From an uncultured Sphingomonas sp. (lineage in GTDB: Bacteria; Pseudomonadota; Alphaproteobacteria; Sphingomonadales; Sphingomonadaceae): a DNA stretch of 43,199 nucleotides. Position 1 is the first letter of the stretch. Each line of letters begins with the position of its first letter. Both the position numbers and the translations under genes were made by a program. The notes beneath the pieces are model-generated. The model had not been told where the DNA came from. It searched no databases and saw only the letters and a program-made list of their open reading frames with translations. Below, piece by piece: positions 1 to 43,199 of the stretch. The stretch lies in NCBI GenBank assembly GCA_913776045.1, contig CAJYOI010000033.1, positions 1 to 43,199 of the forward strand, written 5' to 3'.

Positions 1-309
1 AAGGACGAAACCGTCACGCCGCCGCGCAAATGGCTGCGCGCGGCGCGCGCCAAGGGGCCGGCGGGTCCGTTCGGCCCCCTCTCCCCGCCGTTCACCCCGT
101 CCTGGGTCGAAGGGCCGATGACCGCGACCGTCGGCGACCGGCTGATCTGCTATTACGACATCTACCGCGACGGCCGCTGGGGCGCGATGGCGACGCGCGA
201 CATGATCCGTTGGGAGGACGTATCCGCCCGCCTGACCATGCCCCCCGGCGCCCGCCACGGCTCCCTGGTCCGCGTCCCCGCCACGTTGATCGCAGGTCTG
301 GAAGCGTGA
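1..309 (+). CDS. Glycoside hydrolase family 43-like protein, C-terminal fragment
   Basis: The frame is open from the first base of the window and stops at 307-309, so only the last 102 residues are seen. The fragment contains PSWVEGPM, then a Tyr-rich strand (LICYYDIYRDGRWG), ATRDMIRWEDVS and PPGARHGSL. This succession resembles the last blades of five-bladed beta-propeller glycosidases of the GH43 arabinosidase/xylosidase type, where the phrases 'W.EGP', 'D...W.D.S' and 'P.G.RHG' recur. The catalytic residues would lie upstream of the window. A role in plant-polysaccharide breakdown is inference from this partial match; another beta-propeller hydrolase remains possible. Confidence 0.6.
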   Translation, partial: KDETVTPPRKWLRAARAKGPAGPFGPLSPPFTPSWVEGPMTATVGDRLICYYDIYRDGRWGAMATRDMIRWEDVSARLTMPPGARHGSLVRVPATLIAGLEA

Positions 310-326
310 AGCGGCCGGCATAGCTG

Positions 327-355
327 TTGACGACCGGACGATCGTCGTGGCAAGG
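327..355 (+). promoter_or_regulatory. Possible promoter of tRNA-Gly
   Basis: A TTGACG hexamer at 327-332 is placed as a sigma-70 -35 element would be for a tRNA start near 365. The -10 position, 17 bases further on, is GC-rich (caaggc) and matches poorly. Only the -35 half is convincing. Confidence 0.3.
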
Positions 356-367
356 CCCGGCATGCAC

Positions 368-441
368 GCGGGTGTAGCTCAATGGTAGAGCAGAAGCTTC
401 CCAAGCTTACGACGAGGGTTCGATTCCCTTCACCCGCTCCA
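368..441 (+). tRNA. tRNA-Gly (anticodon CCC)
   Basis: A full cloverleaf can be drawn. The 7-bp acceptor stem GCGGGTG/CACCCGC pairs perfectly. The D arm is GCTC/GAGC around AATGGTA. The anticodon arm is GAAGC-TTCCCAA-GCTTA, with its outermost pair mismatched. The T arm has the TTCGATT loop, and the 3' end is T-CCA encoded in the DNA. Loop positions 34-36 read CCC, so it decodes the glycine codon GGG, a frequent codon in GC-rich genomes. It stands alone, followed by a strong hairpin. Confidence 0.95.
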
Positions 442-448
442 CCGTCTC

Positions 449-472
449 GCTGAAATAGCGAGCTATTTCAGC
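449..472. terminator. Perfect hairpin after tRNA-Gly
   Basis: GCTGAAATAGC at 449-459 and GCTATTTCAGC at 462-472 are exact reverse complements separated by only GA. The hairpin begins 8 bases past the CCA end of the tRNA. It has no T-run on either side. It may end the tRNA transcript from the left and the thiolase transcript from the right, or be one of the short-loop palindromes dispersed in these genomes. Confidence 0.5.
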
Positions 473-513
473 CCCCAGGAGACGGCACGGCCGGCGCCAG
501 CCATGGCGACCGA

Positions 514-534
514 CGGCATGGCTTCGCCATGCCG
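514..534. repeat. Short-loop palindrome
   Basis: CGGCATGGC and GCCATGCCG are exact reverse complements around a TTC loop. With the hairpin at 449-472 it forms a tandem pair of stem-loops between the tRNA and the 3' end of the thiolase gene. No T-run follows, so factor-independent termination is uncertain. Confidence 0.5.
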
Positions 535-548
535 CGCCCCCACCTCGC

Positions 549-1739
549 TTAAACGATCTCGAACAACCCCGCTGCGCCCATGCCGCCGGCGGTGCACATG
601 CTGACGACGACGTAGCGGACGCCGCGGCGGCGGCCTTCCAGCAGCGCCGCGCCGACCAGCCGGCTGCCGGTCATGCCGAAGGGATGGCCGACCGCGATGG
701 CGCCGCCGTTGACGTTGTATTTTTCGGGATCGATGCCGAGCGTGTCGCGGCAATAGAGGCACTGGCTGGCGAAGGCCTCGTTCAGTTCCCACAGGCCGAT
801 ATCGGCAACCGACAGCCCGGCGCGATCGAGCAGTTTGGGGATGGCGAAGACCGGGCCGATGCCCATTTCCTCGGGCGCGCAGCCCGCCGCCTGGAAGCCG
901 CGGTAGAGACCCAGAATCTCCTTGCCCTCGGCCTTGGCCATCGCCCGGTCCATTACGATCTGCGCGGCGGCGCCGTCCGACAGCTGGCTGGCGTTGCCCG
1001 CGGTGATCGCGCGGCCTTCGGGGACCAATGTCCCGCCCGACCAGACGGTGCGCAGGCCGGCGAGCGCGTCATAGGTGGTGCCGGCGCGGACGCCTTCGTC
1101 TGACGTGACGGTCACCGTTTCGGTGCCGGTGACATTCCCTTCCTTGTCGATCAGCGCCTTTTCGACCGTGACCGGCACGATTTCCTCGGCGATGCGGGGC
1201 GCGGCGGCGGCGGCGCGCCGCTGACTTTCGGCGGCGTAGCGGTCCTGCGCTTCGCGGCTGATGCCGTAGCGCTCGGCGACGACCTCGGCGGTTTCGATCA
1301 TCGCCATTGTCGCATGCGGCACACGGTCAGTTACCGACTTGGCTGCCATTCGCGGCGCGCCCTTCGTCACCGTATGGCTGATCGATTCCATCCCGCCGGC
1401 CAGCGCCACGTCGATGTCCCCGGCGATGATCGACCGCGCGGCGAGCGCGACCGCGGTCAGGCCGGAGCCGCATTTGCGGTCGAGCGTGAAGGCCGGCACC
1501 GATTGCGGGAGCCCGGCGGCGAACACCGCCATGCGCCCGGCATTGCCGCCCTGTTCGCCCCACTGACTGCCAACGCCCCAGAAGATGTCGTCGATCCGCG
1601 CCGGATCGATGCCTGCCCGCTCGATGGCGCCGTTCATCGCGAAGCCGGCGAGGGCCGGCGCCTCGGTCGCGTTGAAATAGCCGCGATAGGCCTTGCCGAT
1701 GCCGGTGCGGGCGGTGGCGATGATGGCGGCTTCACGCAT
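549..1739 (-). CDS. Acetyl-CoA C-acyltransferase (thiolase)
   Basis: This 396-residue protein has the thiolase length and all three catalytic sites: nucleophilic Cys90 in [10 protein letters not shown], His352 in [16 protein letters not shown], and Cys382 in [12 protein letters not shown]. The NEAFASQ motif is also present. It should cleave 3-ketoacyl-CoA or condense acetyl-CoA in the cytoplasm, for beta-oxidation or a related acyl-CoA route. The start at 1739 gives [17 protein letters not shown], the usual thiolase N terminus; the frame stays open 49 codons further upstream, but that stretch is the antisense of the thioesterase. The start overlaps the end of the thioesterase gene by 8 bases, so the two are probably coupled. 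Substrate chain length cannot be read. Confidence 0.93.
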
Positions 1740-2193
1740 GGTCGGTTTCCTGATCGAGAGCGATGGTGGCGAGCGCGGCCCGCCATGTATCGGCGAGCGG
1801 TTGCGGGCGGCGATGCGCGCGATCGACGTAGACGTGGACGAACCGTGCCTCGGCCGCCACGTCCGCGTCGCCTGCGGCAAAGGCACCGAGGACGTAGGTG
1901 ACGCTGGACGTTCCTATCCGCTCGACCACAAGGCCGATCTCGACGGCTTGCGGATAGGACAGCGGCCTGGCGTAACGACAGCCGGTTTCGACGACCAGGC
2001 CGATCGTCTCGCCCGCCGCGACGTCGAGCAGCCCGGCCGCGAACAGCCAGTTGTTCACCGCCGTATCGAACCAATGGTAATAGATCGAATTGTTGACGTG
2101 CCCGTACATGTCGTTGTCGCTCCACCGCGTCACGATGGGCTGCCAGTGGCGATAGGCCGCGCGCGGGCGGAGCGGGAGCTTGGACATGCGCAT
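1732..2193 (-). CDS. Acyl-CoA thioesterase, hotdog fold (4HBT family)
   Basis: This 153-residue protein carries the hotdog-thioesterase signature [20 protein letters not shown], in which the Asp and the GHVNN turn form the active site of 4-hydroxybenzoyl-CoA thioesterase-like enzymes. It should hydrolyse acyl-CoA to free acid plus CoA in the cytoplasm. ATG codons lie at 2193 and 2187 in frame; either gives [15 protein letters not shown] near the N terminus. It is the first gene of a two-gene unit with the thiolase, overlapping it by 8 bases, which suggests joint handling of one acyl-CoA pool. It points away from the alcohol dehydrogenase across a 122-base shared upstream region. Confidence 0.88.
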
Positions 2194-2315
2194 CGGTGTA
2201 ACGCCCTGTCGGCCACCCGCGAAGCCGGTAAAGTGTTTATCGGAATGGCGATTTGCCGCGACCGCGGGCATCGTCGCGGTTGCCGCCCCCGCCCCACGCG
2301 ATAGGACAGATTCCC

Positions 2316-3440
2316 ATGCAGATCATCGCCGCCGTCCTGCGCACCCGCGAGGCCCCGCGCCCCTATGCCGACAGCCGCCCGCTCGCGATCGAGACGCTGG
2401 AGTTGCAACCGCCCGGGCGCGACGAAGTGCTGGTCCGTATCGCGGCGGCCGGGCTGTGCCATTCGGACCTGTCGGTCATCAACGGCCAGCGCCCGCGCCC
2501 GCTGCCGATGGCACTGGGGCATGAGGCAGCGGGCGTGGTCGAGGGCGTTGGGCCGGGCGTCACCGATCTGAGCCCGGGCGATCACGTCGTCATGGTGTTC
2601 GTGCCGAGCTGCGGCCACTGCGTCCCTTGCGCGGGCGGACGGCCGGCGCTGTGCGAGCCCGGCGCCAAGGCGAACGGCGCGGGCACGTTGCTGGCCGGCG
2701 ACATCCGGCTGAAGGACGACGCAGGTGATACGGTCCACCACCACCTCGGCTGCTCGGCGTTCGCCAGCCATGCCGTCGTGTCGCGCCGATCGCTGGTGAA
2801 GATCGACCGCGACCTGCCTTTGCACGAAGCCGCGCTGTTCGGCTGCGCAGTCCTGACCGGCGTCGGCGCGGTGGTGAATACCGCCGAGGTCAAGGCGGGC
2901 CAAAGCGTCGCGGTGATCGGGCTTGGCGGCGTCGGTCTGGCCGCGGTGCTCGGCGCGCTGGCGGCGGGCGCGGCGCAGGTGATCGCGGTCGATCTCGATG
3001 CCGACAAGCTGGCGCTGGCCGAGCGCCTGGGCGCAACCGCCGTCGTCCAGGCAGGGCCGGATGCGGTGGCGGAGGTGCGCGCGCTGACCGGTGGCGGGTG
3101 CGATATCGTGCTGGAAATGGCAGGTTCGGTGCGGGCGCTCGAAAGTGCAGTGGCGATGACCGCGCGCGGCGGCACGACCGTTACCGCAGGCCTGCCCCCG
3201 CCCGATGCGGCACTGCCGGTCAACATCGTGTCGCTGGTCGCCGAGGAGCGGACGCTGAAGGGCAGCTACATCGGCACCTGCGTGCCGACGCGCGACATCC
3301 CGCGCTTCATCGCGCTGTACCGGGCGGGGCGGTTGCCGGTCGACCGACTGGTCAGCGGCTATCTGACGCTCGACCGGATCAACGAAGGCTTCGACGCGCT
3401 CGATGCTGGGAAAGCGGTACGGCAGATCGTGCGTTTCTAG
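2316..3440 (+). CDS. Zinc-dependent alcohol dehydrogenase (MDR superfamily)
   Basis: This 374-residue protein has catalytic-zinc ligands Cys48 (GLCHSD) and His69-Glu70 (GHEAAG). The structural-zinc lobe has Cys99, Cys102, Cys105 and Cys113. The Rossmann motif GLGGVG lies at 202-207, followed by VIAVDLD with Asp226, which favours NAD over NADP. It should oxidise an alcohol or reduce an aldehyde. Architecture and C terminus resemble class III-like bacterial dehydrogenases, but the substrate is not evident. The ATG at 2316 is preceded by AGGA; an open extension to 2253 is not needed. It is divergent from the thioesterase/thiolase unit, so a shared alcohol-to-acyl-CoA route is possible but unproven. 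Confidence 0.92.
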   Translation: MQIIAAVLRTREAPRPYADSRPLAIETLELQPPGRDEVLVRIAAAGLCHSDLSVINGQRPRPLPMALGHEAAGVVEGVGPGVTDLSPGDHVVMVFVPSCGHCVPCAGGRPALCEPGAKANGAGTLLAGDIRLKDDAGDTVHHHLGCSAFASHAVVSRRSLVKIDRDLPLHEAALFGCAVLTGVGAVVNTAEVKAGQSVAVIGLGGVGLAAVLGALAAGAAQVIAVDLDADKLALAERLGATAVVQAGPDAVAEVRALTGGGCDIVLEMAGSVRALESAVAMTARGGTTVTAGLPPPDAALPVNIVSLVAEERTLKGSYIGTCVPTRDIPRFIALYRAGRLPVDRLVSGYLTLDRINEGFDALDAGKAVRQIVRF

Positions 3441-3500
3441 AAAGGAACCCCGCGTGCCGTCCTGCGCTTGGGTTTGGAACGCCTACCAGGAGCAGCAGCC

Positions 3501-3830
3501 ATGGCCGACAACGGCATCACCATCGATCCGGCGAGCGTCGTCGACAATCCCGCCGACCTGCAGGTCGAATTTCGCGGGGAAGTCGATGGCGAAACCTATG
3601 ACTTCGCCGTCCGCCACAGCGTGATCGAAGCGCTGACCGGCCGGGTACCCGATGCACCGGCGACCGACTTCGCGGCGGTGTCGGACCAGATCGGCAAGGC
3701 GGCGCTCGTCGCGCTGGGCCGGGCGAATGGCGACGATCTGGTTATCGTCAGCGAAAACGACCTCGACCAGCCGAGCGAAGCGACGTCGCCGGCACCTGAG
3801 ATCGCCGAGGCCGAAGCGCATCCGAGCTAA
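3501..3830 (+). CDS. Small conserved protein, DUF1488-like
   Basis: This 109-residue acidic protein has no signal peptide or membrane segment. The middle (about residues 20-95) has the outline of DUF1488 proteins: a strand pair (LQVEFRGEVDGETYDFAVRH), a helix (VIEALTGRV), a longer helix (VSDQIGKAALVALG) and a final strand (DDLVIVSENDL). The last 17 residues are Pro/Glu/Ala-rich and probably disordered. The ATG at 3501 follows CAGGAGCAGCAGCC, which includes a usable ribosome-binding site. It lies 60 bases after the dehydrogenase and may share its transcript. DUF1488 has no established function, and the assignment is by eye. Confidence 0.72.
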   Translation: MADNGITIDPASVVDNPADLQVEFRGEVDGETYDFAVRHSVIEALTGRVPDAPATDFAAVSDQIGKAALVALGRANGDDLVIVSENDLDQPSEATSPAPEIAEAEAHPS

Positions 3831-3850
3831 GGGTCGGACAACCTTTCTGA

Positions 3851-3884
3851 CTGCCATCCCGGATCAAGCCGGGAATGACAGCAG
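3851..3884. repeat. Dispersed palindromic repeat
   Basis: The core TCCCGG-atcaag-CCGGGA (3857-3874) is flanked by CCA and ATGACAGCAG. It is of the 'ATCCCGGATC.AGCCGGGA' kind scattered between genes in sphingomonads. It lies between the convergent ends of the DUF1488-like gene and the CinA-like gene and could act as a bidirectional transcript end. A related sequence is embedded in tolB at 40871-40951. Confidence 0.65.
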
Positions 3885-3915
3885 TAAGGACAGCCGCCAC
3901 ACGCCTTCGCCGAAC

Positions 3916-4698
3916 CTAAATCCCGTCGCGCGTCACCGGGTGACCCAGATCGGTCAGGCGTGCGGCGAGGTCGGTGACGCAGGCTTCCAGCCGGTCGGGG
4001 TCGGGCGAGCGGACGACGAAGTTCGCCCCCACCCGGCCTTCGCGGAAGAACGGGTAGCTGCCGATCGACACGTCGCCGCCGTCCGCGCCGCGGTGGTCCT
4101 TTTCGACCGCGCGCAGCGTGTCGGCGACTTCGCTTTCGGCAACCCAGCAGCCGAGCGTCACCGACTGGACCGGGCGCCCGCCCTCCAGCGTGCCGGTCAG
4201 CGCGTCGAGCATGCCCGCGGTGATGTGCGGCACACCGGCCATGATGAAGATGTTGCCGGTACGGATGCCTGGCGCGCCCGAAATCCGGTTCTCGATCAGC
4301 GTCGCCCCCGCCGGCACCCGCGCCATCCTGAGCCGCGCGTCGGTCAGCCCGCCACGTGTTTCATAGTATCGCTCCAGAGTCGCACGCGCGTCCGGGTGGA
4401 CCTCGACGGCCACGCCCAACGCCTTGGCGATCGCATCGACCGTGATGTCGTCGTGCGTCGGGCCGATGCCGCCGGTGGTGAACAGATAGTCGTTGCGGGC
4501 GCTAAGCGTCGTCACCGCCTCGACGATCGCATCCTCGACATCCGCGACGATCCGCACTTCGGCCAGGCGGATGCCCTGCACGTTCAGCCAGCTTGCCAGC
4601 TGCGCGACGTTCCTGTCCTGGGTACGCCCCGAGAGGATTTCGTCCCCGATGACGATCAGGGCGGCGGTCCAGATGCGTTCGCTCATGGCGGCGGACAT
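3916..4698 (-). CDS. CinA-type competence/damage-inducible protein, MoaB/MogA-like domain only
   Basis: This 260-residue protein starts with the molybdopterin-binding fold of the CinA N-terminal family: ALIVIGDEILSGRTQDRN near residues 13-30, TTGGIGPTHDDITVDAIAKA near 95-115 and GVPHITAGMLDAL further on. The nicotinamide-nucleotide amidase domain that follows in full-length CinA is absent, so this is the single-domain version common in alphaproteobacteria. Related domains hydrolyse ADP-ribose or bind molybdopterin; here the activity is uncertain. An alternative start is Met5 at 4686. It is divergent from map with only 35 bases between start codons, so the promoters must overlap. Confidence 0.85.
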   Translation of the reverse strand: MSAAMSERIWTAALIVIGDEILSGRTQDRNVAQLASWLNVQGIRLAEVRIVADVEDAIVEAVTTLSARNDYLFTTGGIGPTHDDITVDAIAKALGVAVEVHPDARATLERYYETRGGLTDARLRMARVPAGATLIENRISGAPGIRTGNIFIMAGVPHITAGMLDALTGTLEGGRPVQSVTLGCWVAESEVADTLRAVEKDHRGADGGDVSIGSYPFFREGRVGANFVVRSPDPDRLEACVTDLAARLTDLGHPVTRDGI

Positions 4699-4733
4699 AG
4701 CGAAACGCGGGCGACCTCGCTATATGCCCGCGC

Positions 4734-5555
4734 ATGACAGACTATGTGACCGACGACGCGCCCTTGTCCCGCACGGGCGCGATCCGCCTGCACGGCCCCC
4801 AGGGGTTCGAGGGCATGCGCAAGGCCGGACGCGCGGCGGCCGAAGTGCTCGACGCCGTCGTGCCGCACGTCGTGCCCGGCGTAACAACGCAGGAGCTGAA
4901 CGACATCGTCCACCGCGAGATGCTGGCGCGCGGCGGCGTGCCCGCGACGCTCGGCTATCGCGGCTACACCCACAGCACCTGCATCTCGATCAACCACGTC
5001 GTCTGCCACGGTATCCCGAGCGACCGAACGCTGAAGGACGGCGACATCGTCAACATCGACGTGACCCCGATCGTCGATGGCTGGCACGGCGATTCGAGCC
5101 GCATGTACCTGGTCGGCGACAATGTGCCGATCAAGGCCAAGCGGCTGGTCGACGTGACGTACGAGTGCCTGATGCTGGGCATCGAACAGGCGAAACCCGG
5201 CAATCACATGGGTGACGTCGCCCATGCCATCCAGGCCCACGCCGAAAAGCACCGCTACGGCGTCGTCCGCGACTTTTGCGGCCATGGCCTGGGCCAGCTG
5301 TTCCACGACGCGCCCGAAGTCGTCCACGTCGGCCGCCCCGGCACCGGCCCTGAACTGCGGCCGGGCATGTTCTTCACGATCGAACCGATGATCAACATCG
5401 GCCGCCCGGACGTGAAGCTGCTCGACGACGGCTGGACCGCGGTGACGCGCGACCGGTCGCTTTCGGCGCAGTTCGAACATTCGATCGGCATCACCGAAGA
5501 CGGGTGCGAGATCTTCACGCTCAGCCCGGGCGGGTTCGACCGGCCGCCCTATTGA
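4734..5555 (+). CDS. map: Methionine aminopeptidase, type I
   Basis: This 273-residue cytosolic enzyme removes the initiator methionine from nascent proteins. The five metal ligands of the pita-bread fold are all present: Asp109 (VNIDVTP), Asp120 (WHGDSS), His184 (CGHGLG), Glu217 (FTIEPM) and Glu248 (QFEHSIG). The substrate-binding His92 lies in VVCHGIPS. The N-terminal 20 residues precede the GPQGFEGMRKAGR start of the conserved domain. No zinc-finger extension is present, so it is a type Ia-like bacterial enzyme. The last 7 bases overlap the convergent endonuclease V gene. Confidence 0.97.
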   Translation: MTDYVTDDAPLSRTGAIRLHGPQGFEGMRKAGRAAAEVLDAVVPHVVPGVTTQELNDIVHREMLARGGVPATLGYRGYTHSTCISINHVVCHGIPSDRTLKDGDIVNIDVTPIVDGWHGDSSRMYLVGDNVPIKAKRLVDVTYECLMLGIEQAKPGNHMGDVAHAIQAHAEKHRYGVVRDFCGHGLGQLFHDAPEVVHVGRPGTGPELRPGMFFTIEPMINIGRPDVKLLDDGWTAVTRDRSLSAQFEHSIGITEDGCEIFTLSPGGFDRPPY

Positions 5556-6250
5556 TCGGCCGCCGCGTAGTTCCGCCGGGCGACATTGGCTGCATCATGG
5601 GCCAGCCGGATCGGGAGCGGCAACCGGCGGCCGTCGCTGAGTTTCAGGATCCAGTCGACCGCGCTGTCGAGCGACACGCGGTGGCCGCTGCCGATGTACA
5701 CCGGCGCAGTCTTCGGCCGCGTGCGCAGCGCATAGCCGACGAGTTCGCCGCGATCGACCAGGGCCACGCGGTCGCCGACGTCGGGGCCTAGATCGCCCTC
5801 GACCGTACCGCACAGGATCGTCTTCGCACAACCGATGCTGGGGATGTCGAGCAACACGCCGACGTGCACCGCGATGCCGCAGCGGCGAGGGTGCGGGCGG
5901 CCGTGGCCGTCAACAATCAGCAGGTCCGGGCGGCACTCCAAAGCCTCGACCGCTGCGACAATGGCCGGGGCTTCGCGGAAGCCGAGATAGCCGGGGACGT
6001 ACGGGATCGGCGGGATGACCGACACGCTGGATGCGGTCAGCGGCGTCGCGTCGGGCCAGGCGATCGGCGCGGCAGCCGCGTGGATCGGGCCGCGGCTGTC
6101 GCGCCATTTCATCGAGGTATCGACGCCGGCGATCGTCGCTACAGGGCCGAATCGGTCGGTCGTCTCCGCCGCCTCGGCCATCTCGCGTTGCGCGACGCTC
6201 GCTGCACGCAAGTCCGGCGGGGCGCGCCAATGGTCGGGGCGGTCGATCAC
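5549..6250 (-). CDS. nfi: Endonuclease V (deoxyinosine 3' endonuclease)
   Basis: This 233-residue repair enzyme cuts DNA one base 3' of deoxyinosine left by adenine deamination. The catalytic acids align with the E. coli enzyme: Asp44 in AGVDTSM, Glu93 in GYLGFREAPA and Asp114 in LIVDGHGRPHPRR. The wedge motif PYVPGYLGFRE and GHRVSLDSA near the C terminus are also present. The GTG at 6250 is chosen as the start because AGGAG lies about 10 bases upstream and the length then matches the family (223-235). The open frame continues to 6379 without family similarity. It is convergent with map, overlapping 7 bases. Confidence 0.92.
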   Translation of the reverse strand: MIDRPDHWRAPPDLRAASVAQREMAEAAETTDRFGPVATIAGVDTSMKWRDSRGPIHAAAAPIAWPDATPLTASSVSVIPPIPYVPGYLGFREAPAIVAAVEALECRPDLLIVDGHGRPHPRRCGIAVHVGVLLDIPSIGCAKTILCGTVEGDLGPDVGDRVALVDRGELVGYALRTRPKTAPVYIGSGHRVSLDSAVDWILKLSDGRRLPLPIRLAHDAANVARRNYAAADQ

Positions 6251-6327
6251 GAGGGGCCACTCCTGCCGCAAAAGCGGGCATGTGCGGCGCGGTTGCCTGT
6301 TTTCAAGGCATGCCAGCGACATGTTAG

Positions 6328-6771
<444 letters not shown>

Positions 6772-6822
6772 CGCGCGCGCAAGAATCCACGAACTAGCCG
6801 CGCTGCGGCGCAACATGATTCT

Positions 6823-6840
6823 GCCGTCCCGGGGGACGGC
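6823..6840 (+). other. Intercistronic hairpin between glnB and glnA
   Basis: GCCGTCCC and GGGACGGC are exact reverse complements separated by two bases, 27 bases before the glnA start. No T-run follows, so it is not an obvious terminator. It could protect or process the mRNA so that glnA is expressed far above glnB. Confidence 0.55.
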
Positions 6841-6867
6841 GTTCCATCCAGAACGAAGGGCACCACC

Positions 6868-8280
6868 ATGGCGAACACGGCCAGCGACGTACTGCAGAAG
6901 ATCAAGGACGAAGAGATCGAGTGGATCGATCTGCGCTTCACCGACCCCAAGGGCAAGTGGCAGCACCTGACCATGGTCGCGAGCGTGATGGGCGAGGACG
7001 AGTGGACCGACGGCCTGATGTTCGATGGTTCGTCGATCGAGGGTTGGAAGGCGATCAACGAATCGGACATGATCCTGAAGCCGGATCTGGACGCCGTCTA
7101 CACCGACCCCTTCTCGGCCACGCCGATGCTGATCGTGTTCTGCGACATCCTCGAGCCGTCGACGGGCGAGGGTTACACCCGCGATCCGCGCACGACCGCC
7201 AAGCGCGCCGAAGCATACGTCAAGACGCTGGGCATCGGCGACACCGTGTATGTCGGGCCGGAAGCCGAATTCTTCATGTTCGACGACGTGCGTTTCGAAA
7301 ACACCTATTCGTCCAGCTACTACAAGCTCGACGACATCGAACTGCCGGGCAATTCGGGCCGCGAATATGAAGGCGGCAACATGGCGCACCGTCCGCGCGC
7401 CAAGGGCGGCTATTTCCCGGTCGCCCCGGTCGACTCGGCTGTCGACATCCGTGGCGAGATGGTGTCGACCATGCTCGAAATGGGCCTGCCCTGCGACAAG
7501 CACCACCACGAAGTCGCCGCCGCGCAGCACGAGCTGGGCCTGACCTTCGGCACGCTGACCACGACCGCCGACCGCATGCAGATCTACAAGTATGTCGTGC
7601 ACCAGGTCGCGCACGCGTACGGCAAGACGGCGACGTTCATGCCGAAGCCGATCAAGGAAGATAACGGCTCGGGCATGCACACCCACTTCTCGATCTGGGA
7701 AGGCAAGACCCCGCTGTTCGCCGGCAACGGCTATGCGGGCCTCTCCGACATGTGCCTGTACTTCATCGGCGGCATCATCAAGCACGCGAAGGCGGTGAAC
7801 GCGTTCACCAACCCGACGACCAACAGCTACAAGCGCCTGGTCCCGGGTTACGAAGCGCCGGTGCTGCTCGCCTATTCGAGCCGCAACCGTTCGGCGTCGT
7901 GCCGCATCCCGTACGGCACGGGTGCCAAGGCCAAGCGCGTCGAAGTGCGCTTCCCCGACGCGCTTGCCAACCCCTACCTCGCCTATGCCGCGCTGCTGAT
8001 GGCGGGCCTGGACGGCATCCAGAACAAGATCCATCCGGGCGAGGCGATGGACAAGAACCTGTACGATCTGCCGCCGGCCGAATTGGCCGAAGTGCCGACC
8101 GTCGCGGGTTCGCTGCGTGAGGCCCTGGACAGCCTGGAAGCCGACATGGATTTCCTGCTGAAGGGTGATGTGTTCACGAAGGACCAGATCGAGGCATATG
8201 TCGAGATCAAGCGGGCGGACGTCGCGCGTTGGGAAATGACGCCGAGCCCGGTTGAGTTTGATATGTACTACAGCGGGTAA
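6868..8280 (+). CDS. glnA: Glutamine synthetase, type I
   Basis: This 470-residue dodecameric cytosolic enzyme makes glutamine from glutamate, ammonia and ATP. It has the latch DGSSIEGW, the catalytic-domain motifs [10 protein letters not shown] and [10 protein letters not shown], the metal and substrate region KHHHEVA, and NRSASCRIP in the active site. The adenylylation loop DKNLYDLPP carries Tyr399, so activity should be turned down by GlnE. A GAAGGG ribosome-binding site precedes the ATG. It is transcribed with glnB from the sigma-54 promoter, possibly with its own promoter in the 96-base gap. A strong terminator follows about 100 bases downstream. Confidence 0.98.
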
Positions 8281-8383
8281 GGCGCCACTGCGTTCGCGCC
8301 GGTCCGCGCAGCGGATAGCCGCTGTCGGCCGGCGCAGCGCAGCAGCGACCGACGACGCGGCCTTGCCGCGGCGGGATAAAAAA

Positions 8384-8418
8384 GGGGCGCCCGGAGCAAT
8401 CCAGGCGCCCTTCTTTTT
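8384..8418 (+). terminator. Rho-independent terminator of glnA
   Basis: GGGCGCC (8385-8391) pairs with GGCGCCC (8404-8410) around a 12-base loop and is followed by TTCTTTTT. A run of A precedes the stem, so it may also work for the opposite strand. It is the clearest intrinsic terminator in the window. Confidence 0.88.
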
Positions 8419-8458
8419 GTCCTCCGATCGCGAGCTTACAGCGGGCGTATCGGAGAAC

Positions 8459-8512
8459 GGCCCTTCGACAAGCTCAGGGCGAATGGGGGAGGAGCGCGAT
8501 GCCTCTCCCCCA
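8459..8512. repeat. Sphingomonad-type dispersed repeat plus hairpin
   Basis: GCCCTTCGACAAGCTCAGGGC (8460-8480) belongs to the TTCGACA(A/G)GCTCAG family also seen twice at 24859-24950. It is followed by TGGGGGAG (8484-8491) pairing with CTCCCCCA (8505-8512). It lies between the convergent ends of glnA and the TonB-dependent receptor gene. Confidence 0.7.
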
Positions 8513-8518
8513 TCCCAA

Positions 8519-10825
8519 TCACCGGAACTTGCCGCTCAACTGCACACCGATCACCCGCGGCTCGTTGAACACGGCCGCCATGTAGTTCTCGATCACGCCC
8601 TTGAGGTTCTTCTCGTTGGTGATGTTGCGCGCGAACGCCGACAGCTCCCACGCATCGCCCGGGGCGGCATAGCCGATCTGCAGCCCGCCTTCGAAATTGC
8701 CGTTCGAGGTGAATTCCTTCGTCCGGTACAGCGTGAACTGGGTGTAGCCCTGCACGTTCCAGTCGGTCGACACGAACACGCGGCCCTCGCCCACCGGCTG
8801 GTCGTAACGCGCCGTCAGGTTGAGGTTGTATTCGGGCGCGTTCGGCAGCGGTTCGCCGTCGATCTGGGCGAAGATGTTGTTGCCGATGCGGATCGTCGGA
8901 TTTTCGACCGTGCAGACGACGACGCCGTTCAGCGCGCAGACCTGCGCATAGACGCGGGTGTCGCGGATTCGGCTGTGCAGCCAGCTTGCGCCCAGACCGA
9001 AGGTCAGGTTCGGCACCGGGCGCCACTGCGCGTCCGCTTCCACACCATAGGCGCGCGCCTTGGCGGCGTTGAACAGCACGCCGTTGCCGTTCGAATCGTT
9101 GCCGTTCAGCTGGATGTCGTTGACGACGTAAGTGAAGCCGGAGGCATTCAGGCGCAGCGTGTTGCCGAACAGGACCGACTTGAAGCCGGCTTCGTACGAC
9201 GTGATCGTTTCCGAATCCGCGGTCGTGAAGTCGGCGTTGAACACCGCCGATCGGCCCTGAATCGTCGGCCCACGGAAACCCCGCGCGACGCGGGCGTAGA
9301 GGCTCAGATCGTCCGACACGCGGTACAGCGCGCTGACGTCCCAGCTGGGTGTCGTGTCCGACAGGCGCACGACGCGGCGGCCGGCGTAGGTGCTGACACC
9401 GGCGACCGTATCTGCGGTCTTCAGCAGGCGCGTCGTCTTGGTGTCGTTCGTCTCGCGCGCGCCGACCGTCAGCGTAAAGTCGGGCGTGACGTCATAGCTC
9501 GCCTGGCCGAACACCGCCCAGCTGGTGTTGACGTTGCGCAACCGCACCCAGTTGTTCGGGTTGTTCGCCGCGGTCGTCAGGAAGAAGGCGCGCTGGTAGA
9601 AGTCGGTCGTGTCGCGGCTGTCGAAATAATAGCCACCGAGCTGCCAGCGGAACGGACCCGACCCATCGCTCGCCAGCCGCAATTCCTGCGTCCACTGGTC
9701 GAGATCCCGGATCTGGCCCTGCGACTGGCCATAGCCGTTGGCAACGCCGTTCACCGGGAAGTTCGCCGCAGCCCCGCCGTCGGTGTCGCCGCGCGAATAG
9801 CCCGAGGTCGTCTCATACCCCGTGATCGACGACAGCAGCGCGCCGCCGAAGTCCCACGACGCACGCAGCGACCCGCCATAGGTATTGTACGCCTGCGGAT
9901 TGTCGTTCGCCTCGTCATAGGCGACCCGGTCGCGCGGTTCGGCCGCGACGCTGTTCGAGCCCTTCTTCAGCGCAGCGCGATGGAACAGCGTCGAGGTACC
10001 TTCGTACCAGCGGGCGTGGCCCGACAGGTCGATGGTGACGTCCGACGACGGCTTCAGCCGGAGTTGCAGGCGCACGTTGCGGTCGTCGAATCCGCCCATC
10101 GCCTTTTCGCGCGGGGTCGACGTGCCGTCGAAGCTGACGCCCGAATAGGTGTTGGCGACCCAGTTCTCGCGGTGCTGGACCAAAGCCGAGGCGCGGAACG
10201 ACACGCCGTCGGCGATCGGCCCGCCGACGCCCAGATCGACGTTCGTGCTGTTATAGTCGCCGTAGCTGGCGGTCGCGCGCGACTGGAAGGTGTCGCTGGG
10301 CGCGATCGTGTCGAACTTGACGATGCCCGCGGTCGTGTTGCGGCCGAACAGCGACCCCTGCGGCCCGCGCAGCACTTCGACCTGGCGGACGTCGTAGACC
10401 GGGTTCGACTTCAGCACGACATGTTCCAGCACGATGTCGTCCTGGATGATCGACACAGGCTGCGACGCGCCGAGGTAGAAGTCGATGTTGCCCAGGCCAC
10501 GGATGTAGAAGCGCGGGAAGATGCGGCCGGTCGTCGATTCGATATAGAGGCTGGGGACGCGGCCCGACAGCGACAGGAGCGTGTCGTCGCCGCCGCTGGT
10601 GAAGGTGCGCAGGTCCGCGCCGTCGACGACGCCGACCGAGACGGGCACCCGCTGCAGGTTTTCCGAACGACGCTCGGCCGTGACGACGATTTCGCCGACG
10701 CCTTCCTGGGCGGTCTGGTCGGCCGCGGGCGCCGGAGCCGTTGCAGTCTGGGCGTAGGCCGGTGCGGCAAAGCTGAACGCGGCGCAGGCGACGATCGCCG
10801 CGCGCGAGGCGGTGGTGAGCAACAT
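8519..10825 (-). CDS. TonB-dependent outer-membrane receptor
   Basis: This 768-residue protein has a signal peptide ending about residue 25 (APAYAQ), a short Ala/Pro linker, and a TonB-box-like segment EIVVTAERR near residue 45. The plug domain follows, with the conserved RGLG and EVLRGPQGSLFGRNTTAG motifs, and then a long beta-barrel of alternating strands. It should use TonB/ExbBD energy to import a ligand across the outer membrane. Substrate is unknown: there is no adjacent siderophore or vitamin gene. The pattern RGPQGSLFGRNTTAG is common in the large sphingomonad receptor set. The C terminus reads QLSGKFR, ending in Arg instead of the usual aromatic residue. It diverges from a secreted peptidase gene 121 bases away. 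Confidence 0.93.
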   Translation of the reverse strand: MLLTTASRAAIVACAAFSFAAPAYAQTATAPAPAADQTAQEGVGEIVVTAERRSENLQRVPVSVGVVDGADLRTFTSGGDDTLLSLSGRVPSLYIESTTGRIFPRFYIRGLGNIDFYLGASQPVSIIQDDIVLEHVVLKSNPVYDVRQVEVLRGPQGSLFGRNTTAGIVKFDTIAPSDTFQSRATASYGDYNSTNVDLGVGGPIADGVSFRASALVQHRENWVANTYSGVSFDGTSTPREKAMGGFDDRNVRLQLRLKPSSDVTIDLSGHARWYEGTSTLFHRAALKKGSNSVAAEPRDRVAYDEANDNPQAYNTYGGSLRASWDFGGALLSSITGYETTSGYSRGDTDGGAAANFPVNGVANGYGQSQGQIRDLDQWTQELRLASDGSGPFRWQLGGYYFDSRDTTDFYQRAFFLTTAANNPNNWVRLRNVNTSWAVFGQASYDVTPDFTLTVGARETNDTKTTRLLKTADTVAGVSTYAGRRVVRLSDTTPSWDVSALYRVSDDLSLYARVARGFRGPTIQGRSAVFNADFTTADSETITSYEAGFKSVLFGNTLRLNASGFTYVVNDIQLNGNDSNGNGVLFNAAKARAYGVEADAQWRPVPNLTFGLGASWLHSRIRDTRVYAQVCALNGVVVCTVENPTIRIGNNIFAQIDGEPLPNAPEYNLNLTARYDQPVGEGRVFVSTDWNVQGYTQFTLYRTKEFTSNGNFEGGLQIGYAAPGDAWELSAFARNITNEKNLKGVIENYMAAVFNEPRVIGVQLSGKFR

Positions 10826-10946
10826 GATGATTTCCCCCGGAACGGTTTTGCGGCCGGCGTTTGCGCCGTGCCGATCGCGCGCCGCTAGACCTCGATTATG
10901 ACCATCGCGTGACGGCCGCGAAACGCGGTGTTAGCGTGGCTGCCCG

Positions 10947-12251
10947 ATGACCCACTTCGCCCGCCTGTTCGCCGCAGCGCTGCTGCTGAGCCCACTCCCC
11001 GCTGCGGCACAGACGCCTGCGCAGATCGCGACGATGCGCAGGACGATCGCGGCCGAGGAAACCCGCACCGCCGACCTGCTGATGCGACTCGTCAACCAGA
11101 ACTCCGGCTCGCTGAACCTCGACGGCGTGACGAAGGTCGGGGCGATGATGCGGGCCGAGCTGGAGCCGCTCGGCTTGGCGGTGACGTGGGAGGATCAGAC
11201 AGCCGCCGGCCGCGCCGGCCATCTGGTCGCGACCAAGCCCGGCAAGGGCGCGAAGCTGCTGCTGATCGGTCACCTCGATACGGTGTTCGAAAAGTCCTCC
11301 CCGTTCCAGAAGGCGGTGCGCGAGGGCAACAAGCTGACCGGCCCCGGATCGGGCGACGACAAGGGCGGGCTGGTCGTCATCGTCGCGGCTCTGCGCGCCA
11401 TGCAGGCGGCGGGCACGCTGAAGGACGCGGCGATCACTGTGTACCTGACCGGCGACGAGGAGAAGACCGGCACGCCGCTGACCGTCGCGCGAGGGGGACT
11501 GATCGCGGCGGGCAAGGCGGCCGACTATGCGCTGGAATATGAAGGGCTGTACGTCGAGGACGGCAAGGAATGGGGCACGATCGCAAGGCGTAGCGCGGCG
11601 AGCTGGGAAATCCGAACAAAGGGCAAGACTGGGCATTCGGCCGGCATCTTCAACGAGAAGATGGGCTATGGCGCGATCTACGAGATGGCGCGGATCCTCG
11701 ACGCCTTCCGCCGCGACCTGCCCGAGCCCAACCTGACCTATAACGTCGGCGTGCTGGCGGGTGGCACGCCGGCGACGATCGATGCGGCGGGCGTCGACGT
11801 GACCGCAACCGGCAAAACCAACGTCATCGCCGCCGACGCGATCGCGCGCGGCGATCTGCGCACGCTGACGCCGGAGCAGGACGCGGGCGTACGCAATAAG
11901 ATGGCGGGGATCGTCGAGCAGCATCTGCCGCTCACCTCCGCGACGCTCAGCTTTTCCGACAGCTATCCACCGATGGCACCGACCGATGCCAATGCCGCGC
12001 TGCTGGCCAAGTTGAATGCGGTCAACCGCGACCTGGGTCTGCCCGAGACGCCGCCGCTCGATCCGCTGAAGCGCGGCGCGGCGGATTCGGGCTTCGTCGC
12101 CGCCGATGTCGCGACGATCGGCGGGCTGGGCGCGGCCGGCACCGGCGCGCATGCCGAGGGCGAATGGGTCGACCTGACATCGATCCCGCGTCAGGCGTTG
12201 CGTTCGGCAGCGCTCCTGACGCGGCTGTCGACGGAACGCTCGCGGCGGTGA
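10947..12251 (+). CDS. Secreted M20-family metallopeptidase (glutamate carboxypeptidase-like)
   Basis: This 434-residue protein has a Sec signal peptide (cleavage near AAAQ, residue 22), so it should be periplasmic. The zinc ligands and catalytic residues of M20 enzymes are visible: His109 and Asp111 (GHLDTVFE), Asp137 (GPGSGDDKGG), Glu171-Glu172 (TGDEEKTG) and a C-terminal His in GTGAHAEGEW. The dimerisation domain lies in the middle (GKTGHSAGIF). Its closest character is the carboxypeptidase G2/ArgE/DapE type that releases C-terminal glutamate or hydrolyses small peptides. It diverges from a TonB-dependent receptor, so the two may act together in peptide scavenging; that link is inference. 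Confidence 0.9.
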   Translation: MTHFARLFAAALLLSPLPAAAQTPAQIATMRRTIAAEETRTADLLMRLVNQNSGSLNLDGVTKVGAMMRAELEPLGLAVTWEDQTAAGRAGHLVATKPGKGAKLLLIGHLDTVFEKSSPFQKAVREGNKLTGPGSGDDKGGLVVIVAALRAMQAAGTLKDAAITVYLTGDEEKTGTPLTVARGGLIAAGKAADYALEYEGLYVEDGKEWGTIARRSAASWEIRTKGKTGHSAGIFNEKMGYGAIYEMARILDAFRRDLPEPNLTYNVGVLAGGTPATIDAAGVDVTATGKTNVIAADAIARGDLRTLTPEQDAGVRNKMAGIVEQHLPLTSATLSFSDSYPPMAPTDANAALLAKLNAVNRDLGLPETPPLDPLKRGAADSGFVAADVATIGGLGAAGTGAHAEGEWVDLTSIPRQALRSAALLTRLSTERSRR

Positions 12252-12291
12252 GACGTCTCCTCCGGGACCCTGCCCCCCGGAGAGACACATC

Positions 12292-12903
12292 ATGGCCAAG
12301 CTGAAAGCGATCGCGCTTAACTGTACCTTGAAGGCAAATGCCGCCGACAAGAGCTCGACCGACGCGATGATCGCGGTACTCGAACAGGCGTTTGCCGAAT
12401 ACGACGTCGAACTGTCCGAAACGATCCGCGTCGCCGCGTGCGACGTGAAGCCGGGCGTCACCAGCGATGAAGGTCCCGGCGACGACTGGCCACTGATGCG
12501 CAAGAAGATCCTCGACCACGACATCCTGATCTTCGGCGGCCCGATCTGGATGGGTCAGATCGGCAGCATCGCCAAGCGCGTGCTGGAACGGATGGACGCC
12601 TTCATCAGCGAAACCGACGACCAGGGCCGAATGCCGTCCTACGGTAAGGTCGCCGTGGCGGCGATCGTCGGCAACGAGGACGGCGCGCATTTCAGTTCGG
12701 CGCAGCTGTTCCAGTCGCTGAACGACACCGGCTGGACCATCCCCGCCGTCGCCGCCTGTTACTGGGTCGGTGAGGCGATGGGGTCGACCGATTTCCAGGA
12801 CCTGCCCGAGACGCCCGAAAAGGTGACGAAGACCGCGAAGATGGTCGCGTCGAACGCCGCGCATCTGGCGGGGTTGCTCAAGGGGGCGAATTATCCGGGT
12901 TAG
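12292..12903 (+). CDS. Flavodoxin-like / NADPH-dependent FMN reductase family protein
   Basis: This 203-residue cytosolic protein has a flavodoxin fold: an N-terminal strand (LKAIALNCTLK) leading to the phosphate-binding loop, DILIFGGPIWMGQIGSIAKR, which is the second FMN loop of the NAD(P)H-dependent FMN reductase family, and VAAIVGNEDGAH followed by a helix. Such proteins bind FMN and reduce quinones, azo compounds or act as multimeric flavodoxins. It is preceded by a GGAGAG ribosome-binding site and starts 40 bases after the peptidase gene. It could be co-transcribed, although no functional link is apparent. Confidence 0.85.
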   Translation: MAKLKAIALNCTLKANAADKSSTDAMIAVLEQAFAEYDVELSETIRVAACDVKPGVTSDEGPGDDWPLMRKKILDHDILIFGGPIWMGQIGSIAKRVLERMDAFISETDDQGRMPSYGKVAVAAIVGNEDGAHFSSAQLFQSLNDTGWTIPAVAACYWVGEAMGSTDFQDLPETPEKVTKTAKMVASNAAHLAGLLKGANYPG

Positions 12904-12908
12904 CCCGA

Positions 12909-13046
12909 TCCTCCCCTGAAAGGAGAGGGGGACCATCCGTAGGATGGTGGAGGTGTGTCCCCGGTGGCGATGAGAGTCGATCTACGCCATCGGAGACGCC
13001 CATCCGTCAGGCCTGCGGCCTGCCACCTCCCCTTCCGGGGGAGGAC
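12909..13046. repeat. Composite intergenic repeat, inverted arms
   Basis: The left arm TCCTCCCCTGAAAGGAGAGG and the right arm ACCTCCCCTTCCGGGGGAGG are related in inverted order. Inside lie CCATCC-gta-GGATGG (12934-12947) and GCCTGCGGCC. The whole 138-base element sits between the convergent ends of the flavodoxin-like and quinone oxidoreductase genes. Elements of this kind recur between genes in sphingomonads, where they probably spread as non-coding mobile repeats and serve as bidirectional transcript ends. Confidence 0.65.
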
Positions 13047-13050
13047 GGGC

Positions 13051-14031
13051 TTACTCCGGAATCAGTACCGTACTCCCCCGCGTCTCGCCCGCTTCCATCG
13101 CACGGTGCGCCTCGGCAGCGTCCTCCAGTGCGAAGGTCTGACCGATTTCCGGCCGGATATGCCCGTCGCGCAGCATGCCGAACACCGCGTCGAAGCCCGC
13201 CGCGCGTTCCTCAGGCGTGACATAGTAATCGAACATCGTCGGACGCGTGACGAACAGCGACCCGTGTGACGACAGCGTGCCGAGGTTCACGCCGGTCACC
13301 GCGCCCGAGGCATTGCCGAAGCTGACGATCAGCCCGCGGCGCTTGGCCGATTTGATCGACGCTTCCCAACTCGCCGTGCCGACGCCATCGAATACGACAT
13401 CCACGCCGATACCGTCGGTGATCTCGCGCACCCGCGCCGCGATGTCGTCATTGTGGTGATCGAGCACATGGTCGGCCCCGGCCCGCTTCGCGTCGGCACC
13501 TTTCTCCGCACCGCCGGCGATGCCGATGACGGTAGCTCCGCGCGCCTTCAGCCAACCGACCAGCAGATGCCCGACCCCGCCGGCCGCCGCCCAGACGAGG
13601 GCGGTCTGGCCGGCTTGGACCCTGGCACAGCGATCGACGAGGAATTCGGTCGTCCCGCCCTTCAACAGCAGCGCGGCGGCGGTGCGGTCGTCGACATCGT
13701 CGGGCAGCGGGATCAGCTCCTCGGCCGGCACGATCCGCGCGGTCGCATAGGCGCCGCGGGTCGGGCCGAAGGTGCCGACGCGGTCGCCGGGCTTCACGTT
13801 CGTCACGCCCGGCCCGACCGCCTCGACCACGCCTGCCGCTTCGCTTCCCAGGCCGGCGGGGAGATCGACCGGGTAGAGCCCGCTGCGGTGGTAGGCGTCG
13901 ATATAGTTCAGCCCGACCGCGGTGTTGCGCATCAGCACTTCGCCCTCGCCCGGCGTGCCCAGCTCGACGTCGACCCATTGGATCACTTCGGGGCCGCCGA
14001 TGCGCTCGATCCGTGCCGCGCGTGCCTTCAT
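13051..14031 (-). CDS. NADPH:quinone oxidoreductase (zinc-independent MDR)
   Basis: This 326-residue protein belongs to the Qor branch of medium-chain dehydrogenases. It opens with MKARAARIERIGGPEVIQW, typical for the family, and has GLNYIDAYHRSGLYP, GSEAAGVVEAVGPGV, and the NADPH-binding AAAGGVGHLLVGWLKARGA. The zinc-binding cysteines of alcohol dehydrogenases are absent. It should transfer one or two electrons from NADPH to quinones in the cytoplasm. The ATG at 14031 is preferred to one at 14046 because it matches the family start. It lies 4 bases after the stop of a membrane-protein gene on the same strand, so the two form an operon. Confidence 0.92.
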   Translation of the reverse strand: MKARAARIERIGGPEVIQWVDVELGTPGEGEVLMRNTAVGLNYIDAYHRSGLYPVDLPAGLGSEAAGVVEAVGPGVTNVKPGDRVGTFGPTRGAYATARIVPAEELIPLPDDVDDRTAAALLLKGGTTEFLVDRCARVQAGQTALVWAAAGGVGHLLVGWLKARGATVIGIAGGAEKGADAKRAGADHVLDHHNDDIAARVREITDGIGVDVVFDGVGTASWEASIKSAKRRGLIVSFGNASGAVTGVNLGTLSSHGSLFVTRPTMFDYYVTPEERAAGFDAVFGMLRDGHIRPEIGQTFALEDAAEAHRAMEAGETRGSTVLIPE

Positions 14032-14035
14032 CGTC

Positions 14036-14599
14036 TCAGTCTCCATTGCGTGCGGCGATGGCGAAGGCGCCGGCCGCCGCCAGCCACAACGTCGTGACGA
14101 CCAATGTGGCTCCGACGATGTCGCGCGGGTAGATGCGGCTGCCCTCGCCCCAGTCCATGGCGAGTGCGAGGACGCCGATCGCGGCTTGGATTCCGGCGGC
14201 GAGCGCGAAGGTGCGGGCCATGCCCTTCGCCCGGGCATGACTGACGAAGGTCCCGCCGACCGCGGCCGCGATGACGAGCGCATAAAGCTGGTTGGCGGGA
14301 TTGTCCTCGCTGCCGACGATGCCGACCGCAAGATTGACCCAGACGAGGAAGAAGCCGGCGAACACGCCGATCGCCGCGCCGATCCGGTAGGGCCAGCCGA
14401 CCGCGAGCCGCGTCAGGCGATCGAACGCAAGGCTCGCGACCAGCAGCATGCCACCGAAGACGACGAAGTCGGCGGCGGTCCAGTTGACCTCACGGGTGAA
14501 CTGCATCGCGACGAACGGGAGGGCCAGCAGCGCGACGGCGCCGGTCCAGGCGGCGATGCGCAGGCGGCGGCCGAGTCGGTCGTGGGCGGTCGTGGTCAT
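14036..14599 (-). CDS. Small polytopic membrane protein, unknown function
   Basis: This 187-residue protein has five or six hydrophobic segments: AWTGAVALLALPFVAM, FVVFGGMLLVASLAF, GAAIGVFAGFFLVWVNLAVG, ALVIAAAVGGTF, AAGIQAAIGVLALAM and ATLVVTTLWLAAAGAFAIAA. The N terminus has basic residues (HDRLGRRLR). The ATG at 14599 follows GGAAGGACC, and the open frame upstream adds 30 residues without support. It directly precedes the quinone oxidoreductase gene with a 4-base gap. I do not recognise the family with confidence. Confidence 0.82.
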   Translation of the reverse strand: MTTTAHDRLGRRLRIAAWTGAVALLALPFVAMQFTREVNWTAADFVVFGGMLLVASLAFDRLTRLAVGWPYRIGAAIGVFAGFFLVWVNLAVGIVGSEDNPANQLYALVIAAAVGGTFVSHARAKGMARTFALAAGIQAAIGVLALAMDWGEGSRIYPRDIVGATLVVTTLWLAAAGAFAIAARNGD

Positions 14600-14746
14600 G
14601 GGGGTCCTTCCGGTGAGCTTGGATGGACCGGGTGTGGCAGGTCGGCGGGTGAGCGGCATGAGGACGGCGTGAGGATGTAATGAAATCACGCCACGCCATC
14701 AAACGGAGCCGGCTGCGGCGGCACCGCTGCCCGCCGTGGCGAGTCC

Positions 14747-14768
14747 GCGATTTGCCTTGGCAAATCGC
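14747..14768 (-). terminator. Perfect hairpin downstream of tamB
   Basis: GCGATTTGCC and GGCAAATCGC are exact reverse complements separated by TT. The hairpin begins 11 bases beyond the tamB stop. No clear T-run follows on the minus strand. It resembles the tight-loop palindrome after tRNA-Gly and may terminate the tam operon or stabilise its 3' end. Confidence 0.5.
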
Positions 14769-14779
14769 CGGCCGCCCGC

Positions 14780-17700
14780 TCAATAGTCCTTCGTCACCCT
14801 GACGTTCACGCTCTGTCGCCCGATCGTCGAGACCGACGACAGCAGCGATAGCCAGCGCGTCACCTGGAATTCCAGGCGCGTCGCCGAATAGCCCTGCCCG
14901 TCCGAAATGATCTCGGCATAGACTCGCCGCGTCAGGAATTTGCCCGCCGCGATCGAGGTGCCGGCCCCCGTCTGCGGATCGGCCGGCAGGATGCGCAGGC
15001 GGTCGAGCCCCGCCGCACGCCGCACCGCATTGATCGGATTGAGCCCGTTGCCGCCATTCTGGAGCGCCGACACCGCCGCGGCCAGTTGCAAGGCTTCGGG
15101 CGCCGACAGGCTGGTGATCGACGTGCCGAACAATAGGCGGGACAGCAGCTCGTCCTCGGGCAGCGCGGGCACGCTGGTGAAGCCGATCTCGGGCCGTTCG
15201 GACGTCCCCGTCACGCGGATCGTCGCGTTCAGCCCCTGGGTATTCGCGTTCGCCGCGATATCGAGCGCGGGGTTGGCGGGCACGCTGCCGTCGAAGCGGA
15301 TGTTGCCGCGGTCGATCTCGAACTCGCGGCCGGCGAATTCGTAATCGCCGCGGACCAGATCGAGGCGGCCGGTGATCTTCGGGTTGGTCGGCTCGCCGGC
15401 GATCCTGAGGTTGCCCGACCACAGGCTGTCGAGGCCCAGGCCCTGCACGACGAAGCCGTCACCGATCCGCGCGTCGAGATCGAGCTGCCAGGGGGCGGCG
15501 GGCTGATCGTCCTCTTCGCCGCCGCCCGGCACGTTGATCTCGCGGATGTTGAGGCGCGGCAGCGGCACCGCCTGTGTTGCCTGGCCCAGACGATAGCGGC
15601 CACGGTTGACCGTCACCTGACCCGAAATGGTGCCGCCCGCCCCGTCCGATCGGAACCGCAGCGGGCCGCTGACGGTCGCCGAGATGTCGTCGCGGCCGAT
15701 CAGCCGGGCGTTGTCGGCCTGCACCGACAGGTCGATGCCCAGCCCCTGTGCGGCAGCGAAGTCGAAGGTGCCGCTGCCCGAGACACGGCCGGTGCCGCTG
15801 TCCTGCGCGGTGAACTGGTCGATGACGAGCCGCGACCCGCCGAACCGGCCGTTCGCGGCGACGTTGCGCAGCACGGTACCCGTCGTGCTGCTTTCGATCC
15901 GTGCGGTCTGGGTGCGCAGCGATCCGCGGATCTGCGGGCTCGCCAGTCGTCCGGTCACGTCGGCGCCGATCGCGACCGGGCCCGACAGATCGAACAGCTC
16001 GATCCCGGTCAGCCGCCACAGCGTGTCGGCGGGGCCGGCGTAGCGGATCTGACCGAACAGCGGCGCATTCGTCAGCCGCGTCATCAGGTCGCCCGCGCCG
16101 AGCGGCGACAGCAGCATTTGCGCGCGGCCGATCGTCTGCCCCCCGCTCGCCATCACCGCGCGTACGCCCGCCTTGCCGGCGTCGAGCGTACCGGCGATGC
16201 CGACGTCGATCGGGCGCGAGGAGAGGACGAGGCCCGAACGGGTGAGGCCGCGCACGGTCATGTCGATCGTGCCCGTCGGCGCGGCGCCGGTGCGGTCGAC
16301 GTAGCGCAAGCTGCCCGTCGCACTGCCGCCGAGGCCGAGGCCGGGGTAGCCGATGTCGAGCACCGACAGCGGCATGCGCGTGAGACTGGCGTCGATAGCG
16401 GTTTCGGCGCTGGAGAAGCGCCCGCCGACCTGCGCCTCGCCGCCCGCGAAGGTCAGCCTGGCCGGTTCGAGCCGCCAGCCGTCGCCGTCACGCACGAATA
16501 CCGCAGGTGACGTCAGCGCGATCGGGCGGCGATCGACCGTCCCCTGCGCCTGCACTGTGTAGCGATCGGCCGCGACGCCGATCACCGACTGGATGGCGAA
16601 GGCGCGCCCACGGCTGCCGGCGATCGACGCGCGGATCTCGCCCACCCCGCCGACCAGCTTCGCATTGGCCGCGAGCCGGGCTAGCGACAGCGATCCCCGG
16701 CGCAGGCCTTGCGCGGTCACCGTCGCCTCGATCGAGGTGCCGGCCGGATCGAGCAGCACCGCCGCCTCGACCCGCCCGCGGCGGATGCGCAGGCCGTTCA
16801 GGTCGGCGGCATTGGCGTCGAGCAGGATGTCGATCCGCTGAACGTCTCCCTGCGGCCGGAACGCGAGAGTGCCGGTCAGCCCGCGGCCCGCTACGTCGAG
16901 CTTGCCGTTGAACCCGCCGTCCACGACATCGAGCGCGCCGGTCGACCGCGTACCGGCGACGTCCAATCGCGCGACCTGAATGCGCGCGTCGCCGCCCGGC
17001 GGCAGCAGGATCGCGCCGGCGGCCTGAAACGCACCCAGCCGCGACCCACCGGCAGCGGTGAAGTCGAAGCCCTGCGGCGTGGGGTCGAGGTGCGCGCGGA
17101 CGTCGCTCAAGCCCAGCGCGTCGGCGGGACGGCGCAGCAGCAGGTCGATCGTCGGCTTTTCGATCCGTCCATCGAGCCGCAGCGTCAGCGGCCCATAGCG
17201 CGCCTGGGTGCCCGATCCTTCGAAAAAGAACGTCCCGTCGCGGCGACGATAGCCGTTGCCGCCGAGCTTCAGCCCCGGAGAGGTCAGTTGCAGCCCGCGC
17301 AGATAGAGGATGCCGTCGTTGCCGCGCTCCAGCCCGGTGGTGATGCGCGGCAGACCGTTCGTCAGGCTGGCGAAGAAGGCGTTGTCGAGCCGCACGACGC
17401 TCGCCTGGCCCCGCCCGACGACGCGGGTGCCCTTGCCGCCGGGGCCGGGTACGACGGTCAGGCGCGATTCGACATCGACCAGACCGATACCGGGGATCAG
17501 ATACCGGCGCAGGCCGCCGCTCAACCCCACTTCGTACCGCCCGGTGCGCAGGTCGAGGAACAGGGTGATGCGGCCGTTGAGCTTGTCGGATCGCAGGACC
17601 AGCCCGTCGCCGGTCAGTTCGCGCGCGCTCACGCGCAGTGGGCCGGTGACGCGCAGGTTGCGCAGGATGCCGCCCGCCACGTCGCCGACGCCGGTCACGC

Positions 17701-18943
17701 GTGCAGCGGTCAGGTCGACCGGGACGATCACCGGCGGGTCGGACAGACGCAGCCGCCCGGCAGCGCGAACGATGTCGAAGCCCGTGTCGTCGAACTGGAC
17801 CTGCGCCGCGGTCAGGCGGTAATCGACCGCTGCGGTCGCGAAGGCGCCATCGACGATCGCACGCAACTGAATGTCGCGGCCGGTCATGTTCGGGAACAGC
17901 GCGGGCGGGCGGAGCAGGCGGCCGGCGATCCGCACGTTGCGGAACCGGCTGGCGGCGAGATCGATCTCGCCCGTCGTGTCGACGCTGAGCGCGGGTGAAC
18001 GCAGCGACAGATTGCCGTCTAGCTGGCGCCGGGCGAGCGTCGCTGCGCCGTTGACCAGGATGCGCGGGCTGCTCAGCCGCTGAAGCTTGCCGCCGACCAG
18101 GCTCTCCGGCGCCACCATGCCGGTCAGTGCATAGCGTCCGGCGTCGTTCGCCAGCGCCAGATCGACGATCCGCGCGCGCCCGGCATCCATCCGCGCATTG
18201 CCGCGCCACTGCCGCCAGTCGCCGTCGCCGTGTACTTCGACCGCCAGCGGGCGGGCGATGCCGGTCAACTTCGCGAGCACGCCCCGCGCCCCGCCGCGCG
18301 CGGACACGTCGAAATCGAACCGGTTGCGGTCGGGTTCGGCGTCCAGAAACAGCTTCAGTCGGTCGCTACCCTGCACGACGGCATCCAGCCGGACCAGTGC
18401 GCGGCCGGCGTGGATGACGGCGTTGCCGCCGAGTGACCCCGTCCGCGCGACACCGGTGACCGCGGGCGCAATGTCGAGCCGGTCGATCCGGAACTGCCCG
18501 ATCGCGATGTCGATCTTCGGCAGGATCGGGCCCTTTCTGCCCGTCTTCAGCGTCCGCGGAAGCTTGTGGAGCGTCGCCTGCGGTATCGTCAGCATGCGGA
18601 TGTCGAGCTTTTCGGCGATCAGCGTGAAGGGCCGCCAGTCGAGCTCGGCGCGCGGCACCTGCAGCACCAACCCGTCGGGATCGCGCAGGCGCAGGTCGAT
18701 CAGCCGCGCCTTTCCGTAGAGCGACCCTTCGATCCGCCCGACCGAATAGCGCAGGCCGTTCGACGGCCGCTGCGCTGCGATGCGGTCGGCGACGAAGCGG
18801 TGCCCCATCTGCGTGTCGAGAAGCGCGGCGGCGGCCAGCAGCACCGCGACGACCAGCAGCGCCGCGACCAGGAACCGCCCGATCCACAGCCGGGGGACAG
18901 ACCGCGGCGGGGGCGTATAGTCTTGCGCCGCGTCGTCGCTCAA
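14780..18943 (-). CDS. tamB: Translocation and assembly module protein TamB
   Basis: This 1387-residue protein has one N-terminal membrane anchor (about residues 22-46, FLVAALLVVAVLLAAAALLD). A very long beta-rich periplasmic region of short repeated strands follows, forming the hydrophobic groove of AsmA/TamB-type bridge proteins. At the C terminus is the conserved TamB (DUF490) domain, with GDYEFAGREFEIDRGNIRFDG-like wording, LPEDELLSRLLFG and ARLEFQVTRWLSLLS. With TamA it helps assemble outer-membrane proteins and is implicated in lipid transport to the outer membrane. The start codon is TTG and overlaps the tamA stop as TTGA, so translation is probably coupled. It is longer than E. coli TamB (about 1259). 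Confidence 0.96.
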   Translation of the reverse strand: MSDDAAQDYTPPPRSVPRLWIGRFLVAALLVVAVLLAAAALLDTQMGHRFVADRIAAQRPSNGLRYSVGRIEGSLYGKARLIDLRLRDPDGLVLQVPRAELDWRPFTLIAEKLDIRMLTIPQATLHKLPRTLKTGRKGPILPKIDIAIGQFRIDRLDIAPAVTGVARTGSLGGNAVIHAGRALVRLDAVVQGSDRLKLFLDAEPDRNRFDFDVSARGGARGVLAKLTGIARPLAVEVHGDGDWRQWRGNARMDAGRARIVDLALANDAGRYALTGMVAPESLVGGKLQRLSSPRILVNGAATLARRQLDGNLSLRSPALSVDTTGEIDLAASRFRNVRIAGRLLRPPALFPNMTGRDIQLRAIVDGAFATAAVDYRLTAAQVQFDDTGFDIVRAAGRLRLSDPPVIVPVDLTAARVTGVGDVAGGILRNLRVTGPLRVSARELTGDGLVLRSDKLNGRITLFLDLRTGRYEVGLSGGLRRYLIPGIGLVDVESRLTVVPGPGGKGTRVVGRGQASVVRLDNAFFASLTNGLPRITTGLERGNDGILYLRGLQLTSPGLKLGGNGYRRRDGTFFFEGSGTQARYGPLTLRLDGRIEKPTIDLLLRRPADALGLSDVRAHLDPTPQGFDFTAAGGSRLGAFQAAGAILLPPGGDARIQVARLDVAGTRSTGALDVVDGGFNGKLDVAGRGLTGTLAFRPQGDVQRIDILLDANAADLNGLRIRRGRVEAAVLLDPAGTSIEATVTAQGLRRGSLSLARLAANAKLVGGVGEIRASIAGSRGRAFAIQSVIGVAADRYTVQAQGTVDRRPIALTSPAVFVRDGDGWRLEPARLTFAGGEAQVGGRFSSAETAIDASLTRMPLSVLDIGYPGLGLGGSATGSLRYVDRTGAAPTGTIDMTVRGLTRSGLVLSSRPIDVGIAGTLDAGKAGVRAVMASGGQTIGRAQMLLSPLGAGDLMTRLTNAPLFGQIRYAGPADTLWRLTGIELFDLSGPVAIGADVTGRLASPQIRGSLRTQTARIESSTTGTVLRNVAANGRFGGSRLVIDQFTAQDSGTGRVSGSGTFDFAAAQGLGIDLSVQADNARLIGRDDISATVSGPLRFRSDGAGGTISGQVTVNRGRYRLGQATQAVPLPRLNIREINVPGGGEEDDQPAAPWQLDLDARIGDGFVVQGLGLDSLWSGNLRIAGEPTNPKITGRLDLVRGDYEFAGREFEIDRGNIRFDGSVPANPALDIAANANTQGLNATIRVTGTSERPEIGFTSVPALPEDELLSRLLFGTSITSLSAPEALQLAAAVSALQNGGNGLNPINAVRRAAGLDRLRILPADPQTGAGTSIAAGKFLTRRVYAEIISDGQGYSATRLEFQVTRWLSLLSSVSTIGRQSVNVRVTKDY

Positions 18944-20919
18944 AACGCCTGCCCCAGCGAGACATAGACGCCGATCCGCGGATCGCCCGGCTGCGGGTTG
19001 AGCGGCGTGCCGACGTCGATCCGGATCGGTCCGAAGTTCGAATAATAGCGCACGCCTAGCCCCGCGCCGTAGCGGAAGCCGGACAGTTTCGGCAGCGGCG
19101 AGGTGTAGATGTTGCCGGCGTCGAAGAAGGGCACGACGCCGAAATTGCCGAACGCCTTCACCCGTGCCTCGATCGAGAATTCGGTCAGACTCCGCCCGCC
19201 GATCGGCGTGTCGTTCGGCCCACGCGGGCCGATCGACTGGAAGCCGTACCCGCGCACCGACGCGCCGCCGCCCGCGTAGAAGCGCCGCGACGGCGCGATC
19301 GCGTCGCGCGGGGCGCCGGCGATGGTGCCCAGGCGGATGCGACTCGCCAGTGTCACCGTCGGCGTGACCGGCCGGTACACGCTGCCGTCGAACTGGATGC
19401 GCGCATAGCCGAACGCGCTGCCGACCAGCGACAATTCGGGGCTGAACCGCCCGCTCAGGCGGAACCCGCGGGCCGGGTTCAGCAGGTCGTCGGACCCGTC
19501 GTAGGTCAGGCTCGTCGGCAGCGCACCGATGAAATAGGTCTGGCGCCGCGCCTGCCCCGTATCCTCGATCACGTCGCGTTCGTCGGTCGCGACCAGTTCG
19601 GCGCCCAGCGACCAGGTCCAGCTCTTCTGGAAGAAGATGTTGGTCTGGCGCTCCAGCGACCCCGCCAGCTGCAGCGTATCCGCCTCATAGGCGTCGCGTT
19701 CGGTGTGTGCGGCGGAAAGCTGCGCTGTCAGCACGCGGTCGCGGCCGTTGAAGTTGTTGCGACGAAAGACGAGGCTGCCGAGCTGTTCGCGCGTGCCGAG
19801 CACGCCACGCACGGTCAGCGCGCCTTCGGGCGGGAACAGGTTGCGGTGGGTCCAGCTGAGCTCGGCACGCGCGCCTTCGCCAGTGCCATAACCCAGTTCG
19901 CCCGCGATCGTCCGCGGCGGGGCGGGCTCCAGCGCGACCGCGACGTCGACCGTGCCGGGCGTCTGCCCCTCGACCGTTTCGACCTTGGCCGATGAGACGA
20001 GCCCAGTCTGGATAAGCGCGCGACGCAGGTCGACCAGCGCGCTTTCGGTGAAGGCTTGGCCAGGCTTGAACCGCGCGATGTCCTGGACGTGATCGGGCCC
20101 GAAGATGCGCGTGTCGCTCATCGTCACCTGGCCGAAGCGGCGTTCGGTGCCGGGTGCGACCGACAGGTCCAGCGTCGCGGTGCGGGCGGCGCGGTCGACG
20201 ACGATCTCGGGTTCGCCGACCTTGCCGAACGCAAAGCCCTCTTCGCCGACCGCGGTGCGCAGCCGGTCCGTGGCGGCCGCGATCTGGTCGCTGTTGACCG
20301 GCGCCTGCGGTTTCAGGCCGAAGGCGTCGCGCAGATCGCCGGCCTTGGCGCCGGCCTGATCGACCCCGGCCAGCGTCACCCCGCCGAAGCGATAGAGCGG
20401 CCCCGCATCGACATCGAGCGTCACCGCCAGCGCCCCGCCGCTCGGCTCGACCCGCGTCGCGATGCGCGCGTCGTAATAGCCCTCCGCCTTCAGCAGCGTT
20501 TCGAGGAGGCCCGCGTCCTCACGCGCTCGGCGATCGATCTGCGCGGCATTGGCCGGGTCGCCGCGGTTGGCACGCAGGGACGACGCGGCATCGAAGCGTT
20601 CGCGCAGCAGCGGGCTGGCGATCGCGTCGATGCCGGTGATCGCGTAGCTGTAACGGGTTTCCGCGCCCAGATCGGCGCGGGCGTCGGATGCGGCGTCGGT
20701 ATCGGCGGGTGCCTTCGCCAGGTCGGGCCAGTCGACGCCGATGCCCGGAATGTCGGCCATCGGCGACATCGGGTCGAGCGTGTCGTCGCCGCCGGCCGGC
20801 GCGGGCGGCACGGGCACAGGTCTCTGCGGCGCGGACGACGCGCTCTGGGCAAGGGCAGGAAACGGCACGAGCAGCAGGCAACAGGCCAGCGCGCGATGCC
20901 GGCGGACGGGCCCGGTCAT
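18940..20919 (-). CDS. tamA: Translocation and assembly module outer-membrane protein TamA
   Basis: This 659-residue protein belongs to the Omp85/BamA superfamily. A signal peptide (LACCLLLVPFPALAQ) is followed by a Pro-rich linker, POTRA domains (for example GLLETLLKAEGYYDARI near residue 130) and a 16-strand barrel. The Omp85 lid-lock motif appears as SRRFYAGGGASVRGYGFQSI, and the protein ends in GQAF with the aromatic terminal residue expected of an outer-membrane barrel. It partners with TamB, encoded immediately downstream with a 4-base overlap. The start at 20919 is chosen for the signal peptide; 122 further open codons upstream are out of character. Confidence 0.95.
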   Translation of the reverse strand: MTGPVRRHRALACCLLLVPFPALAQSASSAPQRPVPVPPAPAGGDDTLDPMSPMADIPGIGVDWPDLAKAPADTDAASDARADLGAETRYSYAITGIDAIASPLLRERFDAASSLRANRGDPANAAQIDRRAREDAGLLETLLKAEGYYDARIATRVEPSGGALAVTLDVDAGPLYRFGGVTLAGVDQAGAKAGDLRDAFGLKPQAPVNSDQIAAATDRLRTAVGEEGFAFGKVGEPEIVVDRAARTATLDLSVAPGTERRFGQVTMSDTRIFGPDHVQDIARFKPGQAFTESALVDLRRALIQTGLVSSAKVETVEGQTPGTVDVAVALEPAPPRTIAGELGYGTGEGARAELSWTHRNLFPPEGALTVRGVLGTREQLGSLVFRRNNFNGRDRVLTAQLSAAHTERDAYEADTLQLAGSLERQTNIFFQKSWTWSLGAELVATDERDVIEDTGQARRQTYFIGALPTSLTYDGSDDLLNPARGFRLSGRFSPELSLVGSAFGYARIQFDGSVYRPVTPTVTLASRIRLGTIAGAPRDAIAPSRRFYAGGGASVRGYGFQSIGPRGPNDTPIGGRSLTEFSIEARVKAFGNFGVVPFFDAGNIYTSPLPKLSGFRYGAGLGVRYYSNFGPIRIDVGTPLNPQPGDPRIGVYVSLGQAF

Positions 20920-20975
20920 CAGCCTTCTGTAGACCGGGCGCGTCAGGCCCGACAATGATTTAGTGGCCTGCGGAC

Positions 20976-21209
20976 CTAGTGAACGGTGCCGGTCACGTCC
21001 GGGCTGGCCAGCAGCACGATCAGCCGTTCGATCTGGCGCCAATGGCAGAATTGCACAGCGTTGCCCTGGTCGCGATAGCGCTCGGCACGGATCGCGGCTT
21101 CGAAACAGGCGTCGTCGCCATGTTTTTCCAGCAGCGCGGTCGCATCGGCGACGGCCTGCGGGTCTGCCAGATACGGCAGGGGCGTTTCGAGGATTTCGTC
21201 TAAGAGCAT
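20976..21209 (-). CDS. Small conserved protein of unknown function, upstream of tamA
   Basis: This 77-residue soluble protein begins MLLDEILETPLPYLADP and continues with predicted helices (AVADATALLEKHGDDACFEAA and WRQIERLIVLLAS). Codon use and amino-acid composition look like a real gene, with no repeats or membrane segment. It is on the same strand as tamA-tamB and ends 56 bases before the tamA start, so it may be the first gene of the tam transcript. A few His and Cys residues near the C terminus (QFCHW) could bind metal, but nothing supports this further. I do not recognise the family. Confidence 0.72.
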   Translation of the reverse strand: MLLDEILETPLPYLADPQAVADATALLEKHGDDACFEAAIRAERYRDQGNAVQFCHWRQIERLIVLLASPDVTGTVH

Positions 21210-21369
21210 CGCAGGCCACAGTCCACCTTGCGTGCCAGATTCGCCATCCGACGCATGTCTGCGGAGTGCGAGGGTTAATGTGCATCGCGCGGGCAAGGCG
21301 AGCGCGTCCCGGCCATCCCGCAACGGGACGGTGGCGTCCGGACGCGGGACATGGCAGAGACGCTTAACC

Positions 21370-21549
21370 ATGGCCGACCGTCCCCCTGTTCGCGAACCCA
21401 TCGGCGCCGGCGCGCCCTTCATCCTGCTGCTGACCGCCGGGATCGTCATCGGATTGATGGCCGGCCAGGTGACGCTGGGGTTCCTGGGCGGCACGGCCGC
21501 AGGGCTCGCGGTCGGCGTGTTGCTGTATCTGCGCGACCGGCGGCGCTGA
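21370..21549 (+). CDS. Very small two-helix membrane protein
   Basis: This 59-residue protein has a polar N terminus (ADRPPVREPIGAGAP), two hydrophobic stretches (FILLLTAGIVIGLMAG and TLGFLGGTAAGLAVGVLLYL), and a basic tail LRDRRR that should stay in the cytoplasm. The glycine-rich second helix resembles those of small membrane proteins that oligomerise. The ATG at 21370 lies after a hairpin-rich leader (21303-21350). It is convergent with the S24 repressor gene. The family is not recognised. Confidence 0.65.
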   Translation: MADRPPVREPIGAGAPFILLLTAGIVIGLMAGQVTLGFLGGTAAGLAVGVLLYLRDRRR

Positions 21550-21580
21550 CCAATACACCATCGCCAGAACACGACGATCG

Positions 21581-22195
21581 CTAGAGCCGCCGCACCAGTT
21601 CCACGACACGGCCCAGCACTTCGACGTCGCTGAGCGGTATCCGGCGGTCGGGCGCATTGTCGCTCAGGATGCGCCAGTCGACGCCGTCGCGCGTCAGGCG
21701 TTTGACCAGCAGTTCGTCGCCGCAGCGTAGCACCCAGATCGCCTGTGCCTTGCCCGGCACGCGCTGGCCACGGTCGACCAGAATACGGTCGCCGTCGATC
21801 AGCGTCGGCTGCATTGAATCGCCGCGCACGTCGAGGATCGCGGCATCGCTCGCGCGGATGCCGAGCCGCGCGAGATCCTCCGCCGCATAGCCCGCGCTCG
21901 CGACCGTCGCTTCGCTGTTCACCAGCCGCCCCGGACCCGCCGACACCGATACCGCCAGCCGCGGCACCCGGACGATCGCGGGCGGCGTCGCTCCGCCCAG
22001 CACCGAAACGTCGACCCCGAAGAAGCCCGCGATCAGCCCCCGCTCTCGCTCGGGCAACAGCTTGGGCGTCCCCCGCCGCATATATTGCTGCATCCACGCC
22101 GCATTGCGCCCGACTACGCGCGACAGGGTCGACAGGCTGACGCCGTCGCGGGCGATCAGGCCGTCCAGAACGGCGCGTTGGTCGGTTGGGTTCAT
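21581..22195 (-). CDS. S24-family repressor-like peptidase (LexA/CI type)
   Basis: This 204-residue protein has an N-terminal helix-turn-helix-like region (about residues 18-45, VSLSTLSRVVGRNAAWMQQYM) and a C-terminal S24 peptidase domain with Ser127 (VRGDSMQPT) and Lys165 (LLVKRLTRDG), the catalytic dyad of LexA and phage CI proteins. The Ala-Gly bond at 86-87 (VSVSAGPGR) is in the position where self-cleaving members are cut, but many relatives with this wording do not cleave. It should bind DNA as a dimer. It is divergent from two small genes across a region rich in TCC/GGA half-sites, so autoregulation and control of those genes is likely. No other phage genes are nearby. Confidence 0.88.
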   Translation of the reverse strand: MNPTDQRAVLDGLIARDGVSLSTLSRVVGRNAAWMQQYMRRGTPKLLPERERGLIAGFFGVDVSVLGGATPPAIVRVPRLAVSVSAGPGRLVNSEATVASAGYAAEDLARLGIRASDAAILDVRGDSMQPTLIDGDRILVDRGQRVPGKAQAIWVLRCGDELLVKRLTRDGVDWRILSDNAPDRRIPLSDVEVLGRVVELVRRL

Positions 22196-22203
22196 AGCGG
22201 CAC

Positions 22204-22242
22204 AATATCCGTAGGAAATATCCTAGACAAGTTGGAAATCTC
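22204..22242. promoter_or_regulatory. Operator-like array between the S24 repressor and the divergent small genes
   Basis: AATATCC occurs twice as a direct repeat (22204-22210 and 22217-22223, period 13). It alternates with GGAAAT at 22214-22219 and 22234-22239, creating near-palindromes such as ATATCC-gta-GGAAAT. The array starts 8 bases upstream of the repressor start codon. It is much more AT-rich than its surroundings, which fits a promoter/operator pair. Confidence 0.55.
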
Positions 22243-22288
22243 CCGAGAACATTAGCGGAACATTTGATTGCGAGTCTCGGGAGGGAGA

Positions 22289-22474
22289 ATGATGTTGGTC
22301 ACCAAGGTGCGGCGCTATCTGCAGCGGACGGGTATGCCGCGCACCGTATTCGGGCGTTGCACGATCAACGATCCGCGGCTGGTCGACGACCTGCTCGCCG
22401 GACGTCAACCGCGCCCGGACACGACGGCGCGGATCGAAGCTTTCATAGCGTCGCATCCGGAGGGCGTGCAGTGA
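22289..22474 (+). CDS. Small basic protein, unknown, possibly DNA-binding
   Basis: This 61-residue protein is rich in Arg and Lys: VTKVRRYLQRTGMPRTVFGR, then INDPRLVDDLLAGRQPRPDT and a final helix ARIEAFIASHP. The helix-turn-helix-like order (helix, RTGMPRTVFGR turn, then DDLLAGRQPRP) recalls tiny regulator or Cro-like proteins, but I cannot assign a family. A strong ribosome-binding site, GGGAGGGAGA, lies directly before tandem ATG codons at 22289 and 22292; the second has the better spacing. It is divergent from the S24 repressor and overlaps the next gene by 4 bases (GTGA). Confidence 0.72.
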   Translation: MMLVTKVRRYLQRTGMPRTVFGRCTINDPRLVDDLLAGRQPRPDTTARIEAFIASHPEGVQ

Positions 22475-22785
22475 GCGGCCGGGCGACCGCGGCGACGCGG
22501 CTTGAGCGCGCGCTGGTGAAACATGCAGCGGCGGCGGGCTTGGGGCTGACGATCGATGCGATGGCATCGACGCGGTGGGCCAGCGCGACCTTCGTCGGCG
22601 CGCGGCATCGGCTGGAGCTGGTCGTGGCCGGCGACGGTGCCGAACTTTGGTTAGAAGAACTTGCGGAAGCCGATCTGCCGATCCCCGGCCATCTGGTCGC
22701 CGACGTGGCGATGATCCACCAGCGCCACAGCGCGGCCGGATCGACCGCGACGGCGGAAATGCTGACGGTCGAGGACGGGGGCTAG
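22471..22785 (+). CDS. Small protein of unknown function coupled to the preceding gene
   Basis: This 104-residue protein starts at GTG (22471), whose bases overlap the TGA of the previous gene; GGAGGG lies 7 bases upstream and supports it. The fold looks alpha/beta: RLERALVKHAAAAGLGL helix, then SATFVGARHRLELVV and AELWLEELAEADLPIPGHLVADV. There is no membrane segment or signal peptide. It forms a two-gene unit with the 61-residue protein under the likely control of the S24 repressor. The stop codon shares the tetranucleotide CTAG with the stop of the convergent gene. No family is recognised. Confidence 0.72.
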   Translation: MSGRATAATRLERALVKHAAAAGLGLTIDAMASTRWASATFVGARHRLELVVAGDGAELWLEELAEADLPIPGHLVADVAMIHQRHSAAGSTATAEMLTVEDGG

Positions 22786-23585
22786 CGCGTCGCGAGCTTG
22801 CGCAGTTCGTCGAGCGTGCCGGCGACCGATGGCTTGGCTGGGTCGGCCTGACGCCGCGCGGCGACGCCGCGTTCCAGCCGGTCGAGCAGCGCATGGATCG
22901 TCGCATCGGTGCGCGGGGCGGCGATCGGGGCGGCGTCGGTCTGCACTGCGGGGCGCGGCAATTCGAACGCGTCGATCCGTTCGCCGGGTTCGAGGTCCGA
23001 CTTGATCGGCAGTGGCTGGAGCGAGCCGACCACCGGCTGCGGTTCGGCCGGGACCGCGGGAATTGCGGCAGGATCGAAGGCGGCGAGCGGAGCGTCGAGA
23101 TCCTTGGGCAGTGCGCGCTCGACCGGCGGGGCGACGGGTTTCGACGCGGCAGGCGGTTCCTGAAACCAGGCGCCGAGTTCCTGCGCGGCGTTGAGCGGCG
23201 CGCGCGCGGGCGCGTCGGGATGCGCGTCGGCGCGGCGCAGGACCGGCGCGGGCGCAGTCGATTCGACGGTCGACACCGGTTTTGCGCGCGGCGTGCGGGG
23301 CTTGAGCGTCACTGCGCCCTCCCCGCCGAACGCCAGGAACGCCGCCAGCCAGACGATCGCGCCGGCCGCACCGCCGGTGATCATCGCGAGCGCGACGCGC
23401 GCGGTATAGCCGAGCGGCGGTTCGGCCGCGGGCAGAATCGCGGGGATGCCGCTGTTCAGCACCAGCGCCTCGAGCGTCGCCGAGGGCAGGATCAGACAGA
23501 TCGTCGCCGCGCACGCCGCTGCGGCGACGCCGAGCGACGGGGTCAGCGACAGCGTTACTGGCCGGTGAATCGGTAACGTAACCAT
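22782..23585 (-). CDS. Membrane-anchored protein of unknown function with proline-rich periplasmic or cytoplasmic region
   Basis: This 267-residue protein has two N-terminal hydrophobic segments (SLGVAAAACAATICLILP near 17-34 and VALAMITGGAAGAIVWLAAFLAF near 64-86). A long Ala/Pro-rich low-complexity region follows, and then a C-terminal helix with ATIHALLDRLERGVAARR and GTLDELRKLATR. It starts inside the end of the glycosyltransferase gene, overlapping 31 bases in another frame, and is probably translated from the same mRNA. The composition resembles a scaffold or tether. I do not recognise the family. Confidence 0.8.
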   Translation of the reverse strand: MVTLPIHRPVTLSLTPSLGVAAAACAATICLILPSATLEALVLNSGIPAILPAAEPPLGYTARVALAMITGGAAGAIVWLAAFLAFGGEGAVTLKPRTPRAKPVSTVESTAPAPVLRRADAHPDAPARAPLNAAQELGAWFQEPPAASKPVAPPVERALPKDLDAPLAAFDPAAIPAVPAEPQPVVGSLQPLPIKSDLEPGERIDAFELPRPAVQTDAAPIAAPRTDATIHALLDRLERGVAARRQADPAKPSVAGTLDELRKLATR

Positions 23586-24793
23586 GGCGTTGTCCTTACA
23601 CCTTCGCTCGTCACCTTTTGGTAAACGGGATCGTAGCGCCCAACATTGGTCGCCCAGTCGCGCTCGCTTTCGACGAAGGCGCGGCCGGCCGCGCGGCGGG
23701 CATCCCAGGCCGCACGGTCGGCGAACACCCCGGCGACCGCGGCGGCCAGCGCGGCAGGATCGTCGGGGGCGAACAGCGTGCCGGTGACGCCGTCGCGAAT
23801 CAGTTCGCGGTGGCCACCGACGTCGGACGCCGCGACCAGCCGGCGCTGCGCCATCGCCTCCAATGGCTTCAGGGGCGTGACGAGGTCGGTCAGGCGCATG
23901 TGGCGACGCGGATAGACCAGCAGGTCGATGACGCCGTAATAGCGCTCCACCTCTCTATGCGCGACGCGACCGACGAAGCGGATCGCATCGGCCGCGCTCG
24001 ACGCGTCAGCCTGGGCGCGCAACTGGCCCTCCATCGGCCCACCGCCGACCAGCACCAGTTTCAGGTGAGGCCGACGTGCGACCAGCGCGGGCATCGCCGC
24101 GATCAGATGGTTGAGCCCCTCGTAATCATAGAAACTGCCGACGAAGCCGATCGTCTCGTCGCTGAGGCCCAGGTCCGTCGCCAGAGCTTCATCGCGCGCG
24201 GGCGGTTCGCCGAACAGGGTCAGGTCGACGCCGTTGGGCGAAACCATGATCTTGTCGCCATCGACCCCCCGCGCGATCAGGTCGCCGCGCAGCCCTTCGC
24301 AGATCACTGCGACCGCATCGGCGCGCTTGACCGCGAACGTCTCCAACGCACGCGTCGCACGATATTTGGCCGCCCCCTCGCGCCCCATCCCGTTGCCGAC
24401 CGCTGCATCCTCCCAGAAGGCGCGGATTTCGTATACCAGCGGAATGCCCCGTCGCCTCGACACCGCAAGCCCGGCCAGCGCATCGAGTACCGGCGAATGC
24501 GCGTGGAGCACATCGGGCCGGAATTCATCGACGACCTGCCCAATACGGCGCGCGAAGGCAGCGATTTCGGCGAGTTCGCCGATCGGTGCCGGCAGATGTG
24601 GCTTGTAGGCGGTGCGATAGAAGTCGATTCCGTCGATCGTCTCGCGGGGTACGCGCGCGTCGCCGTGGCGCGGGCCGGTCACCGCGGCGATGCTGTGCCC
24701 CCGCCGCATCTGCGCCGACAGGATCGCGCGGGTGCGGAAGGTGTAGCCGCTGTGCAGCGGCAGGCCGTGATCGAGCAGGTGGAGGATGCGCAT
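23555..24793 (-). CDS. Family 4 glycosyltransferase, PEP-CTERM/exosortase-A system type
   Basis: This 412-residue GT-B enzyme opens with MRILHLLDHGLPLHSGYTF, the hallmark of the exosortase-A-associated glycosyltransferases (TIGR04063-like). It continues with DVLHAHSPVLDALAGL, the acceptor-side motif, and SPNGVDLTLF, then GFVGSFYDYEGLNHLIAA, and the donor-binding LTDLVTPLKPLEAMAQRR where GT4 enzymes carry the E-x7-E-like motif. It should add a sugar to a lipid-linked or exopolysaccharide intermediate at the inner face of the membrane. It is divergent from the O-glycosylation-ligase unit, with a repeat-rich gap between them. No exosortase gene is in the window. Confidence 0.92.
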   Translation of the reverse strand: MRILHLLDHGLPLHSGYTFRTRAILSAQMRRGHSIAAVTGPRHGDARVPRETIDGIDFYRTAYKPHLPAPIGELAEIAAFARRIGQVVDEFRPDVLHAHSPVLDALAGLAVSRRRGIPLVYEIRAFWEDAAVGNGMGREGAAKYRATRALETFAVKRADAVAVICEGLRGDLIARGVDGDKIMVSPNGVDLTLFGEPPARDEALATDLGLSDETIGFVGSFYDYEGLNHLIAAMPALVARRPHLKLVLVGGGPMEGQLRAQADASSAADAIRFVGRVAHREVERYYGVIDLLVYPRRHMRLTDLVTPLKPLEAMAQRRLVAASDVGGHRELIRDGVTGTLFAPDDPAALAAAVAGVFADRAAWDARRAAGRAFVESERDWATNVGRYDPVYQKVTSEGVRTTPWLRYRFTGQ

Positions 24794-24858
24794 CTTGAGA
24801 GCCGTCCTGCCACGCGGGTGTTTAACGTCGCGTCAACTGGACCTGCGCTAACCCCCTC

Positions 24859-24950
24859 CCGTTCGTGCTGAGCCTGTCGAAGCACTGTCCTTCTTGCCCG
24901 CGCGTCTCCGCCGAAGAAGGGCAAGACTTCGACAGGCTCAGTCCGAACGG
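24859..24950. repeat. Inverted pair of TTCGACAGGCTCAG repeats
   Basis: The left copy (CCGTTCG...CTGAGCCTGTCGAAG, 24859-24882) and the right copy (CTTCGACAGGCTCAG...CGAACGG, 24927-24950) are inverted, with an extra internal match CTTGCCC/GGGCAAG. The whole 92-base element could fold into one long hairpin. It is the same family as 8459-8480, and the right copy ends 25 bases before a small membrane-protein gene. Confidence 0.8.
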
Positions 24951-24974
24951 AATTTTGGGGCAGCGTTCGGGCAT

Positions 24975-25130
24975 ATGATCGACAATTTCTCGCTCGGCCT
25001 GACGCACGGCCTTATGCTGCTGGCGATCTGGTATCTGCTGAAGCGCCCCGATCTCGACCGCGAATCCGGCCCGCGCGAGGACGCGGCCAAGCCCGCCAAG
25101 CGATCGAAATGGGGCCGTCGCGATGCGTGA
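24975..25130 (+). CDS. Small single-pass membrane protein preceding the ligase
   Basis: This 51-residue protein starts with MIDNFSLGLTHGLMLLAIWYL, one hydrophobic helix, followed by a charged, Lys/Arg-rich tail ending SKWGRRDA. It overlaps the start of the ligase gene by 8 bases, so translation is likely coupled. It has no SD of note. Position and size suggest an accessory subunit of the ligase, but nothing in the sequence proves it. Confidence 0.65.
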   Translation: MIDNFSLGLTHGLMLLAIWYLLKRPDLDRESGPREDAAKPAKRSKWGRRDA

Positions 25131-26478
25131 TCTCGTCTTCGTCGCCTTCTTAGGAGTGTTCTTCGCCGCGGGCTTCCGCCGGCCGTTCCTCTTTGTGCTC
25201 GCGTATGTCTATATCGACATCGTCTCGCCGCAGCGGCTGACCTATTATCTGCTGAACGCCGTGCCGATCTCGGCGATGGCGGTAGCGCTTGCGATCGGGG
25301 CTTGGGCAGCGGTCGACGACAAGTCCGACACGCGGATGGCGCCGCGCCAGGGATTGCTGGCGATCCTGCTGCTCTATTGCTGGTACACCACGCTTCACGC
25401 CGACTTCCCCATCGACGCGCTGTCGAAATGGGAATGGGTGTGGAAGGCGCTGGCCTTCGCGATCTTCCTGCCGCTGACGCTGCGCACGAAATTGCGCATC
25501 GAGGCGCTACTGCTGTTCATGATCCTGTCCGCCGCATCGATCATCATCGTCGGGGGCATCAAGACGCTGGGATCGGGCGGCGGCTATGGCCAGCTGAACC
25601 TGATGGTCGACAATAATTCGGGGCTCTACGAAGGGTCGACGATCTCAATGGTCGCGATCGCGATCATCCCCGTCATTCTGTGGTTCACGAAATTCGGGAC
25701 GATCTTCGTCCCCGACTGGCGCGTGAAGTCGTTCAGCTTCGCGCTGATCTTCGCCTGCCTGCTGATCCCGATCGGCACCTCGACCCGCACCGGACTGCTC
25801 TGCATCGGCCTGCTCGCGGTGCTGCTGCTGCGCGATACGAAGCGGCGTATCCTCTACCTCAGCCTGATGGCCGCGGTCGGCCTGGCGGCGGTGCCGTTCC
25901 TGCCGTCGTCGTTCACCGAACGCATGGGGACGATCAAGACCTATCAGGCCGATGCCTCCGCCTCGACCCGGCTCGCGGTGTGGCAGTGGACGATGGACTA
26001 TGTGAAGACCCACCCGATGGGCGGCGGGTTCGAGGCGTATCGCCAGAACAAGATCCGCTACGACAAGGTGAAGGTCGAAGGCGCACCCGCCAACGCCACC
26101 GTGGACACCCAGCTGGAGGTCGATTCGGGCCGCGCGTACCACAGCGCCTATTTCGAGATGCTGGGCGAACAGGGCTATTTCGGGCTCGGCCTGTGGCTGC
26201 TGATCCAGCTTATCGGCCTGCTCAGGATGGAAGTGCTTCGCCGCCGCTATGCGAAGGAGACGGGCGAGTTCGCTTGGGTCGCGCCGATGGCGGCAGCGCT
26301 GCAGAACGCGCATTTCGTCTACCTGCTCGGCGCCGCCTTCATCGCCATCGCCTTCCAGCCGTTCGTCTACATGCTGATCGGCGCGCAGATCGGGCTCGAC
26401 ACCTATGTCGCGCGGCGGCGTAGCGAGACGGCGTGGAGCGGCTTTGGCAAGCGCCGCGCCGTCCCCGCCCCGGCATGA
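25123..26478 (+). CDS. Putative O-glycosylation ligase, exosortase-A system-associated (O-antigen ligase family)
   Basis: This 451-residue polytopic protein has about ten membrane segments. The N-terminal part (VYIDIVSPQRLTYYLLNAVP) and VDNNSGLYEGSTISMVAIAI match the TIGR03097-like family of exosortase-A-associated ligases (DUF5935 plus O-antigen ligase domain). The large periplasmic loop holds the RLAVWQWTMDYVKTHPMGGG and YHSAYFEMLGEQGYFGLG segments, where O-antigen ligases keep their catalytic His. It should transfer a polyprenol-linked glycan to an acceptor at the outer face of the inner membrane. It overlaps the acyltransferase gene by 4 bases (ATGA). Confidence 0.92.
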   Translation: MRDLVFVAFLGVFFAAGFRRPFLFVLAYVYIDIVSPQRLTYYLLNAVPISAMAVALAIGAWAAVDDKSDTRMAPRQGLLAILLLYCWYTTLHADFPIDALSKWEWVWKALAFAIFLPLTLRTKLRIEALLLFMILSAASIIIVGGIKTLGSGGGYGQLNLMVDNNSGLYEGSTISMVAIAIIPVILWFTKFGTIFVPDWRVKSFSFALIFACLLIPIGTSTRTGLLCIGLLAVLLLRDTKRRILYLSLMAAVGLAAVPFLPSSFTERMGTIKTYQADASASTRLAVWQWTMDYVKTHPMGGGFEAYRQNKIRYDKVKVEGAPANATVDTQLEVDSGRAYHSAYFEMLGEQGYFGLGLWLLIQLIGLLRMEVLRRRYAKETGEFAWVAPMAAALQNAHFVYLLGAAFIAIAFQPFVYMLIGAQIGLDTYVARRRSETAWSGFGKRRAVPAPA

Positions 26479-27539
26479 CCGAACTGCGCGCGCTGACCAG
26501 CGTCCGCGGGATCGCCGCGTGGCTGGTCGTGCTCTACCATATCCGCCTGTCGATCGCGGGGTTGCCGGCGAGCGTCGTCCACGCCCTGTCCTACGGCTAT
26601 CTGGCGGTCGATTTCTTTTTCCTGTTGTCGGGCTTCGTCATCTGGCTGGCCTGGGGCACGCGCCTGCGCGAAGGCGCGTCCGGTTCGACCGTCGAGTTCC
26701 TGCGGCGACGGGTCGCGCGCATCTGGCCGTTGCACGCGGTCGTGCTGACCGGCACGGTAGTGATGGCGCTCGCGCTCGCCGCGACCGGACGGTCGGACCC
26801 GGACCTCTACCCCCTGTCCGATCTGCCGCTCCATTATCTGCTGATCCAGAACTGGGGGCTGGCCCATCTCGCGTGGAATTACCCGGCATGGTCGATCAGT
26901 TGCGAGTTGTTCGCCTATCTAATGTTTGCCGCGGTCGCCGGCGCGATCGACCTGCGGCGACTGTCGACCGGTGCGCTGATCGGCGTGGCGGTGGGACTGC
27001 TCCTGCTGCTGCACGCCGTGTTTCGACTGCGCGGGCTGGAGCATCTGGGGGAGTATATTCCGCAGATGGGGCTCATCCGGTGCGTGCTGCAATTCGGATG
27101 CGGCGCGGTGGTGGCGGCGCTGTGGCTACGGTGGCGGGATCGCTCGCGTGTCCCGACGGCGGGTGCGGCAACCGTCGCGATCGCCGCTGGGGGTCTGACG
27201 ATCGGCGGTTGGCTGCCCGAAACCTTGGGCGTGCCGGTTGCTTTCGCCACACTGTTGCTCGTCCTGGCGCTCACCGCGGGCCGGTCCGGCAATCCGATCG
27301 AGGGGCGGACGATCCATTATCTCGGCGAGATCAGCTTCGCGACCTATCTGGCGCATTCTCCGCTGTGGAATGCGTTCAAGCTGGTCTTCGTCCGCGATGC
27401 CTATGCCGTGCCGCCGGTCCTGATCGCGCTGTATCTGGCGATGGTGCTGGCGGCGTCGGTCATGCTGTACCACGGCGTCGAGCGACCAGCGCAGCGCGCG
27501 ATCAACGGATGGCGGCGCCGCGAAATAGCGGCCGTCTGA
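26475..27539 (+). CDS. Acyltransferase family 3 membrane protein (OafA/ExoZ-like)
   Basis: This 354-residue protein has ten or so membrane segments and the family start LRALTSVRGIAAWLVVLYH with the conserved His. GYLAVDFFFLLSGFVI and RRRVARIWPLHAVVL follow. It ends with LGEISFATYLAHSPLW and HGVERPAQRAI. Such enzymes move acetyl or other acyl groups from the cytoplasm onto surface sugars. The start at 26475 overlaps the ligase stop (ATGA) and replaces a longer in-frame start at 26433. The context suggests it acylates the glycan that the neighbouring glycosyltransferase and ligase handle. Confidence 0.92.
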   Translation: MTELRALTSVRGIAAWLVVLYHIRLSIAGLPASVVHALSYGYLAVDFFFLLSGFVIWLAWGTRLREGASGSTVEFLRRRVARIWPLHAVVLTGTVVMALALAATGRSDPDLYPLSDLPLHYLLIQNWGLAHLAWNYPAWSISCELFAYLMFAAVAGAIDLRRLSTGALIGVAVGLLLLLHAVFRLRGLEHLGEYIPQMGLIRCVLQFGCGAVVAALWLRWRDRSRVPTAGAATVAIAAGGLTIGGWLPETLGVPVAFATLLLVLALTAGRSGNPIEGRTIHYLGEISFATYLAHSPLWNAFKLVFVRDAYAVPPVLIALYLAMVLAASVMLYHGVERPAQRAINGWRRREIAAV

Positions 27540-27540
27540 C

Positions 27541-28428
27541 CTAAGCGACGACCGGCTTCGATCGCGCCGCGACCATCGATCCCGCGACGATCGCGACCGC
27601 GCCGGCCATGGTCCAGGGCGACAGCGTCTCGCCGAACACCAGCCAGCCGAGGATCGCCGCCCAGACGAACGACGTGTATTCGGTGGGCGCAAGATAGCTC
27701 GCCGGGCCATGGCGATACGCCCAGCCGAGCAGGAGCAGCGAGGTGACGGCGAGCACGGCGGCGCCGGCAATGACCGGCCAGTCGGCCGGCGGCGGCACGG
27801 TCACGAACCACGGCGCGGCAGGCACCAGGCAGGCGCCGACGATGACGCTCTGCCAGAAGGCGACCTCGACGGGCTCGGCGACCTGCGCCTGCGCGCGCAT
27901 CAGGACAATGTTGAAGGCATAGCAGACCGCGCTCGCCAAGACCGCGATCGTGCCGGCGAAGGCGTCGGCACCCAGCTCCGCCCGCGCCTGGCCGGTCAGA
28001 ATCAGGCCGACGCCGACCGCGGCGCAGGCGCACGCGACGATCGATCCGCGCGGCACGCGCTCCTTCAGGATCAGCGCGGCGAGCAGCAGCGACAGGATCG
28101 GCGCGATGAACGCCAGCGCGATCGCCTGCGCCATCGGCACGCGCGCCAGCCCCCAGAAGAAGGCGAGCGCCATCACCGTCGACACCAATCCGCGGACGAC
28201 GTGCAGTCGCATCGCGGGGCGCGACGGCCATGGGCTGCGCAGTCCGGCATAGAGTGCGCCGGACACCAGGATACCGGCCAGGCTGCGCCAGAACATCGTC
28301 GTGTAGACGCCGAGCGCGATCACCAGCCCCTTCATCACCGCATCCATGCCGGAGAAGACGAGGATGCCGAGCGCGGCGACCGCGAAGGCCAGCGGCAAGG
28401 GCACGGGCGCGGGTGTATCGTCGGTCAT
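27541..28428 (-). CDS. EamA/DMT-family transporter
   Basis: This 295-residue protein has ten membrane helices in two repeats of five, as in the EamA (drug/metabolite transporter) family: LAFAVAALGILVFSGMDAV, GLVSTVMALAFFWGLARVP, IALAFIAPILSLLLAALIL with the EamA-typical 'FIAP' and 'LKERVP', and then LAPTEYTSFVWAAILGWLVFGETLSP in the second half. It should export or import a small metabolite. The ATG at 28428 follows GGGGAGGGCGAA. It is convergent with the acyltransferase (one base between the stops) and divergent from the DUF1345 gene (42 bases). Confidence 0.92.
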   Translation of the reverse strand: MTDDTPAPVPLPLAFAVAALGILVFSGMDAVMKGLVIALGVYTTMFWRSLAGILVSGALYAGLRSPWPSRPAMRLHVVRGLVSTVMALAFFWGLARVPMAQAIALAFIAPILSLLLAALILKERVPRGSIVACACAAVGVGLILTGQARAELGADAFAGTIAVLASAVCYAFNIVLMRAQAQVAEPVEVAFWQSVIVGACLVPAAPWFVTVPPPADWPVIAGAAVLAVTSLLLLGWAYRHGPASYLAPTEYTSFVWAAILGWLVFGETLSPWTMAGAVAIVAGSMVAARSKPVVA

Positions 28429-28470
28429 TTCGCCCTCCCCGGCGGTCCAGGGGGCGGCTATAGCAGCGGC

Positions 28471-29124
28471 ATGTCCGCGCACCAGCCGGCGATCGGCAAC
28501 CGCATCGCTCCCGTCCGTTTCCTGACCTTCTGCGGCGTGGCCCTGGTTGCGGTGCCGCTGGCGATCCTGCGATTCGACTGGTCGACGGGGACGATGATCG
28601 GCTTCGACGTGGCGGCGGCGGTCTTTCTGGGCTCGATCTTGCCTTTGCTGCGCACCGCCGACAGCGCCGCGATCCGCGCGTCAGCCGCGCGCAACGACGC
28701 CAATCGCCCGATGCTGCTGGCGATCACCGCGGCGACGTCGCTTGCGATCCTGGCGGCGGTGACCGGGGAATTGATCGTCAAGGGCGCGCTTCCGCCGATC
28801 AAGATCGCGCTGGTGCTGGCGACGCTGGCGCTGTCGTGGCTGTTCGCCAACACCGTCTATGCGCTGCATTACGCGCACATGTTCTACCGCCGCGACGACG
28901 ATGGCGGCGGGGACGAAGGCGGGCTCGACTTTCCCGGCTGTAAGGAGCCCGACTACTCGGACTTCCTCTATTTCGCCTTCACGCTCGGCATGACGTTTCA
29001 GACCAGCGACGTCAGCATCACCGATCGCAGCCTGCGCCGGACGGTGACGGTCCACAACCTGGCCGCGTTCGTGTTCAACCTCGGAATCGTGGCATTCACG
29101 ATCAACGTGCTGGGGGGTGGCTGA
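28471..29124 (+). CDS. DUF1345 family membrane protein
   Basis: This 217-residue protein matches the DUF1345 layout: two N-terminal helices (FCGVALVAVPLAILRF, GFDVAAAVFLGSILPLL), then two more (ITAATSLAILAAVTGELI, IALVLATLALSWLFANTVYA), LHYAHMFYR, and the hallmark C terminus DFLYFAFTLGMTFQTSDVS plus FVFNLGIVAFTINVL. DUF1345 proteins have no firm function; the pattern recalls potassium-channel-like or sensor membrane proteins. A reading frame extends far upstream but is antisense to the transporter. The start at 28471 fits the family. Confidence 0.9.
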   Translation: MSAHQPAIGNRIAPVRFLTFCGVALVAVPLAILRFDWSTGTMIGFDVAAAVFLGSILPLLRTADSAAIRASAARNDANRPMLLAITAATSLAILAAVTGELIVKGALPPIKIALVLATLALSWLFANTVYALHYAHMFYRRDDDGGGDEGGLDFPGCKEPDYSDFLYFAFTLGMTFQTSDVSITDRSLRRTVTVHNLAAFVFNLGIVAFTINVLGGG

Positions 29125-29142
29125 GCACAGGTCCCGACGTTA

Positions 29143-29172
29143 TATCGATAGGTAGTACCGGAGACTATCGAT
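29143..29172. promoter_or_regulatory. Inverted and repeated operator at the toxin-antitoxin start
   Basis: TATCGAT occurs at 29143-29149 and again at 29166-29172, the second copy including the first two bases of the ATG start. GGTA-g-TACC lies between them (29151-29159). CGATAG and CTATCG form outer arms (29146-29151 and 29165-29170). The spacing of 23 bases is close to two helical turns, as expected for ribbon-helix-helix dimers bound side by side. Confidence 0.6.
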
Positions 29173-29443
29173 GGCGACTTCGCTTAAGATCGACGATTCG
29201 ACGAAAGACCGCATCCGCCGCCTCGCCGATGCCCGCGAGCGTACGCCGCACTGGATCATGCGCGAGGCGATCCGCGAATATCTGGAGCGCGAAGAGGCGC
29301 GGGAAAGCTTCCTCGCCGATGCGATGGCGGCTTGGAAAGACTATCGTGAAACCGGCCGCCATGTCGCCGGCGATGATGCCCTTGCCTGGCTCGCCACATG
29401 GGGAACTGCGGACGAACGACCGGCGCCCCCGTGCCGCGACTGA
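29171..29443 (+). CDS. Ribbon-helix-helix antitoxin (ParD/CopG-like)
   Basis: This 90-residue protein has an N-terminal ribbon-helix-helix: strand TSLKIDDSTKDRIRRLADAR with the typical alternating pattern, then RTPHWIMREAIREYLEREEAR. The C-terminal half is acidic and should embrace the toxin. It would bind its own promoter and neutralise the ParE-like toxin encoded next, whose gene overlaps its end. GGAG 7 bases before the ATG is the ribosome-binding site and lies within the operator-like repeats. Confidence 0.87.
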   Translation: MATSLKIDDSTKDRIRRLADARERTPHWIMREAIREYLEREEARESFLADAMAAWKDYRETGRHVAGDDALAWLATWGTADERPAPPCRD

Positions 29444-29724
29444 TCCTGACCGAACGCGCGGTCGCCGATGTCGAGCGATGTCGCACGTTCCTCGCCGAGC
29501 GGGATCATCGGGCGTCGACTCGCGCCGCCGCAGCGATCGCCGACGCGCTTCGCCGCCTGACCGCGACTCTCGCCATGGGCCGCCCGGTGGGCGCACGGCC
29601 ACCGTTTCGCGAACTGGTCATCCCATTCGGCACGACGGGCTATGTCGCGCTGTACGTGCGCGACGCCGAGGACGACGCGGTCGTCATTCTCGCGCTGCGT
29701 CACCAGCGCGAAGCGGGTTACTGA
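29398..29724 (+). CDS. ParE/RelE-superfamily toxin
   Basis: The core PRLILTERAVADVERCRTFL, then AIADALRRLTATLAMGRPVG, FRELVIPFGTTGYVALY and VVILALRHQREAGY matches the ParE family, which blocks DNA gyrase; RelE relatives cut mRNA. With the ATG at 29398 it has 108 residues and overlaps the antitoxin by 46 bases. With the GTG at 29431 it has 97, the commoner length, and overlaps by 13. Neither has a clear ribosome-binding site, so coupling to antitoxin translation is expected. The C-terminal 'RHQREAGY' is the usual ParE end. Confidence 0.87.
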   Translation: MGNCGRTTGAPVPRLILTERAVADVERCRTFLAERDHRASTRAAAAIADALRRLTATLAMGRPVGARPPFRELVIPFGTTGYVALYVRDAEDDAVVILALRHQREAGY

Positions 29725-29728
29725 CCGA

Positions 29729-30847
29729 TTACGCCGCCTGCGCCGGCGCCCCGCTCGCTTCCATTTCCGCCGCTTTCGCCTCGACCAGCTTGACGATGTG
29801 GTCGAGCATGTCGGCATCCTCGACCGTATGGTCGGTGACGCCTGACAGATAGACCATGTGCTTGCCGTTGCCGCCGCCGGTCAGGCCGATGTCGGTCTCG
29901 CGCGCTTCGCCGGGGCCGTTGACGACGCAGCCCAGTACCGACAGCGACAGCGGCGTGCGGATGTGCTGGAGGCGGTCTTCCAGCGCCTGGACCGTGCGTA
30001 TGACGTCGAACCCCTGCCGCGCGCATGACGGGCAGGACACGACGCGGACGCCGCGGTTGCGGATGCCAAGCGCCTTCAGGATCTCGAAGCCGACGCGGAC
30101 CTCTTCCTCCGGCTCGGCCGACAGCGATACGCGGATGGTGTCGCCGATGCCGAACCACAACAGGCTGCCGATGCCGATCGCGGACTTGACCGTCCCGCCG
30201 ACGAAGCCGCCGGCTTCTGTGATCCCCAGATGCAGCGGGCAATCGACCGCCTCGGCCAGCTGCTGGTAAGCGGCGACCGCCAGGAAGATGTCGCTCGCCT
30301 TCACCGCGACCTTGAATTCGTGGAAGTCGTGGTCCTGCAGCAGCTTGATATGGTCGAGCGCGCTTTCGACCAGCGCCTCGGGACACGGCTCGCCGTATTT
30401 TTCGAGCAGGTCCTTCTCCAGGCTGCCCGCATTCACGCCGATGCGGATCGCGCAGCCGTTGGCCTTGGCGGCGTTGACGACTTCCTTGACGCGCTCGGAT
30501 GATCCGATGTTGCCGGGATTAATCCGCAGGCAGGCCGCGCCCGCATCGGCGGCTTCCAGCGCGCGCTTGTAGTGGAAATGGATGTCGGCGACGATCGGCA
30601 CGCGCGACGCCCGCACGATGCCCTTGAGCGCCGCGGTGCTTTCCACGTCGGGGCAGCTGACGCGGATGATGTCGACGCCCGCATCCTCGCAGCGGCGGAT
30701 CTGGTCGATCGTTGCGACTGCGTCGCTGGTCGGCGTGTTGGTCATCGTCTGGACGGTGACCGGCGCATCGCCGCCGACTGGGACGTTGCCGACCATGATC
30801 TGGCGGCTGGGGCGGCGCACGATATCGCGCCAGGGACGAACGGACAT
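29729..30847 (-). CDS. ispG: 4-hydroxy-3-methylbut-2-en-1-yl diphosphate synthase
   Basis: This 372-residue cytosolic enzyme performs the penultimate step of the non-mevalonate isoprenoid pathway. It has the TIM-barrel part with [22 protein letters not shown] and INPGNIGS, and the Fe-S binding part with [11 protein letters not shown] and a third Cys in [16 protein letters not shown], which supply the [4Fe-4S] ligands and the catalytic Glu. The start at 30847 gives [20 protein letters not shown], the usual N terminus; the open frame upstream is not family-like. It stops 4 bases after the toxin gene ends, convergent. Confidence 0.97.
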
Positions 30848-30957
30848 GGGATCGGGATTCCTGTGGGGGTTGGCGCCATATAGCGTCCGGGGCGTGCGAG
30901 CGTAAGCCTTTCCCACCAATGGTGGTGGAGCGCGCCCAAACCCGCTAACGCCCGCCG

Positions 30958-32115
30958 ATGGCACGACATTATGGCATGGACTGGTTGCGGATCGGGGCGT
31001 TCGCGCTGCTGATCCTCTACCACATCGCCATGGTCTTCGTGCCGTGGCCCTATCATGTGAAGGCGGTGCGGACGGTCGATTGGGTGACGGTGCCGATGGC
31101 ACTTACCTCGCCCTGGCGTCTCACGCTGCTGTTCCTCGTCTCGGGCTACGCCAGCCGCGCGATCGTCACGCGGTCGCCGGGGCTGTGGCGGTTCGTCCGG
31201 TCACGGACCACCCGGCTGCTTCTCCCCCTCGCCTTCGGCATCGCGGTGATCGTGCCGCCGCAGGCCTGGGTCGAGCTGGTCACCCAGCACGGCTATACCC
31301 GCGACTACCTGCATTTCTGGGCCAGCGAATTCTTCGATTTCGACACGCTTGCCGGCATCATCCTGCCGACGTGGAACCACCTGTGGTTCGTCGGATATCT
31401 GTGGATCTATACGCTCGCGCTCGCCCTTCTGCTCGCGCTGCCCCGACCGAAGGCGCTGCAGGCCGGGTTCGACCGGCTGTTCGGCGGGGTAAGCGTCTTA
31501 TGGCTGCCGATCCTGTACCTGCTGCTGTCCCAGGTCTTCGTCTTCACGCGCTGGACCGACACGCATGACGTGCTTCACGACGGCATCGCGCATCTGGGTT
31601 TCTTCCCCGCCTTCGTCTTCGGCTTCCTGCTTGCCGCCGCGCCGAACACCATGAGGGCGCTGGTGCGCTGGCGGTGGGTGTCGTTGGCGCTGGCGGCGGC
31701 AAGCTATGCCATCGTCGGCGGGGTCGCGCTGATCTGGCCGGGCGTCAGTTCGCCGCCGCAGTGGATCGCCGACCAGACGCTCTGGGCGCGCCAGGTCCAG
31801 TGCTGGGCGACGATCGCCGCACTGATCGGCATCGCGGAGGCTCACCTCAACCGCGACCGGCCGGGCCGCGCGATGCTGGCCGAAGCCGTGTTCCCCTTCT
31901 ACCTCGTCCACCAGACGATCATCGTCGTCGTCGGATACTGGCTGCGCCCGACCGGCTGGCCGCTGTGGACGCAGTTCCTGGTCCTGCTGACGACGACGTG
32001 CGCCGGCTGCTGGGCCTTTTACCGCATCGGTCGCGAGGTCGCGCCGCTGCGCCCGCTGATCGGACTGCGCCCCCGCGTCCGCGCGGCGAAACACACGCCA
32101 CACACCACGTTGTAA
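30958..32115 (+). CDS. Acyltransferase family 3 protein (OpgC/MdoC-like)
   Basis: This 385-residue polytopic protein starts [20 protein letters not shown], the family 3 acyltransferase motif with the conserved Arg and His, then [20 protein letters not shown] and [18 protein letters not shown]. About ten membrane segments follow, with [21 protein letters not shown] near the C terminus. This branch includes OpgC/MdoC-type enzymes that succinylate periplasmic glucans, and uncharacterised acyltransferases; the substrate cannot be told. It differs from the acyltransferase at 26475 and is not in the glycan cluster. It lies 18 bases before the isoaspartyl peptidase gene. Confidence 0.9.
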
Positions 32116-32133
32116 CCCTCTGGAGTTCCACAG

Positions 32134-33084
32134 ATGAGCGCCCCCACCACCGACGCCTCGCACCCGGGCTGGACTCTTGTCATCCACGGCGGCGCCGGTG
32201 GCATGCGGCGCGATACGCTGACCCCGGCGCAGGACGCCGACGCGCGCGCCGGGCTGAACGCCGCGCTCGATGCCGGGTCGGCCGTGCTGGCGGGCGGCGG
32301 CAGCGCGCTCGATGCGGTCGAGGCGGCGGTGCGGGTGCTGGAGGACGATCCCGCCTTCAACGCCGGGCGCGGCGCATGCTTCACCTATGACGGTACGAAC
32401 GAGCTCGACGCCGCGATCATGGACGGCCGCACCCGTGCCGCGGGCGCCGTGGCGGGCGTCACCGCGACCAAGAACCCGGTGAGCCTGGCGCGCCGGGTGA
32501 TGGAGGACAGCCCGCACGTCCTCCTCGCCGGCAAGGGCGCCGATGCCTTTTCGCGCGATCGCGGCCTGGAACAGGTCGAGCCCGACTGGTTCGCGACCCC
32601 CGAACGTCGTACGCAGCTCGACACGATGAAGGCCAGCTCGGCCAGCGCCTTCGATGTCGACATGAAATACGGCACGGTCGGCGCGGTCGCGCGCGATCGC
32701 CACGGCCATGTCGCGGCGGCGACCTCGACCGGTGGGGTGACCGGCAAGCGCTGGGGCCGCGTCGGCGATTCGCCGCTGATCGGGGCGGGCACCTATGCCG
32801 ACGACCGTGCCGGCGCGGTCAGCGCGACGGGCTCCGGCGAATTCTTCATCCGCGAAGGCGTCGCACACGAAATCTGCGCCCGTGTGCGGCTGGCGGGCGA
32901 CACGCTGCAGACCGCCGGCGACACGGTGATGGCCAATGTGCGAGCGCTGGGCGGCACCGGCGGCGTCATCCTGACCGGCCCGGCGGGCGAGATCGCGTGG
33001 AGCTTCACGACGCCGGGCATGTACCGCGGCCGCGTGTCGGCAAGCGGGTCGCGGACGGTGGCGATCTACGCTGACGAGGGGTGA
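32134..33084 (+). CDS. Isoaspartyl peptidase / plant-type L-asparaginase (Ntn hydrolase)
   Basis: This 316-residue protein has HGGAGGM near residue 18, the oxyanion region AGRGACFTYDGTNELDAAIMDG, and the autocleavage site at Gly180-Thr181 in DMKYGTVGAVARD. It should split into an alpha chain of 180 and a beta chain of 136 residues with Thr181 as nucleophile. Downstream VAAATSTGG and GAGTYADD are the usual pocket residues. It hydrolyses isoaspartyl dipeptides and asparagine in the cytoplasm. GGAG precedes the ATG at good spacing. No signal peptide is seen. It may be co-transcribed with the acyltransferase before it. Confidence 0.95.
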   Translation: MSAPTTDASHPGWTLVIHGGAGGMRRDTLTPAQDADARAGLNAALDAGSAVLAGGGSALDAVEAAVRVLEDDPAFNAGRGACFTYDGTNELDAAIMDGRTRAAGAVAGVTATKNPVSLARRVMEDSPHVLLAGKGADAFSRDRGLEQVEPDWFATPERRTQLDTMKASSASAFDVDMKYGTVGAVARDRHGHVAAATSTGGVTGKRWGRVGDSPLIGAGTYADDRAGAVSATGSGEFFIREGVAHEICARVRLAGDTLQTAGDTVMANVRALGGTGGVILTGPAGEIAWSFTTPGMYRGRVSASGSRTVAIYADEG

Positions 33085-33118
33085 TTGACCGGCGGCGGGC
33101 GCCGGCTACGCTCCACGA

Positions 33119-33625
33119 ATGCTCCTCGCCGCACTGCTCGCCACCGTCACCGTCGCCTGCCCGACCGAACGCGCGCAGTATCGGTTGAGCAGCGACGCGA
33201 GCGTCACCGCCGAATTCTTCCCCGTCCCGCGCACCGCCGATTGGGCGGGCGGCGTCGCGCTGCGCGTCCGGTTCGGCAAGACGGGCCGGTCCTACTGGTT
33301 TCTCCCGTGGCAGGGCGGCACCGATGGCAGGACCAACATGGCCTGGGTTCGCGAGCGTGGCGATCGGATCGCCGGCCAGTCTGTCCGCGAGGATATCGAG
33401 ATCGTCACGACCGACGCCACTTACAGGATCGACGAAGCCGTGCCCACTGCCGGACGGGCAGCACCCAGCCACATGCTGCTCCTGGGCCTGCGTACGCTGA
33501 CTTGGTACAGAACGCCGAACGCCCACCGGGACGATGCACGACGCGGCTTCTTCGACCGGACCGGCTGCCGCCCCGCGACCGTCCGCGCCTATCGCCCGTC
33601 GATCGACTTTCCGCCGATCCCCTGA
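33119..33625 (+). CDS. Secreted or membrane-anchored protein of unknown function
   Basis: This 168-residue protein has a short hydrophobic N terminus (LLAALLATVTVACPTE) that could be a weak signal peptide, with a Cys where a lipobox might end although the -3 residue is not typical. The rest is beta-rich: AQYRLSSDASVTAEFF, GVALRVRFGKTGRSYWFLPW, IEIVTTDATYRIDEA. Two more Cys-poor strands and FFDRTGCRPATVRAYRPS end it. It starts 34 bases after the isoaspartyl peptidase gene. I do not recognise the family. Confidence 0.72.
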   Translation: MLLAALLATVTVACPTERAQYRLSSDASVTAEFFPVPRTADWAGGVALRVRFGKTGRSYWFLPWQGGTDGRTNMAWVRERGDRIAGQSVREDIEIVTTDATYRIDEAVPTAGRAAPSHMLLLGLRTLTWYRTPNAHRDDARRGFFDRTGCRPATVRAYRPSIDFPPIP

Positions 33626-33743
33626 TCGCGCCCGAGCGTCGAGCGGCATTTTACCCGCAATGGCGATTACGCCAAAACCCGTTGACCCGATCTTCATCAT
33701 CTTCGGTCAACGTCGCGGCAGCCTGAGATTCGTTAGACAGATT

Positions 33744-33989
33744 ATGACTACATCCGTTGCCGACATCGCACCCGCCAGCCATCCGCGCTGGCACGACCTG
33801 CTATCGGGGCGCATTCACGCGACCTATCGCTGCCTGGCGCTGCGCATCCTGATGATCCGGCTGGTCGATGCGTATCAGCGCAGCGTCGCCAACCGGATGG
33901 CGGTGATAGAGGAATTGCGCGCCTTCTTTCGCGACAATCTGCGCTTTGCCGGCGACGACTACCGCGCGATTTTCGAAGGAGGCAAGTGA
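33744..33989 (+). CDS. Small helical protein paired with the FIST-like gene, unknown function
   Basis: This 81-residue protein has HPRWHDLLSGRIHATYRCLAL, then LRILMIRLVDAYQRSVANRM and AVIEELRAFFRDNLRF, all predicted amphipathic helices with aromatic and basic residues. There is no signal or membrane segment. Its TGA stop overlaps the ATG of the next gene by one base (TGATG) after the in-gene GGAGGCAAG ribosome-binding site, a strong sign of a fixed two-gene unit. An upstream extension of the frame to 33534 lacks support. I do not recognise the family; a partner or adaptor for the next protein is inference. Confidence 0.75.
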   Translation: MTTSVADIAPASHPRWHDLLSGRIHATYRCLALRILMIRLVDAYQRSVANRMAVIEELRAFFRDNLRFAGDDYRAIFEGGK

Positions 33990-35017
33990 TGCGGGCCCTG
34001 CGCGCGACCGCCCGTCGATCCCTTCACAGCGTAGAGGCCGTCACCGCGATGATCGCAGGCGGCGCGTCGCTGATCCTGGCGGGCGAAGAGACGCTGCTTG
34101 CCAGCCTGCCGCGCGGGCGGTGGATCGGCGGGACCATCCCCTATTTCATGACGGCGGAGGCCGGTGGCGCGGTCGATCGGGCGCAGATCTACGTCCAGAC
34201 GCTGCCCGAGGGCGCAAGCGTCGCGTGGCAGGGTGTGCTCGACCGCGCAAGCCTGCCCGACCTGGCCGCCACGTCGGGGCCAGACAACGGCTACACCATC
34301 CTGCTGCTGCCTTCGCAGAGCGATGTCCACCGCGACTTTGCGCTGAACGGACAGAGCTGGCCCAACCTGTTCCGCCGCCCGCTCGCCGGCTGGGTGACGG
34401 GCGTGTTGCTCGACCGGCTGGGCATCGACAGCCCCAAGGTGTTCGATGGCGCGAGCGGGACGGTCAGCGGCGATGCCGCGGTCGTCATGCACGTCGCGCT
34501 GCCCGACGATGCCTATGCCCGGATCGACAACGTCAACCTGTTCGAACAGGATAGCGGCCCCGCGTTGACGTTCGGCGACGATGGCGATTCGACTGGCTTT
34601 ACGGTCGAATGGGTGCACGTCGACGGCGTGCGCACACGCTTGGTCGATCACATCGCCGCACATGGCATCGACATCCGCCTGCCGCTGGTCGCCGATTATA
34701 ACGGCGCGATGATCAACGTCGCGACCGCGGGCATCGACGAGGCGACCGGCGAGGTCACCTTCTTCGCGCCGGTCTTCCCCGGCATGACCTATCGCTTCGC
34801 GCGGCCGGTCGAGGATTACGAACGACAATTCGCCGAAAAGATCGCCGACGCCACTGGCGAATTCGCGTTCAGCTGCAACTGCATCCTGAATTTCAATTAT
34901 GCCAAGCTGGAAGGCAAGCACACCGGGTCGCTGACCGGGCCGATGTCGTTTGGCGAGATTGCGTACATGCTGATGACGCAAACTTTGGTGTATCTGACGA
35001 TCGAGCGCGACACATAA
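33989..35017 (+). CDS. FIST-like sensory-domain protein, divergent
   Basis: This 342-residue soluble protein appears to follow the order of FIST domains. It opens with SVEAVTAMIAGGASLILAGEE then LPRGRWIGGTIPYFM (FIST N-like). It continues with a swap of strands around VSGDAAVVMHVALPDD. GIDEATGEVTFFAPVFPGMT (about 248-267) recalls 'DEETG...F...P.G'. The end, FAFSCNC (292-298) and GPMSFGEIAYMLMTQTLVYL, recalls the FIST C pattern 'FSCNGR...GFFGFGEIG...L....L'. FIST domains are predicted ligand sensors usually linked to kinases or other output domains; here there is none. It is coupled to the small gene before it. The assignment is by eye; another conserved unknown family is possible. Confidence 0.7.
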   Translation: MRALRATARRSLHSVEAVTAMIAGGASLILAGEETLLASLPRGRWIGGTIPYFMTAEAGGAVDRAQIYVQTLPEGASVAWQGVLDRASLPDLAATSGPDNGYTILLLPSQSDVHRDFALNGQSWPNLFRRPLAGWVTGVLLDRLGIDSPKVFDGASGTVSGDAAVVMHVALPDDAYARIDNVNLFEQDSGPALTFGDDGDSTGFTVEWVHVDGVRTRLVDHIAAHGIDIRLPLVADYNGAMINVATAGIDEATGEVTFFAPVFPGMTYRFARPVEDYERQFAEKIADATGEFAFSCNCILNFNYAKLEGKHTGSLTGPMSFGEIAYMLMTQTLVYLTIERDT

Positions 35018-35199
35018 CGCCGCGCCACCGCCACGATCGTCGCGGTCGACAGCAGGATCATCGACACGAGGCCACCGATCGCGAGCAGTCCGGCCGAGGT
35101 GATCGCGATCTCGAGCGACAGGCTGGCCTGCCGGCCGGCGTCGAGCGCCAGCCGGGCTTGGTGACGGCTCGGAGCGGACCGGCGGATCGGATCGGGCAT
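34897..35199 (-). CDS. Possible small membrane protein, antisense-overlapping the FIST-like gene
   Basis: The first 60 residues look like a real protein: MPDPIRRSAPSRHQARLALD, a linker, then ITSAGLLAIGGLVSMILLST, a clean membrane helix, and VAVARR. The frame then runs on 40 residues into the opposite strand of the FIST-like gene, where it no longer looks like a protein. It fills the 268-base gap 35018-35285, which otherwise lacks a gene. It could be a genuine gene with an overlapping tail, a frameshifted remnant, or chance. Confidence 0.45.
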   Translation of the reverse strand: MPDPIRRSAPSRHQARLALDAGRQASLSLEIAITSAGLLAIGGLVSMILLSTATIVAVARRYVSRSIVRYTKVCVISMYAISPNDIGPVSDPVCLPSSLA

Positions 35200-35285
35200 A
35201 GCGGGGTCAACGCGATGGGCGCTGCGCCGTTCACCGAGCACGCCTCCCCTTTCCCCGATCCGCGTCAGGCGCTAGGCGCAACCCT

Positions 35286-36152
35286 ATGATCCGCAAGCTT
35301 TCCGCGCTGCTCGCGCTTATCGCCTCGCTCTTCGCCCTGCCGGCCCAGGCCTATTGGGAATATGGCCATGAGACGGTCGCTGCGGTCGCCTGGGCGAACG
35401 TCAGCCCGGCGACCCGGGCCAAGGTCGCGGCATTGCTGCGTCAGCAGAGATTGCTCGAAACGCCGACCTGTCCTGCGGCCACGATCGAGCAGGCGAGCGT
35501 CTGGGCCGACTGCGTCAAGCCGCTGGGCGAGCGGTTCAGCTATGCCTATTCCTGGCACTATCAGAATGTGAACGTGTGCAAGCCGTTCGACCTGAAGTCC
35601 GCCTGCAAGGACGGCAATTGCGTGTCCGCGCAGATCGAACGCGACGTGAAGCTGCTGAAGGATTCGAAGGTCCCGGCGCGCGAGAAGCTGATGGCGCTCG
35701 TCTTCCTGATCCATTTCGTCGGCGACCTGCATCAGCCGCTCCATGCCGGGGACCGCGGCGATCTCGGCGGCAACCGGGCGAAGGCGGATTACGGGATGTA
35801 CGGCCCCGATCGGCTCAACCTCCATTCGATCTGGGACGGGTATCTGGCCGAGCGTGCGATCTCGACCCCGCCGCCGGTCGTCCGCGCTTACCCGGCGGCC
35901 GAGCGGGCGAGCATTCAGGCTGGGACGGTCGAGGACTGGAGCCGCGATAGCTGGCAGGTCGCCAAGAATGCCTATGCGACCGCGATGGGCGGTGACGGCT
36001 GCGGGCCGGTGCCCGCGCGCTCGAAACTGGACGAAGCGACCATCGCCAAGCTGGTCGAACCGGCGCGCGAGCAGGTCATCAAGGGCGGGCTGCGGCTTGC
36101 GCGGTTGCTGGACGAGGCGTTTGCCGGCGGGGCGGCGGCGGCTGCCAAGTAA
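35286..36152 (+). CDS. Secreted S1/P1-type nuclease
   Basis: This 288-residue protein has a Sec signal peptide (LSALLALIASLFALPAQA, cut near residue 22) and the three-zinc site of S1/P1 nucleases: Trp24 and His28 (YWEYGHET), Asp75 (SVWADCVK), His91 (WHYQN), His143, Asp147 and His153 (LIHFVGDLHQPLHAGD), and His180 and Asp184 (LHSIWDGYL). It should degrade single-stranded DNA and RNA in the periplasm or outside, for nutrient salvage. Six cysteines suggest disulfides. The expected Zn-binding Trp is one residue in from the best signal-peptidase site. Confidence 0.95.
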   Translation: MIRKLSALLALIASLFALPAQAYWEYGHETVAAVAWANVSPATRAKVAALLRQQRLLETPTCPAATIEQASVWADCVKPLGERFSYAYSWHYQNVNVCKPFDLKSACKDGNCVSAQIERDVKLLKDSKVPAREKLMALVFLIHFVGDLHQPLHAGDRGDLGGNRAKADYGMYGPDRLNLHSIWDGYLAERAISTPPPVVRAYPAAERASIQAGTVEDWSRDSWQVAKNAYATAMGGDGCGPVPARSKLDEATIAKLVEPAREQVIKGGLRLARLLDEAFAGGAAAAAK

Positions 36153-36157
36153 AGTGT

Positions 36158-36254
36158 CGTCGTCCCCGCGAAGGCGGGGATCAATAGTCGCTGGACCACG
36201 TGAGACTCACCACGTTCAGCCAGAATTTGTCCCCGCCTTCGCGGGGATGACGAT
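36158..36254. repeat. Inverted pair of REP-like palindromes
   Basis: Two copies of the palindrome TCCCCGC-(4)-GCGGGGA, at 36163-36180 and 36230-36247, are in inverted orientation with matching flanks (GTCGTCGTCCCC and GGGGATGACGAT). Forty-nine bases separate them. This is a BIME-like arrangement common in sphingomonads, between the convergent ends of the nuclease and hydrolase genes. Confidence 0.82.
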
Positions 36255-36295
36255 GGTGCGCGTAGCGGTGTTCCCGCGCTGGCGGGAGCCCAGGA

Positions 36296-37273
36296 TTACT
36301 TCGCCGGTCGCCTGCGGCGCTGGGCTGCCGCCTGCGCGGGAGCACGGGCGGGTGTGACCGCCGCCACCACCGCATCGACCACGGCCGGCGCGATCGGCAG
36401 CGAGGAATCGGCATAGCTGCGCTGGTTCGTCATCCGGTCGGTGCCGACCTGCTTCAGCACGTGGTTCACTCCCGGCACCACCGCCAGCGTCGACTTGGCG
36501 TTTGCAGCGGCAATCCGCTTCGCATCCTCGGCCACCGACACCTGCAGGTCGGCATCGCCCTGGACGATCGCCACCGGCACCTTGGCGCTGGCAGCGAGCT
36601 TCGCCGGATCGACCGCGATCACACCCGACAGATAGCGTTGCGACCCGGTCGGGAACATCTGCCCCAGCGGCGCCGGCAGCGTCGCGGGATCGACCGTCCG
36701 GCCCTGCTGGATGGCATCGAGCATCCCCAGTGCGGCACCCAGGATCGGTGCGTTGGCCGGGTTGGCGCGGAACTGCGCGCGCATCACGTCGCCCAGCGGC
36801 CGCCCCGGCGAAGCGACCAGCAAGACGCCGCAGATGCCGTCGGGGTTCTGCGCAGCCTGGAGCGCGACCACGCCACCCTCGCTATGCCCGACCAACCAGG
36901 CGCAGCGGTTGCCGGTACGCTTGGCGGCAAGTTTTGCCCAGACGCGTGCATCGGCGGCATAGTCCGCCATCGTCGCAGCGTTCGGATCGGCAACGGCACC
37001 GCGGCTGCCGAACATGCCGCGCTTGTCGATGCGGATCGACGACACCCCTCGCACCGCCAGCGCGTCGGCGAGCATCCGATACGCACCGGCGGTGATCCCC
37101 ATCGGACTGTTGCCGTCGCGGTCGGTCGGGCCGGAACCGGGGATGATGACCACCGCCGGGCCCTTGCCCTCGGCCAAGGTCAGCGTGCCGGCGAGCGGCC
37201 CCTGCGGACCCGGCACCGTCGCCTGCTCGACCTGCGGCGCGGCTGCCGCCAGAAACATTGCCGTCAGCATCAT
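36296..37273 (-). CDS. Alpha/beta hydrolase, probably exported
   Basis: This 325-residue protein has a hydrophobic start (MMLTAMFLAAAAPQ) that can serve as a signal peptide, then the alpha/beta-hydrolase fold: VVIIPGSGPTDRDGNSP (oxyanion loop), LADALAVRGVSSIRIDKRG, the nucleophile elbow LVGHSEGGVVAL with Ser in GHSEG, and the acid/base region VAIVQGDADLQVS and PGVNHVL with the catalytic Asp and His. It should cleave an ester or peptide; the family is close to esterases named YqiA or 'lysophospholipase-like'. GGAGG lies well before the ATG. It is the last gene of an operon with the SPFH protein. Confidence 0.87.
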   Translation of the reverse strand: MMLTAMFLAAAAPQVEQATVPGPQGPLAGTLTLAEGKGPAVVIIPGSGPTDRDGNSPMGITAGAYRMLADALAVRGVSSIRIDKRGMFGSRGAVADPNAATMADYAADARVWAKLAAKRTGNRCAWLVGHSEGGVVALQAAQNPDGICGVLLVASPGRPLGDVMRAQFRANPANAPILGAALGMLDAIQQGRTVDPATLPAPLGQMFPTGSQRYLSGVIAVDPAKLAASAKVPVAIVQGDADLQVSVAEDAKRIAAANAKSTLAVVPGVNHVLKQVGTDRMTNQRSYADSSLPIAPAVVDAVVAAVTPARAPAQAAAQRRRRPAK

Positions 37274-37274
37274 T

Positions 37275-37550
37275 TTACTTTCCTCCCCAGCGCCAGCGCA
37301 GTCCGCCGTCTGTCTTGACGGCAACCACGATGACCAGCCCGATCGTAAGCGCCGTGCCCAGGATGATCCGCGCGCCATCGGTCGGCAGCGCTTGAACGGT
37401 CACACCCAACGCCAGCATGTACCCAAAGAGCACCACCCAACCCATCACGGTCGCGGGATAGGCGCCGTAGCCATAGGCTTTGGGCAAGAACCAATAGCCC
37501 GGGCGGGTCGGCGGCGGCGGGTTCCGGCGGCGCAGGTGCGGCGGAATCAT
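37275..37550 (-). CDS. Small two-helix membrane protein
   Basis: This 91-residue protein has a Pro/Arg-rich N terminus (IPPHLRRRNPPPPTRPGYW), then two hydrophobic helices (YPATVMGWVVLFGYMLALGVTV and IILGTALTIGLVIVVAVKT) and a basic tail GGLRWRWGGK. It overlaps the zinc-ribbon gene by 4 bases (ATGA) and ends one base before the hydrolase start, so it is embedded in the operon. Function unknown. Confidence 0.82.
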   Translation of the reverse strand: MIPPHLRRRNPPPPTRPGYWFLPKAYGYGAYPATVMGWVVLFGYMLALGVTVQALPTDGARIILGTALTIGLVIVVAVKTDGGLRWRWGGK

Positions 37551-37759
37551 CGCGCATAGCTTTCGAGATACCCGCACCGCCCGCAGCGCCAAGTCTCGAT
37601 CGGCAGACGCATTCGGTCACCGAGCTTCACGCCCGTCCAGATGCTCTTCTCGGGCGAGCCCTCGACCCAGTCGGCCGGGCCCCGGGTGCCGTAGGATTCG
37701 TCGAGCAGAAAGCCCTCTTCCATCGTGCCCTGGCATTTCGGACAGTCATTCGGTCGCAT
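37547..37759 (-). CDS. Small zinc-ribbon protein (DUF6487/PF20097-like)
   Basis: This 70-residue protein starts with CPKCQGTMEEGFLLDESY and ends with WRCGRCGYLESYAR, so two CxxC pairs frame a short beta-rich middle, a rubredoxin-like zinc ribbon. The order CPxC...G...C..CG resembles the PF20097 family of unknown function. It overlaps genes on both sides, the upstream RHH gene by 14 bases and the downstream membrane protein by 4, so it is tightly embedded. It may bind nucleic acid or protein; nothing proves it. Confidence 0.85.
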   Translation of the reverse strand: MRPNDCPKCQGTMEEGFLLDESYGTRGPADWVEGSPEKSIWTGVKLGDRMRLPIETWRCGRCGYLESYAR

Positions 37760-37961
37760 CTGTTTCCTCCTTCGGCGGCCGGCCCCGCCTGGCCTTCACT
37801 GGCGCGTCGAGCTTCACCCCGCGCCGCGCCAGCGCTTCGCGCAGCAGGCATTCGATCTGCGCATTGGCGCTCCTGAGGTCGGCCGACGCCGTCCGCTCGA
37901 TCGCTGCATAGAGCGCGGGATCGAGACGGAGCGGAAACGCCTTCTTCGGGGGTGCGGCCAC
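37746..37961 (-). CDS. Arc-type ribbon-helix-helix DNA-binding protein
   Basis: This 71-residue protein has the ribbon-helix-helix fold: KAFPLRLDPALYAAIERTAS, then DLRSANAQIECLLREALARRG, followed by a basic tail VKARRGRPPKEE with an AT-hook-like RRGRPPK. The family is like Arc/MetJ regulators. The start codon is GTG at 37961 with no good SD; it lies 12 bases after the SPFH stop and is probably translated by re-initiation. It may regulate the operon through the palindrome at 38891-38906. Confidence 0.85.
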   Translation of the reverse strand: MAAPPKKAFPLRLDPALYAAIERTASADLRSANAQIECLLREALARRGVKLDAPVKARRGRPPKEETDATE

Positions 37962-37973
37962 GGGTTTCGGCGC

Positions 37974-38876
37974 TTACTGGTACAGCGTACCCGTGTTGAC
38001 GACCGGCTGGGCGTCACGGTCGCCGCACAGCACGACCATCAGGTTGCTGACCATCGTTGCGCGGCGTTCGTCGTCGAGCTCGACCACACCCTTCGCCGAC
38101 AGCTGATCGAGCGCCAGTTCGACCATGCCGACCGCGCCCTCGACCAGGGTCACGCGCGCGGCGACCACCGCCTGCGCCTGCTGGCGTCGCAGCATCGCGC
38201 CGGCGATCTCCTGCGCATAGGCGAGATGGGTGAAGCCGCATTCATCGACGGTGATGCCGGCGACCCGCAGGCGCGCGATCAGTTCGGCCTGCAGCTCGGC
38301 ACCGATCTGGTCGTGGTTGCCGCGCAGCGTGACTTCCTGATGCTCAAAATCGTCGTACGGATAGCGCGAGCCGATCGTGCGCACCGCGGCCTCGATCTGG
38401 ACGTTCACGAACGCCTTGTAATCATCGACGTCGAACAGCGCCTGCGCAGTATCGGTTACGCGCCAGACGACCTGCGCCGCCATCTCGATGGGGTTGCCGC
38501 GCAGGTCGTTGACCTTGATCTTGTCGGAGATGATGTTGTTGGCGCGGACCGACACCTTCTGACGCATCAGCCACGGCAGCACCCAGCGCAGCCCCTCCGT
38601 CCGGTCGGTGCCGCGGTAGGCGCCGAACAGCGTGATCGCGGCGGCCTGGTTGGGCTGGAGCATGTAGAAGCCGCAGCCGATCAGCAGCGCAAGCAGCGCG
38701 CCAAGCCCGAGCGCGGTGGCGGCGAGCAACGGCATGTCGGTCGTCAGCGTGAAGCCGAAGGCGCCGCCGGCCAGCACGAGCAGGAGGAGCAGCAGCATCG
38801 GATAGCCGCTCATGGTGGCGGCGGCGGTTTCGCTGCTGTGGGTGAGCGTACGGCTCGAACGTGACGAATCGGTCAT
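37974..38876 (-). CDS. SPFH/Band-7 domain membrane protein
   Basis: This 300-residue protein has two N-terminal membrane helices (YPMLLLLLLVLAGGAFGF and LLAATALGLGALLALLIGCGF), then the SPFH domain: LQPNQAAAITLFGAYRGTDR, SDKIKVNDLRGNPIEMAAQV and VVWRVTDTAQALFDVDDYKAF, ending in a coiled-coil region (EIAGAMLRRQQAQAVVAARVT). It should form large ring assemblies in membrane microdomains, in stress or membrane-fluidity roles; partners are not shown here. It is the first gene of the five-gene unit and lies 15 bases from a perfect palindrome. Confidence 0.93.
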   Translation of the reverse strand: MTDSSRSSRTLTHSSETAAATMSGYPMLLLLLLVLAGGAFGFTLTTDMPLLAATALGLGALLALLIGCGFYMLQPNQAAAITLFGAYRGTDRTEGLRWVLPWLMRQKVSVRANNIISDKIKVNDLRGNPIEMAAQVVWRVTDTAQALFDVDDYKAFVNVQIEAAVRTIGSRYPYDDFEHQEVTLRGNHDQIGAELQAELIARLRVAGITVDECGFTHLAYAQEIAGAMLRRQQAQAVVAARVTLVEGAVGMVELALDQLSAKGVVELDDERRATMVSNLMVVLCGDRDAQPVVNTGTLYQ

Positions 38877-38890
38877 CCCTGCCTCCCTTT

Positions 38891-38906
38891 AATGTGATAT
38901 CACATT
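38891..38906. promoter_or_regulatory. Perfect 16-bp palindrome before the SPFH operon
   Basis: AATGTGATATCACATT is an exact palindrome, AT-rich in a GC-rich region, ending 14 bases before the SPFH start codon and just upstream of its AGGGAGG ribosome-binding site. The TGTGA/TCACA half-sites recall CRP, but the central spacer is only two bases, so CRP is excluded. A ribbon-helix-helix or GntR/YtrA-type regulator is more likely; the operon encodes an RHH protein. Confidence 0.75.
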
Positions 38907-38939
38907 TATATCGGGATTGGGGGAAGTCAAGGTTCGTGA

Positions 38940-38969
38940 AAGCCCTCTCCCGACAGGGGGAGAGGGCTT
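38940..38969 (-). terminator. Hairpin downstream of pal
   Basis: AAGCCCTCTCCC (38940-38951) pairs exactly with GGGAGAGGGCTT (38958-38969) around a 6-base loop. It lies 7 bases past the pal stop on the minus strand. The stem is long, but the T-run is short (TTT), so termination is plausible, perhaps with Rho. It separates the tol-pal operon from the SPFH operon on the same strand. Confidence 0.6.
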
Positions 38970-38976
38970 CAGAAGG

Positions 38977-39510
38977 TCAGCCTACCGTCACGGTCACCGC
39001 GCGGCGGTTCTGCGCATAGCTTGCCTCGTCCGACCCCAGCGCGGCCGGGCGTTCCTTGCCGTAGCTGATCGTGCTGATCCGCGCCGGGTTGATGCCGCGC
39101 GCAGCGAGATAGTTCTTCGCCGCGTTCGCACGACGGTCGCCCAGCGCCAGGTTATACTCCCGCGTGCCGCGTTCATCGCAGTGGCCCTCGATCGTGATGC
39201 GCACATTGGGGTAGCGCCCCAGCCACTGTGCCTGGGTGTCGAGGATCGCACGCGCTTCCGCATCGATGTCGAACATGTCGAGCCCGAACAGCACGGTGTT
39301 GCTGCTGACCGACCGCAGGAAATCGGCCTGGCTGCCCGGTACGATCGCGCCGTCGACGTTGCCGGTCGGCGCGGTACCGGCGTTGGGATCGGTCGTCTGG
39401 CCGCTTTCGACCGGCGCCGGCGGCAGGACGGGGGGCTTCTTCTTGGCGCAACCCGCAAGGGCGACGGCGAGGGCGGCGGTCAGGACCAGCGCGGTCCGCT
39501 TGGTTGCCAT
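38977..39510 (-). CDS. pal: Peptidoglycan-associated lipoprotein
   Basis: This 177-residue protein has a lipoprotein signal (LTAALAVALAGC, acylated Cys21), a Pro-rich linker and an OmpA-like C-terminal domain with TIEGHCDERGTREYNLALGD and RRANAAKNYL, the peptidoglycan-binding motif (Asp and Arg for diaminopimelate). It anchors the outer membrane to the cell wall and binds TolB. It is the last gene of the tol-pal cluster, 46 bases after tolB. The cpoB/ybgF gene that often follows is absent here. Confidence 0.97.
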   Translation of the reverse strand: MATKRTALVLTAALAVALAGCAKKKPPVLPPAPVESGQTTDPNAGTAPTGNVDGAIVPGSQADFLRSVSSNTVLFGLDMFDIDAEARAILDTQAQWLGRYPNVRITIEGHCDERGTREYNLALGDRRANAAKNYLAARGINPARISTISYGKERPAALGSDEASYAQNRRAVTVTVG

Positions 39511-39556
39511 GATCGTTTCTCCTTTTGGTTGATCGGTCTTGGCGAGAATTCGGATG

Positions 39557-40981
39557 TCAGGGACGCAACGGGCCCCAGCTCGGATCGCTCCCGTCGAGCG
39601 GGGTCGGGATGCGGCGTTCGTTGGTGCCGGTCAGGTCGACCGACCACACGTCGGCCTTGCCCGAGCCTTGCGCGGCGCGGAAGAAGGTCAGCACGCGGCC
39701 GTTCGGCGACCAGCTCGGCCCTTCGTCGCCCCAGGCTTCGGTCAGCGATTTCTCAGCCCCGCCCGACGGCGACATGATACCGATGCGGAAGCGGCCGCCT
39801 TCCATCTTCGTGAACGCGATCAGGTCGCCGCGCGGGCTCCACGACGGGGTCGCATAGCGCCCGCCGCCGAAGCTGATCCGCTGCGGGTTCGATCCATCCG
39901 CATTCATCACGTACAGCTGCTGCGATCCGCCACGGTCGCTTTCGAACACGATCTTCGACCCGTCGGGCGAATAGCTGCCGCCGGTATCGATCCCGGCCGA
40001 GTTGGTCAGCCGCTGCGGGCTGCCGCCGGCGGCGGGCACGCGGTAGATGTTGGTCGTGCCCCCCTGCGCCATCGAGAACAGGATCCACTGGCCATTGGGC
40101 GAGAAGCGCGGGGCAAAGGTCGTCGACACGCCGCTGACGACCCGGCGCGGACGGCCCGAGCCCAGGTCGAGCACGTAGATCGACGGCACCTTCTCGTCAT
40201 AGCTCATGTAGACGATCGACTGCTGGTTCGGCGCGAACCGCGGGGTCAGCACAATCGACTGGCCGTTGGTCAGGAAGCGGTGGTTGGCGCCGTCCTGGTC
40301 CATGATCGCCAGCCGCTTGATCCGCTTTCCCTTCGGCCCGGTCTCCGAGACGTAGACGACGCGACTGTCGAAATAGGGTCCCTCGCCCGACAGGCGCTGA
40401 TAGGCGGTGTCGGCGCATTTATGCGCGGCGCGACGCCAGTCGGCAGGTGCGACGACGAAGCCCTGGCGCGTAAGTTCGGTCTTCGTGAAGACGTCATACA
40501 GGTAGCAGCCGACCGTCAGCGTGCCATCACCGTTGGCGCGGACGAAACCCTGTACCAGCGCCTGCGCCCCCGTCCCTCCCCAATAGGGGAAGTCGGGCGC
40601 AGTGACCTGATCGAAGCCGACAGGACGCAGCCGATCGGGGGCGAGCGGCGTAAACAGCCCCGAATTGCGCAGATCGTTGGTGACGACTTCCGCCATCTGC
40701 CGCCCCAATTGATCGGTGCTGCCCGCCGCGGTCGATTGCGGGTTCGGCGTCGGCATCGGCGGAACGGCGATCGGCATCGGCTGACCGACGCTCGCGCCGC
40801 CGGTGACGTCGACCTCGACCTGCGCGGCGGCGGGGGTGGTGAGGCTCGCGCCGAGTGCCAGTAATACCGCCGTCACCCCGAACGTGATCCGGGGTACAGG
40901 GCCACGCGCGACATCGCTCTTGGCTCTGGATGCCGCATCGAGTGCGGCATGACGGAAGAAGATTGGTCGCATGATGCTCAT
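39557..40981 (-). CDS. tolB: Tol-Pal system protein TolB
   Basis: This 474-residue periplasmic protein has an N-terminal domain (LGRQMAEVVTNDLRNSGLFT) and a six-bladed beta-propeller with repeated WSPNG/FSPNG/YSPDG strands. It binds Pal and the TolA C terminus. The ATG at 40981 overlaps the tolA stop by 4 bases (ATGA). The N terminus is unusual: residues 11-37 are encoded by a dispersed palindromic repeat, and only then does the hydrophobic core (VLLALGASLTTPAAAQ) follow, so the signal peptide is about 54 residues. An internal GTG at residue 36 would give a leader without a basic start. Confidence 0.95.
   Translation of the reverse strand: MSIMRPIFFRHAALDAASRAKSDVARGPVPRITFGVTAVLLALGASLTTPAAAQVEVDVTGGASVGQPMPIAVPPMPTPNPQSTAAGSTDQLGRQMAEVVTNDLRNSGLFTPLAPDRLRPVGFDQVTAPDFPYWGGTGAQALVQGFVRANGDGTLTVGCYLYDVFTKTELTRQGFVVAPADWRRAAHKCADTAYQRLSGEGPYFDSRVVYVSETGPKGKRIKRLAIMDQDGANHRFLTNGQSIVLTPRFAPNQQSIVYMSYDEKVPSIYVLDLGSGRPRRVVSGVSTTFAPRFSPNGQWILFSMAQGGTTNIYRVPAAGGSPQRLTNSAGIDTGGSYSPDGSKIVFESDRGGSQQLYVMNADGSNPQRISFGGGRYATPSWSPRGDLIAFTKMEGGRFRIGIMSPSGGAEKSLTEAWGDEGPSWSPNGRVLTFFRAAQGSGKADVWSVDLTGTNERRIPTPLDGSDPSWGPLRP
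40871..40951. repeat. Dispersed repeat inside the tolB signal-peptide coding region
   Basis: TGCCGCA-tcgag-TGCGGCA (40931-40949) plus the flanks AGCGATGTCGCG and GATCCGGGGTACAGG in antisense match the sphingomonad repeat type seen at 3851-3884. Here it is read in frame as residues 11-37 of TolB. Confidence 0.7.
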
Positions 40982-41955
40982 CCCGGAAGCCGGTAGTTGA
41001 TGATGATGTCCTTCCACCCGCCTTCGTACAGTTCGGACGGAAGCTTGTACGGCGCGCATTGGATCACAGCGCCGCTGGCGAGTTCGCCGACGCGCTGGGC
41101 GTAGCGCGTGTTTTCGTCGTTCACGCCGGTCTGCCCCGCGACGGTCGGTCGCGCGGCGAGAGAACCGTCGGGGTTCATGCGGATGCGGAGCTTCGTACGG
41201 ATCTGGTTCGCACCCGGCCCCGGATTGGGGATGCGATTGGCGCAGGGCTGGACCTGGCGCGCGATCGCGTCGCCCAGCCCCGCGATCGCCGTCGCGCTGA
41301 CCTTCGCCGCGCGCGGTGTCTGAGCCGTACCCTTCTCCGCCGACTGCGCCAGGCTCTTGCGGAAATCGTCGCCCAGCATCGATCCGCGCGGCTTGGCCGC
41401 CTTCGATGCAGCATCGTTACCGGGTCGTTCGGGGGCGACGTCGGGGCGCGCCAAGCCCGGACGTGCGGGCTTGGCGGCACTCTTGGTCGGGGGACTCGGT
41501 GCGGGGGCGGCCTTGGCCGGCGCGGGCTTTGGAGCCGCCTTCGCCGGTTCGGCCCTTGGCGGTGTCGGCTTGGGCTGCGCCTTCACCGGTGCGGGTTTGG
41601 GTGCGGGCGCGGGAGCGGCCTTAGGCGGAGCAGGCTTCGGCGGGGTCGGCTTTGGCGGCGGCGGAACTGGCGCCGGCGGGGGCGGCGCGGGTTCGGGATC
41701 GGGCTGCGCCTCGGCCGGAGCGGGCGCCGTATCCTCCACGGGTCCGACCTCGGGCGCTTCCGCCGGGGCGGGCGCTTCGGTCGTCGCGGGCGCGGCGCTT
41801 TCCAGCGCGACCTCGTCGACCAGCGAGATGTCGATCGGCTTCGATTCGAGCTTCACCGGATTGGGCGTGCTGAGGAACCCGACCGAGAGCAGGCCGAACA
41901 GGGCGACATGCCCCGCCGCCGCTACCCCCAAGCCGTATTTCTCGGCGCGTTCCAT
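40978..41955 (-). CDS. tolA: TolA, inner-membrane anchor with proline/alanine-rich stalk
   Basis: This 325-residue protein has an N-terminal membrane helix (VAAAGHVALFGLLSVGFL), a Pro/Ala/Lys-rich stalk (about residues 50-180, low complexity with repeats of PKPTPP/PKPAP) that spans the periplasm, and a C-terminal TonB/TolA-like domain with QVQPCANRIPN and VIQCAPYKLPSELYEGGW. The two cysteines probably form a disulfide. It transmits energy from TolQ/TolR to Pal. It starts one base inside the tolR stop (TGATG) and overlaps tolB by 4. Confidence 0.95.
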   Translation of the reverse strand: MERAEKYGLGVAAAGHVALFGLLSVGFLSTPNPVKLESKPIDISLVDEVALESAAPATTEAPAPAEAPEVGPVEDTAPAPAEAQPDPEPAPPPPAPVPPPPKPTPPKPAPPKAAPAPAPKPAPVKAQPKPTPPRAEPAKAAPKPAPAKAAPAPSPPTKSAAKPARPGLARPDVAPERPGNDAASKAAKPRGSMLGDDFRKSLAQSAEKGTAQTPRAAKVSATAIAGLGDAIARQVQPCANRIPNPGPGANQIRTKLRIRMNPDGSLAARPTVAGQTGVNDENTRYAQRVGELASGAVIQCAPYKLPSELYEGGWKDIIINYRLPG

Positions 41956-42389
41956 CAGTTCTGGTCGCCCGCGTTGGTGACCAGCGCAACGCGATTGAGC
42001 CCGGCGCGGTTGAGTTCGCCCATCACCCGCATGACACGGCCGTAATCGAGCCCCTTATCGGCGCGCAGCAGGATCTGCGGCGGGTTATCGGGCGTGCCCG
42101 AACCCGCGATCTGCGCCAGCCGATCGTCGAGCGTGCCGGTCACTTCTTCCTTGTCGATGAAGATCCGGCCTTCGGCGTCGATCGCCATATCGACGGGCTT
42201 CTGCTGCTGGTCCAGCGGCTTGGCGCGGCTGTCGGGCAAATTCACCGGCACGCCCGCCGTCAGCAGCGGTGCGGTGACCATGAAGATGATCAGCAGCACG
42301 AGCATGACGTCGACGAGGGGCGTGACGTTGATGTCCGCCATCGGTGCCCGCCGGCCCTTGCCGCGCTGGGAAGGGAGGTTGACGGCCAT
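41955..42389 (-). CDS. tolR: TolR, biopolymer transport protein (ExbD family)
   Basis: This 144-residue protein has a cytoplasmic N terminus (RGKGRRAPMADINVTPLVDV), one membrane helix (MLVLLIIFMVTAPLL) with Asp27 that carries the proton pathway, and a periplasmic domain. It works with TolQ to use the proton gradient and drive TolA. A GGGGAGGATC ribosome-binding site precedes the ATG at 42389. The stop overlaps tolA by one base. Confidence 0.96.
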   Translation of the reverse strand: MAVNLPSQRGKGRRAPMADINVTPLVDVMLVLLIIFMVTAPLLTAGVPVNLPDSRAKPLDQQQKPVDMAIDAEGRIFIDKEEVTGTLDDRLAQIAGSGTPDNPPQILLRADKGLDYGRVMRVMGELNRAGLNRVALVTNAGDQN

Positions 42390-42433
42390 GCGTCAGATCC
42401 TCCCCGTGCCGGGGAGGATATAGGTCTCGCCCC

Positions 42434-43126
42434 TCACCGATCCGAATCCAGCTGGCGGCTGAGCGTCGCGTGGAACCCGTCGGCGAACCGGTTCAACCGC
42501 GCCTCGATCCGGTTGATGCCGTGCGAGAACCGGTTGTACGCGATGACCGCCGGGATCGCCGCGAACAGGCCGATCGCGGTCGCGAACAGCGCCTCCGCGA
42601 TGCCCGGCGCCACCACCGCCAGCGACGAATTCTGCTGGCTGGCGATTGCGGTGAACGATCGCATGATGCCCCAGACGGTGCCGAACAGCCCGACGAACGG
42701 CGCGACCGAACCGACCGTCGCCAGCACGTTCAGCCGGTCGCTGAGCTTGTCGATCTCATGCGCGGTCGCCGCGCCCATCGTCGTTGCCAAGCGCTCACGC
42801 GTGCCGTCGCGGTCGATGATCTTGCCCGACGTCGATCGCCGCCATTCGGCGACCCCGGCGGCGAAGACCTTGGCCATCGGCAGCTCGCTCTCGCGCTCGG
42901 CGCGGTGGAAGGCGTCGATGTCGGCGGCGGTGCGATAGGCTTCCTCGAACCGGGCGGTGTCCTTGCGCACGCTGCCCAGGCGGCGCCAGAACATCACGAT
43001 GATCGCCCAGGTCCAGATGCTGGCGGCCAGCAGCCCCAGCATCACCGCCTTCACGACCCAATCGGCCTGCAGGAACAGCGCGACGGGCGACAGCGTCGCG
43101 GCGTCGGTGTTGGCAAGTAACTCCAT
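42434..43126 (-). CDS. tolQ: TolQ, proton channel subunit (ExbB family)
   Basis: This 230-residue protein has three membrane helices: ADWVVKAVMLGLLAASIWTW, VLATVGSVAPFVGLFGTVWGIM with the channel-forming Thr and Pro residues, and GIAEALFATAIGLFAAIPAVIAY. It forms the pentameric proton channel with TolR and drives cell-envelope constriction at division. It starts 7 bases after the ybgC stop. tolR follows 44 bases later. Confidence 0.97.
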   Translation of the reverse strand: MELLANTDAATLSPVALFLQADWVVKAVMLGLLAASIWTWAIIVMFWRRLGSVRKDTARFEEAYRTAADIDAFHRAERESELPMAKVFAAGVAEWRRSTSGKIIDRDGTRERLATTMGAATAHEIDKLSDRLNVLATVGSVAPFVGLFGTVWGIMRSFTAIASQQNSSLAVVAPGIAEALFATAIGLFAAIPAVIAYNRFSHGINRIEARLNRFADGFHATLSRQLDSDR

Positions 43127-43133
43127 GTCCGTC

Positions 43134-43199
43134 CTATTCCCCCTGCCAGATCAGGCGTTCGAAGATGTCGGTCCACCCAGCCGGCTGGCGGCGCGGACG
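43134..43199 (-). CDS. ybgC: YbgC-like acyl-CoA thioesterase, C-terminal end
   Basis: Only the last 21 residues are in the window, ending RRQPAGWTDIFERLIWQGE before a TAG stop. A short tail with RRQP..W...F is common for the tol-pal-associated hotdog thioesterase in sphingomonads, and the position just upstream of tolQ is that of ybgC. The symbol rests on position and a short match. Confidence 0.5.
   Translation of the reverse strand, partial: RPRRQPAGWTDIFERLIWQGE

Follow-up and report, generated by a model that had tools for sequence, protein, structure and literature searches.

The window, the whole 43,199-nucleotide stretch analysed from an uncultured Sphingomonas sp., encodes a small helical protein and, overlapping its gene, a protein of the Pfam family DUF6976 (PF22396) with a predicted FIST-like fold. 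The two genes are kept together with near-absolute linkage in several phyla, and the pair is probably a small portable sensing unit. The reading that we favour, and consider moderately probable, is a portable cytosolic FIST-fold sensor with a dedicated small helical adaptor. The features are listed in Table 1.

Table 1. Features of the gene pair, in positions of the window.
Feature	Position	Strand	Basis
Small module protein, 81 aa, three-helix (predicted)	33744..33989	+	ORF, profile and fold prediction
DUF6976 protein, 342 aa, stand-alone, predicted FIST-like fold	33989..35017	+	Pfam, fold comparison
TGATG, stop of small ORF and start of DUF6976 ORF, one base in common	33987..33991	+	Sequence
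AAGGAGG, Shine-Dalgarno-like, 5' of the DUF6976 ATG	33976..33982	+	Sequence
Cys296-Asn297-Cys298 codons	34874..34882	+	DUF6976 and FIST alignments
Residues 322-332 (GEIAYMLMTQT), counterpart of the FIST_C (F/Y)GE...HNQT motif	34952..34984	+	Alignments

The first-pass annotation had proposed two coupled genes at 33744..35017, and both reading frames and the overlap were found there. The open frame of the small gene reaches back to 33534, although the start given in Table 1 is favoured by the starts of its relatives. Pfam places an Asparaginase_2 gene upstream (32134-33084, + strand) and an S1/P1 nuclease gene downstream (35286-36152, + strand), both of them ordinary genes; an ORF just 5' of the pair (33119-33625) has no Pfam match.

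The large protein belongs clearly to DUF6976, with a full-length match (414.6 bits against a cut-off of 27, with residues 14-339 covering profile positions 2-321 of 321). This is a family of unassigned function, and Pfam has no entry for its small partner. The Pfam search identified neither a kinase nor a GGDEF or MCP domain, in agreement with the earlier description of a protein that carries no output domain. Its assignment to FIST, made by eye, holds in part. Pfam gives DUF6976, with FIST_C (PF10442) at 20.3 bits, below the gathering score of 28.5, and FIST_N (PF08495) is not one of the two families that the Pfam search, whose filters drop most weak matches, returned with E values up to 10. 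Fold and profile comparison nevertheless support a FIST-like triple-repeat fold for the predicted structure. In a second look with VIA-align, the best match was the FIST domain of FBXO22 (8ua6, 8ua3, 8s7d, 8s7e), nearly full length at 10-12% identity. Plain Foldseek searches with the model returned nothing below E 0.001 against either the PDB or viral models, and the hhalign comparison of DUF6976 with FIST reached a probability of only 37% and covered FIST_C only. PDB sequence searches with the protein, a FIST_C fragment and alignments A3 and A6 retrieved no FIST chain, and no match was found in PADLOC (E up to 0.1) or PHROGs.

Within the FIST_C region, the Cys, GE and QT residues of FIST proteins (PF08495 plus PF10442, e.g., NosP) are kept in DUF6976. 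Cys296 and Cys298 are invariant in a 22-sequence DUF6976 alignment (Cys296 is not kept in locus L003), and Cys298 aligns with a Cys that is invariant in 24 FIST proteins. Gly322 and Glu323 correspond to invariant FIST residues and Gln331 to a nearly invariant one, but the invariant His of the FIST proteins is lost.

The small protein is predicted to be all-helical (helices 14-20, 31-46 and 48-78; mean pLDDT 87.5), so that the earlier description of an 81-residue helical protein agrees in both length and predicted structure. It has no match in Pfam, NCBIfam, PADLOC or PHROGs, and comparison of its model with PDB structures gave nothing useful (5 rows, best E 6.0). A profile for which non-Sphingomonas modules alone were used recovered the small ORF of the window at 6e-9. 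The profile of Sphingomonas-group modules recovered several distant modules (e.g., that of L026 at 6e-9) and missed those of L003, L023 and L028. Reciprocal matches across groups indicate that the family is not an artefact of one clade. The small protein belongs to a conserved module family that lies outside the four libraries. Our searches of one open library of papers found nothing on a small partner among the listed work on FIST or NosP and no paper mentioning DUF6976; within that library, the helical partner appears to be undescribed.

The first-pass annotation had asked whether the small gene stays next to the large one elsewhere, and a count of adjacency bears this out: of 68 distinct loci, which come from several phyla, 67 have the module upstream of DUF6976. 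The first set holds 64 of these loci (68 distinct DUF6976 entries minus four edge-truncated duplicates, L054, L056, L065 and L066, recognised by genome and spacing), and 63 of them carry the module on the DUF6976 strand and at most 1500 bases 5' of that gene; it is also upstream in all four further loci (L159-L162). Left out of the count were a fragmentary copy in genome G174 (L004, L007, L008), the sub-cutoff hits L005 and L006, and the second DUF6976 copy of G747, which three modules adjoin. G654 was scored as paired on a weak local match (7e-5) missed by the genome search, and the module match of L019 is also weak (6e-6). The exception is L021, which encodes a DUF6976-PAS-PAS fusion and in which no module was found. 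This fusion (L021:5989-7953, + strand) carries several Cys in its C-terminal tail, as seen by eye. The G174 copy (C1, about 2205174-2205837) is in pieces, with its first part in another frame with a TGA; profile positions 201-272 are unmatched and no module was detected.

The linkage holds in the other direction, as the module was never found without DUF6976 in 439 genomes (whole-genome module searches, E up to 0.001). DUF6976 occurs in 33 of 144 genomes of the Cellvibrionaceae (the family of Cellvibrio genome G689), and the identical 33 carry the module. For Sphingomonas, the module is present in 20 of the 21 genomes (among 295) that encode DUF6976 and in none of the others. Of 16 genomes checked, 14 have the module, the two lacking it being G690 (the PAS fusion, L021) and G174 (the interrupted gene). 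Relatives of the small protein sit just 5' of DUF6976 in other phyla too. With the seed genome included each time, DUF6976 exceeds the cut-off in 3 of 398 Pseudomonadota genomes and is present in 2 of 247 genomes from the phylum of the Desulfuromonadales relative and 2 of 190 from the family of the Lachnospiraceae relative; it was found in 3 of 72,556 plasmid records. FIST sensor domains are common in bacteria, and exceed the cut-off in 99 of 200 Pseudomonadota genomes. The patchy spread makes the pair look like an accessory, transferable unit.

The module is also fused and multiplied. In Cellvibrionaceae, three modules follow a conserved N-terminal region within one ORF of about 415 aa. In a tree of 33 distinct triple-module ORFs, copies 1, 2 and 3 form separate groups (31, 33 and 29 distinct tips; support 0.95, 0.89 and 0.92), and this grouping by position indicates an ancient, position-specific triplication. 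In L025 the N-terminal region is joined to a single module, the protein from an Ideonella plasmid contains two, and L022 carries an additional module gene on the opposite strand. A resemblance of the N-terminal region of the multi-module ORFs (L107-L120, residues 1 to about 150) to ISL3 transposases is a hint only: Zn_ribbon_ISL3 (E 0.011) and HTH_Tnp_ISL3 (E 0.093) were each matched in one of 13, both below the cut-off.

Signalling genes adjoin the pair in several lineages. In G460, G461 (both by Pfam) and G462 (the same protein, by eye), the gene immediately 5' of the pair encodes an MCP, and in G461 a receiver-like ORF (by eye) comes before it; G460 encodes a PAS kinase and a receiver-GerE regulator farther upstream. 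In G114 the pair is followed by CheR and CheB, L028 has two hybrid kinases ahead of its pair, and in the Ideonella plasmid a PAS-GGDEF-EAL protein follows, with a hybrid kinase nearby. G1049 encodes two HD-domain proteins some 2-5 kb from its DUF6976 copy. The gene directly 5' of the L028 pair (L028:2279-5728, + strand) encodes a hybrid histidine kinase of 1150 aa that combines receiver, DegV and Hpt domains in a single chain, and L117 has a separate DegV gene just 3' of DUF6976.

Other loci count against the sensor-adaptor reading. No signalling gene was recognised by Pfam scan alongside the window pair, and none was noticed, partly by eye, in lineages that include the main Sphingomonas group, G471, G654, L017, L160 and L162. 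In the main Sphingomonas group the scan covered 93 of the 163 ORFs listed for eight loci. In these raw counts, Lrp/AsnC regulators (2 members) are the only signal-transduction family among the 25 of 58 families listed, and the others are metabolic or housekeeping. Proline dehydrogenase-aldehyde dehydrogenase, alanine racemase and DAO have 3 members each of the 93 scanned, counted over L010, L011, L126 and related loci together. The 44 neighbours scanned at nine Cellvibrionaceae loci include one GGDEF-EAL protein and 7 acetaldehyde dehydrogenases, among the 25 of 43 families listed (again raw counts). In 13 of 16 gene-called Cellvibrionaceae loci (L020, L107-L117, L119), the pair is preceded by an acetaldehyde dehydrogenase-like gene; among eight loci listed this gene is divergent in seven and on the same strand in one (L112). 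The AcetDehyd-dimer domain was confirmed in L110 and in 7 scanned Cellvibrionaceae neighbours.

These scans lowered our estimate of the sensor-adaptor reading and raised that of a metabolic one, in which DUF6976 would either be a chorismatase / cyanuric acid hydrolase (YjgF-derived) type of enzyme or regulate the catabolism of aldehydes or amino acids, with the module as a small structural subunit. Proteins of the chorismatase / cyanuric acid hydrolase fold are enzymes, and we know of no module partner for them. We regard this alternative as unlikely. The FIST domain of FBXO22 has no obvious ligand pocket (PMC11185555), which also counts against a sensor.

A NosP-like sensor of haem or nitric oxide, acting on a kinase encoded elsewhere with the module as an accessory, is quite improbable. 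The predicted fold is alike, stand-alone FIST proteins of the NosP type regulate neighbouring kinases, and hybrid kinases are encoded beside the L028 pair and near the Ideonella copy. However, in place of the only His that is invariant among 24 aligned FIST proteins (H374 of the first), the DUF6976 sequences have Leu, Met, Val or Phe (Met at residue 329 of the window protein), so that a haem site using that His would be absent. Unlike for NosP, no histidine kinase gene was recognised beside the window pair, kinases being alongside only in other lineages such as L028; DUF6976 comes with the helical module whether or not a kinase gene is nearby. A toxin-antitoxin-like pair, with a small helical antitoxin translated just ahead of a larger toxin, would fit the overlapping gene order, the patchy spread within the genus and the three plasmid copies, but is very unlikely given the triplication inside a larger conserved protein, the PAS fusion that exists without the module, the chemoreceptor genes beside some copies, the lack of a PADLOC match for either protein and the predicted FIST-like fold.

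For the favoured sensor-adaptor pair, we propose that the DUF6976 protein would be a divergent triple-repeat FIST-fold receptor for a small ligand or chemical state, and that the small protein would dock on this fold as a dedicated adaptor. The adaptor would relay the signal to an output that depends on the host: a chemoreceptor or CheR-CheB, a histidine kinase or a c-di-GMP enzyme. In the fusions, the N-terminal region joined to the module would itself be the output; in the window, where no output gene was recognised alongside, the partner may be encoded elsewhere.

A more specific version, which we put forward as a doubtful extension, makes the helical module a new kind of signalling adaptor that reads the pseudo-threefold architecture of the sensor, with three modules per FIST-fold sensor, one for each repeat, and with the same unit plugged into chemotaxis, two-component or c-di-GMP outputs across phyla and possible sensing of aldehydes or other electrophiles by the Cys pair. 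Single-gene versions would provide the small protein in three copies, and in Cellvibrionaceae exactly three copies, each specific to its position, would have been joined to an N-terminal region with possible DNA-binding activity. The aldehyde-metabolism genes alongside the pair in two groups would fit electrophile sensing by the conserved Cys pair. Cys326 of FBXO22 is described as aldehyde-reactive (PMC13370883); for DUF6976, electrophile sensing is a lead only.

The first-pass annotation had suggested that a sensor separated from its output and tied to a tiny partner would be a new signalling arrangement. The separation by itself is not new, as FIST proteins, like DUF6976, are often stand-alone and act on other proteins, and NosP is described as a stand-alone FIST sensor acting in trans (PMC12570481, PMC8846402). 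The FIST domain of FBXO22, in turn, is the substrate-binding part of a eukaryotic E3 ligase. What is new is therefore not the lack of an output domain but the helical module and its linkage to DUF6976. How FIST domains bind ligands and pass on signals is described as little understood (PMC8846402), and the pair offers a compact setting in which to test how a signal is relayed from the FIST fold. The pairing suggests a role both for DUF6976 and for a module family that four libraries lack.
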